Part shown: positions 1 through 41,852 of the stretch, piece by piece
Numbering within the stretch: position 1 is the first letter of the stretch
Layout of the letters: the number at the start of each line of letters is the position of its first letter
From: Candidatus Brocadia sapporoensis
GTDB taxonomy: Bacteria > Planctomycetota > Brocadiia > Brocadiales > Brocadiaceae
DNA: 41,852 nucleotides
Direction of reading: 5' to 3'
Assembly: GCF_001753675.2 (NCBI RefSeq)
Contig: NZ_MJUW02000100.1
Location: 1-41,852, forward strand
Position numbers and translations under genes: made by a program
The notes under the pieces: model-generated
Seen by the model: the letters and a program-made list of their open reading frames with translations, nothing else
Told to the model about the DNA's origin: nothing
Database searches by the model: none

Positions 1-55
1 CCTAACTATTCTGAGAAAATATTCTCTCTCACCATCCGTTTCGCTGAATAGTTAC
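1..55. repeat. 55-bp short inverted-terminus repeat, copy 1
   Basis: The first 55 bases form a small element whose own ends are inverted repeats: the left begins CTAACTATTCTGAGAAA and the right, read on the other strand, is GTAACTATTCAGCGAAA. The reverse complement of 41761-41815 matches it at 54 of 55 positions, so two copies bound this window in opposite orientation. It looks like a very small MITE or REP-type repeat. No coding potential. Confidence 0.85.
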
Positions 56-150
56 AAATTAATTCTCAATAAAGACAAATGTTTGTTTTTTCATTATAGG
101 GAATCTTTAAAAGATATACAATAATTATAGCATTTCCTCGTATTAACGTG

Positions 151-555
151 TCACCTCTGACGAGTCTTGATAAATTCGCGGTACGACGCTATCACTGGCA
201 CATCTGCCTCTGCCCAGTCGAGCGCAGAAAGTTCCCGGGGAGTCAACCAGGCAAGCGCTGCGTGTTCATGAAGTGTGATGTCACCGGAGATTATCTTACA
301 AATGAACGGATGGAGTGTGACAGAAAATACCTGGTAGTTATACGTTACCGGGGACAGAGGATGACCGATAACGGCTTCTATGCCCAGTTCTTCCTGCAAC
401 TCGCGCCTCAGACATTCTCTAAGGCTTTCTCCATCATGTATCTTGCCACCAGGAAATTCCCATTTGAGCGGCAAACTCATCGATTTGCTCCGCTGTGTTG
501 CAAGCACCTTCCCTTCCCTCTCAATGATGGCACAAGCGACCTGAATCGGTTTCAT
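151..555 (-). CDS. mutT: MutT-like Nudix hydrolase (8-oxo-dGTP diphosphatase type)
   Basis: This is a 134-residue Nudix hydrolase, probably a MutT-type enzyme that removes oxidised nucleoside triphosphates from the cytoplasmic pool. The Nudix box is intact at residues 37-59, with the pattern G-x5-E-x7-R-E-L-x-E-E-L-G-I. It is preceded by the WEFPGG stretch common in MutT proteins, and length and domain order are normal. I chose the ATG at 553-555. An in-frame TTG at 612 would add 19 residues with no conserved character. Neither start has a strong ribosome site. The gene lies about 60 bases downstream of era on the same strand and is probably cotranscribed. The substrate is inferred from the family; related Nudix enzymes act on other nucleotides. 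Confidence 0.85.
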   Translation of the reverse strand: MKPIQVACAIIEREGKVLATQRSKSMSLPLKWEFPGGKIHDGESLRECLRRELQEELGIEAVIGHPLSPVTYNYQVFSVTLHPFICKIISGDITLHEHAALAWLTPRELSALDWAEADVPVIASYREFIKTRQR

Positions 556-618
556 GAAAAAGTTAAATCTGTTGGATCTGAGGAGGAAATACAAAAATCG
601 AAATTCCTGCAAAGCACG

Positions 619-1518
619 TTACTTGTATCCCAATTTATATAGTTTGCTTTTATCTTTCCGCCACTTCTCCATAACCTTTACCCGAAGTTCCAGGTATACC
701 TTTCTGCCGATCTGTTTTTCAATCTCTTCCCTGGCAACGAGTCCGACCCGCCGGATTGCCATACCGTCTTTGCCAATAATGATACCCTTCTGGGAATCAC
801 GTTCTACGTAAATAATGGCTTTAATATAATCCTTTCCTGTCTCCCGTTCTTTGAACTCTTCGATCTCAACTGTGGTGGAGTAGGGGATTTCCTCTCCGTA
901 AAACTCAAAGACCTTCTCCCGTATAATTTCGGAAGCGAGGAATCTATCATTATAGTCGGTCATGTAATCCTCAGGGTAGAAGGGTTCCCCCTCGGGCAAA
1001 TATTTCACAATAAGTGTCAGCATAAGATCAAGATTGGTTTCCTTCAGGGCTGAGATTGGCACAATCTCGGCAAATTTGAATTGTGTATCATACGCAGCAA
1101 TGATAGGGATCAGGCTGTCCTTTTCCACCAGATCTATTTTATTAATGGCCAAAATCACCGGGATATTCAGGCGCAACAACTTTTCAAGGATTTCCTTGTC
1201 TGTACTGACTGGAGGCGCAAAGGGCTCCGCTATCAACAGGATCACATCTGCATCTTCTACCGCTTCGTAAGCAGATTTCACCATATATTTCTGTAATTCG
1301 TATCTTGGTTCCATAATGCCGGGGGTATCATAAAAGACGATCTGATAGTCTTCCCGGGTCAATACGCCCATGATTTTTTTCCTGGTTGTCTGGGGTTTGT
1401 TCGTAACGATGGATAATTTGCATTCCATAAAATCGTTAATCAGAGTCGATTTCCCCACGTTTGGTTTGCCCACAATGGCCACATAACCTGCTTTAAAATT
1501 TCTTTTTTCTGACTGCAT
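619..1518 (-). CDS. era: GTPase Era
   Basis: Era is a GTPase that binds the 3' end of 16S rRNA during 30S subunit maturation. The 299-residue product has the usual Era length and layout. G1 is GKPNVGKST at 17-25, G3 is DTPG at 64-67 and G4 is NKID at 126-129. A C-terminal KH domain carries the GKDG loop at 249-252 and a basic tail. The ATG at 1516-1518 follows GGGGTAA. mutT follows on the same strand, and the divergent polyferredoxin gene begins about 135 bases upstream, so the intergenic space must hold two promoters; no clear consensus box is visible. Nothing is unusual in the sequence. Confidence 0.97.
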   Translation of the reverse strand: MQSEKRNFKAGYVAIVGKPNVGKSTLINDFMECKLSIVTNKPQTTRKKIMGVLTREDYQIVFYDTPGIMEPRYELQKYMVKSAYEAVEDADVILLIAEPFAPPVSTDKEILEKLLRLNIPVILAINKIDLVEKDSLIPIIAAYDTQFKFAEIVPISALKETNLDLMLTLIVKYLPEGEPFYPEDYMTDYNDRFLASEIIREKVFEFYGEEIPYSTTVEIEEFKERETGKDYIKAIIYVERDSQKGIIIGKDGMAIRRVGLVAREEIEKQIGRKVYLELRVKVMEKWRKDKSKLYKLGYK

Positions 1519-1655
1519 GAATATTTACCCCAAAATCAAAATTGCTTGCATACAACGGTTAACTTCGATTATCATTTACCATATTATATGAGTAAGGTTA
1601 GTGATAGATACCCGCATTCTAAACTTTATAGAACGTTGAATCAAGTGTTTTAGTG

Positions 1656-3011
1656 ATGACTGCATACTCGAAAAAAGAGGAGGTTTGTTCCTTGGAAGAG
1701 GGTAAACAACAATCGATGCCCGCATCAGTTCAGGGGCTTTATCGTGAGAAAAAAAGGCTGGATATCAGGAAAACAGGTAAAAACAAAAAGAGATGGCTTA
1801 ACTCTCTAAGGCTGCGTTGGTCTATACAAATAGCATTTTTTATTGTGGTGATCGTGATCGGGTGGCAATTTTACACCTTTGTAAAATACTGTGAGTCCGG
1901 TGGAAAGGGGTTTTATATGCCAAGACCTCCCGGGGTTGAATCTTTCCTGCCGATCAGCGCCCTTATGGGTACAAAATACTTTTTCGGAACGGGGAAGATT
2001 AATTCCATTCACCCCGCGGGCTTTGTCATTTTCGGGACACTGCTCCTTACGGCCCTATTTTTCAGGAGGGGTTTCTGCGGCTGGATTTGTCCTATTGGCA
2101 CCATTTCTGAATGGGAATGGCGTCTGGGAGATTGGTTTTTAAAAAAACTGCCACAACGGGTTTCCTCCTTAATGAGAAATATCCCCACCCGGTTCACGGC
2201 AGGCCTGAGTCTTATCTTTACCCCCATTATTGCCTTGCTGATTGCCGGGGTTATAACCATGGAATCCTTCAAATACCCCTTGTTTCGGTATCTGACCCCA
2301 GCCTATGTCCTGGCAATGGTATTACCCTTTGTGATTCCAAGAAAAATCTGGCCGGATAAAGTTAACGACATACTGGCAAGGGCATGGAAATTTTCAATCC
2401 TCGCCTTTTTTATCCAGGTTGTTATTATCAAAATGCCTATTGCACAATTGGAGATGTTATACGCCCGCGCACCTTTTATGCGTGTTGCAGATATTAAAAT
2501 GCTCAAATTTTTCACAAACATGTCCGGTATGGCTTTATCCGTCATCCTGACCTTTCTTATTATATCTCTGATTAACAAAAACTATTGGTGCCGTTTCTTC
2601 TGTCCGTATGGCGCTTTGTTGGGTATTATTGCATATGCAAGTCCTATGAGAATTACCCGTGATACGGGGAAGTGCATCGATTGCGGGAAATGCACGAAGG
2701 CATGTGCCATGCACATCCTTGTTGAGAAGAAAATACACGTTCTGACCCATGAATGTGTGGCCTGCTACGACTGTGTCAACGCATGCCCGGTAAACGGGGC
2801 ACTCGATATGAAACTCATCGGCGACCGGAAAAAGATTCGTTACGGGCTTTATGCCATTATGATCGTTGGCTTGTACGTTGTCATAACAAACACGGCACGC
2901 GCAACAGGGCACTGGTACACGAAGATATCAGACGCCGAATATATCAAGCGGATATCGGAACTCGACAGCCCCAAATACCTTCACAAGGAAGGCCAGTTTG
3001 AGACAGAATAA
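1656..3011 (+). CDS. NapH/NosR-type membrane polyferredoxin (4Fe-4S)
   Basis: This is an integral membrane protein that probably passes electrons between the quinone pool and a periplasmic or membrane redox partner, as NapH, NosR and CcoG relatives do. Numbered from the GTG at 1653, the first membrane segment is near 57-72. The family motif CGWxCPxG is at 142-149 and a second CxxxCPxG at 333-340. Two [4Fe-4S] ferredoxin motifs use Cys361/364/367/371 and Cys388/391/394/398, and a last membrane segment is near 410-425. The start is uncertain. The GTG at 1653 and ATG at 1656 lack a ribosome site, while the TTG at 1692 has GAGGAGG eight bases upstream. A lipoprotein gene follows 18 bases downstream. 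The redox partner cannot be named from this locus. Confidence 0.85.
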   Translation: MTAYSKKEEVCSLEEGKQQSMPASVQGLYREKKRLDIRKTGKNKKRWLNSLRLRWSIQIAFFIVVIVIGWQFYTFVKYCESGGKGFYMPRPPGVESFLPISALMGTKYFFGTGKINSIHPAGFVIFGTLLLTALFFRRGFCGWICPIGTISEWEWRLGDWFLKKLPQRVSSLMRNIPTRFTAGLSLIFTPIIALLIAGVITMESFKYPLFRYLTPAYVLAMVLPFVIPRKIWPDKVNDILARAWKFSILAFFIQVVIIKMPIAQLEMLYARAPFMRVADIKMLKFFTNMSGMALSVILTFLIISLINKNYWCRFFCPYGALLGIIAYASPMRITRDTGKCIDCGKCTKACAMHILVEKKIHVLTHECVACYDCVNACPVNGALDMKLIGDRKKIRYGLYAIMIVGLYVVITNTARATGHWYTKISDAEYIKRISELDSPKYLHKEGQFETE

Positions 3012-3029
3012 AAAACTTAAAGACAGATT

Positions 3030-3884
3030 ATGTGCTATCAAATGAAAATATCTGTATTTAGCAGTTTTGTTTTTTTTTCCATGATCATGTCTGGTTGTGC
3101 AACCTATAAAACTGCCGTTTTAAAAAAACCGGTTTGGGAGGATACTTCAGCCATTCTGGCAAATATCCAGGGGGAAAGACAAAATCTTACGGTACAGCAG
3201 ATCAGGGATATCTTGATTTCCACGAGTTCCAGACTTACCGGTTTTCGCGCAAATATTGACTTAGCCCTTACGACACCAGACGCCAAAGTCCCTGTCCGCT
3301 GTACGGGACTGATCTTATATCAAAGTCCCAGGAGTTTACGGGCAATAGGCGCTAAGTTTGCAACAACGTTGTTTGATATGTCTTCCGATGGCAACAGGTT
3401 CTGGTTGTACATCCCTCCGGAAAACCTTGCATACACGGGTGAGTCCAATACCTTTCACAAGATTGAGGTGCTTGGCATCAGCATCTTCCCCGGTGATATG
3501 GCAAGCTTGTTTAATTACCGGGAAATTTTGCAAGGGAAACAGCCTACCATGGAAACCTGGCCTGCATATTGGCTGCTCCATATGCTCGAAGTGGGGAATG
3601 AGGATGTGAATCTGAAAGGAAATCTCATGATTGACAGGGTCAATGCGGAGGTTGTTCGCTGTGAACTGTTTAATCCGGACGGTTCGGTTCGTCTAGAGGC
3701 GGTATTTACTAATTACACAACGCAGAACGAATGCCGGATACCACAAAAGATTGATGTTCGCTGGCCGACATATAATACAACTCTTAGTATAACGTTTTCT
3801 CATATTACCGTAAATGGCGTAATCGACCCAAAACTCTTCACCCTTTCAATTCCTGAAGAGACGCAAATCATTACCTTAAACTAG
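3030..3884 (+). CDS. outer-membrane-type lipoprotein, LolA/LolB-like (DUF4292-like)
   Basis: The 284-residue product has a lipoprotein signal with the lipobox MSGC near residues 19-22, so it should be lipidated on that Cys. The rest looks like a beta-rich LolA/LolB-type fold, with patterns such as a short aromatic motif FWLYIPPENLAY; the DUF4292 assignment is tentative. The ATG at 3030 has a weak AAAGA ribosome site, and an in-frame ATG at 3042 gives a cleaner signal peptide. It follows the polyferredoxin gene closely and is probably in its operon. Its TAG stop lies in the CTAG end of a MITE-like element, so the original C-terminus may have been different. Confidence 0.6.
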   Translation: MCYQMKISVFSSFVFFSMIMSGCATYKTAVLKKPVWEDTSAILANIQGERQNLTVQQIRDILISTSSRLTGFRANIDLALTTPDAKVPVRCTGLILYQSPRSLRAIGAKFATTLFDMSSDGNRFWLYIPPENLAYTGESNTFHKIEVLGISIFPGDMASLFNYREILQGKQPTMETWPAYWLLHMLEVGNEDVNLKGNLMIDRVNAEVVRCELFNPDGSVRLEAVFTNYTTQNECRIPQKIDVRWPTYNTTLSITFSHITVNGVIDPKLFTLSIPEETQIITLN

Positions 3885-4038
3885 TGTGGCGTTTCACAAA
3901 AATGACTACATATGTTATTGTCATTGCGAGCGACAGCGAAGCAATCTTAAATCTTTTGTAAACAACAGATTGCTTCGTCGCTCCACTCCTCGCAATGACA
4001 TTTGCTTGTGTATAGGTTTTTATGAAACGTTATGCTAG
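3881..4038. repeat. MITE-like element with CTAG ends and internal palindrome
   Basis: The spacer between the convergent lipoprotein gene and rpiB is one inverted-repeat element. Its ends read CTAG then CGTTTCACAAAAA on the left, and CTAG then CGTTTCATAAAAA on the reversed right. Over 22 positions the ends differ at five, all transitions. Inside, at 3919-4000, is a long imperfect palindrome with arms TGTCATTGCGAG and CTCGCAATGACA. A TA target within CTAG would suit an IS630/Tc1-type mobiliser, but this is inference. The stop codons of both flanking genes lie in the terminal CTAG. The palindrome could also act as a bidirectional terminator. Confidence 0.8.
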
Positions 4039-4487
4039 ATCCCTTCGCCATTTTCGAGTTCCGTAATCTTTCCCACCCGACGGGCATGTCTTCCACCCTC
4101 AAAGGGGGTTTCTAACCAGAGCTTGACTTTTTGTTCCAGAAGCTCTTCGTCAACAATATCAGCACCAATGCACAGCACGTTAGAATCGTTGTGCCGCCGG
4201 CTCATCTCTGCCGTATAAAGGTTATGGCAGCATGCAGCCCGCACACCTTTTACTTTATTCGCTACCAGGGACATACCAATTCCCGTACCACAAACCAGTA
4301 TCCCCCGCTCGCATTCTCCTGACCCAACGGCACGGGCAGCATATAAGCCGTAGTCCGGGTAATCTACCGATTCGTTATTTTTATTTGTCCCAAAATCCTT
4401 CACTGTGTAACCTAACTGGGTAAGCATGCTTGCAATATGCTTTTTAAAATCGAAACCTCTGTGATCTGATGCCAATGCAATCTTCAT
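4035..4487 (-). CDS. rpiB: ribose-5-phosphate isomerase B
   Basis: RpiB interconverts ribulose 5-phosphate and ribose 5-phosphate in the pentose phosphate pathway. The 150-residue product has the normal length. It shows the family's N-terminal ASDHRGF motif, the catalytic Cys segment CGTGIGMS in the middle, and the HNDSNVL segment followed by a C-terminal substrate-binding GGRHARRV. It lies downstream of tsaC on the same strand with 265 bases between, a pairing common in many bacteria. The stop codon TAG is part of the CTAG end of the adjacent MITE-like element, but the normal length shows that little coding sequence was lost. Identification is secure. Confidence 0.95.
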   Translation of the reverse strand: MKIALASDHRGFDFKKHIASMLTQLGYTVKDFGTNKNNESVDYPDYGLYAARAVGSGECERGILVCGTGIGMSLVANKVKGVRAACCHNLYTAEMSRRHNDSNVLCIGADIVDEELLEQKVKLWLETPFEGGRHARRVGKITELENGEGI

Positions 4488-4752
4488 GACAATAGTATCT
4501 TCTTAAAAATGTTCTTTTCGTTTAAAAATAAGAAAACCCTTTTTTGAAACTCTGCAAACGACTCTGTGTTTCATTGTGAGACAAAACCGGCGCTCGCAGA
4601 AAACAACTCGCTTTTCTGCACCGTATAGCATTACCACAGAAAATCTCTTTTTCTTATTTATAAGGCAGGTTAACCGCCTCCCGGTTGACATCCTGCTTGT
4701 CCTACCGACAGAGGGGAACTTGGTTGTGGCTATGCTGCACAATGCAACAATA

Positions 4753-5379
4753 TTACACTCTCGCAAAAGTATTTTCAAGACAACTTCGTATCATTGTCTC
4801 TGAAATAATACCGGGTCGGATGATCTCAAAGCCTTCGTCCTTCAGCTTCAACACCGTAGAAGGCGAACGAAAGCGTGTCGAACCGCCATCGAGAATGACA
4901 TGAATCTTCCCCTTGAAGTCCATTAATACTTGTTGTGCATCGGTTGACGGTGGGTATCCGGAAATATTTGCACTTGTGGTAACAATCGGTATTTTTGCTG
5001 TGCGGATCAAATCCCTTGCTGCCGTGTCATCGGGAAACCGTATACTAATATCTGTCCCATTCTTTAAAGGGAAAACAATAGCTAACGGACCCGGCCAAAA
5101 AAATTTTATCAGTTTCCTTGCCGTACTGGAAAAATGATCGACGTACTTTTTCACATCATCAGCGTCTGCAATCATCAGGGTAAGTCTCTTTTCTTCGACC
5201 CTTTTCTTTAGTTTATAGATACGTTCAACGGCTTTCGTATGATCACGACACGTGCCTAATCCGTATACCGTTTCCGTGGGGAAGGCAACCAGTTCCCCTT
5301 CCCGCAGCGCACAAGCAGCCTTTGCTATGTGATCTGAGTAAAGATTTTGATCTTTTAAGTTCAGTACTCTCGTTTCCAT
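4753..5379 (-). CDS. tsaC: L-threonylcarbamoyladenylate synthase (TsaC/Sua5/YrdC)
   Basis: This YrdC-domain enzyme makes threonylcarbamoyl-AMP from threonine, bicarbonate and ATP for the t6A modification at position 37 of ANN-decoding tRNAs. The family signature FPTETVYGLG is near the N-terminus, and the KRVEEKRLTLMI, FFWPGPLAIVF and TTSANISG motifs follow in order. The roughly 208-residue length means the short TsaC form without the Sua5 C-terminal domain. I chose the ATG at 5377-5379; a GTG two codons upstream is possible. The 265 bases between it and rpiB have open reading on both strands, but I see no recognisable protein there. Confidence 0.95.
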   Translation of the reverse strand: METRVLNLKDQNLYSDHIAKAACALREGELVAFPTETVYGLGTCRDHTKAVERIYKLKKRVEEKRLTLMIADADDVKKYVDHFSSTARKLIKFFWPGPLAIVFPLKNGTDISIRFPDDTAARDLIRTAKIPIVTTSANISGYPPSTDAQQVLMDFKGKIHVILDGGSTRFRSPSTVLKLKDEGFEIIRPGIISETMIRSCLENTFARV

Positions 5380-5535
5380 CACCACAACCTAACCAGCATG
5401 AGCCGGGAAAGATTATTAACACCCATAAGCTACCTTTATCGTTTCAACAAGCAAACGTTTCTCATGAAGCTCTATAATTTATTTGTTCGGTTACGTTCGG
5501 GTTAGTCGTCCGAAAATATACTGATAATGTAATTG

Positions 5536-5662
5536 TATAGGAATTTTCATTTTATTTAAGCGGGTTACCGTGTGGCGCTGACAAACGTTGTTTGTCCGTG
5601 TGATATATTCCAAATCCGTGCGTATACTTAAACACCATGGACAAACAAGATGAAGTCCATGC
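5536..5662. repeat. dispersed repeat with 26-bp core and GACAAAC hairpins, copy 1
   Basis: Bases 5536-5561 are identical over 26 positions to 23540-23565, beginning TATAGGAATTTTC. About 20 bases later both copies carry GACAAAC followed by a complementary TTTGTC or CTGTCC and then CGTGT, here at 5580-5602. A further related half palindrome, ATGGACAAAC with AGTCCAT, lies at 5637-5660. The spacer 5386-5770 otherwise contains no convincing gene. Confidence 0.7.
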
Positions 5663-5733
5663 CACTCTGTAACCGAAGACATAACTTGAATAGTTTAAAT
5701 TCTGCGTATCAATATTGCAACTTCTTTTATACC

Positions 5734-5763
5734 TTGACAATAAATTACAAAATTTGGTAGAGT
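5734..5763 (+). promoter_or_regulatory. sigma70-type promoter placed for a leaderless transcript
   Basis: TTGACA at 5734-5739 and TAGAGT at 5758-5763 are separated by 18 bases. The start codon of the next gene begins eight bases after the -10 box and has no ribosome binding site, so transcription would start at or next to the ATG. Confidence 0.5.
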
Positions 5764-5770
5764 TTGATGC

Positions 5771-7585
5771 ATGAAACGAAAGACTCTTAAACTGCCCTGT
5801 TTATTTGTGATTTTCAGTGTCCTCTCTGCCTTCATTTCCCAAAGCAATCCTTCGCTCTTTTCCGCAGAAACGGTCATGGGTATCGATGAAATTGTACCAG
5901 GCATGAAAGGATACGGTAAGACCGTTTTCACCGGAGACCGGATTGAAATATTTAATGTCGAAGTATTGGGTATCTTACGAAACTGGGAAGCGAAGAGCAA
6001 TATGATTCTGATCAGGATGTCGGGAGGTCCTCTGGAAAAATCAGGGATTATTGCCGGTATGAGCGGCAGTCCGGTTTATATCAGAAGCCGGCTCATTGGA
6101 GCCGTTGCCTATGGATGGAGCTTCGCAAAGGAACCGATTGCAGGAGTTACCCCGATTCACGAAATGAAAAGCACTCTCCTCGATATACCGCCGCAAGAAA
6201 ATAGCGCCTTGCCAGTCACGGCAGAGTGGGACATCCCCGCCTTTTCTCAGAATGGGTGGCTAACAAAACCGGCGGCAACTTCGATACCGCTGGAATCAGC
6301 GAACCACGATGCTGGGAAAATAACGCTCACACCAATTCTCTCCCCATTAGTAGTATCTGGTGTTGAAAACGATGTTTTGCAAAGAATGCTGCCACTCTTT
6401 CATACCTATGGATTGTATCCTGTTCAGGGAGGAAACTATGATTTTTGTCCCGATAACCCGGAAAAGAGCAAGCTTGTTCCTGGGGCATCCGTAGCCGCCA
6501 TTCTTATCAGAGGCGACCTGAGTGCAGCCGTTGTTGGAACGGTAACTTATGAGGAAGGAGATAACATCCTCGCCTTTGGGCATCCTTTTCTACAGACGGG
6601 AAATGCAGACCTTCCCATGGCATCAGCCTACGTTTATACAGTCCTCAGCAGTCAGTCGAGTTCTGTAAAAATGGCGTCACCGGTAGAAATCGTTGGCCGG
6701 ATACATCAGGACAGGAGGTCCGGAATTGCCGGTATTCTTGGTGAGTCATCACGGATGATACCTTGCCGTGTTGAAGTGGAAGGTTCGCAGAAACTCACAT
6801 ACAATTTTGAGATCGTGGATAATAAACTTTTAACCCCCAGCCTCATCTTAATGGCCGCCCAGAGCGCTGTGTTATCCACAGAACGCAAGGTGGGAGAGAA
6901 ATCGGTACATATAAAACTGACAACCCACCTTGAAGGCTACGAAAACCCTGTTGTTATCGAAAATGTTTTTTATGAACTTGACCAATCATGGTTTTCTCTG
7001 AACCATATTGTTCAGCCCTTTACGATGATCATCAATAATCAGTTTCGGGAGATACACCCAACCAGGATCGATCTGAAAGTCACGGTATTAGATACCCGGA
7101 AAACTGCCTATATCGAATCAATCCGGGTAGATAAGAAACAAGTAAAAGCCGGTGATACCCTTCAGGTTGACGTGTGCCTGAAACCTTTTACCGGAGAAAA
7201 ATTTTATCAAACGGTACTTATGCATATTCCCGAAGATACCCTTCCCGGAAGTATGTTAAACCTTACCGCCTGTGACGCTACTTATGGTCAGGCATTGAAT
7301 ATTGGGCGGTCTGCAGGGAAGTATTTTCCCACGAACTTTGAACAACTCGTACAATATGTCGAAAACATGGAGCGAAATAATAATCTTATGGTACGGATCC
7401 TGCTGACAAAAAAGGGTATTACTTATAAGGGAGAGGGGTTCCCATCGCTACCAGCATCTATGCTTTCGATTATGAGTTTTTCCAATTGCAGCGGGATTGG
7501 CCCTCTCTCTGACGAAGTAGTGTCCCGCGTGCCGATGAAATACGTGTTAAACGGAAATCAAACGATCCCCATTTCAGTTAAATAA
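5771..7585 (+). CDS. secreted SpoIVB/S55-family peptidase-like protein, reordered halves
   Basis: The 604-residue product has a signal peptide (about 1-31) and two segments resembling the S55 serine peptidase domain of SpoIVB. The segment with the serine motif GMSGSPV (96-102) comes first, followed by the IGAVAYGW and GVTPIHEM patterns. The segment with the histidine motif AFGHPF (268-273) comes later, after a 100-residue insert, and is followed by a GIAGILGE motif. In B. subtilis SpoIVB the catalytic order is His236, Asp363, Ser378, so the halves are reversed here. The Asp position just before the Ser motif reads MSGGPLE, so the third catalytic residue is unclear. The C-terminal 250 residues look beta-rich. 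A beta-propeller gene follows 11 bases downstream. Proteolytic activity is not proven. Confidence 0.75.
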   Translation: MKRKTLKLPCLFVIFSVLSAFISQSNPSLFSAETVMGIDEIVPGMKGYGKTVFTGDRIEIFNVEVLGILRNWEAKSNMILIRMSGGPLEKSGIIAGMSGSPVYIRSRLIGAVAYGWSFAKEPIAGVTPIHEMKSTLLDIPPQENSALPVTAEWDIPAFSQNGWLTKPAATSIPLESANHDAGKITLTPILSPLVVSGVENDVLQRMLPLFHTYGLYPVQGGNYDFCPDNPEKSKLVPGASVAAILIRGDLSAAVVGTVTYEEGDNILAFGHPFLQTGNADLPMASAYVYTVLSSQSSSVKMASPVEIVGRIHQDRRSGIAGILGESSRMIPCRVEVEGSQKLTYNFEIVDNKLLTPSLILMAAQSAVLSTERKVGEKSVHIKLTTHLEGYENPVVIENVFYELDQSWFSLNHIVQPFTMIINNQFREIHPTRIDLKVTVLDTRKTAYIESIRVDKKQVKAGDTLQVDVCLKPFTGEKFYQTVLMHIPEDTLPGSMLNLTACDATYGQALNIGRSAGKYFPTNFEQLVQYVENMERNNNLMVRILLTKKGITYKGEGFPSLPASMLSIMSFSNCSGIGPLSDEVVSRVPMKYVLNGNQTIPISVK

Positions 7586-7596
7586 AAGGACGCAAC

Positions 7597-9825
7597 ATGA
7601 AAGGCATTGCGGTAAAAACAATCTGTACACTATTTTTCCTCATCCTCCTCAATCCTTACGCCTTTAGTACTACAACGAACACGTGGACGCAATCGACAGA
7701 ATCTGATTTTAGTAAGGGCACGATTCAGGGTGTCTCTATCAATAATAAAGGCGAAATCTGGCTTGCTCCGGTAATCAAGACTGTCACGGGGATAAAAGGC
7801 GCTTTTGTCTGGTCAATGGCCACAGATTTACAAAACAACGTGTTTGTTGGTACGGGCGACCCGGGCACCGTTTATCTGATAAAGGACGGTTCAGAGGCTG
7901 TGGAGATTTTCAGTTCTCCGGAACTATATATTCAGAGCCTTGTCGCGGATACATCCGGCAATCTCTATGTAGGAACAGCACCCAGGGGTATCATTTATAA
8001 GATAAATAATCATGGAGATGCTTCCGTATTTTGCAGCTTGCCGGTACCCTATATATGGGATATGTCTATGGACAACAACTCTAATCTCTTTGCCGCCACG
8101 GGAAATGACGGCATTCTGTTCAAAATATCTCCGGACGGCAGGCCGTCCGTTTTTTTTAATTCCCCTGAGACCAATCTGCTGGATATACTGCACGACCGGT
8201 ATGACAATATCTATGTTGGCACAGAACCGAATGGTTTGGTATATAAAATAACCCCATCCGGACAAGCGCAGGTGATCTATGATGCAAGCGAAAGTGAGAT
8301 CCATTGCCTTTCGATGGATTCCGCAGGTAATATTTACGCCGGCACGGCTTCGGGTACCCAGGCACAAATACCTGTGGTTCCGGTTTCCCAGCCGCCCGTA
8401 CAGGCCGGAGCTATTACCGCTCTTTTTAAAGAAGAAAAATCATGGGATTTGAACCTCCCGGAAGAACTCCCCATGGCACAACCGGCACCCGTGCAACAAC
8501 AAAAAACAGTATTGAAAGGTATCGATGCGCCACCGAAGTCCACAGGTCTTCCTACAGCATCAAACTACGTCTATAAAATCAACCAGGAAGGACTTGTACA
8601 AAAAAAACTGGAAACGAGCCAGGCATTTATCCTTGGTATGTCCTTTGATGCGCAAGACAACCTGTATGTGGTTACAGGGAACACCTCAGGAGTGTTCAAA
8701 ATCTCCGGCGATGAAAGTGCAAGCAGTCTGGTGCACCTAGAGGAGGTACAGGCGCTGTGCTGCCTCAATACCGGTAAAAATGAACTCTATTTTGGCACAG
8801 GTAATATGGGAAGAGTTTATAAGATATCACCTTCATTTACGAAAGAGGGAAGTTTTCTGTCAAACGTGTTCGATACCACTGCGCCATCTAATTGGGGTTG
8901 TATTTATTGGGCAGGCATGCAGCCGGAAGGCACAAGACTCACCCTGTCCACCCGTTCAGGAAACGGAGAAAAACCTGATGCCACATGGAGTGGTTGGTCT
9001 GCACCCTATGAGGATAGCGGAGAAAGAATCACAAGCCCTCCTGCTCGCTTTATCCAATACAAAGCCATTTTGCAGACAAACAATAGCGATTTAACCCCTA
9101 TGTTAAACGCAGTATCACTCGCATATCTCCCAAAAAATGAGCCTCCCAGGATAATCAGTTTTGGGATAGAAAAGGAATCTTCTCCCGCATCACAAAAACT
9201 ACCGGAGACAAAAACGGACGGCAAGATAGAATCGAAGCCACAGGGAACTCCGGGACAAAAACCACATCATCAGGTTGCCCAGAAGAATATCCAGTGGGAG
9301 ACGGAGGACCCAAACAACGACACGTTGCAGGTAACGATGTATTACCGGGGAGTTGAGGAAAAAATGTGGAAGATTCTCGATAAGAATACTCAAAAAAAGG
9401 GCTCTTGTATATGGGATACCTTACGTCTGCCTGATGGTAAATATCAGGTAAAACTCATGGTCAGTGATGACCCCGACAACCCACCCGAGACGGCCTTCAG
9501 CACGGAGAAAACGACCGAACCTGTGGTAGTTGATAACACAAGACCGGACATCAGGTGTTTGAACGCTGCGGTTGGGGCCGAGGGGAAATATGTCATTTCA
9601 GGCACCGCGAAGGACGAGTATAGCAAAATTGTAAAGATCCAATATACCATTGATGGACAGGAATGGATCCCGGCATTCCCTATGGACGGTATCTTCGACA
9701 GTCCTGAGGAATCTTTTCAAATTACCACCAGGCTCCTGACGCCGGGTGATTATACGTTAATCATCAATGCATTTGACGGTGAAGGGAATATCGGGATTGA
9801 AAAGGTGCTGTTTGAGGCGAAATGA
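7597..9825 (+). CDS. secreted beta-propeller protein with Ig-like C-terminus
   Basis: This 742-residue secreted protein has a signal peptide of about 25 residues. It carries at least six copies of a blade motif of the type DN-x-YVGTG-x-x-G-x-VYKI between residues about 75 and 420, the pattern of NHL/SMP-30 or two-component-regulator propellers. A proline- and glutamine-rich linker interrupts the propeller near 255-310. After residue 440 come lectin- or Ig-like beta segments: a WSGWSAPY region, a low-complexity linker at about 530-570, and two Ig-like units with DGKYQVKLMVSDDPDNP. No catalytic motif is visible. It is almost certainly cotranscribed with the S55-like gene, so it may be its substrate, partner or scaffold. 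That link is inference from spacing. Confidence 0.7.
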   Translation: MKGIAVKTICTLFFLILLNPYAFSTTTNTWTQSTESDFSKGTIQGVSINNKGEIWLAPVIKTVTGIKGAFVWSMATDLQNNVFVGTGDPGTVYLIKDGSEAVEIFSSPELYIQSLVADTSGNLYVGTAPRGIIYKINNHGDASVFCSLPVPYIWDMSMDNNSNLFAATGNDGILFKISPDGRPSVFFNSPETNLLDILHDRYDNIYVGTEPNGLVYKITPSGQAQVIYDASESEIHCLSMDSAGNIYAGTASGTQAQIPVVPVSQPPVQAGAITALFKEEKSWDLNLPEELPMAQPAPVQQQKTVLKGIDAPPKSTGLPTASNYVYKINQEGLVQKKLETSQAFILGMSFDAQDNLYVVTGNTSGVFKISGDESASSLVHLEEVQALCCLNTGKNELYFGTGNMGRVYKISPSFTKEGSFLSNVFDTTAPSNWGCIYWAGMQPEGTRLTLSTRSGNGEKPDATWSGWSAPYEDSGERITSPPARFIQYKAILQTNNSDLTPMLNAVSLAYLPKNEPPRIISFGIEKESSPASQKLPETKTDGKIESKPQGTPGQKPHHQVAQKNIQWETEDPNNDTLQVTMYYRGVEEKMWKILDKNTQKKGSCIWDTLRLPDGKYQVKLMVSDDPDNPPETAFSTEKTTEPVVVDNTRPDIRCLNAAVGAEGKYVISGTAKDEYSKIVKIQYTIDGQEWIPAFPMDGIFDSPEESFQITTRLLTPGDYTLIINAFDGEGNIGIEKVLFEAK

Positions 9826-9939
9826 GTGATGGCGCAAACCTTCACAGACATCCCAGGAAAAGAATTTTGCAGCAATTTTTTTAACGATACGGTTTTTTCT
9901 TTGTTTCCTTTTTGTCTTTGTGGTAGAGTATTGAAAATT

Positions 9940-10328
<389 letters not shown>

Positions 10329-10351
10329 GCAAAAAATCGCAGATTTTTTGC
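10329..10351. repeat. perfect 10-bp palindrome at end of IS remnant
   Basis: GCAAAAAATC and GATTTTTTGC face each other across a three-base loop. The hairpin lies at the 3' end of the transposase remnant and may be a terminator or the truncation point. Confidence 0.5.
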
Positions 10352-10355
10352 TTCA

Positions 10356-10942
10356 TCAAACGAAACACTTCTCTTGTTCGTCTTTTTTTTTAACCAACGG
10401 ATGCCCCGACGATATTACACTTCATTTATCTGCCTGAGGGTCTCTTCATCCAACAACCTTATATTGTCCTTGATGCTCTGCATCGAAAAAACCTTTGCCT
10501 CTCCAAATGTCGTCTCAACCCCCATTATCTGCCTGATAAGTTTGTGGTGGTTGGCAAAATCCTCCAACCGGTCATAATCAGCATCTAACCCTAATCTCAC
10601 CACCGACAACACCAAAATATGCCATAAATCCATCCCATATCTTCCCGTCTTTTTCTTCCCCTTCGTTACCTTCGTCTCTAATATCCGGAATACCTCCTCG
10701 TTCAACTCCGCTGTAACATAGATATGTTGCAATGCCCTCAGTATCGGTGGTAGTTCATCTCGACCCTTTCGTGGCAGTTTTACTTCAGAAATAGATATGA
10801 CTCCAAGTTGCCTTTGCTGCTCAAATACTTCGATTAACTCAGTACAGGTCTCTTTCTCATGTTCTATCGAATGTCCTTTGGCTGACGTGTTAATGAATCG
10901 AATTTTTACACTCTTTATACCCAGAATCCCTTTGTTTTCGCC
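10356..10942 (-). pseudogene. ISNCY-like transposase remnant, frameshifted and truncated
   Basis: The minus strand encodes the N-terminal part of a transposase of the ISNCY type. The frame is open from 10942 but has no ATG, GTG or TTG until the TTG at 10732. It contains RLGLDADYDRLEDFANHH and the following LIRQIMG segment, typical of this group. The reading stops at TAA 10415-10417. The expected continuation, with a GHPLVKKKDEQEKC segment, is present one frame over, so a one-base loss or two-base gain broke it near 10417. Coding then ends at 10356, so the catalytic C-terminus is missing. The family name rests on memory of similar proteins. Confidence 0.65.
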
Positions 10943-11028
10943 TTATTTTACCACTTCTCCCAACTATTTTCAATGCCCTCCATTAACGATTTCCTCCTGC
11001 TTCTCCTTATTTTACCAGGCTTGGGAGT

Positions 11029-11047
11029 GTTTCCGTTCAAACACTAA
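11029..11047 (-). repeat. terminal inverted repeat of the ISNCY-like element
   Basis: Read on the minus strand this is TAGTGTTTGAACGGAAAC. It lies upstream of the transposase remnant, where an IS end should be. It matches the termini of the 15572-15710 MITE (TAGTGTCTGAACGAAAAC) at 16 of 18 positions. The opposite end of this IS was not found. Confidence 0.6.
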
Positions 11048-11255
11048 TTAGCACAAACACGTTTATATCCAAACGGACAAATGCTTTTCCCCTGCTTTTC
11101 AGAAAAATTGTTACGCTAAAAGACAAATTTCTTTCCACGAGGAATAACGAGAAAATAAAATCCTCAACTCAGGAAATTAAAAACAAAGGCACCTCTTACA
11201 ACAATCATTCTGCCTGCGTGTAATCAATTTGGGTGTAGCGAGGAGTAAATAAAAA

Positions 11256-12560
11256 TCAGGATGGTGTTTTGAGATAGACCAGCGCCTTATCATCGTTGTA
11301 TGAAATTAATTCCGCATGCCGTCCCCAGTCGATAAGGATATCCAACTGTTTTTCTGCATCACCTTCAGGGAATTCCGACTCTAAAGCGTCATAGATTATA
11401 TCCCAATTCAAGGCACGGTTTTCTGAATTGTTTAGCATGGTCATTAGCCAGCGCATCAAAGGCACGCGCCGGATGCGTGCAGCAAAAATTTCCTTTCGCG
11501 CCTGAATACTGGCTTCGGCAAAGGTTTCGCCGAGTGACGTCAGGGTAATATCGCCTTTTTCAACGTAGACAAAACCCAATATTTCAGCGGCCTCGGTAAG
11601 ACTAAGGAGGTGGTCGGAGTTAACGCCTAATTCATGCGGAAGGCGGTAAATATCAAAACGGTTTTCCGGAAGTTCGGAAAGTTGCTCTAATAGCCCCGCT
11701 AAGTCTGTGATTGTAACATTTGGCAGTGAACGGGTACGGCCTTGTTCGCCCGGGGCAACCCCAAGTTCTATGGTTTCGGGTTCCGTCTGCCCTGCAAGTA
11801 TGCTATAAACCCTATCCATAACTTTTTGAAATGCTTCCGATTTGCGTTGCCGGGGATGTTGCAGCCCTACCTTCACTTCGGCAACGATTCTCCCTGGCTC
11901 TTTATCCATGACTACAATCCGGTCAGCCATGAATACGGCTTCTTCGATGTTATGGCTAACCATAAGGATGGCTTTGGTGGGAATACCACCGCCTGTCCAA
12001 AGTTCCATAAGTTCGCTTCGCAAGGATTCGGCGCTTAAGACATCTAATGCGGAAAATGGTTCATCCAGGCAAAGCAATTCAGGTTCTACTGCCATTGCAC
12101 GCGCAAAGCCGACTTTTTGGCGCATTCCACCCGACAATTCCCGTGGGTAAGCAGTTTCAAAACCATTCAAACCGACCCGGTCAATCAGGTCCGTAGTACG
12201 CGCTGCCCGAACATTAGAAGGGATGCCGCGCGCCTTCAATGCCAAATCTACATTTTCAAATACACTCAACCAGGGGAATAAGGCAAAGGATTGAAAGACT
12301 ATTGTTGCATGCGGATTGACACCATTCACCGGCTGTTCCCGATAAAGTACCGTTCCCTTAGAGGGGCGTTGCAAACCCGTTATAATTCGTAATAAAGTGC
12401 TTTTCCCACAACCCGAAGGTCCAAGCAGTGCCACAAATTCACCTTCGTAAATGGTAAGGTTAACATCCTGCACAGCAGTGAAACGGCGCTGCCCACTGGC
12501 GTAAGTCTGCTGGACATGACGCAGTTTCAGTAATGCATTGTAAGTATGATTAATTGCCAT
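11256..12560 (-). CDS. NitT/TauT-type ABC transporter ATPase with AAA-associated C-terminal domain
   Basis: This is the ATP-binding subunit of an importer of the nitrate/sulfonate/taurine class, 434 residues. Walker A GPSGCGKST is at 47-55, the Q-loop FQS near 89-91 and the signature LSGGM at 142-146. Walker B with catalytic Glu is CLDEP at 164-168, and the switch His is near 203. After the ATPase core (about 1-260), residues 280-430 match the AAA-associated C-terminal domain found in some nitrate/sulfonate/bicarbonate-class ATPases. That region may be a regulatory or helix-turn-helix-like module. The start ATG lies two bases after the stop of the permease gene, so the two are translationally linked. 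The substrate is unknown and no binding protein is encoded nearby. Confidence 0.85.
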   Translation of the reverse strand: MAINHTYNALLKLRHVQQTYASGQRRFTAVQDVNLTIYEGEFVALLGPSGCGKSTLLRIITGLQRPSKGTVLYREQPVNGVNPHATIVFQSFALFPWLSVFENVDLALKARGIPSNVRAARTTDLIDRVGLNGFETAYPRELSGGMRQKVGFARAMAVEPELLCLDEPFSALDVLSAESLRSELMELWTGGGIPTKAILMVSHNIEEAVFMADRIVVMDKEPGRIVAEVKVGLQHPRQRKSEAFQKVMDRVYSILAGQTEPETIELGVAPGEQGRTRSLPNVTITDLAGLLEQLSELPENRFDIYRLPHELGVNSDHLLSLTEAAEILGFVYVEKGDITLTSLGETFAEASIQARKEIFAARIRRVPLMRWLMTMLNNSENRALNWDIIYDALESEFPEGDAEKQLDILIDWGRHAELISYNDDKALVYLKTPS

Positions 12561-12562
12561 GG

Positions 12563-14284
12563 TTACCCCATTCGATATTTTTCATCAGCGAGTTTATAAA
12601 GTCTCCTCCAGAAGAGGCGATTGATTAGTATCACGGCTAAAATCATGCTCAGAGTGGAGGCCAGAAGCAAGGGATAGTCTCCTTTTGCGGTTGCTTGCGA
12701 GATGAGCGAACCTATGCCTGTTGCAAACAACGTCTGCCCGCCAAAGTTAACATACTCTGCCACGATGCTGGCATTCCATGCGCCGCCGCTAGCTGTGATT
12801 GCTCCCGTGATGATGAAAGGAAACAGTGCTGGCAAAATAAGCGTACGCCATGTTTCCCAGCGCGAAAGTTGCAATATGGAAGTTGTGTTTTTCAGGTCTT
12901 GAGGAATAGCGCTTGCTCCTGCAATGATATTAAAAAGCAAATACCATTGTGTACCCATTAACATGAGGAAGACGGCGGCTATATTCAGTCCGCCTGTTAC
13001 GTCGATGAAGATAAGCAGTATGATGGGAAATATAGCGGTAGCCGGTACTGCCGCTGTTACCTGCACAATGGGCTGGAGTATTGCGGCAACACGGCGATTT
13101 GTTCCGATTGCGACACCGACGGGAATGGTCCACAACAAAGCAATAACCAGCGATAAGCTCACGCGCAAAAATGTTGCAAAAGCGCCAATCCCAATTTGTG
13201 CCCATTGGGTTGACGGTATTAAAACCAACATGAGCACGGCCCGATAACCGCCGTACAGCAAAAGGCCACCAGTAAGCGAATAAAAAATGCCTATCTTCCA
13301 GTTGCGTTTCGATGTTTTAACTTCTGTGTATAACCTCATTGGTGCACGACGAATGATCCAAAGGTCAAATTGCTCGTTTACTTTGAGAAGGACGGAACGT
13401 ATCCACAGAAATAAGCGGGAAGTATGTACTGCGTCGTAAAACCAGGATGTCGGTGGCTGGTCACTCTCTACCATTTCAACTTTGAAGCGGTCTGACCAAG
13501 CCAGAAGCGGACGCCAAACGAATTGGTCAAGCGCTACGATCGTAAAAATTAAAGCGGCTAAACCAAGAGCAATGCAGTAAAAATTACCCTGATTAGAGGC
13601 TTCCTGAAGATATGCGCCTAAACCAGGCAGACGGAAATCTTTTGACCCAACGGTAAAGATTTCTGACGCCATGAGGAAAAACCAACCGCCCGCCCAGGAC
13701 ATAACGCTGTTCCAGATAAGTCCAATCATCGCAAAAGGCAATTCCAGTCGTTTAAAACGCATCCATGTGTTTAAGCGAAAAATGGAACTTGCTTCGAGCA
13801 GTTCCCTTGGAATTGTAGTAAGCGATTGATACCAGCCAAAAGTCATGTTCCACGCCTGACTGGTGAATATTAATACGACAGCCGCCAATTCTGCTGCAAC
13901 ACGCTCGGGCAAGATAGCACTTAACCCCAATAAAACAATCGGCAGGAAGGAAAGGATTGGTACACTCTGTAAAACATCCAGCAGAGGCATAAGGACAGAT
14001 TCTGCGTGACGATTGTAAGCCGCGATGCGCCCGTAAGTGAGTGTAAAGAGCAACGAGAGGATATAAGCCCCAAACATTCGGCCCACGGAAAGCAATGTGT
14101 ACCAAGGCAAGGCAAAAGGATTGAGTGAAATTTGCGGACCTTCAATAATGAGCGGCGAATCAAAGGAAAGTCGCGCTCCCCCGTAAAGCAGCACAGCCAT
14201 TAACAAAATAACAATTACATCTCCCCATGTAAAAGGGCGCTTTATACGCTTTTTCGGTGGTAAGGTGTTTTGAAGTAGTCCCAT
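12563..14284 (-). CDS. fused two-module ABC transporter permease (NitT/TauT type)
   Basis: This membrane protein of about 573 residues contains two binding-protein-dependent permease modules in one chain, enough to form the full transmembrane part of an importer with the ATPase downstream. Each half has about six hydrophobic segments. Each also has a cytoplasmic coupling loop of the EAA type: one with LLEASSIFRLNTW, the other with LKNTTSILQLSRW. I chose the ATG at 14282-14284, preceded by GGAG six bases away; an upstream TTG at 14350 lacks support. The gene pair sits among decayed mobile elements. Fused permeases with this ATPase type occur in other bacteria, but the transported compound cannot be deduced. 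Confidence 0.85.
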   Translation of the reverse strand: MGLLQNTLPPKKRIKRPFTWGDVIVILLMAVLLYGGARLSFDSPLIIEGPQISLNPFALPWYTLLSVGRMFGAYILSLLFTLTYGRIAAYNRHAESVLMPLLDVLQSVPILSFLPIVLLGLSAILPERVAAELAAVVLIFTSQAWNMTFGWYQSLTTIPRELLEASSIFRLNTWMRFKRLELPFAMIGLIWNSVMSWAGGWFFLMASEIFTVGSKDFRLPGLGAYLQEASNQGNFYCIALGLAALIFTIVALDQFVWRPLLAWSDRFKVEMVESDQPPTSWFYDAVHTSRLFLWIRSVLLKVNEQFDLWIIRRAPMRLYTEVKTSKRNWKIGIFYSLTGGLLLYGGYRAVLMLVLIPSTQWAQIGIGAFATFLRVSLSLVIALLWTIPVGVAIGTNRRVAAILQPIVQVTAAVPATAIFPIILLIFIDVTGGLNIAAVFLMLMGTQWYLLFNIIAGASAIPQDLKNTTSILQLSRWETWRTLILPALFPFIITGAITASGGAWNASIVAEYVNFGGQTLFATGIGSLISQATAKGDYPLLLASTLSMILAVILINRLFWRRLYKLADEKYRMG

Positions 14285-14403
14285 ATTCTTCTCCAAACTA
14301 GAACCCAGCGCCATTGGTACGCAGGGCAGAAGATCGATTTGCTTTGGCAAAGCTGAATCAGCCTAATATTACCAGTTGGCTGGAATTTTGTATCGTGATG
14401 TGA

Positions 14404-14549
14404 TCAGGGTTGGATAGAGAAATGGTATGCATATCTCTCCTTTGCTTTTCTTAAGATATCCAAAAACCTTCCTCTATCTTCATCGTCAAAGAACATTCTG
14501 TTCCTCTGATTGCCTCTTGGTGGGTATGACGAAAAACACATTCAAATTC
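14404..14549 (-). pseudogene. REP-associated tyrosine transposase (RAYT, Y1_Tnp) remnant
   Basis: The minus strand reads PRGNQRNRMFFDDEDRGRF and then LDILRKAKERYAYHFSI before a TGA at 14404-14406. This is the N-terminal core of a Y1-transposase of the RAYT group. The preceding EFECVFRH segment at 14526-14549 is in another frame, so the gene is frameshifted as well as truncated before its HUH and tyrosine motifs. RAYTs mobilise short palindromes of the sort that are common in this window. Confidence 0.7.
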
Positions 14550-14649
14550 CAATCATAACGATCTTGCTATAATCCTTCATTGTATCTATTCATCAGAGTT
14601 TATCAATGGAAATCTGAAGGTTTGATCGTATGTCGTATATATTATATGG

Positions 14650-15574
14650 CTAGCCCGACTTTCGCAATTCGCGTACAAGAGCGTTTGTTTTTGGGCAGGT
14701 ACCGCCAGGAAATTTTTGATTAGTGTAGGGCGGATTTTCAAAAGGCCGCCTGTGAAAATTCTCAGCAAAAATCGGAGTTCTACGTCTATGTGGAAAGCCA
14801 TGGCCATGTAGCCAGGGAGCGTTCCCGGCGTCGCCGCAGACTCAAGCGTCTGTGGGCAAGTCTGCACGGACTTCGCAATCGAAAGAGCATCACGCGTGAT
14901 GACCTGCTGATGCATATCGGGGCGTTAAAGAAAGAAGCCGGGCGAGACTTTGGGCTGGTTCGTATCTCTCTCCCCAATCCGCAAGAACCGGTGAATGAGA
15001 ACACGTTCCGGTTCCGTTTGGATCGAGAACGCCTGCGGCGAACGTTACGGCGTGAGGGACGCTATCGGCTTCGTTCCAACATGCAGGCCCCTTCGCCTAA
15101 AACCGTCTGAGAATCGTATCTACTTTTGATGCGTATTGAGCAGGCATTTAAGGATTTGAAGGGATCGCTTTCCATCCGTCCCATATGGCACCAATGGGAA
15201 AAGAGAATGGATGCCCATATTTTTGTTTCCTTTTTGGCTTTTTGTCTCTACACCACGTTGCGAAATCTTGCGCGTGGGCAAGCCACAGGGCTGATATCCG
15301 AAGCCATTTTGGAAAAAATGTCGAACATTCAAATGATTGATGTTCACTTACCAACCACGGATGGTCGTCGCATTGTCATGAGCCGCTATACACAGACAGA
15401 AAAGGATGTTTCTCTCCTTTTGGCACAATGGGGATTATCGCTTCCCGAACAACTGCCGCCCAAGATTTATGCATCAGGACAGATCGGGCTGTAGTGCCGA
15501 CCTTTTTGTACGACCCCTTGAATTTGCTAACTTAGCGGCTTGTATACCCCCCCGAATTGCGAAGGTCGGGCTAG
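14650..15574 (+). mobile_element. internally deleted IS4/IS1634-like insertion sequence
   Basis: A 925-bp element has terminal inverted repeats CTAGCCCGACTTTCGCAATT (14650-14669) and, reversed, CTAGCCCGACCTTCGCAATT (15555-15574), 21 of 22 identical when extended by two bases. It holds only the C-terminal part of a DDE transposase, so the 5' half was lost between 14671 and about 14740. The ends look old but recognisable. No target duplication is clear. Confidence 0.75.
14742..15494 (+). pseudogene. IS4/IS1634-like transposase, 5'-deleted with internal TGA
   Basis: One frame runs from about 14742 to 15494. It shows an Arg-rich helix, then LLMHIGALKKEAGRDFGLV, then, after a TGA at 15108-15110, RIEQAFKDLKGSLSIRPIW and AHIFVSFLAFCL. 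The last two are the catalytic Glu region of IS4/IS1634-type transposases. The TGA stands where relatives have Trp (pattern VWxxYxxL), so a TGG to TGA change explains it. The N-terminal half with the first Asp residues is absent, so the element is inactive. Confidence 0.75.
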
Positions 15575-15710
15575 TGTCTGAACGAAAACTACCAAAAATA
15601 TCATTTTGAGCGGAGCGAGAAATCTTTTGAGCATTGAAGTTGTTGGGTTTGAAGGTTTCTCCCTTCGGTTGAAATGACAAAAGTATATGTTTTCGTTCAA
15701 ACATTAACTA
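15572..15710. repeat. MITE-like element sharing termini with the ISNCY-like remnant
   Basis: About 139 bases are bounded by TAGTGTCTGAACGAAAAC on the left and, reversed, TAATGTTTGAACGAAAAC on the right (15690-15707), 16 of 18 identical. The interior has a second palindrome with arms near CATTTTGAGCGGAG and CCTTCGGTTGAAATG. It has no coding content and abuts the end of the deleted IS4-like element. Confidence 0.75.
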
Positions 15711-15717
15711 CTGCGGC

Positions 15718-15992
15718 TTTGTGGGAGACAGTCTGATGTTGTCCAAATTTAGCTATGCCGTCAGAAGGCTATGGCATAAATGGCTGAATTGGTGCAGCCG
15801 GAGGAAGGGCTTTGATTAGAATGAGTTTAAAGATCTGCTGAAAAGACGTACGTTGCCGAAACCCAGCATTGTGAAAGATTACAGCCGAATATATTCTTCT
15901 ACTTAATGAATCTGTATGAAGAGCCGTGTGCAGGAATTCTGCATGCATCGTTCTGTGTGGAATGGCAGGAGTAATCCTGCCGTCTACTCGAC
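15718..15992 (+). mobile_element. group II intron remnant (maturase C-terminus, domains V and VI)
   Basis: Only the 3' end of a bacterial group II intron remains. The plus strand from 15718 reads LSKFSYAVRRLWHKWLNW, then a TAG (15817-15819) at a Trp position, then NEFKDLLKRRTLPKPSIV. This is the X/maturase C-terminus of intron-encoded reverse transcriptases. Bases 15921-15953 (GAGCCGTGTGC and a complementary GCATGCATCGTTC) form domain V. The hairpin GGCAGGAGTAATCCTGCC (15964-15981) is domain VI, and the end reads TCTACTCGAC. The intron end abuts the mnmE stop codon at 16000. Confidence 0.75.
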
Positions 15993-15999
15993 TATAACC

Positions 16000-17400
16000 T
16001 CACTTTCCGATACAAAATTCAGAAAATATTTTCGATAAAATATCTTCTGTTGTAACGGATCCCAGCACCTCACCTATGGCATCTATTGCAGCACGTACGT
16101 CTAATGCAATAAATTCGTGGCTTTCATTACGCTGTGCCGATTCCACAGCACATTGAACCGATTGGAGAGATCGCTGAAGGGCATCCTTTTGACGCATACT
16201 CATGAGACTCGGAATAGCATCTATCCTGCCGCCAAGGATGGCCTCCAACAACAGCCCCTTCAATTTTTCCAATCCTTCACCGGTCTTCGCAGAAGTATAT
16301 ACAACAGGATACGTTGCAAGCTCCGGTGGCAATTCAAAATGGGAACTTGTTCTTTTTAGATCGGATTTATTGACTATGATAATCGTATTGGCAGTCAAGT
16401 TGTCCACCTTTATTTCCAGGAACTGTTCACTCAAATCGAGACTGCCGTCAAAAACAAACAATACAATCTGTGCCCTTTTCAGAATGGATTGCACCGTTTC
16501 TGTCAATCCTGCTATCTTATTATTTTTCGCGTCTTCCACTCCTGCCGTATCCGTCAATTTAAAACAAATCCCGCCTATCTCTAAGATATCGGTAACCACA
16601 TCCCGTGTCGTCCCCGGGATATCGCTAACGATCGATCTTTTCTTCCCTAAGAGGGCATTTATCAGACTCGATTTCCCGACATTGGGTTTGCCATACAAAA
16701 CAGTTTCAATCCCTCCCTGAGAAATCTTGCCGGTTTCTGATGGACGTAAAAGACGGGAAATGGCCGTTCTTAGCTCCTCTAGTTGCCGGATAATTTCATT
16801 CGCCGGTATCAACTCAATATCCTGATCTGAAAAATCAATAGCTGCCTCTATTTGTGCACACAGAGAAACTGCCTTGTCCTGTACCTGCCGGATCTGCCGT
16901 GATAGGTTCCCTGTTAATTGTGCAACCGCTGCTGTTAACTCAAGGTCTGTCTGTGCACGGATGATACGCATGGCAGATTCGGCCTGTGCCAGATCGATCC
17001 TTCCGTGTAAAAAGGCGCGTTTTGTAAATTCCCCCGGCTGTGAAAATCTGATACCGTTTTTCATTCCATTTCTTTCTGACAACAGAATGTCTAAAAGTAT
17101 TTCCAGAAGCGGCGGAGAACCAATGGTATGAATTTCTACCACATCCTCTTTTGTGTACGAATGGGGTTTTTTCATAAGGTACAGGGATACAGGAATATTG
17201 ATACGTTCCTTTGAAGAATGAATATATCCTTTTACCGAACTGTAGGATGGAATATCTTCTAAACTGATGTTTGTGGCTGGAGCAAAAAGACTTTTAACAC
17301 ATGGAATGGCTTCCGATCCGCTGATCCTGATGATTGCGTGAAATGATCTCCCCGAGGGTGTAGAAACAGCAACGATCGTATCCTGAATTTCTGGATACAT
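16000..17400 (-). CDS. mnmE: tRNA modification GTPase MnmE (TrmE)
   Basis: MnmE, with MnmG, installs the cmnm5/nm5 group on U34 of certain tRNAs. The 466-residue product has the N-terminal folate-binding domain and a helical region. The inserted G domain has G1 GKPNVGKSS, G3 DTAG and G4 NKSD, and the protein ends in the family C-terminal motif CIGK. It starts 16 bases downstream of yidC, the usual yidC-mnmE order, and is the last gene of this minus-strand cluster. A group II intron remnant lies directly after the stop; no intrinsic terminator remains visible. The gene is intact. Confidence 0.97.
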   Translation of the reverse strand: MYPEIQDTIVAVSTPSGRSFHAIIRISGSEAIPCVKSLFAPATNISLEDIPSYSSVKGYIHSSKERINIPVSLYLMKKPHSYTKEDVVEIHTIGSPPLLEILLDILLSERNGMKNGIRFSQPGEFTKRAFLHGRIDLAQAESAMRIIRAQTDLELTAAVAQLTGNLSRQIRQVQDKAVSLCAQIEAAIDFSDQDIELIPANEIIRQLEELRTAISRLLRPSETGKISQGGIETVLYGKPNVGKSSLINALLGKKRSIVSDIPGTTRDVVTDILEIGGICFKLTDTAGVEDAKNNKIAGLTETVQSILKRAQIVLFVFDGSLDLSEQFLEIKVDNLTANTIIIVNKSDLKRTSSHFELPPELATYPVVYTSAKTGEGLEKLKGLLLEAILGGRIDAIPSLMSMRQKDALQRSLQSVQCAVESAQRNESHEFIALDVRAAIDAIGEVLGSVTTEDILSKIFSEFCIGK

Positions 17401-17416
17401 AAAAGAATCCGGCGTG

Positions 17417-19105
17417 TTAGGTTCTTATCTTTTTAATGGTCTTTCGGATCACGATACCCTCGATAATACTGAATATGGTGCTTGTTGTCCAGTAAATCGT
17501 GAGTCCGGAGGGCATGTGATAGAGGATGAAAGCGAACATAATCGGCATAAACGACATCATCTTCTGCTGGGCTTGGGCCTGCGGGTCTGTTGCCGGGGCT
17601 TTTGGGGTAACCTTCATCTGGACAAAGGAAACTCCGGTCATAATTAATGGCAGGATATTGAGGGCGCTCCCAATGAAAGGAATGGTAAAGGGGAGCGTCA
17701 ACAGGGTATCCGGCGCGGAAAGATCATTGATCCAAAACATGAAGGGCGCCTGTCTCATTTCAAAAGAAAGCTGCAGGGTGCGGAAGAGCGCAAAAAACAC
17801 CGGAAGTTGCAAGAGCATGGGCAAACAACCGCTCATCGGGTTAACCCCATATTTTTTAAATAACAACATCTGCTCTTTTCCCATTTTCTGTTTATCATGC
17901 TTATATTTTTCCTTCAGCTGATTAATCATCGGCTGCAACTGCTGCATTCGAAACATAGAAACCTGACTTTTCCTGGTAAGAGGGAAAAGAATGGCTTTAA
18001 TGATAATCGTTAACAGGATAATGGAAATACCGTAGTTGGGAATTACCCGATAAACGGCATTTAAAAATGCCAACAGCATCTTGCTGATTACAGTAAACCA
18101 ACCGTAATCCAGAAGAACATCCAATGTCTCATATTGTTTCAGGATTTGCTCTTTTTTCGGTCCCATAAAATAGATATACCTGTGTCTGGCAGTCTCATGT
18201 GGTGGAATCCGAAATTTGTTCGTTTGTATCATTACCATAAAATCAGCGAGTTCTGCCTTTTCATTCGTAAGCACTCCTTCGGCATTCAATGCCTGCGCAT
18301 TAACCGATGCAATCATATCGCTGGAGGCAGGCTGCAGGATCGTAGAGAAATACTTGTTTGTTGACCCGGCCCAGACAATACCAACCGATTCATTTTTAGA
18401 AGGTAATTCCTTCGGCGCCATCTTTAGTAGCTTTGTCCTTTTATTTCCCATATCCACTCCCAATACCGCCGCAATGTCCGTGGCAGGCACGCCTTCATGG
18501 GTGATCAGTGAGGATGCGATAATGCTGTATGATGCAGCGGTTTCAGCGTCGGTAGTATTTTCTAAGGCAACTTCCATACTGATATGATATTTGTCAGAAG
18601 GCATGGTAACGGTTTTAACAAGATTCATTTCTTTGTTTAGCTTGGTGGAAAATATGATCGTGTCTTTCCCCTGTTCAACGATCTGGTATCGCTGCCGAAA
18701 AAAATCCGGCTGCTGAAGAATGGCATCAATGGCAAGAGGGCGGTATTCTGTGTTCACGTCCTCTAATAAATCAAGGATCTTTTTTGCCCCTGCATCTTTG
18801 AAGTGTTTCAGTTGAATCGATTTGAGCGCCGCCCCTTCGTTCGTCCATACCGTTCTTACGAATTCATTTTCAAGAACGACTTCCTGAGTCGGAACATCCT
18901 TCTGAGGCTCAATAGTCTTCTGGTCTGGCAACGACCGGGTCGCTTCGGCAGTCTTTGCCTCCCGGCTTTTTTGCGGAACGATTTCTTCTGGTATTTCTTC
19001 GGCAACTTTAGCCGTTTTAGACGAGAGCAAGGGTAATATAAAGGGGTAATACAATATCATAGTTACCCCACAGATAGCCACCGCAATAATTGCCTTTTTA
19101 TCCAT
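17417..19105 (-). CDS. yidC: membrane protein insertase YidC
   Basis: YidC inserts and folds inner-membrane proteins alone or with Sec. The protein of about 562 residues has an N-terminal membrane anchor (MDKKAIIAVAICGV). A large periplasmic domain follows (about 60-340), as in Gram-negative YidC, then the conserved C-terminal five-helix core with the segment NPMSGCLPMLLQLPVFFALF. I chose the ATG at 19103-19105. It overlaps the end of the Trm112-like gene by eight bases, so translation is probably coupled. A longer frame to 19144 would overlap that gene further and has no support. mnmE follows. Confidence 0.96.
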   Translation of the reverse strand: MDKKAIIAVAICGVTMILYYPFILPLLSSKTAKVAEEIPEEIVPQKSREAKTAEATRSLPDQKTIEPQKDVPTQEVVLENEFVRTVWTNEGAALKSIQLKHFKDAGAKKILDLLEDVNTEYRPLAIDAILQQPDFFRQRYQIVEQGKDTIIFSTKLNKEMNLVKTVTMPSDKYHISMEVALENTTDAETAASYSIIASSLITHEGVPATDIAAVLGVDMGNKRTKLLKMAPKELPSKNESVGIVWAGSTNKYFSTILQPASSDMIASVNAQALNAEGVLTNEKAELADFMVMIQTNKFRIPPHETARHRYIYFMGPKKEQILKQYETLDVLLDYGWFTVISKMLLAFLNAVYRVIPNYGISIILLTIIIKAILFPLTRKSQVSMFRMQQLQPMINQLKEKYKHDKQKMGKEQMLLFKKYGVNPMSGCLPMLLQLPVFFALFRTLQLSFEMRQAPFMFWINDLSAPDTLLTLPFTIPFIGSALNILPLIMTGVSFVQMKVTPKAPATDPQAQAQQKMMSFMPIMFAFILYHMPSGLTIYWTTSTIFSIIEGIVIRKTIKKIRT

Positions 19106-19280
19106 GAATCTTTTTTGGTCCCTCCGGCAACTCAGCCTCATCAATGAGCATAACAGGAATATCGTCTCTTACCGGATATCGTCGCCCGCATGTGGTACAC
19201 ACAATTCTGTCACCTTCCAGACGGACATCTGTCTTGCAGAGAGGGCAAGCTAGAATATTCAGCAATTCTTCCGTAATCAT
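19098..19280 (-). CDS. Trm112-like zinc-ribbon protein (YcaR family)
   Basis: This 60-residue protein is of the Trm112/YcaR type. It has two Cys pairs, CPLCK near residue 11 and CTTCGRRYP near 31-39, forming a small zinc-ribbon-like unit, followed by the family motif DDIPVML. In eukaryotes Trm112 activates methyltransferases; the bacterial role is poorly defined. I chose the ATG at 19278-19280, which has GGAG nine bases upstream. The TTG at 19325 is less likely. The gene overlaps yidC by eight bases and follows scpA by about 98 bases. Confidence 0.8.
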   Translation of the reverse strand: MITEELLNILACPLCKTDVRLEGDRIVCTTCGRRYPVRDDIPVMLIDEAELPEGPKKIHG

Positions 19281-19378
19281 TGGTAAATTCTCCAGGAAAT
19301 TATCATAAGCGTTGCATGGTAACAAACTATCTCAGGAATTTCAAATTAAAACTACGATCTGAAAAATATGGTTTCTCT

Positions 19379-20149
19379 TCATGCGGAAACTTCCCAGTTG
19401 TTTTGTTCAATCAACTGTTCAGGAGAGATGGAAATATAAATATCTGCATAGTTTACCGGTTGTTCAATCTTAACTCTGTTGAGTCGAACCAGTTCCAGCA
19501 GGGCTAAAAAGAACCCGACAATCCGTTTTCTTTCACGCATTCCCTCAAAAAGTTCCGTAAAGGAAATCGAAGAATAAAGGCGTACCTTTTCGATTACATC
19601 ATTCATATATTTCTTTATTGGAGTGTCATCATACGTTACTTTCGTGGATACATCAAGCGATAGCTGCTTCATGAGTTGAGAAAACCTTTGCAAAAGATCC
19701 CACACCCTGATACCCTCCAACGGCAGTTGCTCTCCTTTCTCTTCTGGCATTTCTATAATGGGCTCTCTGGGTATTCGTGAGCACTTTTTTTCCCACTCAG
19801 CAGCACGGTCAGCCAGGATAAACGTGCGCTCCTTGTACCGTTTATACTCCAGCAATTGTTTTACCAGAGATGACCGCGGATCTTCCACTTCATCATCATC
19901 TTCTTTTAATTCCGTACGGGGAAGAAGCATGTACGACTTCACATACATAAGCGTAGCCGCCATCACTAAAAAATCGCCAACAATGCTCATATCCAAAGAC
20001 TGTAAGGCTTCTACGTGCTGTAAGTACTGATCGGTAATCCGTGCAATGGGGATATCGCAGATATTAACTTCCTCTTTTTTAATCAGGTACAAAAGCAAAT
20101 CAAGGGGGCCGTTATAAACATCCAGATCTACTTTATATTCGTTTGTCAT
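19379..20149 (-). CDS. scpA: segregation and condensation protein A
   Basis: ScpA is the kleisin of the bacterial SMC-ScpAB condensin complex. The 256-residue product begins MTNEYKVDLDVYNGPLDLLL, the conserved N-terminal SMC-neck binding part. It continues with the DFLVMAATLMYVKSYMLLP helix typical of the family, and ends in a winged-helix region that would contact the SMC head. I chose the ATG at 20147-20149, where similarity starts. A longer frame to 20284 would overlap the protease gene. scpB is not in this window. Confidence 0.92.
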   Translation of the reverse strand: MTNEYKVDLDVYNGPLDLLLYLIKKEEVNICDIPIARITDQYLQHVEALQSLDMSIVGDFLVMAATLMYVKSYMLLPRTELKEDDDEVEDPRSSLVKQLLEYKRYKERTFILADRAAEWEKKCSRIPREPIIEMPEEKGEQLPLEGIRVWDLLQRFSQLMKQLSLDVSTKVTYDDTPIKKYMNDVIEKVRLYSSISFTELFEGMRERKRIVGFFLALLELVRLNRVKIEQPVNYADIYISISPEQLIEQNNWEVSA

Positions 20150-20237
20150 TTTGCGTACGCTGCGGATAATACGGTATAGAGAAGTTTTTTTCAGTTCACA
20201 GGGGGCAAATTTATACAAGTGCCTCTGCTCCCTTAAA

Positions 20238-20867
20238 CTACAGTCCCGTAAACAATCTGAGAAAATACTGTATCGGTGGGCCAAGGATGGTGCTTAAAAT
20301 CGGGATACCAGCATAATTCCCCATAATAATCAGCCCCAGCAGAATAAAAGGGCCGTAGCGCTCGATTTCCTTATATTTCTGCGCCATTGCATAGGGCAGC
20401 AAGCCTTCAAGGATGTGAGAACCATCGAGAGGAAATAAAGGAATCATATTAAAAAATGCCAGCGAAAGATTCATAGCAATCCCCGACAGAAGCAAATTAA
20501 ATAAATTGATAGATACGTTCATCGGTATGAACGTTGCATTACGCAGAAGTTGAAAGACGACACCAAATAAAAAAGCAGAAACGAAGTTAGAGGCAGGGCC
20601 TGCAAAGGACACGATCATGTTATCCCGGCGGGGGTTCTTAAAATTATAAGGATTGATGGGAACTGGCTTGCCCCACCCAAAACGCGCAAAAACAAAACAC
20701 AATGCCCCAAGAATATCGATATGAGCAAGGGGATTGAATGTCAACCGTCCCTGAAGCCTTGCCGTTGGGTCGCCAAGCTTATTTGCCGTCCAGCCGTGAA
20801 AATACTCATGAACCGTAAGCGCATAGAGTATTGCAGGGATGGAAATGAGTAAATTATTGAAATCCAC
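20238..20867 (-). CDS. site-2 protease family (M50) membrane metalloprotease
   Basis: This 209-residue integral membrane protein belongs to the M50/site-2 protease family of the YwhC-like short type. The zinc-binding HExxH is HEYFH near residues 20-24. It is followed by the FNPLAHID segment and a GPASNF motif, and the third zinc ligand lies in FPLDGSHIL near 145-153. There are about four to five hydrophobic helices. The start codon is GTG at 20865-20867. It lies upstream of scpA on the same strand; a similar M50-scpA arrangement is common in bacteria. Substrate unknown. Confidence 0.88.
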   Translation of the reverse strand: MDFNNLLISIPAILYALTVHEYFHGWTANKLGDPTARLQGRLTFNPLAHIDILGALCFVFARFGWGKPVPINPYNFKNPRRDNMIVSFAGPASNFVSAFLFGVVFQLLRNATFIPMNVSINLFNLLLSGIAMNLSLAFFNMIPLFPLDGSHILEGLLPYAMAQKYKEIERYGPFILLGLIIMGNYAGIPILSTILGPPIQYFLRLFTGL

Positions 20868-20996
20868 TGATTGTTCACGCCCTCTTTTTATTCATGCAAT
20901 CCGTATAAACGGAGGACATCCTAACACAATAAAAATGTGTTGTCAAGCGCAGAACAAGGAATGGATCGGTTCCCCAGAGAAAGCCGTTCTTTTCTC

Positions 20997-21025
20997 TTGA
21001 ATGTTGCAGGAATGACTACTATAAT
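20997..21025 (+). promoter_or_regulatory. sigma70-type promoter upstream of the IS3 element
   Basis: TTGAAT at 20997-21002 and a perfect TATAAT at 21020-21025 are separated by 17 bases and point toward kdsD. The IS3-family element starts 50 bases downstream. This was plausibly the native kdsD-kdsC promoter. Confidence 0.6.
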
Positions 21026-21150
21026 TGGTTTGGCCGGGTCTAAAAATTCATCGATCCCGTTTCATCGATTATAATGGACTGGCTTTTTCAGACCAGTAAC
21101 TAAGATGCAAAATGGTAAGATAGAAAAGAGAAAGGGGGTGGGGCTGGAAA

Positions 21151-21435
21151 ATGCGAAAGAGTTTTGATAAGGAATTTATGGCAAGGGTGGCATTGGAGGC
21201 AATAAAGAAAGAAAAGACGATAGCAGAGATATCGTCGCAGTACGAGGTACACCGGACGCAAATAACAAAATGGCGGAAGCGGGCGTTGGAGGGGATAGTG
21301 GGGATATTTCAGGGAAAGGAGGGGAAGGAAGTAGGGGACAAGGAGAGAGTAATAGATGAGTTGTACCGGCAAATAGGGCAACTGAAGGTGGAGAACGAGT
21401 GGCTCAAAAAAAAATCTAGAGAGATTGGGAGTTAA
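21151..21435 (+). CDS. IS3-family transposase OrfA
   Basis: This 94-residue protein is a helix-turn-helix OrfA of the IS3 family. It contains ISSQYEVHRTQITKWRKRAL, the DNA-binding helix, and then a Leu-rich coiled coil (IGQLKVENEWLKKK). Its 3' end carries nine adenines at 21406-21414, after which the frame ends at TAA 21433-21435. The OrfB frame is entered from this run. The protein alone would be a regulator or DNA-binding subunit, and the fusion with OrfB the active transposase. Confidence 0.9.
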   Translation: MRKSFDKEFMARVALEAIKKEKTIAEISSQYEVHRTQITKWRKRALEGIVGIFQGKEGKEVGDKERVIDELYRQIGQLKVENEWLKKKSREIGS

Positions 21436-22270
21436 AGAGAAGAGGGGGTTGATAGAATCAGATAACAGGGAAATAAGTGTACGCAGGCAGTGTGAGCTGA
21501 TAGGCTTAAACAGGTCGAACGTGTACTATGAGCCGGTGGTGGTGACAGAAGAGACAGTACAGCTAATGAATCGAGTAGATGAGATATTTACGGAATATCC
21601 CTTTTATGGGAGTCGGCGTATACAAGAGGCGTTAGAACGTGAGGGTATATGGGTAGGTAGGGAACGAGTGCAGAGGTGTATGAGGGAGATGGGATTGCGG
21701 GCGATATACCCGAAGAGGAGTCTGAGTAAGAGGCATCCTGGGCACAAGATATACCCCTATCTTCTCAGAGATAAGGAAATTAGCCGTCCGAATGAGGTGT
21801 GGGCGACGGATATAACGTACCTGAGGCTGAAACGAGGATTTGTATACCTGACAGCAATACTAGATTGGTATAGTCGTTATGTGTTGTCGTGGCGTATAAG
21901 CAATACGATGGAAGTGACATTTTGTGTAGAGGCCTTGGAGGAGGCATTAGAGAAGGGTAGGTCGGAGATGTTTAATAGTGACCAGGGTTCGCAGTTTACG
22001 AGCGATGAATTTACGGGGGTACTGTTAAGGAAAGGGATCGCCATCAGTATGGATGGTCGTGGTCGTGCGTTTGATAACATTTTTACGGAACGTCTTTGGA
22101 GGAGCGTGAAGTACGAGGATATTTACATAAAAGAGTATGATGCTTGTCGTCATGTGCGCGAGGGATTAGAGAAGTATTTTGAATTTTACAACAACAGGAG
22201 GTATCACCAGGCGCTGGAATATAGAACACCGTATGAAGTCCATTTTGGAGTTTCCTGCGAGGATAAATGA
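21425..22270 (+). CDS. IS3-family transposase OrfB (DDE integrase domain)
   Basis: OrfB is the catalytic half of the IS3 transposase. The DDE residues are visible: D in WATDITY, D in FNSDQGSQF and E in TERLWRSVKYE. The HTH_21 region and the integrase core are complete, so the element may be functional. The open frame extends upstream to the A9 run as NLERLGVKEKRG, so the product is probably made as an OrfA-OrfB fusion rather than from the TTG at 21425. OrfB is in the +1 (equivalently -2) frame relative to OrfA, not the usual -1. Confidence 0.92.
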   Translation: MGVKEKRGLIESDNREISVRRQCELIGLNRSNVYYEPVVVTEETVQLMNRVDEIFTEYPFYGSRRIQEALEREGIWVGRERVQRCMREMGLRAIYPKRSLSKRHPGHKIYPYLLRDKEISRPNEVWATDITYLRLKRGFVYLTAILDWYSRYVLSWRISNTMEVTFCVEALEEALEKGRSEMFNSDQGSQFTSDEFTGVLLRKGIAISMDGRGRAFDNIFTERLWRSVKYEDIYIKEYDACRHVREGLEKYFEFYNNRRYHQALEYRTPYEVHFGVSCEDK

Positions 22271-22304
22271 GTGAATGGCGATGGTGGTGCATGGAAAAAT
22301 CGCG

Positions 22305-22367
22305 GAGTGTGCAGAAGGGTAACTCCAGTCGCCCTACGGGCTCCTTCCGTTACCCTTCTGCACACTC
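22305..22367. repeat. perfect 19-bp inverted repeat inside the IS3 right end
   Basis: Arms GAGTGTGCAGAAGGGTAAC (22305-22323) and its exact complement (22349-22367) enclose 25 bases containing GCCCTACGGGC, itself a hairpin. It is followed by a perfect palindrome GATGCATTAATGCATC at 22373-22388. It lies between the transposase stop and the right IR. It could be a terminator, or a REP-type repeat inserted in the IS. Confidence 0.85.
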
Positions 22368-22462
22368 TAATTGATGCATTAATGCATCTATAAATTAACA
22401 ATAAATGGTCTTGACAAACCCGTCCACTTTAGATGCACGACTTTACAGAGTGAAAAAACCTG

Positions 22463-23437
22463 ATGAAAGAAAAACTTCTGTCAGATATTGATTTTGCTAA
22501 AGAGGTACTCCTTCTCGAATCGGAAGTAATCAAAAACCTAATCAGCCGCCTTGATCAGAGCTTTCAGTTGGCCGTCGATCTGATTTTTACCTGTAAAGGC
22601 CGGGTCGTAGTTACCGGCATTGGAAAGGCAGGAATTATTGGACAAAAAATCTCAGCTACCCTGGCCAGCACCGGAACGCCTTCATACTGGATTCATTCTT
22701 CAGAGGCAAGGCATGGCGATCTTGGACGCATCGTTTCGGAAGATATCGTTTTGGTGCTTTCGAACAGCGGTGAAACCGAGGTTGTTACCCTCTTGCCCTT
22801 CGTGAAACAGATCGGGGCTAAAGTGCTTGCCATTACAGGAAATAATAAATCTTCCCTGGCCAAACACAGCGACGTTGTCCTTGACCTCGGGAAGATTGAG
22901 GAACCGTGCCATTTAGGATTGGCCCCGTCGGCAAGCTCGACCGCCATGCTCGCGTTCGGCGATGCTTTGGCTCTTACGATATTTAAAAAACGAAATCTCC
23001 GGAAGGAAGATTATGCCTTCTATCATCCCGGGGGGGAACTGGGTAGAAAATTGCTTACCGTAGAAATGGTCATGCGCAGGAATGAAGAGAACCCCGTCGC
23101 CGATGAAGACATGCCATTGCTGGACGTTCTTGCTGTTATGACAGAAACAGCAGGCAAACCAGGCGCAGTGAGCATCGTCAATAAGCAGAAGAAACTCGTG
23201 GGATTTTTTACTGACGGAGATCTGAGAAGACATTTGAAAAACGGCATCTCATTCTTGCATTGCAGCGTAAAGGAGGTTATGACGCAATCACCCAAGGTTA
23301 TCCATGCCCATTGCCTCGTCGCCGAGGCATACAAAATACTCAAAGATTACAAAATTGATCAGCTTCCCGTAGTAGATGATTTCCACACACCCATCGGAAT
23401 CATCGATGTGCAGGATTTACTTGCGGTGGGGTTTTAA
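22463..23437 (+). CDS. kdsD: arabinose-5-phosphate isomerase (KpsF/GutQ type)
   Basis: KdsD converts ribulose 5-phosphate to arabinose 5-phosphate, the first step to KDO for lipopolysaccharide. The 324-residue protein has an N-terminal SIS sugar-isomerase domain (about 35-170) with VTGIGKAG, LVLSNSGETEV and ARHGDLG. The family motif HPGGELGR follows, then two CBS domains (about 205-320). Length and order match the family. The position that often reads HPAEALHGDLG is SSEARHGDLG here. kdsC follows about 160 bases downstream. The start codon is 36 bases from the right end of the IS3 element, so its expression may now depend on the IS. Confidence 0.95.
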   Translation: MKEKLLSDIDFAKEVLLLESEVIKNLISRLDQSFQLAVDLIFTCKGRVVVTGIGKAGIIGQKISATLASTGTPSYWIHSSEARHGDLGRIVSEDIVLVLSNSGETEVVTLLPFVKQIGAKVLAITGNNKSSLAKHSDVVLDLGKIEEPCHLGLAPSASSTAMLAFGDALALTIFKKRNLRKEDYAFYHPGGELGRKLLTVEMVMRRNEENPVADEDMPLLDVLAVMTETAGKPGAVSIVNKQKKLVGFFTDGDLRRHLKNGISFLHCSVKEVMTQSPKVIHAHCLVAEAYKILKDYKIDQLPVVDDFHTPIGIIDVQDLLAVGF

Positions 23438-23539
23438 ATTTTTCTTTTGGACGCTGATGAATGCAGATTATCAGGATCAGAGACTAACAAAATACCGGCG
23501 TTTGTCTGCGAAAATCAGCGTTATAAGGTAACTTGCTAG

Positions 23540-23610
23540 TATAGGAATTTTCATTTTATTTAAGCTGGTTTTAGGATGGCATGGACAAACTTGTCTGTCC
23601 GTGTTTAACT
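23540..23610. repeat. dispersed repeat with 26-bp core, copy 2
   Basis: Bases 23540-23565 are identical to 5536-5561. They are followed by the hairpin GGACAAACTTGTCTGTCC (23583-23600). This copy abuts and may supply the GTG start of kdsC at 23601. Confidence 0.7.
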
Positions 23611-24125
23611 TGATAAAAAATATAAAGCTCGTCATCATGGATGTAGATGGTGTATTAACGGACGGCACTATTTACCTTAATACCCAAGGCTATGAAACCA
23701 AAGCATTCAATGTACTGGATGGCACCGGTATCGCGTACCTCCGCCGCGCCGGCATCAAAACCGCCATTATCAGCGGAAGAAACTGCGATGCGGTAATCCA
23801 CCGGGCAAAGGAATTGGGTATTGAGGATGTTTACCAGGGGGTTAAGAATAAAATAGATGCTTACAAACAATTACTGGAAAAATACGCGTTCAGTGACAAA
23901 GAAATATGTTATATCGGCGATGATCTTATAGACCTCCCTGTCTTCTATCGTGTTGGATTTCCCGTTGCCGTGGCCAATGCCACTCCGATGGTTAAACAGT
24001 GCTCAGCCTATGTTACCAAGGTAAGGGGTGGGCAGGGCGCCGTGAGAGAGGTTGCAGAAAAGATACTCAAATATCAGGATAAATGGCATCTTATTATGGA
24101 ACGGTATCAGAAACCTGCTACATAG
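23601..24125 (+). CDS. kdsC: KDO-8-phosphate phosphatase KdsC (HAD family)
   Basis: KdsC removes phosphate from 3-deoxy-D-manno-octulosonate 8-phosphate to give KDO. The 174-residue product is a cap-less HAD phosphatase. The nucleophile motif is MDVDGVLTDG near residues 13-22, the second motif is IISGR, and the metal-binding third motif is YIGDDLIDLPV. The family GGQGAVREV segment is close to the C-terminus. The start is uncertain: GTG 23601 lies at the edge of a dispersed repeat, and TTG 23610 would also give a normal N-terminus. Neither has a clear ribosome site. It pairs functionally with kdsD. Confidence 0.94.
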   Translation: MFNLIKNIKLVIMDVDGVLTDGTIYLNTQGYETKAFNVLDGTGIAYLRRAGIKTAIISGRNCDAVIHRAKELGIEDVYQGVKNKIDAYKQLLEKYAFSDKEICYIGDDLIDLPVFYRVGFPVAVANATPMVKQCSAYVTKVRGGQGAVREVAEKILKYQDKWHLIMERYQKPAT

Positions 24126-24439
24126 AACGAGAGATAAAAATCGTGAATTAATGAATTAACCAAAATAAAAGGCTGAAAATTATGCAAACGGCATTAAAGA
24201 ATCGTGTCAAAAAAACGATAGATGAACTGTCGGGGGGGATAAAATAAAACGGCATGTTAGCAAATAACAAACTAAGTTTATGGATGTAATTACAACCCTT
24301 TTATTGGACTATATAACATACCCTACGTAGAGGTCACCATATTAAGCGCCTTGCAGATGGTGGGGAAGATACCTTAAAAATACTGCTTGCCTTTGCCCTA
24401 TTCATCATAGGAAAATAGATTAAATAGCAAAGAATTTTA
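24126..24439. other. intergenic, possible small-protein relic
   Basis: No supported gene. An ATG at 24182 opens a 21-codon frame, MQTALKNRVKKTIDELSGG then stop, which resembles the beginning of small antitoxin-like proteins. It ends too early to be one, so I treat it as a relic or chance. Confidence 0.35.
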
Positions 24440-24571
24440 GTAACAATTTAGTTCTTTAAAAAACCCTCTGTATGAATAATGTTGACTTGTAGGGGCAGGT
24501 TTCAAACCTGCCCCTACACTGCATGTAATAGCCGGTTTTTATTGGAAATTTTCAAAAAACTAAATTGTTAC
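24440..24571. repeat. MITE-like element, GTAACAAWTT family, copy 1
   Basis: The ends are GTAACAATTTAGTTCTTT on the left and, reversed, GTAACAATTTAGTTTTTT on the right. The centre holds a nearly perfect palindrome (24489-24517) with 14-base arms GTAGGGGCAGGTTT / AAACCTGCCCCTAC and a one-base loop. It lies between kdsC and the LptC-like gene. It shares termini with 30510-30658 and with one end at 39172-39194. Confidence 0.75.
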
Positions 24572-24611
24572 GAATTTTAAAGTGAAAACTATTCTTATTT
24601 TTTAGACGGTT

Positions 24612-26594
24612 ATGACCACACGAAGATACATACTTATCGGTATTCCTATCGCTTGTATACTCTCCATCATTGTGTCGATAGTTATATCCAAGCCAAAAGG
24701 CGAACTGAAGAGCGCAAAGAGAAATACCCCTTCTGCCAGACAACTGCAGAATGTTTCTGGAAATAGCAAAGATACCGTAACACAAACGGTGCAGGGTTTA
24801 ACCATGCCGAGCTACGACGAGCAGGGGAAAGAGGTCATAATTATGCGTGGAGAGAATACCATCCTCCTAAATGATAATGTCTACAAAATCATTTCCCCGG
24901 AAATTGAGGTAACTGACTCTGCCAATACAGGAGATGGAACACAATCTGTTTTCATTACATCAGAAAATGGAGAGATGAATAAGACCTCCGAAGAAGGCTA
25001 TCTCTCTGATAATGTAGTCATACATTTCGATCCTGATACCCGGCTCAACACGGATAGCCTGCGGTATTTACCGGAAAAAAAGCTTGTTTGTACGGACGAA
25101 CCCGTTACCATTTATGGGAAAGGCACAAAAATTGTTGGACAAGGTTGCGAAATAGACCTTGTTAATAAGAAGATGTGGATCAAAAAAGATGCAGAAATGG
25201 AAATGGATGGGATCAAAAACGATCTTTTTTTTCTGTCCAAGGATAGTGCTCTGCAAAATACGCAAACTCCTGACGACAACACCGTTCTTCCGGAAGAGGC
25301 CGGTACGAAAGAAACTTCTTCAGAAAAGACTTATATCCGGTCGAGTGGGCAGCTCATATTTGACAAACAGCCCGATAGCAATATCATGACCTTCAATGAC
25401 CATGTCGAGTTAAAAAAGGGTAGTTCAACCGTTTTTTCTGACAAGCTCGTCATCTTTCTCGACCCTCAGACGAAACAAACAAAGCAGGCAATCGCCAGCG
25501 GAAATGTGCTCGCATCACAAGGAACAAAAATCGCTAAAGGGAGTTCTCTGACCTGGGATGTCGATACCCAGAGCGCTACCCTGGAAGACACCCAAAAGGC
25601 AGAATTTGTAAAAGACGATCTCAATATAGACGCGCAGAAAATAATTTTTTACAAAGATACGGGAAAAATAGACATTCCAAGTCCCGGAAGTTTAAAAACA
25701 AAGATCAGAGAAAAGAATGGAAAAAAAAGATCCACCGCCGGAACAGGCAAAGCAAACAATAATGTTACCGTAACATGGGAAGGGAAAATGAATTTCCTGG
25801 ATAACGCACGGGAGGCCAGTTTCGAAAAGAATATTGAAGTTCAAAGAGAAGATTCCACCCTGCTTTGCGACAATCTGAATGTGACGTTTAACGGTCGCGA
25901 TTATGATATACAATCGTTAAAGGCCACAGAAAAAATCCATATAATCGACAGAAGGGACAACCTGTTCAGCGAAGCCGTCGGAGACCGTGCCACCTGGGAT
26001 GCAAAAAACAAAGTCACCGTCCTGCGAGGGCAACCCTTTGCCCTGTTGAGAGAGGGAAATAAACGACAAATCCTTGCTCCGAAAGTTTTGTTTTATGAAG
26101 ATGGGAAAACGGTATTATGTGAAGGCAAGGGAAGTTTATATGAACGGGGAGAAGAAAAACCCCTCAATCAAAGTGCGGAGGAAACTGACCTAAAAGTCAA
26201 TTGGACAAAAAAGATGCTTTATCATGATACCCTAAAAAAAGCGAGTTTTTTTGAAGAGGCAGAAGCTACACGGGGCGGGCAAAAATTACAGGGGGACCAG
26301 ATTGACGCCTACCTAGGCAACGACCAGAATATCGACAAGATTATCGCCACAGGCAATGTCTATTTTTTCAGTAAAAGGCTAGAAAACAGCGAGGGATTTG
26401 GATCGCTGTTCACCTGGGATCTCGTCAAGAGTATCGCCGTACTAACTGGTAACCCGAAAGCGGAATTACGAAAGGGAGGTTCGCGGACATTTTCTGAAAC
26501 GGTCTATTTTGACTTGGCAGGGAACCGGGTAACTTGGGAAGGCAGACCTCACTGGCAAATCATAAGCAATGAAATAACAAGTTCAAAGAAATAA
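24612..26594 (+). CDS. LptC-like LPS export protein with tandem OstA/LptA-type domains
   Basis: The 660-residue product starts with a membrane anchor (about 6-26) and an LptC-type domain (about 60-210). Three further OstA/LptA-like segments follow, near 240-355, 385-500 and 525-645, each with alternating strands and patterns such as GDQIDAYLGNDQNIDKIIATGNV. LptC and LptA normally form separate links of the beta-jellyroll bridge that carries LPS from the LptBFG ABC transporter to the outer membrane; here the links appear joined. Neighbouring kdsD-kdsC supports an LPS role, and the GDPD/HEAT gene follows after four bases. The domain count is by eye. LptB, LptF and LptG are not in the window. 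Confidence 0.7.
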   Translation: MTTRRYILIGIPIACILSIIVSIVISKPKGELKSAKRNTPSARQLQNVSGNSKDTVTQTVQGLTMPSYDEQGKEVIIMRGENTILLNDNVYKIISPEIEVTDSANTGDGTQSVFITSENGEMNKTSEEGYLSDNVVIHFDPDTRLNTDSLRYLPEKKLVCTDEPVTIYGKGTKIVGQGCEIDLVNKKMWIKKDAEMEMDGIKNDLFFLSKDSALQNTQTPDDNTVLPEEAGTKETSSEKTYIRSSGQLIFDKQPDSNIMTFNDHVELKKGSSTVFSDKLVIFLDPQTKQTKQAIASGNVLASQGTKIAKGSSLTWDVDTQSATLEDTQKAEFVKDDLNIDAQKIIFYKDTGKIDIPSPGSLKTKIREKNGKKRSTAGTGKANNNVTVTWEGKMNFLDNAREASFEKNIEVQREDSTLLCDNLNVTFNGRDYDIQSLKATEKIHIIDRRDNLFSEAVGDRATWDAKNKVTVLRGQPFALLREGNKRQILAPKVLFYEDGKTVLCEGKGSLYERGEEKPLNQSAEETDLKVNWTKKMLYHDTLKKASFFEEAEATRGGQKLQGDQIDAYLGNDQNIDKIIATGNVYFFSKRLENSEGFGSLFTWDLVKSIAVLTGNPKAELRKGGSRTFSETVYFDLAGNRVTWEGRPHWQIISNEITSSKK

Positions 26595-26598
26595 TGAT

Positions 26599-28491
26599 AT
26601 GTACCATTTTCTAGTTGTTATAACGCTCCTGTACAAAAAACTCTTTTTTATACAAGTTTTTAACAAGCCGTTTAACTCCTCTCGTTTAAGAACGATTTGG
26701 TTGCAGCTTTGCTTCGTTGCAGCATTTCTGTTAACATCCCCGTATTTCCCTGTTTTTGCGGAAGACACAAAACAGGTTGAAATCTTTGCATACCATGGCG
26801 TGCTGGAGGACGTTCCGGAAAATACCTTTGCTGCATTACGGCGTGTTGCGGAGTTGGGTATCGATGGTATTGCCGTTGATATCCGGCAAACGAAGGATAA
26901 CCAGCTTATTCTGATGTGCGATGAAACGATCGACAGGACGACAGATGGAAAAGGATTCGTTGATCAGCTATTATATGCTGAAATACAACAATATGATGCT
27001 GGTTCGTGGCGTGGTTCTGAGTTTCGGAAAGAACGGGTTCCTCTCCTTTCTGACGCCCTGAGATTCTGTAAAATAAACGACCTCAAGATGATTCTGAATG
27101 TAAAACAGACCTGTTTGGGAAGTCAGGTACTAAATCTTATCAGAGAAAGCGGAATGTCTTCAAAAGTTTATTTGTGGGGAATGCTGAGAAATTTACCCAT
27201 GGGGGATACAGAATTTGAGACAAAAGAGCTAATGTTTTTACCTATGGAAGAAATGACAAAAGAAAAAATTGATCGTATCCACGAAGAAAAAAAATACGCG
27301 TTTTCGATTATCTTAGGAAACGATAGCAGAAAGACGATAAAAGATAGAATCAAAATGGGCGTGGATGTAGTTATGGTCGATTATCCATGCGTTGCCATGG
27401 ATGTTTTGAACTACAAAGGCCAGGCAATCGTCGACAAGAAACCAAAAAGTCAGGAAAAAAACATTCCCCGGCAGGAAGATAAGAACAATGCCGCATACAT
27501 TCAGGAACAAGTAAAAACCCTGATAAAAACCATCAAAGATGCGGATTATGACAAGGCAAGAACTGCTGCAATAGCATTGATGGTATTGCCACAGAGATAC
27601 ACGACACCTTCACTCGTAAAGCTTCTCAAAGATAGCAACCCGCAGATAAAGCAACATGCTGCCTGGGCACTCGGATTTTGCGGTGATATCAGTGTGTCCA
27701 TGAGCATAGAATCCCTTCTGAAAGACAAAAATACTGCAGTACGGCGGGAAGCAGTTCTTGCACTGAAAAGGCTTAACGCTTCACAGCTGGTTCCTGCACT
27801 TCTCGAAGTATTTAAGAATGAAACCGATCTGGGAGTTAAATATGACATTGCAAGGACGCTGGGAACACTTGGAGACCAGGGCGCTGTTTATCCCATTATA
27901 AAGCTTCTCGCAAAAGAGCGTAGCTGGTATGTCAAAGGTGGCTGTATCGAAGCGTTGGGAAACATTGGCAGCGATCAAGCAATGAACACCCTTGCCAAAA
28001 TCCTGATTACTGATGCCGGGGAGGATGCAGCATGGACACGTACGAAGGCTGCATGGGGATTAGCTGCAATCGGGCAAAAATCTATCCCGTTGTTGATAAA
28101 AGCCCTGGATGACAAAGAAGAAGGAACGAGGCGAAGAGCTGGATGGGCGCTGATAAAGATTGGGCATCCTGCAGTGCTGGCGCTAGTAAGTTCATTGCAC
28201 GAAATTAAGAAGGAAACACGTGAACGTGCTGCACAATGCCTTGGATGGATTGGCGATGAAAGTGCGGTTGCTGCACTCGTATGGGCGCTAAGGGATAAAG
28301 AATCTTCCGTAGTAAGTTCCGCGGCATGGGCTTTAGGCAGAATTGGCAGTCCTAAAGCACTTACTGCACTCCAGTGGCTGGTTAATAATGATACTATCGA
28401 TGTCCGGGAAAATGCGGCTGAGGCCATAGAGAGAATCATGTTAAATAAAGAAAAAATGGCATATCAACAAGAACATCCGCAAAGACCGTAG
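26599..28491 (+). CDS. degenerate GDPD-like domain fused to HEAT repeats, exported
   Basis: This is a 630-residue two-part protein. After a hydrophobic N-terminus (signal or anchor, about 33-54), residues 58-285 match the glycerophosphodiester phosphodiesterase barrel, with PENTFAAL, TIDRTTDG and VPLLSDAL. The catalytic set is not conserved. The HRG motif reads YHG (65-67), the metal Glu of ExD reads A92-V-D94, the HD pair reads CD (107-108), and the NxExK Glu is replaced near 169. Residues about 310-620 are HEAT or PBS-lyase-type repeats with AAWALG patterns. It starts four bases after the LptC-like gene, so it is likely in one operon. Probably a binding or scaffold protein rather than an enzyme. 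Confidence 0.8.
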   Translation: MYHFLVVITLLYKKLFFIQVFNKPFNSSRLRTIWLQLCFVAAFLLTSPYFPVFAEDTKQVEIFAYHGVLEDVPENTFAALRRVAELGIDGIAVDIRQTKDNQLILMCDETIDRTTDGKGFVDQLLYAEIQQYDAGSWRGSEFRKERVPLLSDALRFCKINDLKMILNVKQTCLGSQVLNLIRESGMSSKVYLWGMLRNLPMGDTEFETKELMFLPMEEMTKEKIDRIHEEKKYAFSIILGNDSRKTIKDRIKMGVDVVMVDYPCVAMDVLNYKGQAIVDKKPKSQEKNIPRQEDKNNAAYIQEQVKTLIKTIKDADYDKARTAAIALMVLPQRYTTPSLVKLLKDSNPQIKQHAAWALGFCGDISVSMSIESLLKDKNTAVRREAVLALKRLNASQLVPALLEVFKNETDLGVKYDIARTLGTLGDQGAVYPIIKLLAKERSWYVKGGCIEALGNIGSDQAMNTLAKILITDAGEDAAWTRTKAAWGLAAIGQKSIPLLIKALDDKEEGTRRRAGWALIKIGHPAVLALVSSLHEIKKETRERAAQCLGWIGDESAVAALVWALRDKESSVVSSAAWALGRIGSPKALTALQWLVNNDTIDVRENAAEAIERIMLNKEKMAYQQEHPQRP

Positions 28492-28959
28492 CGCTGAAGA
28501 TCTTTTAATAAACCCCCTGATTACCGGCAAACAATCTTCTGTATCTCCTCTTTTTAGGGAAGATTTCTCCGCCCCCCGGCTGGCGAACAAGTAAGCGAAT
28601 GGAAAAGCATGAATAAAAATCCGGCAGTCTTAAACGAGAATATCTCTGGTCCGAACATGGTAGAAAAGATGACAGCGCAGACGCAACCAGGCCACCCTAA
28701 CCGTGGGAAGACGAAGATAGATGTAAAATACTTACATGCACAAGGAATTTTTACAGACGGTATCTATAAAACATCATTGATTAATACAGAAATTTTCAAT
28801 ATTATTTTGTATACAATATTTTACCTTCCCTGATTTTCCTCCCTGTAAAAGAGTGGAATTCGGGAGCAGGTACTTTGATTGTGGCTCTGCCACATTGTGT
28901 TCATTTGCATCCAAATGAAGACCAATACCACCAATTAAGCTTGAAAGGTTTATGTTTTC
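28492..28959. other. intergenic region with doubtful small ORF and hairpins
   Basis: A 74-codon frame at 28609-28833 has no recognisable similarity or clear ribosome site, and I do not call it a gene. Just before cobA-hemD are two small hairpins: TGTGGCTCTGCCACA around 28882-28896 and CATTTGCATCCAAATG at about 28911-28926. They could lie in the leader, but no known riboswitch is recognised. Confidence 0.4.
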
Positions 28960-30495
28960 ATGAAACGCAACCTGGTATACCTTGTGGGTGCCGGTCCGGG
29001 CGACCCACGACTTATCACCGTAAAAGGCCTGGAGTGTATCAAAAAAGCTGATGTTATTATTTACGACTATCTGGTAAATGTAGACCTACTCAAAGTTGCC
29101 AAGCAGACTGCAGAATTCATCTATGTTGGCAAACAGGGAGGCGCGCATACCATGGAACAGGAAGACATTAATAACCTGATCGTAAAAAAGGCCAGGGAAG
29201 ATAAAATTGTAACCCGGTTAAAGGGCGGTGACCCATATATCTTTGGGCGTGGCGGGGAGGAGGCAATCGTGCTTTACGAAAACCGTGTCCCTTTTGAGGT
29301 AGTTCCCGGCATCACTGCGGCCGTTGCAACCCCTAATTACGCTGGTATTCCGGTTACTCATCGTGATTTTACCTCAACCTTTGGGCTGATCACCGGTCAT
29401 GAAGATCCCACGAAAGACGAAAGTTCTATTGATTGGGCAAAGATCAGTACCGGAATTGGCACCCTTGCCTTTTACATGGGGATTAAAAACCTTCCGTATA
29501 TTACCGAACAGCTTATAAAACATGGTCGTTCTAAAGATACTCCCGTTGCCGTCATCCGGTGGGGAACCACACCACAGCAAAAAACGGTAATAGGGACGCT
29601 AGATACAATCGTACAAAAAGCCAAAGATATAAAGCCACCGGCAATTACCATCGTCGGCGAAGTAGTAAAGCTACGGGAACAGCTCAACTGGTTTGAGTCC
29701 AAACCATTATTCGGAAAGACGATCGTTGTAACCCGTTCAAGGGAGCAGGCCAGCGAGTTTGCTGATCAGCTTTATGAACTTGGTGCGCAGGTCATTGAAT
29801 TTCCCACCATAGAGATTTCGAAACCAGACGCCATACAACCCCTGGACGAAGCGATAAACAACCTCCAGTCTTACAATTGGCTTGTCTTTACCAGTATCAA
29901 TGGTGTGGATGCTTTCTTTCAACGCCTGTTTGAACTGGGGAAGGATATTCGTGACCTGAAAGGCCTCAAGGTCTGCGCCATTGGTCCGGCAACAGAGGAC
30001 GGCATTAAAAAGTACTACATAAAGGTCGATTGCAGACCACCAAAATTTGTTGCAGAATCTGTAGTAGAGGAGTTAAAGAAGTTGACAACGATCAAGGGTG
30101 AAAAATTCTTGCTGCCACGGGCAGATATTGCCAGAAGTTTTTTGCCTGAGGAACTGCAAAAATTAGGGGGAAAGGTAACTGACCTGGTGGCCTATAAGAC
30201 CATTATGGCGCAACCCAGGAACGTTAATCTTGCTGATAAAATCAGAAATGGAGAAATCGATATTATTACGTTTACCAGTTCATCAACCGTAAGGAATTTT
30301 GCGGAGCTCATTGGAAAAAGGGATCTTTTGGCATTGAATGGAAATGTCAAGTTTGCCAGCATTGGTCCAATTACAACACAAACCGCTGAGGAGATGGGAC
30401 TCCGTGTCACCATTAAGGCAAATGAATACACCATCCCCGGTCTTATAAGTGCTATTCTGGAAAACGTTGCCGCTTCACCTGTAGAAAAATCTTAA
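28960..30495 (+). CDS. cobA-hemD: fused uroporphyrinogen-III C-methyltransferase / uroporphyrinogen-III synthase
   Basis: The 511-residue fusion combines two tetrapyrrole enzymes. Residues about 1-245 are the SAM-dependent methyltransferase (SUMT/CobA) that makes precorrin-2. It has the motifs LVGAGPGDP near the start, RLKGGDPYIFGRGGEE in the middle, and VPGITAA. Residues about 255-505 are uroporphyrinogen-III synthase (HemD), with the VTRSREQA, FTSINGVDAF and FTSSSTVRNF segments. Together they take hydroxymethylbilane to precorrin-2 for siroheme, heme and cobalamin. Such fusions are common in anaerobic bacteria. GAAAGG about ten bases before the ATG is the likely ribosome site. hemA, hemC and hemB are not visible here. 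Confidence 0.95.
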   Translation: MKRNLVYLVGAGPGDPRLITVKGLECIKKADVIIYDYLVNVDLLKVAKQTAEFIYVGKQGGAHTMEQEDINNLIVKKAREDKIVTRLKGGDPYIFGRGGEEAIVLYENRVPFEVVPGITAAVATPNYAGIPVTHRDFTSTFGLITGHEDPTKDESSIDWAKISTGIGTLAFYMGIKNLPYITEQLIKHGRSKDTPVAVIRWGTTPQQKTVIGTLDTIVQKAKDIKPPAITIVGEVVKLREQLNWFESKPLFGKTIVVTRSREQASEFADQLYELGAQVIEFPTIEISKPDAIQPLDEAINNLQSYNWLVFTSINGVDAFFQRLFELGKDIRDLKGLKVCAIGPATEDGIKKYYIKVDCRPPKFVAESVVEELKKLTTIKGEKFLLPRADIARSFLPEELQKLGGKVTDLVAYKTIMAQPRNVNLADKIRNGEIDIITFTSSSTVRNFAELIGKRDLLALNGNVKFASIGPITTQTAEEMGLRVTIKANEYTIPGLISAILENVAASPVEKS

Positions 30496-30509
30496 ATGTT
30501 ATGTCTTTT

Positions 30510-30658
30510 GTAGCAAATTATTTTTTTTAAAAGCAGGGACAAAGCATTTACCTGATTGATTATGGATGTGTTTATGACAATTATAGCATATGCTGCTCCT
30601 TTACACGGTGCAACAAGCATCGCTATCATTGAGGTTCTTTAAAAAATTAATTTGTTAC
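30510..30658. repeat. MITE-like element, GTAACAAWTT family, copy 2
   Basis: The ends are GTAGCAAATTATTTTTTTT on the left and, reversed, GTAACAAATTAATTTTTTA on the right. The 149-bp body is unrelated to that of copy 1, but the termini agree. It follows the cobA-hemD stop by 15 bases. A TATAAT at 30686-30691 just beyond it may serve the next gene. Confidence 0.65.
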
Positions 30659-30792
30659 TGTCTTTTTCGTTGCGACTTGATGCAGTATAATATAAAATTC
30701 AGATATTTGAGTTGTTGCTAATCAACTGCTTTTTCAACAACCACGGAAACAAGGTGGAATTTTAATACAGTAAACTTCGGGAGAATCTACAC

Positions 30793-31245
30793 ATGTTAAA
30801 AAAGAAATTTATAAAAGATAAATGCATAACCTGCAAACAATGTATGATAGAGTGCGGCGTGCGACATTCAGTATCTCAAAATATCTTCGAATCTTTTGCA
30901 GAAACCCCCGCGCCCCGTTATCGATTGCAAGTATCGATAAAAAAAGATAAACCACATATGACAGTATGCCAGAATTGTGCAAAACCCAAGTGTATGGCAG
31001 CCTGTGAATACGGCGCTATCACAAAATACGAAGATGGGAACGTGGTCATTGACACAAAGAAATGTGTTGGGTGCTGGGCATGTGTGACGGAATGTCCTTT
31101 TGGGGCCATTACGAAGGACGCCGAACTTAATTTTGCCTTTAATTGTGATGACTGCAAGGATTTTGACACAATGGCATGTGTAGAAGCTTGTAAAACCGGG
31201 GCGCTCGAATATACGGAGAAACACGCCAAATGTCAATCGGTGTGA
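30793..31245 (+). CDS. CooF/HycB-like polyferredoxin with four [4Fe-4S] motifs
   Basis: The 150-residue iron-sulfur protein has four Cys clusters: CITCKQCMIEC, CQNCAKPKCMAAC, CVGCWACVTEC and CDDCKDFDTMACVEAC. This is the arrangement of the electron-transfer subunits CooF, HycB and DmsB. It probably carries electrons for an oxidoreductase in the cytoplasm or at the membrane. No catalytic subunit lies next to it, so the partner must be elsewhere. GGGAG about ten bases before the ATG is a plausible ribosome site. The reduced length compared with DmsB (about 200 residues) fits CooF-type proteins. Confidence 0.85.
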   Translation: MLKKKFIKDKCITCKQCMIECGVRHSVSQNIFESFAETPAPRYRLQVSIKKDKPHMTVCQNCAKPKCMAACEYGAITKYEDGNVVIDTKKCVGCWACVTECPFGAITKDAELNFAFNCDDCKDFDTMACVEACKTGALEYTEKHAKCQSV

Positions 31246-31649
31246 ATGTCTGGAGAGATGAAATCATACTTTTTGACCGCAAGCCGGAGCAAGAAATTTA
31301 AAGCATTTCCTCTTTTAAAACCTGGATTAACTCTTTGAAAAATATACCTGAAAATACTGATATTTATAGAAAGACGGTCTTTATAACGGTGACATTACAG
31401 GAATAGCGTTATCTCTCCTTTGTGCTGGGTAAGCTATGCGGGCCATCCTTAAAACTGTAAATTCCGATAACTCGCGTTGGCTCGGGTGCTCTTGAAGAGT
31501 GCTGTAAATTTAACATGCAGTAACTAAAAAGATCACAGATGTGGAGCAGCCTCTGCAAAGGTTAAATGCGTCTCACCCTCAAAACCCACGATATTTCCCT
31601 AAAGAAATACCTCTCTTTTCAGTGGTTTCCAGCATCCGGCAGACAGTTA
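31246..31649. other. intergenic, nothing recognised
   Basis: About 400 bases between the convergent ferredoxin gene and the coiled-coil lipoprotein gene. I see no gene, tRNA or clear terminator, only short palindromes such as AAAGACGGTCTTT near 31370. Confidence 0.5.
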
Positions 31650-32462
31650 CTATTTTTTCATTTCCCCTGTGCCTTTTTTGAGCCCTTCTTCCGCGGTTTG
31701 ACCAACATCCTGTACTGATGCACCCATTGCTCCTCCAGGCACAGACGCCATGGTTTGATCAACATCGACTTTCCATTGTCCATCCTCCTTTACCAGAATG
31801 GTCTGCATCTGGGCTTCGGATGTAGTCGTCCCACGATACGGTTGTATAGCAGTTTTAATGATTGCCTTGGTGTCTTCCACCATAACTTCACCAAAGGTTA
31901 TCTTGCCGTCGGTAATGGCATCATTATCTTTTATCCGTAATTTATCCCCACTCTCTTTCGTTGTATGCGACTTTACCGATTGAATATCTTTTGCATTCAT
32001 CGCATCCCAGAATCCCTTTGCAACAGTCAACGGAGATTCAGCATTTTCTCTATGTTGAACTTCAGTTTCTTGTGTACCGGATGATCTACTGCTATCAGCA
32101 GCAGACTCTTCCATTTTAACAGGTATCTCTTTCTCAGCCGAAGGGACAATATCCGGAGTTTTTGCGGACGTACTAAGACTGGTAATCCGTTCATTCAAAT
32201 CCCTGATACTTGCTTCTAATCCATCAATCTTTTTTCGACTAATGATATTGGATGTCTTTGCCTCCTCCATCTCGTTGTGGAGTACATTTGCATCATTTAC
32301 AACGAGGTTAATCTTGCCGGATAAATCGTCAGTCCTCTTTTCTAATGACTTGATTTCTACACTATGCTTCTGTACCTGTTCATGATAAGAGGTAGAACAG
32401 CCAAAAAGAAACAACATTGGGAAACAAACGTATTTCAAAAAGCATTTCTTTCTGTTAGACAT
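31650..32462 (-). CDS. coiled-coil lipoprotein with NTF2-like (DUF4878-type) C-terminal domain
   Basis: The 270-residue product has a lipoprotein signal with the lipobox FLFGC near residue 22. A heptad-rich coiled coil follows (about 30-95), similar in style to Lpp- or murein-lipoprotein-type spacers, then a Ser/Glu-rich linker. Residues about 140-230 look like the NTF2-like fold of DUF4878 (pattern AKGFWDAMNAKDIQSVKS, and ILVKEDGQWKVD). It is probably anchored to a membrane and spans part of the periplasm. The function is unknown. A strong promoter lies at 32566-32593, and GGGGG seven bases before the ATG is the ribosome site. Confidence 0.65.
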   Translation of the reverse strand: MSNRKKCFLKYVCFPMLFLFGCSTSYHEQVQKHSVEIKSLEKRTDDLSGKINLVVNDANVLHNEMEEAKTSNIISRKKIDGLEASIRDLNERITSLSTSAKTPDIVPSAEKEIPVKMEESAADSSRSSGTQETEVQHRENAESPLTVAKGFWDAMNAKDIQSVKSHTTKESGDKLRIKDNDAITDGKITFGEVMVEDTKAIIKTAIQPYRGTTTSEAQMQTILVKEDGQWKVDVDQTMASVPGGAMGASVQDVGQTAEEGLKKGTGEMKK

Positions 32463-32565
32463 GAAATTGCCCCCTTTTATAATAATTCATACCGCGTTTA
32501 AAAATTTTTATCTGGTAATTTATGTGTCATCAAAATGTACTTCATTTACGAAAATATATGCCAGC

Positions 32566-32593
32566 ATAATAACACTTTGCGTATCCATGTCAA
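32566..32593 (-). promoter_or_regulatory. sigma70 promoter for the coiled-coil lipoprotein gene
   Basis: On the minus strand TTGACA (32588-32593) and TATTAT (32566-32571) are separated by 16 bases. They lie about 100 bases upstream of the lipoprotein start, leaving a leader of roughly 97 bases. Confidence 0.6.
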
Positions 32594-32663
32594 CAGTTTT
32601 ATTTATTGTATCGCTAAAATTGATTTGAATTCTTTGCGAAATGATGCTAAGCATTCCAAAAGA

Positions 32664-32694
32664 AAAAAGCCACCCGGATTACGAGTGGCTTTTT
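32664..32694. terminator. bidirectional intrinsic terminator
   Basis: A hairpin with arms AAAAAGCCACCCG and CGAGTGGCTTTTT and a five-base loop is flanked by A and T runs. It can end transcription in either direction. On the minus strand it would close the tatA transcript, about 420 bases after the tatA stop. Confidence 0.8.
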
Positions 32695-32899
32695 GATTTA
32701 AGGCCAAAGCAAATATGTGTGGCTTTTATCTGAAAGCAGATGCCGGCCGCCAGTGGCTAAACATGTTATGATTTATTTATATCGCCCCACCCTTCTCCCC
32801 TTGCATCCCATCTTTCCATGATTTGCACGTTTGCTGCGCCATGTTAATCTTTGTCTTCTTTTGTCTCTCATGATGAATTACCCTTCTTTAATAAATTAG

Positions 32900-33057
32900 G
32901 CTGCCTTTGGCAGCGACTTCAAAGAGCTCCCCTCTATTGAGAGGACCAGCATCCCGCTTGTTCTGATGTTGTCAATCGGGGATGGCTGACCGATCTATGG
33001 GCTTGGGGTGTGTTTTCAGCATTTCACACACCTCTATATCCCCTCTTTCTAAAGAGG
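32900..33057. repeat. cluster of short hairpins downstream of tatA
   Basis: Three small palindromes are present: GCTGCCTTTGGCAGC (32900-32914), CCTCTATTGAGAGG (32931-32944) and CCTCTTTCTAAAGAGG (33042-33057). The last two share a CCCCTCT...AGAGGA context and look like related repeats. The rest of 32463-33115 holds no gene. Confidence 0.55.
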
Positions 33058-33115
33058 ACTCAAAAGATTGAAATTCTCTTATAGTAAAATAGGCTTCAGT
33101 AAAACTGTTCTTAGT

Positions 33116-33346
33116 TTACTTTGTTTCCTGTTTGGTGACGTCTTTCTCTGTATCTATCTTCTTCTGTGCAGACTTACCACTCGCTTCTTCAACATCGTCT
33201 TCGACTCCCTTGACGCCTTTCTTGAACTCAACAATGCCCCGCCCCAGGGATTTCATTACCTCAGGGAGTCTTTTGCCGAAGATCAGTAGCGCCACAATCA
33301 GGATGATAAGCCATTCCCAACCGCCTGGCATACTAAACATATTCAT
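33116..33346 (-). CDS. tatA: twin-arginine translocase subunit TatA/TatE
   Basis: TatA forms the pore-like complex that moves folded proteins, often redox enzymes, across the inner membrane. The 76-residue protein has the family layout: a short N-terminus, a membrane helix WEWLIILIVALLIFG, the FGKRLPEVMKSLGRGI hinge and amphipathic helix, and a charged tail. The gene stands alone; tatC and tatB are not in this window. TatA and TatB are hard to separate by sequence, but the FGKRLPE segment and short tail favour TatA. Confidence 0.92.
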   Translation of the reverse strand: MNMFSMPGGWEWLIILIVALLIFGKRLPEVMKSLGRGIVEFKKGVKGVEDDVEEASGKSAQKKIDTEKDVTKQETK

Positions 33347-33494
33347 GCCTCCTTATATAAAATTCCCGAAACAGACAAATTATATCAACAGACTCATGAA
33401 AATCAAAGGATTTGTTTTGAGGAAAGTAAACGTTTACAGGTAGTGCTTAAGACCTGTTGTCAGCCGGTCTATAGTTCTTGATTCAAAACTACGG

Positions 33495-34499
33495 TCAATT
33501 GCTGCCGTTTTTGTATGGCCTTATCTCCCTCAACGTTTTTACGAGACAGGATATATCCTCAGGCAGGTCTGCCTGAAATTCCATTTTTTTATTCTGTATG
33601 GGATGAAAAAATTCAATCCTGTGTGCATGAAGAGCCTGTCTCTCGATGATTGGAACTTCGCAGGTTTCCTTTTCCTTTTCCAGCAAGTCAGAAAGATAAC
33701 ATGCTTCGTGGTTGCTGTACATAAAGTCGGCAACGACCGGATGTCCAATTGACCGCATGTGTACGCGAATTTGGTGTGTTCGCCCCGTTTTGGGCATTAT
33801 TCTTACCAAGGTATAGCCGCGAAAACGCTCTATCACCTCGTAGACGGATACCGCTTCTTTCCCAATATCACGCCGTACCGCCATTTTTTGGCGATCGCTC
33901 TTGTGCCTTCCAATTGGTAAATAAATCTCGTCAGAATCAAACCTGACTTCTCCCTCTACGACGGCAACATATTCCTTTTTGATATGTCTTTTTTCAAATT
34001 GCATGGCAATTTGTGAATGAACGGCGTCACTTTTGATCACCAGCATAATCCCGCTCGTATCTCTGTCTAGCCGATGCACAATACCTGCCTTTAATGGTCC
34101 GTTGACCTGAGAAAGGTTTTGACAGTGGAAGGCTACTGCATTAACAAGTGTCCCGGATGGATGACCGCCCGCAGGATGGACAACCATGTCATACGGTTTA
34201 TTGATAAGCATCAAATAGTCGTCCTCGTAAACGATATGCAAGGGAATGTTCTCTGGGACGATCCTGCTTTCTTCGAGTACCGGCACATGGACAGAAATGC
34301 AATCACCCTTTTGGATATCATAACTGCTCTTAATCGTGCGACCATTGACCAGCACAGCCCCTTCCTTTATCAACTTTTGAATAAATGTCCTTGAATAATC
34401 AGAAAGACGCGCTGCCAGGTATCGGTCAATCCTTTTGTCGTCAAACACCTTCTTTATTTCAAAAGTTACCTCTTTTACCTGTGAAACATCCGGTTGCAT
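33495..34499 (-). CDS. RluA/RluD-family 23S rRNA pseudouridine synthase
   Basis: The 334-residue protein has an N-terminal S4 RNA-binding domain (about 20-70, with RIDRYLAARL and LVNGRTIKSS). The RluA-type catalytic domain follows, with the active-site motif HRLDRDTSG around residue 140, then GRTHQIRVH. Length and order match RluD, which modifies helix 69 of 23S rRNA, but the exact uridines cannot be read from sequence. It starts two bases after the stop of the TPR protein gene and is the last gene of the PHP-TPR-RluD unit. Confidence 0.93.
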   Translation of the reverse strand: MQPDVSQVKEVTFEIKKVFDDKRIDRYLAARLSDYSRTFIQKLIKEGAVLVNGRTIKSSYDIQKGDCISVHVPVLEESRIVPENIPLHIVYEDDYLMLINKPYDMVVHPAGGHPSGTLVNAVAFHCQNLSQVNGPLKAGIVHRLDRDTSGIMLVIKSDAVHSQIAMQFEKRHIKKEYVAVVEGEVRFDSDEIYLPIGRHKSDRQKMAVRRDIGKEAVSVYEVIERFRGYTLVRIMPKTGRTHQIRVHMRSIGHPVVADFMYSNHEACYLSDLLEKEKETCEVPIIERQALHAHRIEFFHPIQNKKMEFQADLPEDISCLVKTLREIRPYKNGSN

Positions 34500-34500
34500 A

Positions 34501-35151
34501 TTATTGGATCGCTGATAAACGGTACTGCGCCATAGTTGCCCAGTTGCTGTTCGGTGAGAGTTCTATCGTTTGTGTGTATGAGCGGATGGCATCACTCACT
34601 TGACCCAGCTTTTCATAACAACGTCCTGCATCCCAGTTTCCCTCGGTGACAAGGAAATTGTTACCATACGCTAAAATATCCTCGAACTGCTTAACAGCCT
34701 CCTGGAAGAGCCCTTTTTCTTCGTAAGCATATCCTAAAGACTGTTTTACAAGAATATAAAGGGGATGACTGCCATATCGAGCTAAAAAATCCTGATACGC
34801 ACGGATGGCTTCGTCATAATTTTTCAGACGATAATAAACATTTCCTAATTGAAATACAACCCACGGTGCAGCGCTGGAAGAAGGCAGATTGTCTTTCATA
34901 TATTTGTAAGCATCAGCCGTTGTGCTTAATGCGGCAGTTCTATCCTTTTCACTTCTCCCTTGTTGTACTGCCGTTGCCAGGTCATCATTGATCTTCCAAA
35001 GATTTTGCCATGCAAACTCATTCTTTTTTGCCCTTTGGCTAACAAAAAAAGCAGACGCACCACCAGTAGCGATAGCAATAATAACACCTGTTATTATATA
35101 AATTTTATATTTTTCCAGCGCTTTTAATACGTTTACAGCAGTTTCTTTCAT
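34501..35151 (-). CDS. membrane-anchored TPR protein (YfgM/tetratricopeptide type)
   Basis: The 216-residue product has one N-terminal membrane segment (about 17-35, YIITGVIIAIATGGASAFFV). After a helical spacer come three or four TPR units: WVVFQLGNVYYRLKNYDEAI, LVKQSLGYAYEEKGLFQEAV and WDAGRCYEKLGQVSDAIRSY. It resembles YfgM, a periplasm-facing partner of the Sec translocon, but the similarity is structural and the role is not certain. It sits between the PHP gene (27-base gap) and the pseudouridine synthase gene (one-base gap). Confidence 0.75.
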   Translation of the reverse strand: MKETAVNVLKALEKYKIYIITGVIIAIATGGASAFFVSQRAKKNEFAWQNLWKINDDLATAVQQGRSEKDRTAALSTTADAYKYMKDNLPSSSAAPWVVFQLGNVYYRLKNYDEAIRAYQDFLARYGSHPLYILVKQSLGYAYEEKGLFQEAVKQFEDILAYGNNFLVTEGNWDAGRCYEKLGQVSDAIRSYTQTIELSPNSNWATMAQYRLSAIQ

Positions 35152-35178
35152 GTTTGCCCTTCTTTCAAGGTATCATAT

Positions 35179-35820
35179 TTATAAACCAATTAATAATTCC
35201 GCCTCTTTAAACATTTCCTGAATATCATCCTCCTCCAGACCTGCCCCGCGAGCAATGAATTCAGCGCGACTCCGGTCTAACAAATCATCAGGCGTATGGG
35301 AATCCGAGCCAAAAACAAGTTTTGCGCCGATCTTTTTTGCAACTTTAGCAACATGGCCATTTGCATAAGCGTGCCCTTTCCTTCCGGAGATTTCCAGTCG
35401 CACCCCATTCTTCGCAGCAAGCTTTGTATCATCCTCCGTAATGATGCCTGGATGCACCAGGATATCGGCGCCAGCCTCAATAGCTGCCCGATTTGTTCCC
35501 GGAAGCACGGGCTCAGTAATGGTCTCGCCATGCACCAGCACAAGATAAGCTCCCAGTTCTTTTGCCCGTTTCACCATGGATTTTATATGTTCAGGACGAA
35601 GGTGGGTCAATTCCACTCCACCAAACACCTTAATCCTTGAAACAGCAGATATCTCCCTGCATGCCTTTAAAACATTCGGTATTACCATATCGATATTGGA
35701 GTAATCAACATGATCTGTTATTACCAGCCCGCGGAAACCCTTTGCCTCACAACGCCGGATTAATTCAGCCGGTAAAAGCACTCCATCGGAAAACAACGTA
35801 TGTGTGTGTAAATCAATCAT
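35179..35820 (-). CDS. PHP-domain metal-dependent phosphoesterase
   Basis: The 213-residue protein is a PHP-family phosphoesterase. It begins MIDLHTHTLFSDG, the first metal-binding motif, and continues with ITDHVDYS, VHGE, LVHPG and a C-terminal FGSDSHTPDD, giving the usual set of His, Asp and Glu ligands. Such proteins hydrolyse histidinol phosphate, nucleoside or other phosphoesters; the substrate is not evident. I chose the ATG at 35818-35820; a TTG two codons upstream is possible. The tRNA-Arg gene lies 30 bases upstream on the same strand. Confidence 0.88.
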   Translation of the reverse strand: MIDLHTHTLFSDGVLLPAELIRRCEAKGFRGLVITDHVDYSNIDMVIPNVLKACREISAVSRIKVFGGVELTHLRPEHIKSMVKRAKELGAYLVLVHGETITEPVLPGTNRAAIEAGADILVHPGIITEDDTKLAAKNGVRLEISGRKGHAYANGHVAKVAKKIGAKLVFGSDSHTPDDLLDRSRAEFIARGAGLEEDDIQEMFKEAELLIGL

Positions 35821-35850
35821 TGACAAAAACGCCGGGAAAACTATTTTTAA

Positions 35851-35924
<74 letters not shown>

Positions 35925-36124
35925 ATTGGATCACCGTAAAGAGTATTCAAATAGGAAGACCAAAACAGATTAAAAAGCTAGATTATAGCCTTAAGACAGA
36001 AAAAATCAACATCATTAAACAAAATGTTTCATTGACAATTGGATGAACGATGTGCTTGTGGGCAAATTTCGCCCGCATCCATGATCCTAAAGCGGTGCAT
36101 TCTGGAAATCAGCTCTTAATAGTG

Positions 36125-36385
36125 TCAAGAGAAAGGAGCGGTGCATCGTTCGAGAAATTCCAGATATGCGTACGCTTCATCGGAGGTTCGTCCGCACATC
36201 TCTTCCAGTGGCCGCAGGCTCAGGCAAACAGCCGGTCTTTCCGGCTTGCCAAAGATAAGGCAACGGTTATCCGGACTGAGTTGCAGACAACGGACACCGG
36301 CAGGTTTTCCGTCTGGCATGCCGGGAATGGGAGACGAAATCGATAACGCAATACAACATGCCCCGCAACCAACTCTGCAGTTCAC
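36125..36385 (-). CDS. YkgJ-family cysteine-cluster protein
   Basis: This 86-residue protein has the conserved cysteine cluster of the YkgJ family, a zinc- or iron-binding motif. It shows CRVGCGACC near the start, then GVRCLQL, CLIFG and RPAVC in order. The function of the family is undefined, and metal-binding or a link to protein methylation have been discussed. The start is GTG, with GGATGGG upstream. It follows the NimA-like gene with a 12-base gap and is probably cotranscribed. Confidence 0.78.
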   Translation of the reverse strand: MNCRVGCGACCIALSISSPIPGMPDGKPAGVRCLQLSPDNRCLIFGKPERPAVCLSLRPLEEMCGRTSDEAYAYLEFLERCTAPFS

Positions 36386-36397
36386 GTGATACCCATC

Positions 36398-36883
36398 CTA
36401 TCTTCCCCATTTACCCTGAATTTCAATAACATCTAATCTCAAAATCCCCAAGTTGCGGTAAACCATGTCATTCGACAGAGATTCTCGCCTTATTTTATCA
36501 GGGTTGTCCTCCAGGTGTTTTAAGAGGATATCCATCCCATATTTCTTTTCTTCTAAGGATTCTACGAAAAACATGTTTCCCCGGATAATAACCGACCGGA
36601 ATTCATGTGCGCATTCATTCATGATGTATCCTCTGTCTTCGATGATCGTAGCGCATACCTGCGGGTTTCCGAGAATGAAATCTGCCTTCATACCTCTGCG
36701 TCTGCTGTGGAAATAGAAGACATTTTTGCTTTCATCGTAACCATAGCTGAGTGTAACAATATAGGGTTCCCCGTTTCTGCACAACGCAAGGGTCAGGTAT
36801 TTTCCCTTCTTTATAATTCTCAGCAACTCCGCCTGATCCCGGATTGCCCTTTCCTTTTTTTGCAGATGATATCGTGGCATCAT
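36398..36883 (-). CDS. pyridoxamine-5'-phosphate-oxidase-like flavoprotein (NimA type)
   Basis: The 161-residue protein has the split-barrel flavin-binding fold of the PNPOx-like family. It contains LTLALCRNGEPYIVTLSYGY, the FYFHSRRRGMKADF segment and VCATIIEDRGYI, as in NimA (nitroimidazole-resistance) and related FMN proteins. It probably binds FMN and may reduce small molecules or act in redox control; the substrate is unknown. Two in-frame ATG codons lie at the start. A possible ribosome-binding stretch is not obvious, and the YkgJ-like gene follows. Confidence 0.8.
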   Translation of the reverse strand: MMPRYHLQKKERAIRDQAELLRIIKKGKYLTLALCRNGEPYIVTLSYGYDESKNVFYFHSRRRGMKADFILGNPQVCATIIEDRGYIMNECAHEFRSVIIRGNMFFVESLEEKKYGMDILLKHLEDNPDKIRRESLSNDMVYRNLGILRLDVIEIQGKWGR

Positions 36884-37021
36884 GTTTCAGGCCTTTGAAT
36901 TCCTTATTCACGAAATTCCCGTAAGAGAACAAGCACGTAGCTTTTTCAGTAAAAAATGCACCGTAACCCAACCGGAGCATATCGGAAAGAACAAATCCGT
37001 AGTACAAACATTATGAATCCG

Positions 37022-37054
37022 CCCTGTCAGAATTTAAAACTCTGACGGGGTTAA
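37022..37054. repeat. palindrome downstream of the SWIM gene
   Basis: CCCTGTCAGA and TCTGACGGGG face each other around a ten-base loop, followed on the plus strand by TTAATTTT. It lies between the convergent SWIM and NimA-like units and looks like a dispersed repeat. On the minus strand it lacks a T run. Confidence 0.5.
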
Positions 37055-37102
37055 TTTTGTTCATGTTTTTGCGAAGGGCGTTAAACTCATCTTTGAAAGA
37101 CA

Positions 37103-39016
37103 CTATATAATCTTTTCTCCGGTAAGAGTACGTAAACTTTGGATAAATCGTATTTTCTTTTTGTTGGTTTCTCTCAAACCGGACACATAGGATTCCCAGT
37201 CCTTTGTCCGACGGCTCTTTTGATAGATGTCACGCGCCTGTTTCAAATAGCCCACAGCCGTTTCGTAAGCAGAAGGCTTTGTTAACGCAATCTGGTTTTC
37301 CGCCAAGGCGCACCATATCTTTAGCGCCTCATCAGGGTACTTCTCCGCAATAGCACTGGCAACCCGGGCATCTTTCTCGGAAAACCAACGATTCTTACTG
37401 CAAGACCGCCTGTACCAATGTAATACTTTGTCAGCGTCTTTCTCATTGTCTGCTATATCTATCAATACTTCATACGCCGGAAACCTTTCATAAGGATTTT
37501 TTTTGGCCTTTTGCAGGGTCTTGAAATTATCCTGAGCGCCCACGTTTCCCGTTTCCAAAAACGTTAGCGCCCACTCCCTGACCGCAGTCTTGCTTTTCGT
37601 GTTGACCGCCGCTTCCAGGAGTTTGCTGTAATTGCTCAGGCAGGGAGAATCTAAAAATTCTTCCTGTCGTAGGGATACGACCGCATCATAGTCACCGTTC
37701 TTTTCCGCAAGGTTTGCGATATGTTCCCTCAGGGTACCGGCAATTCCCGGGTACTTTTGGCCAACCTGTCTAATGCCATTTTCTGCTGCCCGCCTGGCCT
37801 CATCATATTTTTTTGCCCCAATTAACCGCTCAACATACCGTACCCAGCTACCAGTAATTCCCGCCTCTTTTTCACAGAGGGGGAGTATTTCTTCGTTCCT
37901 GCCAGATTTTGCAAAGGCAGAGATAAGAAAATTGGAAATGCGGTCTCTCCGATAATTGCTGTTAAACTCGTTGTTAAAATTCTTTGAGAACGATAAATTG
38001 GCAAGCCTGCCGGATAAATCATCCGCCACCGCAGACCATGCTGCTTTGTCACGTATTGATTCCAAAATTTCGTACGTATTACCGCACAGATCGTAGTCAT
38101 CCTGTAACTCTGCTTCTATGAGAAACATAATTTTACTGACGTTTGGCCACCCACACCTTGTAACTGCTTTAAATCCGATTTCCAGACATTCTGAAATTTG
38201 CGAAGCGGAATCACCTTCATCATCGCAGATTTCGACGTAAGAACTCCCTTTTTCCAGCAGTTCTCGGGCAATAGCAATAACAGCATCGTAATAACCCTGG
38301 TCAAAAAGAGTTATCATCATAGAATTCACCCTGCTAAAATCTGCATTGTTTCCCTCGTCTGACCAATGGTTATGCCAAGCCGGTTCTGATGTAATGTTGT
38401 CGATCTCCTGGCGTATGCTGGAAACAAGTTTATTTATCTTGCCCCCTGCCAACCGTGCGCTGTCTAAAAGTTCTGCATGCACCTCCGGATACCTGTTTGC
38501 AAGCCTTGTCAATAATTTAATCAGGAATTCCTTGTCATGCTGGTCGAGAAACTTTGTAATATCATTGTCCTGGCTTGGTTTTGCGGAAGATTTTTTTAAT
38601 CGGGTTTGGGTATCTCCGGGATCGTCGCAGTCGTCTTCCCCGTACCCATCGTCGTCAAGTCCTTTCTTCTTCATGATGTTCGGGTCAGTGGATTGGGCTA
38701 TTGGTATTTCTCTCTTCTCTTTAATTGCCTGGGAAAATGCCAGTACTGTTGCCACGGCATGTTTGCATCCGGCGCCGTAGGGGCAGGTGCAATCAGATAC
38801 GATTTCCTTGTGCCGTCCTTGTCCGCGTATCGTAACAAGAGTTGTATATTTATCATTACCAGATACCGTTGCAAGAATCCCTTGGGGAGCAATTCTCAAG
38901 TTGGTAACCCTGCCGCGCTTGAAGTAATCTTCTCCTCTTTTCAAGACGCGGCTGCCAACCCAATTCGATACATCATTCCACGTTAATTCTCTCAAGATTT
39001 TTTCTGGATTATTCAA
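37103..39016 (-). CDS. SWIM zinc-finger protein with helical-repeat body
   Basis: The 637-residue protein has an N-terminal SWIM zinc finger with C76-x-C78-x5-C84-x-H86, the canonical CxCxnCxH pattern, in the segment CTCPYGAGCKH. An acidic linker rich in D and E follows (about 115-130). The rest is alpha-helical with TPR-like units, such as YDAVVSLRQEEFLDSPCL and LKQARDIYQKSR. SWIM domains bind DNA or protein, and their bacterial hosts often sit next to SNF2 helicases, but no helicase is encoded here. The function is unknown. The plus-strand hairpins at 39085-39165 lie just upstream. Confidence 0.82.
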   Translation of the reverse strand: MNNPEKILRELTWNDVSNWVGSRVLKRGEDYFKRGRVTNLRIAPQGILATVSGNDKYTTLVTIRGQGRHKEIVSDCTCPYGAGCKHAVATVLAFSQAIKEKREIPIAQSTDPNIMKKKGLDDDGYGEDDCDDPGDTQTRLKKSSAKPSQDNDITKFLDQHDKEFLIKLLTRLANRYPEVHAELLDSARLAGGKINKLVSSIRQEIDNITSEPAWHNHWSDEGNNADFSRVNSMMITLFDQGYYDAVIAIARELLEKGSSYVEICDDEGDSASQISECLEIGFKAVTRCGWPNVSKIMFLIEAELQDDYDLCGNTYEILESIRDKAAWSAVADDLSGRLANLSFSKNFNNEFNSNYRRDRISNFLISAFAKSGRNEEILPLCEKEAGITGSWVRYVERLIGAKKYDEARRAAENGIRQVGQKYPGIAGTLREHIANLAEKNGDYDAVVSLRQEEFLDSPCLSNYSKLLEAAVNTKSKTAVREWALTFLETGNVGAQDNFKTLQKAKKNPYERFPAYEVLIDIADNEKDADKVLHWYRRSCSKNRWFSEKDARVASAIAEKYPDEALKIWCALAENQIALTKPSAYETAVGYLKQARDIYQKSRRTKDWESYVSGLRETNKKKIRFIQSLRTLTGEKII

Positions 39017-39084
39017 AGCTTATCGTTCCTCCACATACGGTATTGATCGTACAGAAAAGGGAAAATATCTGCTGAAAAACAGAA

Positions 39085-39194
39085 ACAACATGCCACTCCG
39101 ATGGAGCTTGATTGCGGCATAATGGTTTGTCTCTAGCCATATCGCTCCTAACGGAGCTTTTTTTCGATGGTTTTTCAAAATACTAAAGGGTTAC
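39085..39194. repeat. tandem hairpin repeat plus one end of the GTAACAAWTT family
   Basis: Two related units read on the minus strand AAGCTCCGTTAGGAGCGATA and AAGCTCCATCGGAGTGGCAT, about 50 bases apart. The hairpin CTCCTAACGGAG is followed by TTTTTTT on the plus strand. Next to it 39172-39194, reversed, reads GTAACCCTTTAGTATTTTG, which agrees with the ends of 24440-24571. Confidence 0.6.
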
Positions 39195-39254
39195 CAAAAT
39201 TTAAATTTAATAGACTCAACACTAGTTGCTGCTCAAGAAATTTTCAATAGATAC

Positions 39255-40007
39255 TCAGGATACGGTCGTGGTTTTTAAAATCCCAATTTCATCTTGTGCC
39301 AACTCCTCGGCATAGTCGTTGATCCTGTAAAACTCCTTGTAGTGCAGAAGCATTTCGTTGGAGTTCTTGTAACCCAGACGGCGGCCGTAATTGACGATAC
39401 ACATCGTCCTCGCCTCAACAAAAGAAAATCCCTTGAATTTCAACGCCTCCAGAAAACACTTCTTCATGTGACTCAGGTGATAGGCCGTAGTGCGGGCATA
39501 AAAGCAATTATGGTGTTTAAAGAGAGATTGTACATCGGCAGGGTAATCCGGATTGCCATGAGGTGTGGTCAGTGTTTTGGTATTGTGAGGGGTAATAGGG
39601 GAGACCTGCCCACCCGTCATGCCGTAAGTTTCGTTTGCATAACAGATAACAGTAATGTTCGTGTTTCGTCGTATAGCATGCAATAAATGGTTGCCACCAA
39701 TACCGAGCAAATCGCCGTCCCCGCTTACCACAACGACATTCAGGGTATCGTTAGCGTATTTAATACCTTCAGCCACGGGGATTGCCCTGCCATGCGCTGT
39801 ATGTACCGAGTCCAGATCGAAAAAGCCGGCGCTCCTGCCGGAACAACCAATTCCGGAAACGACAACGGTTCCTTGCTTTGGCAACTCAAGTTCCCCGAAC
39901 GCCTGGCATATGGTTTTCAGAGCAATTCCATTTCCACAGCCGGGACACCATGGGGTTGGTAGTAAATCAAGTTTCAGGTAACGTTTAAAACGAGTATCAT
40001 TGCTCAT
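39255..40007 (-). CDS. korB: 2-oxoacid:ferredoxin oxidoreductase beta subunit
   Basis: This is the TPP-binding beta subunit of a 2-oxoacid (probably 2-oxoglutarate) ferredoxin oxidoreductase, 250 residues. It has PWCPGCGNG near the N-terminus. The TPP and Mg motif is GDGDLLGIGGNH (about residues 94-105), followed by NETYGMTGGQVSP. The enzyme converts 2-oxoacids and CoA to acyl-CoA and CO2 with reduction of ferredoxin, and can run in reverse for carbon fixation. Its start overlaps the 3' end of the alpha gene by 11 bases. 2-Oxoglutarate versus other substrates cannot be settled by eye. Confidence 0.9.
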   Translation of the reverse strand: MSNDTRFKRYLKLDLLPTPWCPGCGNGIALKTICQAFGELELPKQGTVVVSGIGCSGRSAGFFDLDSVHTAHGRAIPVAEGIKYANDTLNVVVVSGDGDLLGIGGNHLLHAIRRNTNITVICYANETYGMTGGQVSPITPHNTKTLTTPHGNPDYPADVQSLFKHHNCFYARTTAYHLSHMKKCFLEALKFKGFSFVEARTMCIVNYGRRLGYKNSNEMLLHYKEFYRINDYAEELAQDEIGILKTTTVS

Positions 40008-41010
40008 ATAATGTTTGCTTTATTTCTTTCGGGTCAATGCGGCCACCTAAGATTGGGATAAACTCCACTTCACGATGGAGCATTCGCTCGATCTCGTAAA
40101 CATACTGTCCCGTATTCATTTCCATCATGCGAATCCGTTTGTATCGTGGTGCGATTTTTCTGATCTCTTCAACCGCCGGGAACATGCGTATGGGGCGGTA
40201 CAGTGCGAAATCATTTTTAAAATAATATGCGGCCCGGGAAAGCGCCCCGTAAGAGATAAGGAGCGTGTCTGTTTCCCTGCTGCATTCCAGATATTCAAAA
40301 TAGTTGTGTCGATGCGCTGTCATCTGCTGCTTTTCACGAAAGCTTGCGATCAACTGCCGGTAATTATTAACATCTGAAGTCTTTAGCACAGAGCCCTTGT
40401 GTGATAATCCGGTAAAATGCCGGTTTCCCATGCCTAAAGCCGGACGGCTTCTGGGTGTAATCGTACAATCATAATGAGGAACAATAGTTTCATAAAGGTG
40501 ACTGATATATCCGTCACTCAGGAGGATTACCGGGCTCATAGATTCTTCAGCGGCATTAAATGCCGCAATGGTGTACCGGAAGAGCTCGAAGACAGAATTG
40601 GGATAAAACACAATGGGAAAGTAATCTCCGTGGCTGCCGTGTATGCATTGGATGACGTCTCCCTGGGCTGGAAGGGTGGGCATGCCGGTGCTGGGACCAA
40701 CCCGTTGGACATTGACAATAACCAGCGGTACTTCCATCATGTGAGCAAGCCCAATGCTCTCCTGCATCAGCGAGAAACCAGGCCCCGATGTTGCAGTCAT
40801 AGCCTTGAGCCCTGCCAGCGATGCACCGATGACGGCGTTGATGGAGGCGATCTCATCTTCCATTTGCATCGTTTTAATATGCTTCTTATTGACCATCTCG
40901 TGAATAATCTCAGAAGCCGGCGTAATAGGGTATCCTGCGAAAAATTGTAAACCAGCGGCCTCTGCTGCCTGTGCGATGGCCTCATTTCCCTGCAACAATT
41001 TTTTGGGCAT
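39997..41010 (-). CDS. korA: 2-oxoacid:ferredoxin oxidoreductase alpha subunit
   Basis: This is the 337-residue alpha subunit. It starts with LLQGNEAIAQAA and the FAGYPITPASEI motif that binds the TPP pyrimidine ring. It continues with the EDEIASINAVIGAS and TATSGPGFSLM segments common to alpha subunits of this family. The ribosome site GAGGAG lies five bases upstream of the ATG. It overlaps korD by 29 bases and korB by 11, so the three are translated together. No gamma domain is fused at the N-terminus. Confidence 0.92.
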   Translation of the reverse strand: MPKKLLQGNEAIAQAAEAAGLQFFAGYPITPASEIIHEMVNKKHIKTMQMEDEIASINAVIGASLAGLKAMTATSGPGFSLMQESIGLAHMMEVPLVIVNVQRVGPSTGMPTLPAQGDVIQCIHGSHGDYFPIVFYPNSVFELFRYTIAAFNAAEESMSPVILLSDGYISHLYETIVPHYDCTITPRSRPALGMGNRHFTGLSHKGSVLKTSDVNNYRQLIASFREKQQMTAHRHNYFEYLECSRETDTLLISYGALSRAAYYFKNDFALYRPIRMFPAVEEIRKIAPRYKRIRMMEMNTGQYVYEIERMLHREVEFIPILGGRIDPKEIKQTLYEQ

Positions 41011-41215
41011 CTATCTCCTCGATCTCAATAGCTATGTCAGGACAATATCGCTGGCACATCCTGCAGGCGATACATCTTTCTAATTCTATTAATTTCTGCT
41101 GTCGAATCTCCAGGTTTTTAACCGGACAGAAATTTACACAGATACCGCAGCGTTTGCAGTATTTATGGTTAATGTGTACAATCCCTTTCCGTTTTGGAGC
41201 CTTTTCTTCGGGCAT
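40982..41215 (-). CDS. korD: 2-oxoacid:ferredoxin oxidoreductase delta subunit (2x[4Fe-4S])
   Basis: This 77-residue ferredoxin-type delta subunit has two [4Fe-4S] motifs: CKRCGICVNFCP near residues 20-31 and CIACRMCQRYCP near 48-59. It transfers electrons from the TPP-enzyme core to external ferredoxin. It is the first gene of korDAB and has AGGAGG about 14 bases upstream of the ATG, with a second AAGG closer. Operon order and overlaps identify it with korA and korB. Confidence 0.92.
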   Translation of the reverse strand: MPEEKAPKRKGIVHINHKYCKRCGICVNFCPVKNLEIRQQKLIELERCIACRMCQRYCPDIAIEIEEIDAQKIVAGK

Positions 41216-41292
41216 GCGACCTTTTTAATCCTCCTGAGATAAAAAGAAAACAGATGTTGAAATATTTGTAACCGCTTAGCTTTTTAAAAAGG

Positions 41293-41371
41293 GTAGTGCT
41301 GGTCGTTCAACGGGGCTCACGGCGGAGTCCCTTGTCTTCGGCTTGTTCCGGGGGTAAAACACCCGCACTAC
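41293..41371. other. structured palindromic element upstream of korDAB
   Basis: GTAGTGC (41293-41299) pairs with GCACTAC (41365-41371). Inside, GGGGCTC/GAGTCCC forms a seven-pair hairpin with one G-U pair, and GGGT/ACCC forms another. The whole is GC-rich relative to the surroundings and lies about 80 bases upstream of korD. It could be a structured leader, a terminator or a mobile repeat. No known family recognised. Confidence 0.5.
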
Positions 41372-41760
41372 GTTTTTCGTTTTATGCGGATCAGATATAA
41401 ATAAACGGATCTCTTTAAAAGCCTAAACGTTACATATTCTTGTGTAAAATCCGGTCTTTCAGAATAGTTTAGCACTATTGCTTGTTAAATTCTATGAATA
41501 TTTTATTAGCGATTATTGAAGAGGGATTTCCATCATTTTAGCGAGAGTTGCCGTTACCGTAAGTCATCGTTCCCGTATCTTTTTTGAGAAGTCAGGGACA
41601 CAGTACTAGTTATTTTTCGCCAAGTATTGATTTATCCATGATAATGACGGTAATCGCCAAAGGTGAAATGCCTGCATACGGATCTTTGTTTATTTGTCCG
41701 TTGCGCCATCAATAGCGCAAACAAAATTGTTTTTTATTTCGCAAGTACAGCAAACGTAAC
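41372..41760. other. intergenic, nothing recognised
   Basis: About 390 bases with no supported gene. Bases 41457-41472 (TTTCAGAATAGTTTAG) resemble part of the 55-bp repeat at the window ends. Confidence 0.5.
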
Positions 41761-41815
41761 GTAACTATTCAGCGAAACGGATGGTGAGAGAGAATAATTT
41801 CTCAGAATAGTTAGG
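41761..41815. repeat. 55-bp short inverted-terminus repeat, copy 2 (inverted)
   Basis: The reverse complement equals 1-55 at 54 of 55 positions. The element begins GTAACTATTC and ends GAATAGTTAGG. The two copies are 41.7 kb apart and in opposite orientation. Confidence 0.85.
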
Positions 41816-41852
41816 AGCCGATAGGGAAAACGGGCAGACGGGAAAATCCCGA

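Follow-up and report, generated by a model that had tools for sequence, protein, structure and literature searches.

A predicted S55-like protease with swapped barrels and its beta-propeller partner in Planctomycetota and other phyla

The protein encoded at positions 5771-7585 (+ strand) of the window, that is, of the whole stretch of 41,852 nucleotides analysed, raises the question of whether the two halves of a SpoIVB-like peptidase (S55) can stand in reversed order in the chain. A previous reading of the sequence alone had put the serine motif GMSGSPV at residues 96-102 and the histidine motif AFGHPF at residues 268-273, and had suggested a circularly permuted domain with an insert. The open reading frame, with an ATG start and the limits originally proposed, gives a product of 604 amino acids, in which both motifs occupy those positions. 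The host genome has 2.93 Mb, and among named organisms it is closest to Candidatus Brocadia and other anammox Planctomycetota. The features considered in the gene and in its downstream neighbour were the following:

5771..5869, + strand: signal peptide-like N-terminus, residues 1-33 (hydrophobic helix 9-23 in the model, by eye)
5870..6196, + strand: Ser barrel, residues 34-142 (PF05580 positions 126-199; VIA matches)
6056..6073, + strand: GMSGSP motif, residues 96-101 (Ser98, equivalent to SpoIVB Ser378, is the predicted nucleophile)
6197..6325, + strand: inter-barrel linker of variable length, residues 143-185 (pLDDT below 50 at 143-175)
6326..6820, + strand: His half, residues 186-350 (hhalign to SpoIVB; Foldseek of the isolated half)
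6581..6583, + strand: codon of His271, equivalent to SpoIVB His236 (invariant in 28/28 sequences; block comparison alignment)
6710..6712, + strand: codon of Asp314, predicted third catalytic residue (invariant in 28/28 sequences; aligns with SpoIVB Asn290)
6821..7582, + strand: C-terminal part, residues 351-604 (secondary structure of the model)
7597..9825, + strand: predicted exported beta-propeller protein, 742 amino acids (Reg_prop, E 5.6e-12)

The C-terminal part contains first a mixed alpha/beta segment and then a mostly beta region, and residues 445-604 show a weak resemblance to a complement C3 domain (Z 5.4, VIA).

Two barrels in swapped order

The Pfam profile of Peptidase_S55 (PF05580) aligned only to residues 50-123 of the protein, with E 3.7e-9, and did so through profile positions 126-199 of 210, which means that the Ser end of the S55 family stands first. 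The alignment to the SpoIVB crystal sequence 9lnf spanned nearly the same stretch (residues 50-126). When artificially re-joined sequences were scanned with Pfam the gain was small (39.2 versus 37.4 bits), so a more sensitive comparison of profiles was used. Its SpoIVB side consisted of four proteins, that of B. subtilis and three others of Firmicutes, taken from plasmid records. For B. subtilis, the core sequence given for 9lnf was used, with Ser378 and Ser380 in their native form, and 11 residues were placed before it. The family side was an alignment of 78 sequences (A2); as GMSGSP[VI]Y had served as the pattern for gathering them, their Ser motif is constant by construction.

With A2 in its native order, the best hhalign alignment to the SpoIVB profile was that of the Ser half, and a second, separate alignment covered the His half (template columns 252-325). 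The Ser half scored 97.4, the highest of 100 column shuffles being 20.3, and the His half scored 50.6, compared to at most 22.0 for 100 column shuffles and 12.7 when reversed, which bears out the earlier impression that both halves resemble SpoIVB. When the halves were re-joined in the order of SpoIVB, one continuous alignment of 185 columns was obtained with a score of 128.8, against 98.9 in the native order, a value due to the Ser half alone; with a shuffled His half joined instead, scores did not exceed 98.9. A single alignment on re-joining in the SpoIVB order is the expected signature of a permutation.

Concerning structure, the AlphaFold2 model of the whole chain built on the alignment reached pLDDT 85.9 and pTM 0.82, with values below 50 at residues 143-175. 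A Foldseek search of the whole model against the PDB gave only chance-like matches (E near 0.01, probability <0.1), whereas VIA on the model and searches with the isolated His half were informative. By VIA, residues 33-142 superposed on the C-terminal barrel of Deg2 (residues 208-315, Z 9.3), on residues 142-255 of DegS (Z 8.2), on trypsin 121-245 (Z about 7) and on SpoIVB 9lnf (Z 6.7), so they correspond to the C-terminal type of PA-clan barrel, the one bearing the nucleophile, as expected of clan PA. The His half modelled by itself (residues 186-354; pLDDT 87, pTM 0.82) had SpoIVB 9lnf as its top Foldseek match (probability 0.94), and the matches next in rank were mainly the proteases Spl, V8 and Esp; in VIA, nearly all of its 50 rows were PA-clan proteases, with a best Z of 6.0. 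A Z of 6 is weak when taken alone, and it is the consistency of the PA-clan rows, together with the sequence match, that carries the argument for the His half; an N-terminal type of barrel with the histidine is thus present, the match being moderate by structure alone. Within the His half (186-350), the barrel itself is made of six strands (residues 240-323); His271 follows strand 3, and Asp314 lies between strands 5 and 6. This is the plan of the chymotrypsin fold.

So, the structure prediction matched both halves (33-142 and 186-354) to PA-clan barrels, and the circular permutation is supported by sequence profiles and by two predicted structures, which independently show two such barrels swapped. 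The supposed insert, on the other hand, turned out to be a variable linker of low confidence (143-185) followed by a beta-alpha-beta element. In the 78 homologues the linker measures from 21 to 104 residues between columns 136 and 190. The two motifs, Ser and His, are clearly farther apart in three loci (L033, L034 and L082; about 226 residues versus 175), indicating that the linker tolerates large insertions.

The swapped order is general among the homologues. The protease was present in 37 of 39 relatives and in 51 of 199 Planctomycetota genomes, and a genome scan yielded at least 593 confirmed stretches, of which the best 80, loci from named genome records, were surveyed. These best 80 belong to Planctomycetota, Acidobacteriota, Aminicenantota, Gemmatimonadota, Zixibacteria, Latescibacterota, Handelsmanbacteria, Poribacteria and Armatimonadota; for single contigs that carry the label Actinomycetota or Bifidobacterium, mis-binning is possible. 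The Ser motif preceded the His motif in all 80, and in all members of a further set of 28 sequences found by whole-genome search without a motif pattern; the SpoIVB order occurred in none of either group. Three of the 80 loci lack a simple F/L/I-G-H string, and His271 is nonetheless invariant in A2. An assembly artefact was discarded, as hundreds of genomes show this order, some of them consisting of a single contig. A search for viral relatives found none.

Two side observations were made among these sequences. The protease gene of a close relative (L011) contains an in-frame TAA, perhaps reflecting a pseudogene or an assembly error. An HtrA-like protein of 834 amino acids (L158 1084-3588, in G094) exceeds the PF05580 cut-off, so that Pfam S55 matches in such genomes need checking; it accounts for the second PF05580 match of G094, which was rejected as a relative.

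The predicted active site

Seven residues were invariant in the 28-sequence set: Gly96, Ser98, Ser100, Asp249, His271, Lys300 and Asp314. A2 agrees for Ser98, Ser100, Asp249, His271 and Asp314. In the block comparison with SpoIVB, Ser98 paired with Ser378 and His271 with His236. The conserved Ser98, His271 and Asp314 stand at the places expected in clan PA. The sequence-only reading was right in that no Asp is conserved near the Ser motif, the position of SpoIVB Asp363 being occupied by Ser84/Gly85; what it missed was the invariant Asp314 in its place.

Asp314 pairs with SpoIVB Asn290 through the block 305-324, which in an ungapped comparison matched SpoIVB 281-300 with z 4.7, the next-best placement giving 2.5. 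In hhalign, a 10-residue gap near Asp314 leaves Asp314 and Asn290 unpaired, so the pairing is that of the ungapped comparison. At the Asn290 position the four SpoIVB sequences of the profile have Asn, Ser, Asn and Asn. In the SpoIVB crystal, Asp363 lies about 24 A from His236, its role has been doubted and Thr393 has been proposed instead (PMC12502668). The position of Thr393 is Ala113 in the protein studied here and is not kept. We propose that the true third catalytic position is Asp314 and that its counterpart in SpoIVB is perhaps Asn290.

The propeller partner and the proposed mechanism

The open reading frame of the propeller starts 11 bases after the protease stop codon, on the same strand and behind an AAAGGA sequence, and its homologues carry Ig-like C-terminal domains. 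Among the best 80 of the at least 593 stretches, the propeller gene was downstream of the protease or fused to it in 60; of the remainder, 11 stop within 2 kb on the downstream side and nine encode the propeller elsewhere in the genome, so that the two are adjacent or fused in 60 of the 69 informative loci. In three loci (L130, L132 and L136) protease and propeller form one polypeptide, with the protease first, both proteins whole and a linker between them; the three sit in one four-row group of the tree, hence a single fusion event is possible. Of the 199 Planctomycetota genomes, 49 had both genes, two the protease only and none the propeller only (Fisher p ~1e-44, the relatedness of the genomes being ignored), and in 46 of the 49 pairs the propeller gene lay downstream of the protease gene, with contig and strand in common. 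The propeller is, then, an almost obligate partner of the protease, and the link that had been suggested from the single locus is, by adjacency, fusion and co-occurrence, far stronger than could be known at that point.

No conserved third gene was found beside the pair in the best 80 of the at least 593 stretches, beyond close relatives. Upstream of it, the window encodes a putative lipoprotein of 284 amino acids (3030-3884) with a sub-threshold match to DUF4292, relatives of which are near the pair in six of those 80 loci. Just 3' of the propeller gene there is a tRNA-Pro (cgg; 9940-10017) and, after it, a short open reading frame of 105 amino acids on the minus strand (10415-10732), which by eye resembles a transposase remnant.

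It seems likely that the protein is a permuted, S55-like secreted serine protease with a Ser98-His271-Asp314 triad, acting on envelope proteins with the propeller as scaffold. In the chain, the Ser barrel (34-142) would be followed by the flexible linker and by the His barrel (240-323), the two barrels probably packing against each other as in chymotrypsin, with Ser98 as the predicted nucleophile, His271 as the base and Asp314 as the third residue. The protease would act outside the cytoplasm jointly with the neighbouring propeller protein, as the fusion and the co-occurrence indicate that both act together; the propeller would most likely hold or present substrates, or regulate, by analogy with the PDZ domain of SpoIVB. 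An envelope protein is the probable substrate and would perhaps be subjected to processing or quality control; an envelope role is proposed because of the signal peptides and because the carriers belong mostly to diderm phyla.

The strict co-occurrence and adjacency would also fit a propeller that is the dedicated substrate or inhibitor of the protease, freed by cleavage, and a fusion would suit cleavage in cis. We regard this as unlikely, although its substrate version is a close rival, since the fused form, with both proteins whole and joined by a linker, suggests joint working. It seems rather improbable that the protein is a pseudo-enzyme that retained the fold as a binding module and cuts nothing: the displacement of Asp363 in SpoIVB (PMC12502668) would agree with it, but Ser98, His271 and Asp314 are invariant over many phyla, and a binding module would not need that. 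The length, variability and low confidence of the linker would permit an exchange of barrels between copies, giving a domain-swapped dimer in which the permuted barrels are paired between chains; however, the whole chain was modelled as a monomer with pTM 0.82 and some homologue linkers, which span only 21 residues from column 136 to column 190, are too short to favour exchange, so that this arrangement appears distinctly improbable. Finally, that only the Ser half is S55-related, the His half being a beta domain of other origin whose GH motif arose by chance, is hardly credible: Pfam does align the Ser half alone in the window protein, but the profile score of the His half is more than twice the best of 100 shuffles, its top structural match is SpoIVB, SpoIVB 281-300 is the one place to which block 305-324 aligns (on this and on the profile score a chance His motif was rejected), and two PF05580 stretches were counted for L109 and L135.

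Novelty and relation to known families

In the open-access literature searched, neither an earlier description of the permuted family nor a natural permuted PA-clan protease was found, which is weak evidence of novelty; S55 peptidases have been widely detected in Acidobacteria (PMC8841776). The protease and the propeller seem to be an undescribed two-protein system. A broader proposal, which we put forward tentatively and hold at a little less than even, is that this would be a natural permutation of the chymotrypsin fold, fixed before the family reached its roughly nine or ten phyla and tied to an obligate propeller partner in a general system of envelope proteolysis, and that the invariant Asp314 would mark Asn290 as a third catalytic position that had been missed in SpoIVB, for which the family offers a direct test. 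The two proteins define a conserved module of Planctomycetota, Acidobacteriota and further phyla that have been little studied. Such proteins probably carry the annotation 'SpoIVB peptidase' in bacteria that do not sporulate, a name that points to a wrong role and conceals the permutation. Should it prove active, the protein would be a natural chymotrypsin-type protease with swapped barrels, useful for studying how such folds tolerate permutation.

The PorU-PorZ pair of type IX secretion also joins a surface protease and a beta-propeller protein, as an analogy of design only: the similarity of the propeller to PorZ (NCBIfam) is weak, 19 of 260 bits and far below the cut-off, and PorU, a cysteine protease, has a different fold. 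Within clan PA, the Ser barrel aligns with the C-terminal barrels of the HtrA/Deg proteases (S1C) Deg2, DegS and DegQ (Z 8-9) at a sequence identity of 13-20%, but in HtrA the residues come in the usual order His-Asp-Ser and the protease is followed by PDZ domains.

Compared to SpoIVB (S55, PF05580, 9lnf), both barrels are homologous in sequence, the GMSGSP motif is common, and Ser378 and His236 correspond to Ser98 and His271. PF05580 is matched above its curated cut-off (37.4 bits versus 25), by the Ser half only, while NCBIfam TIGR02860, the equivalog for SpoIVB proper, gives 27.9 bits where the cut-off is 305. A PDZ domain, which SpoIVB has, did not appear beside the protease by Pfam up to E 1, and no Asp occupies the position of Asp363. 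The carriers of the permuted protease, unlike those of SpoIVB, are not Firmicutes. Other differences are that Ser98 precedes His271, the barrels being swapped with respect to the single His-then-Ser domain of S55, that Asp314 stands where SpoIVB has Asn290, and that the protein has a long C-terminal extension and a propeller partner.
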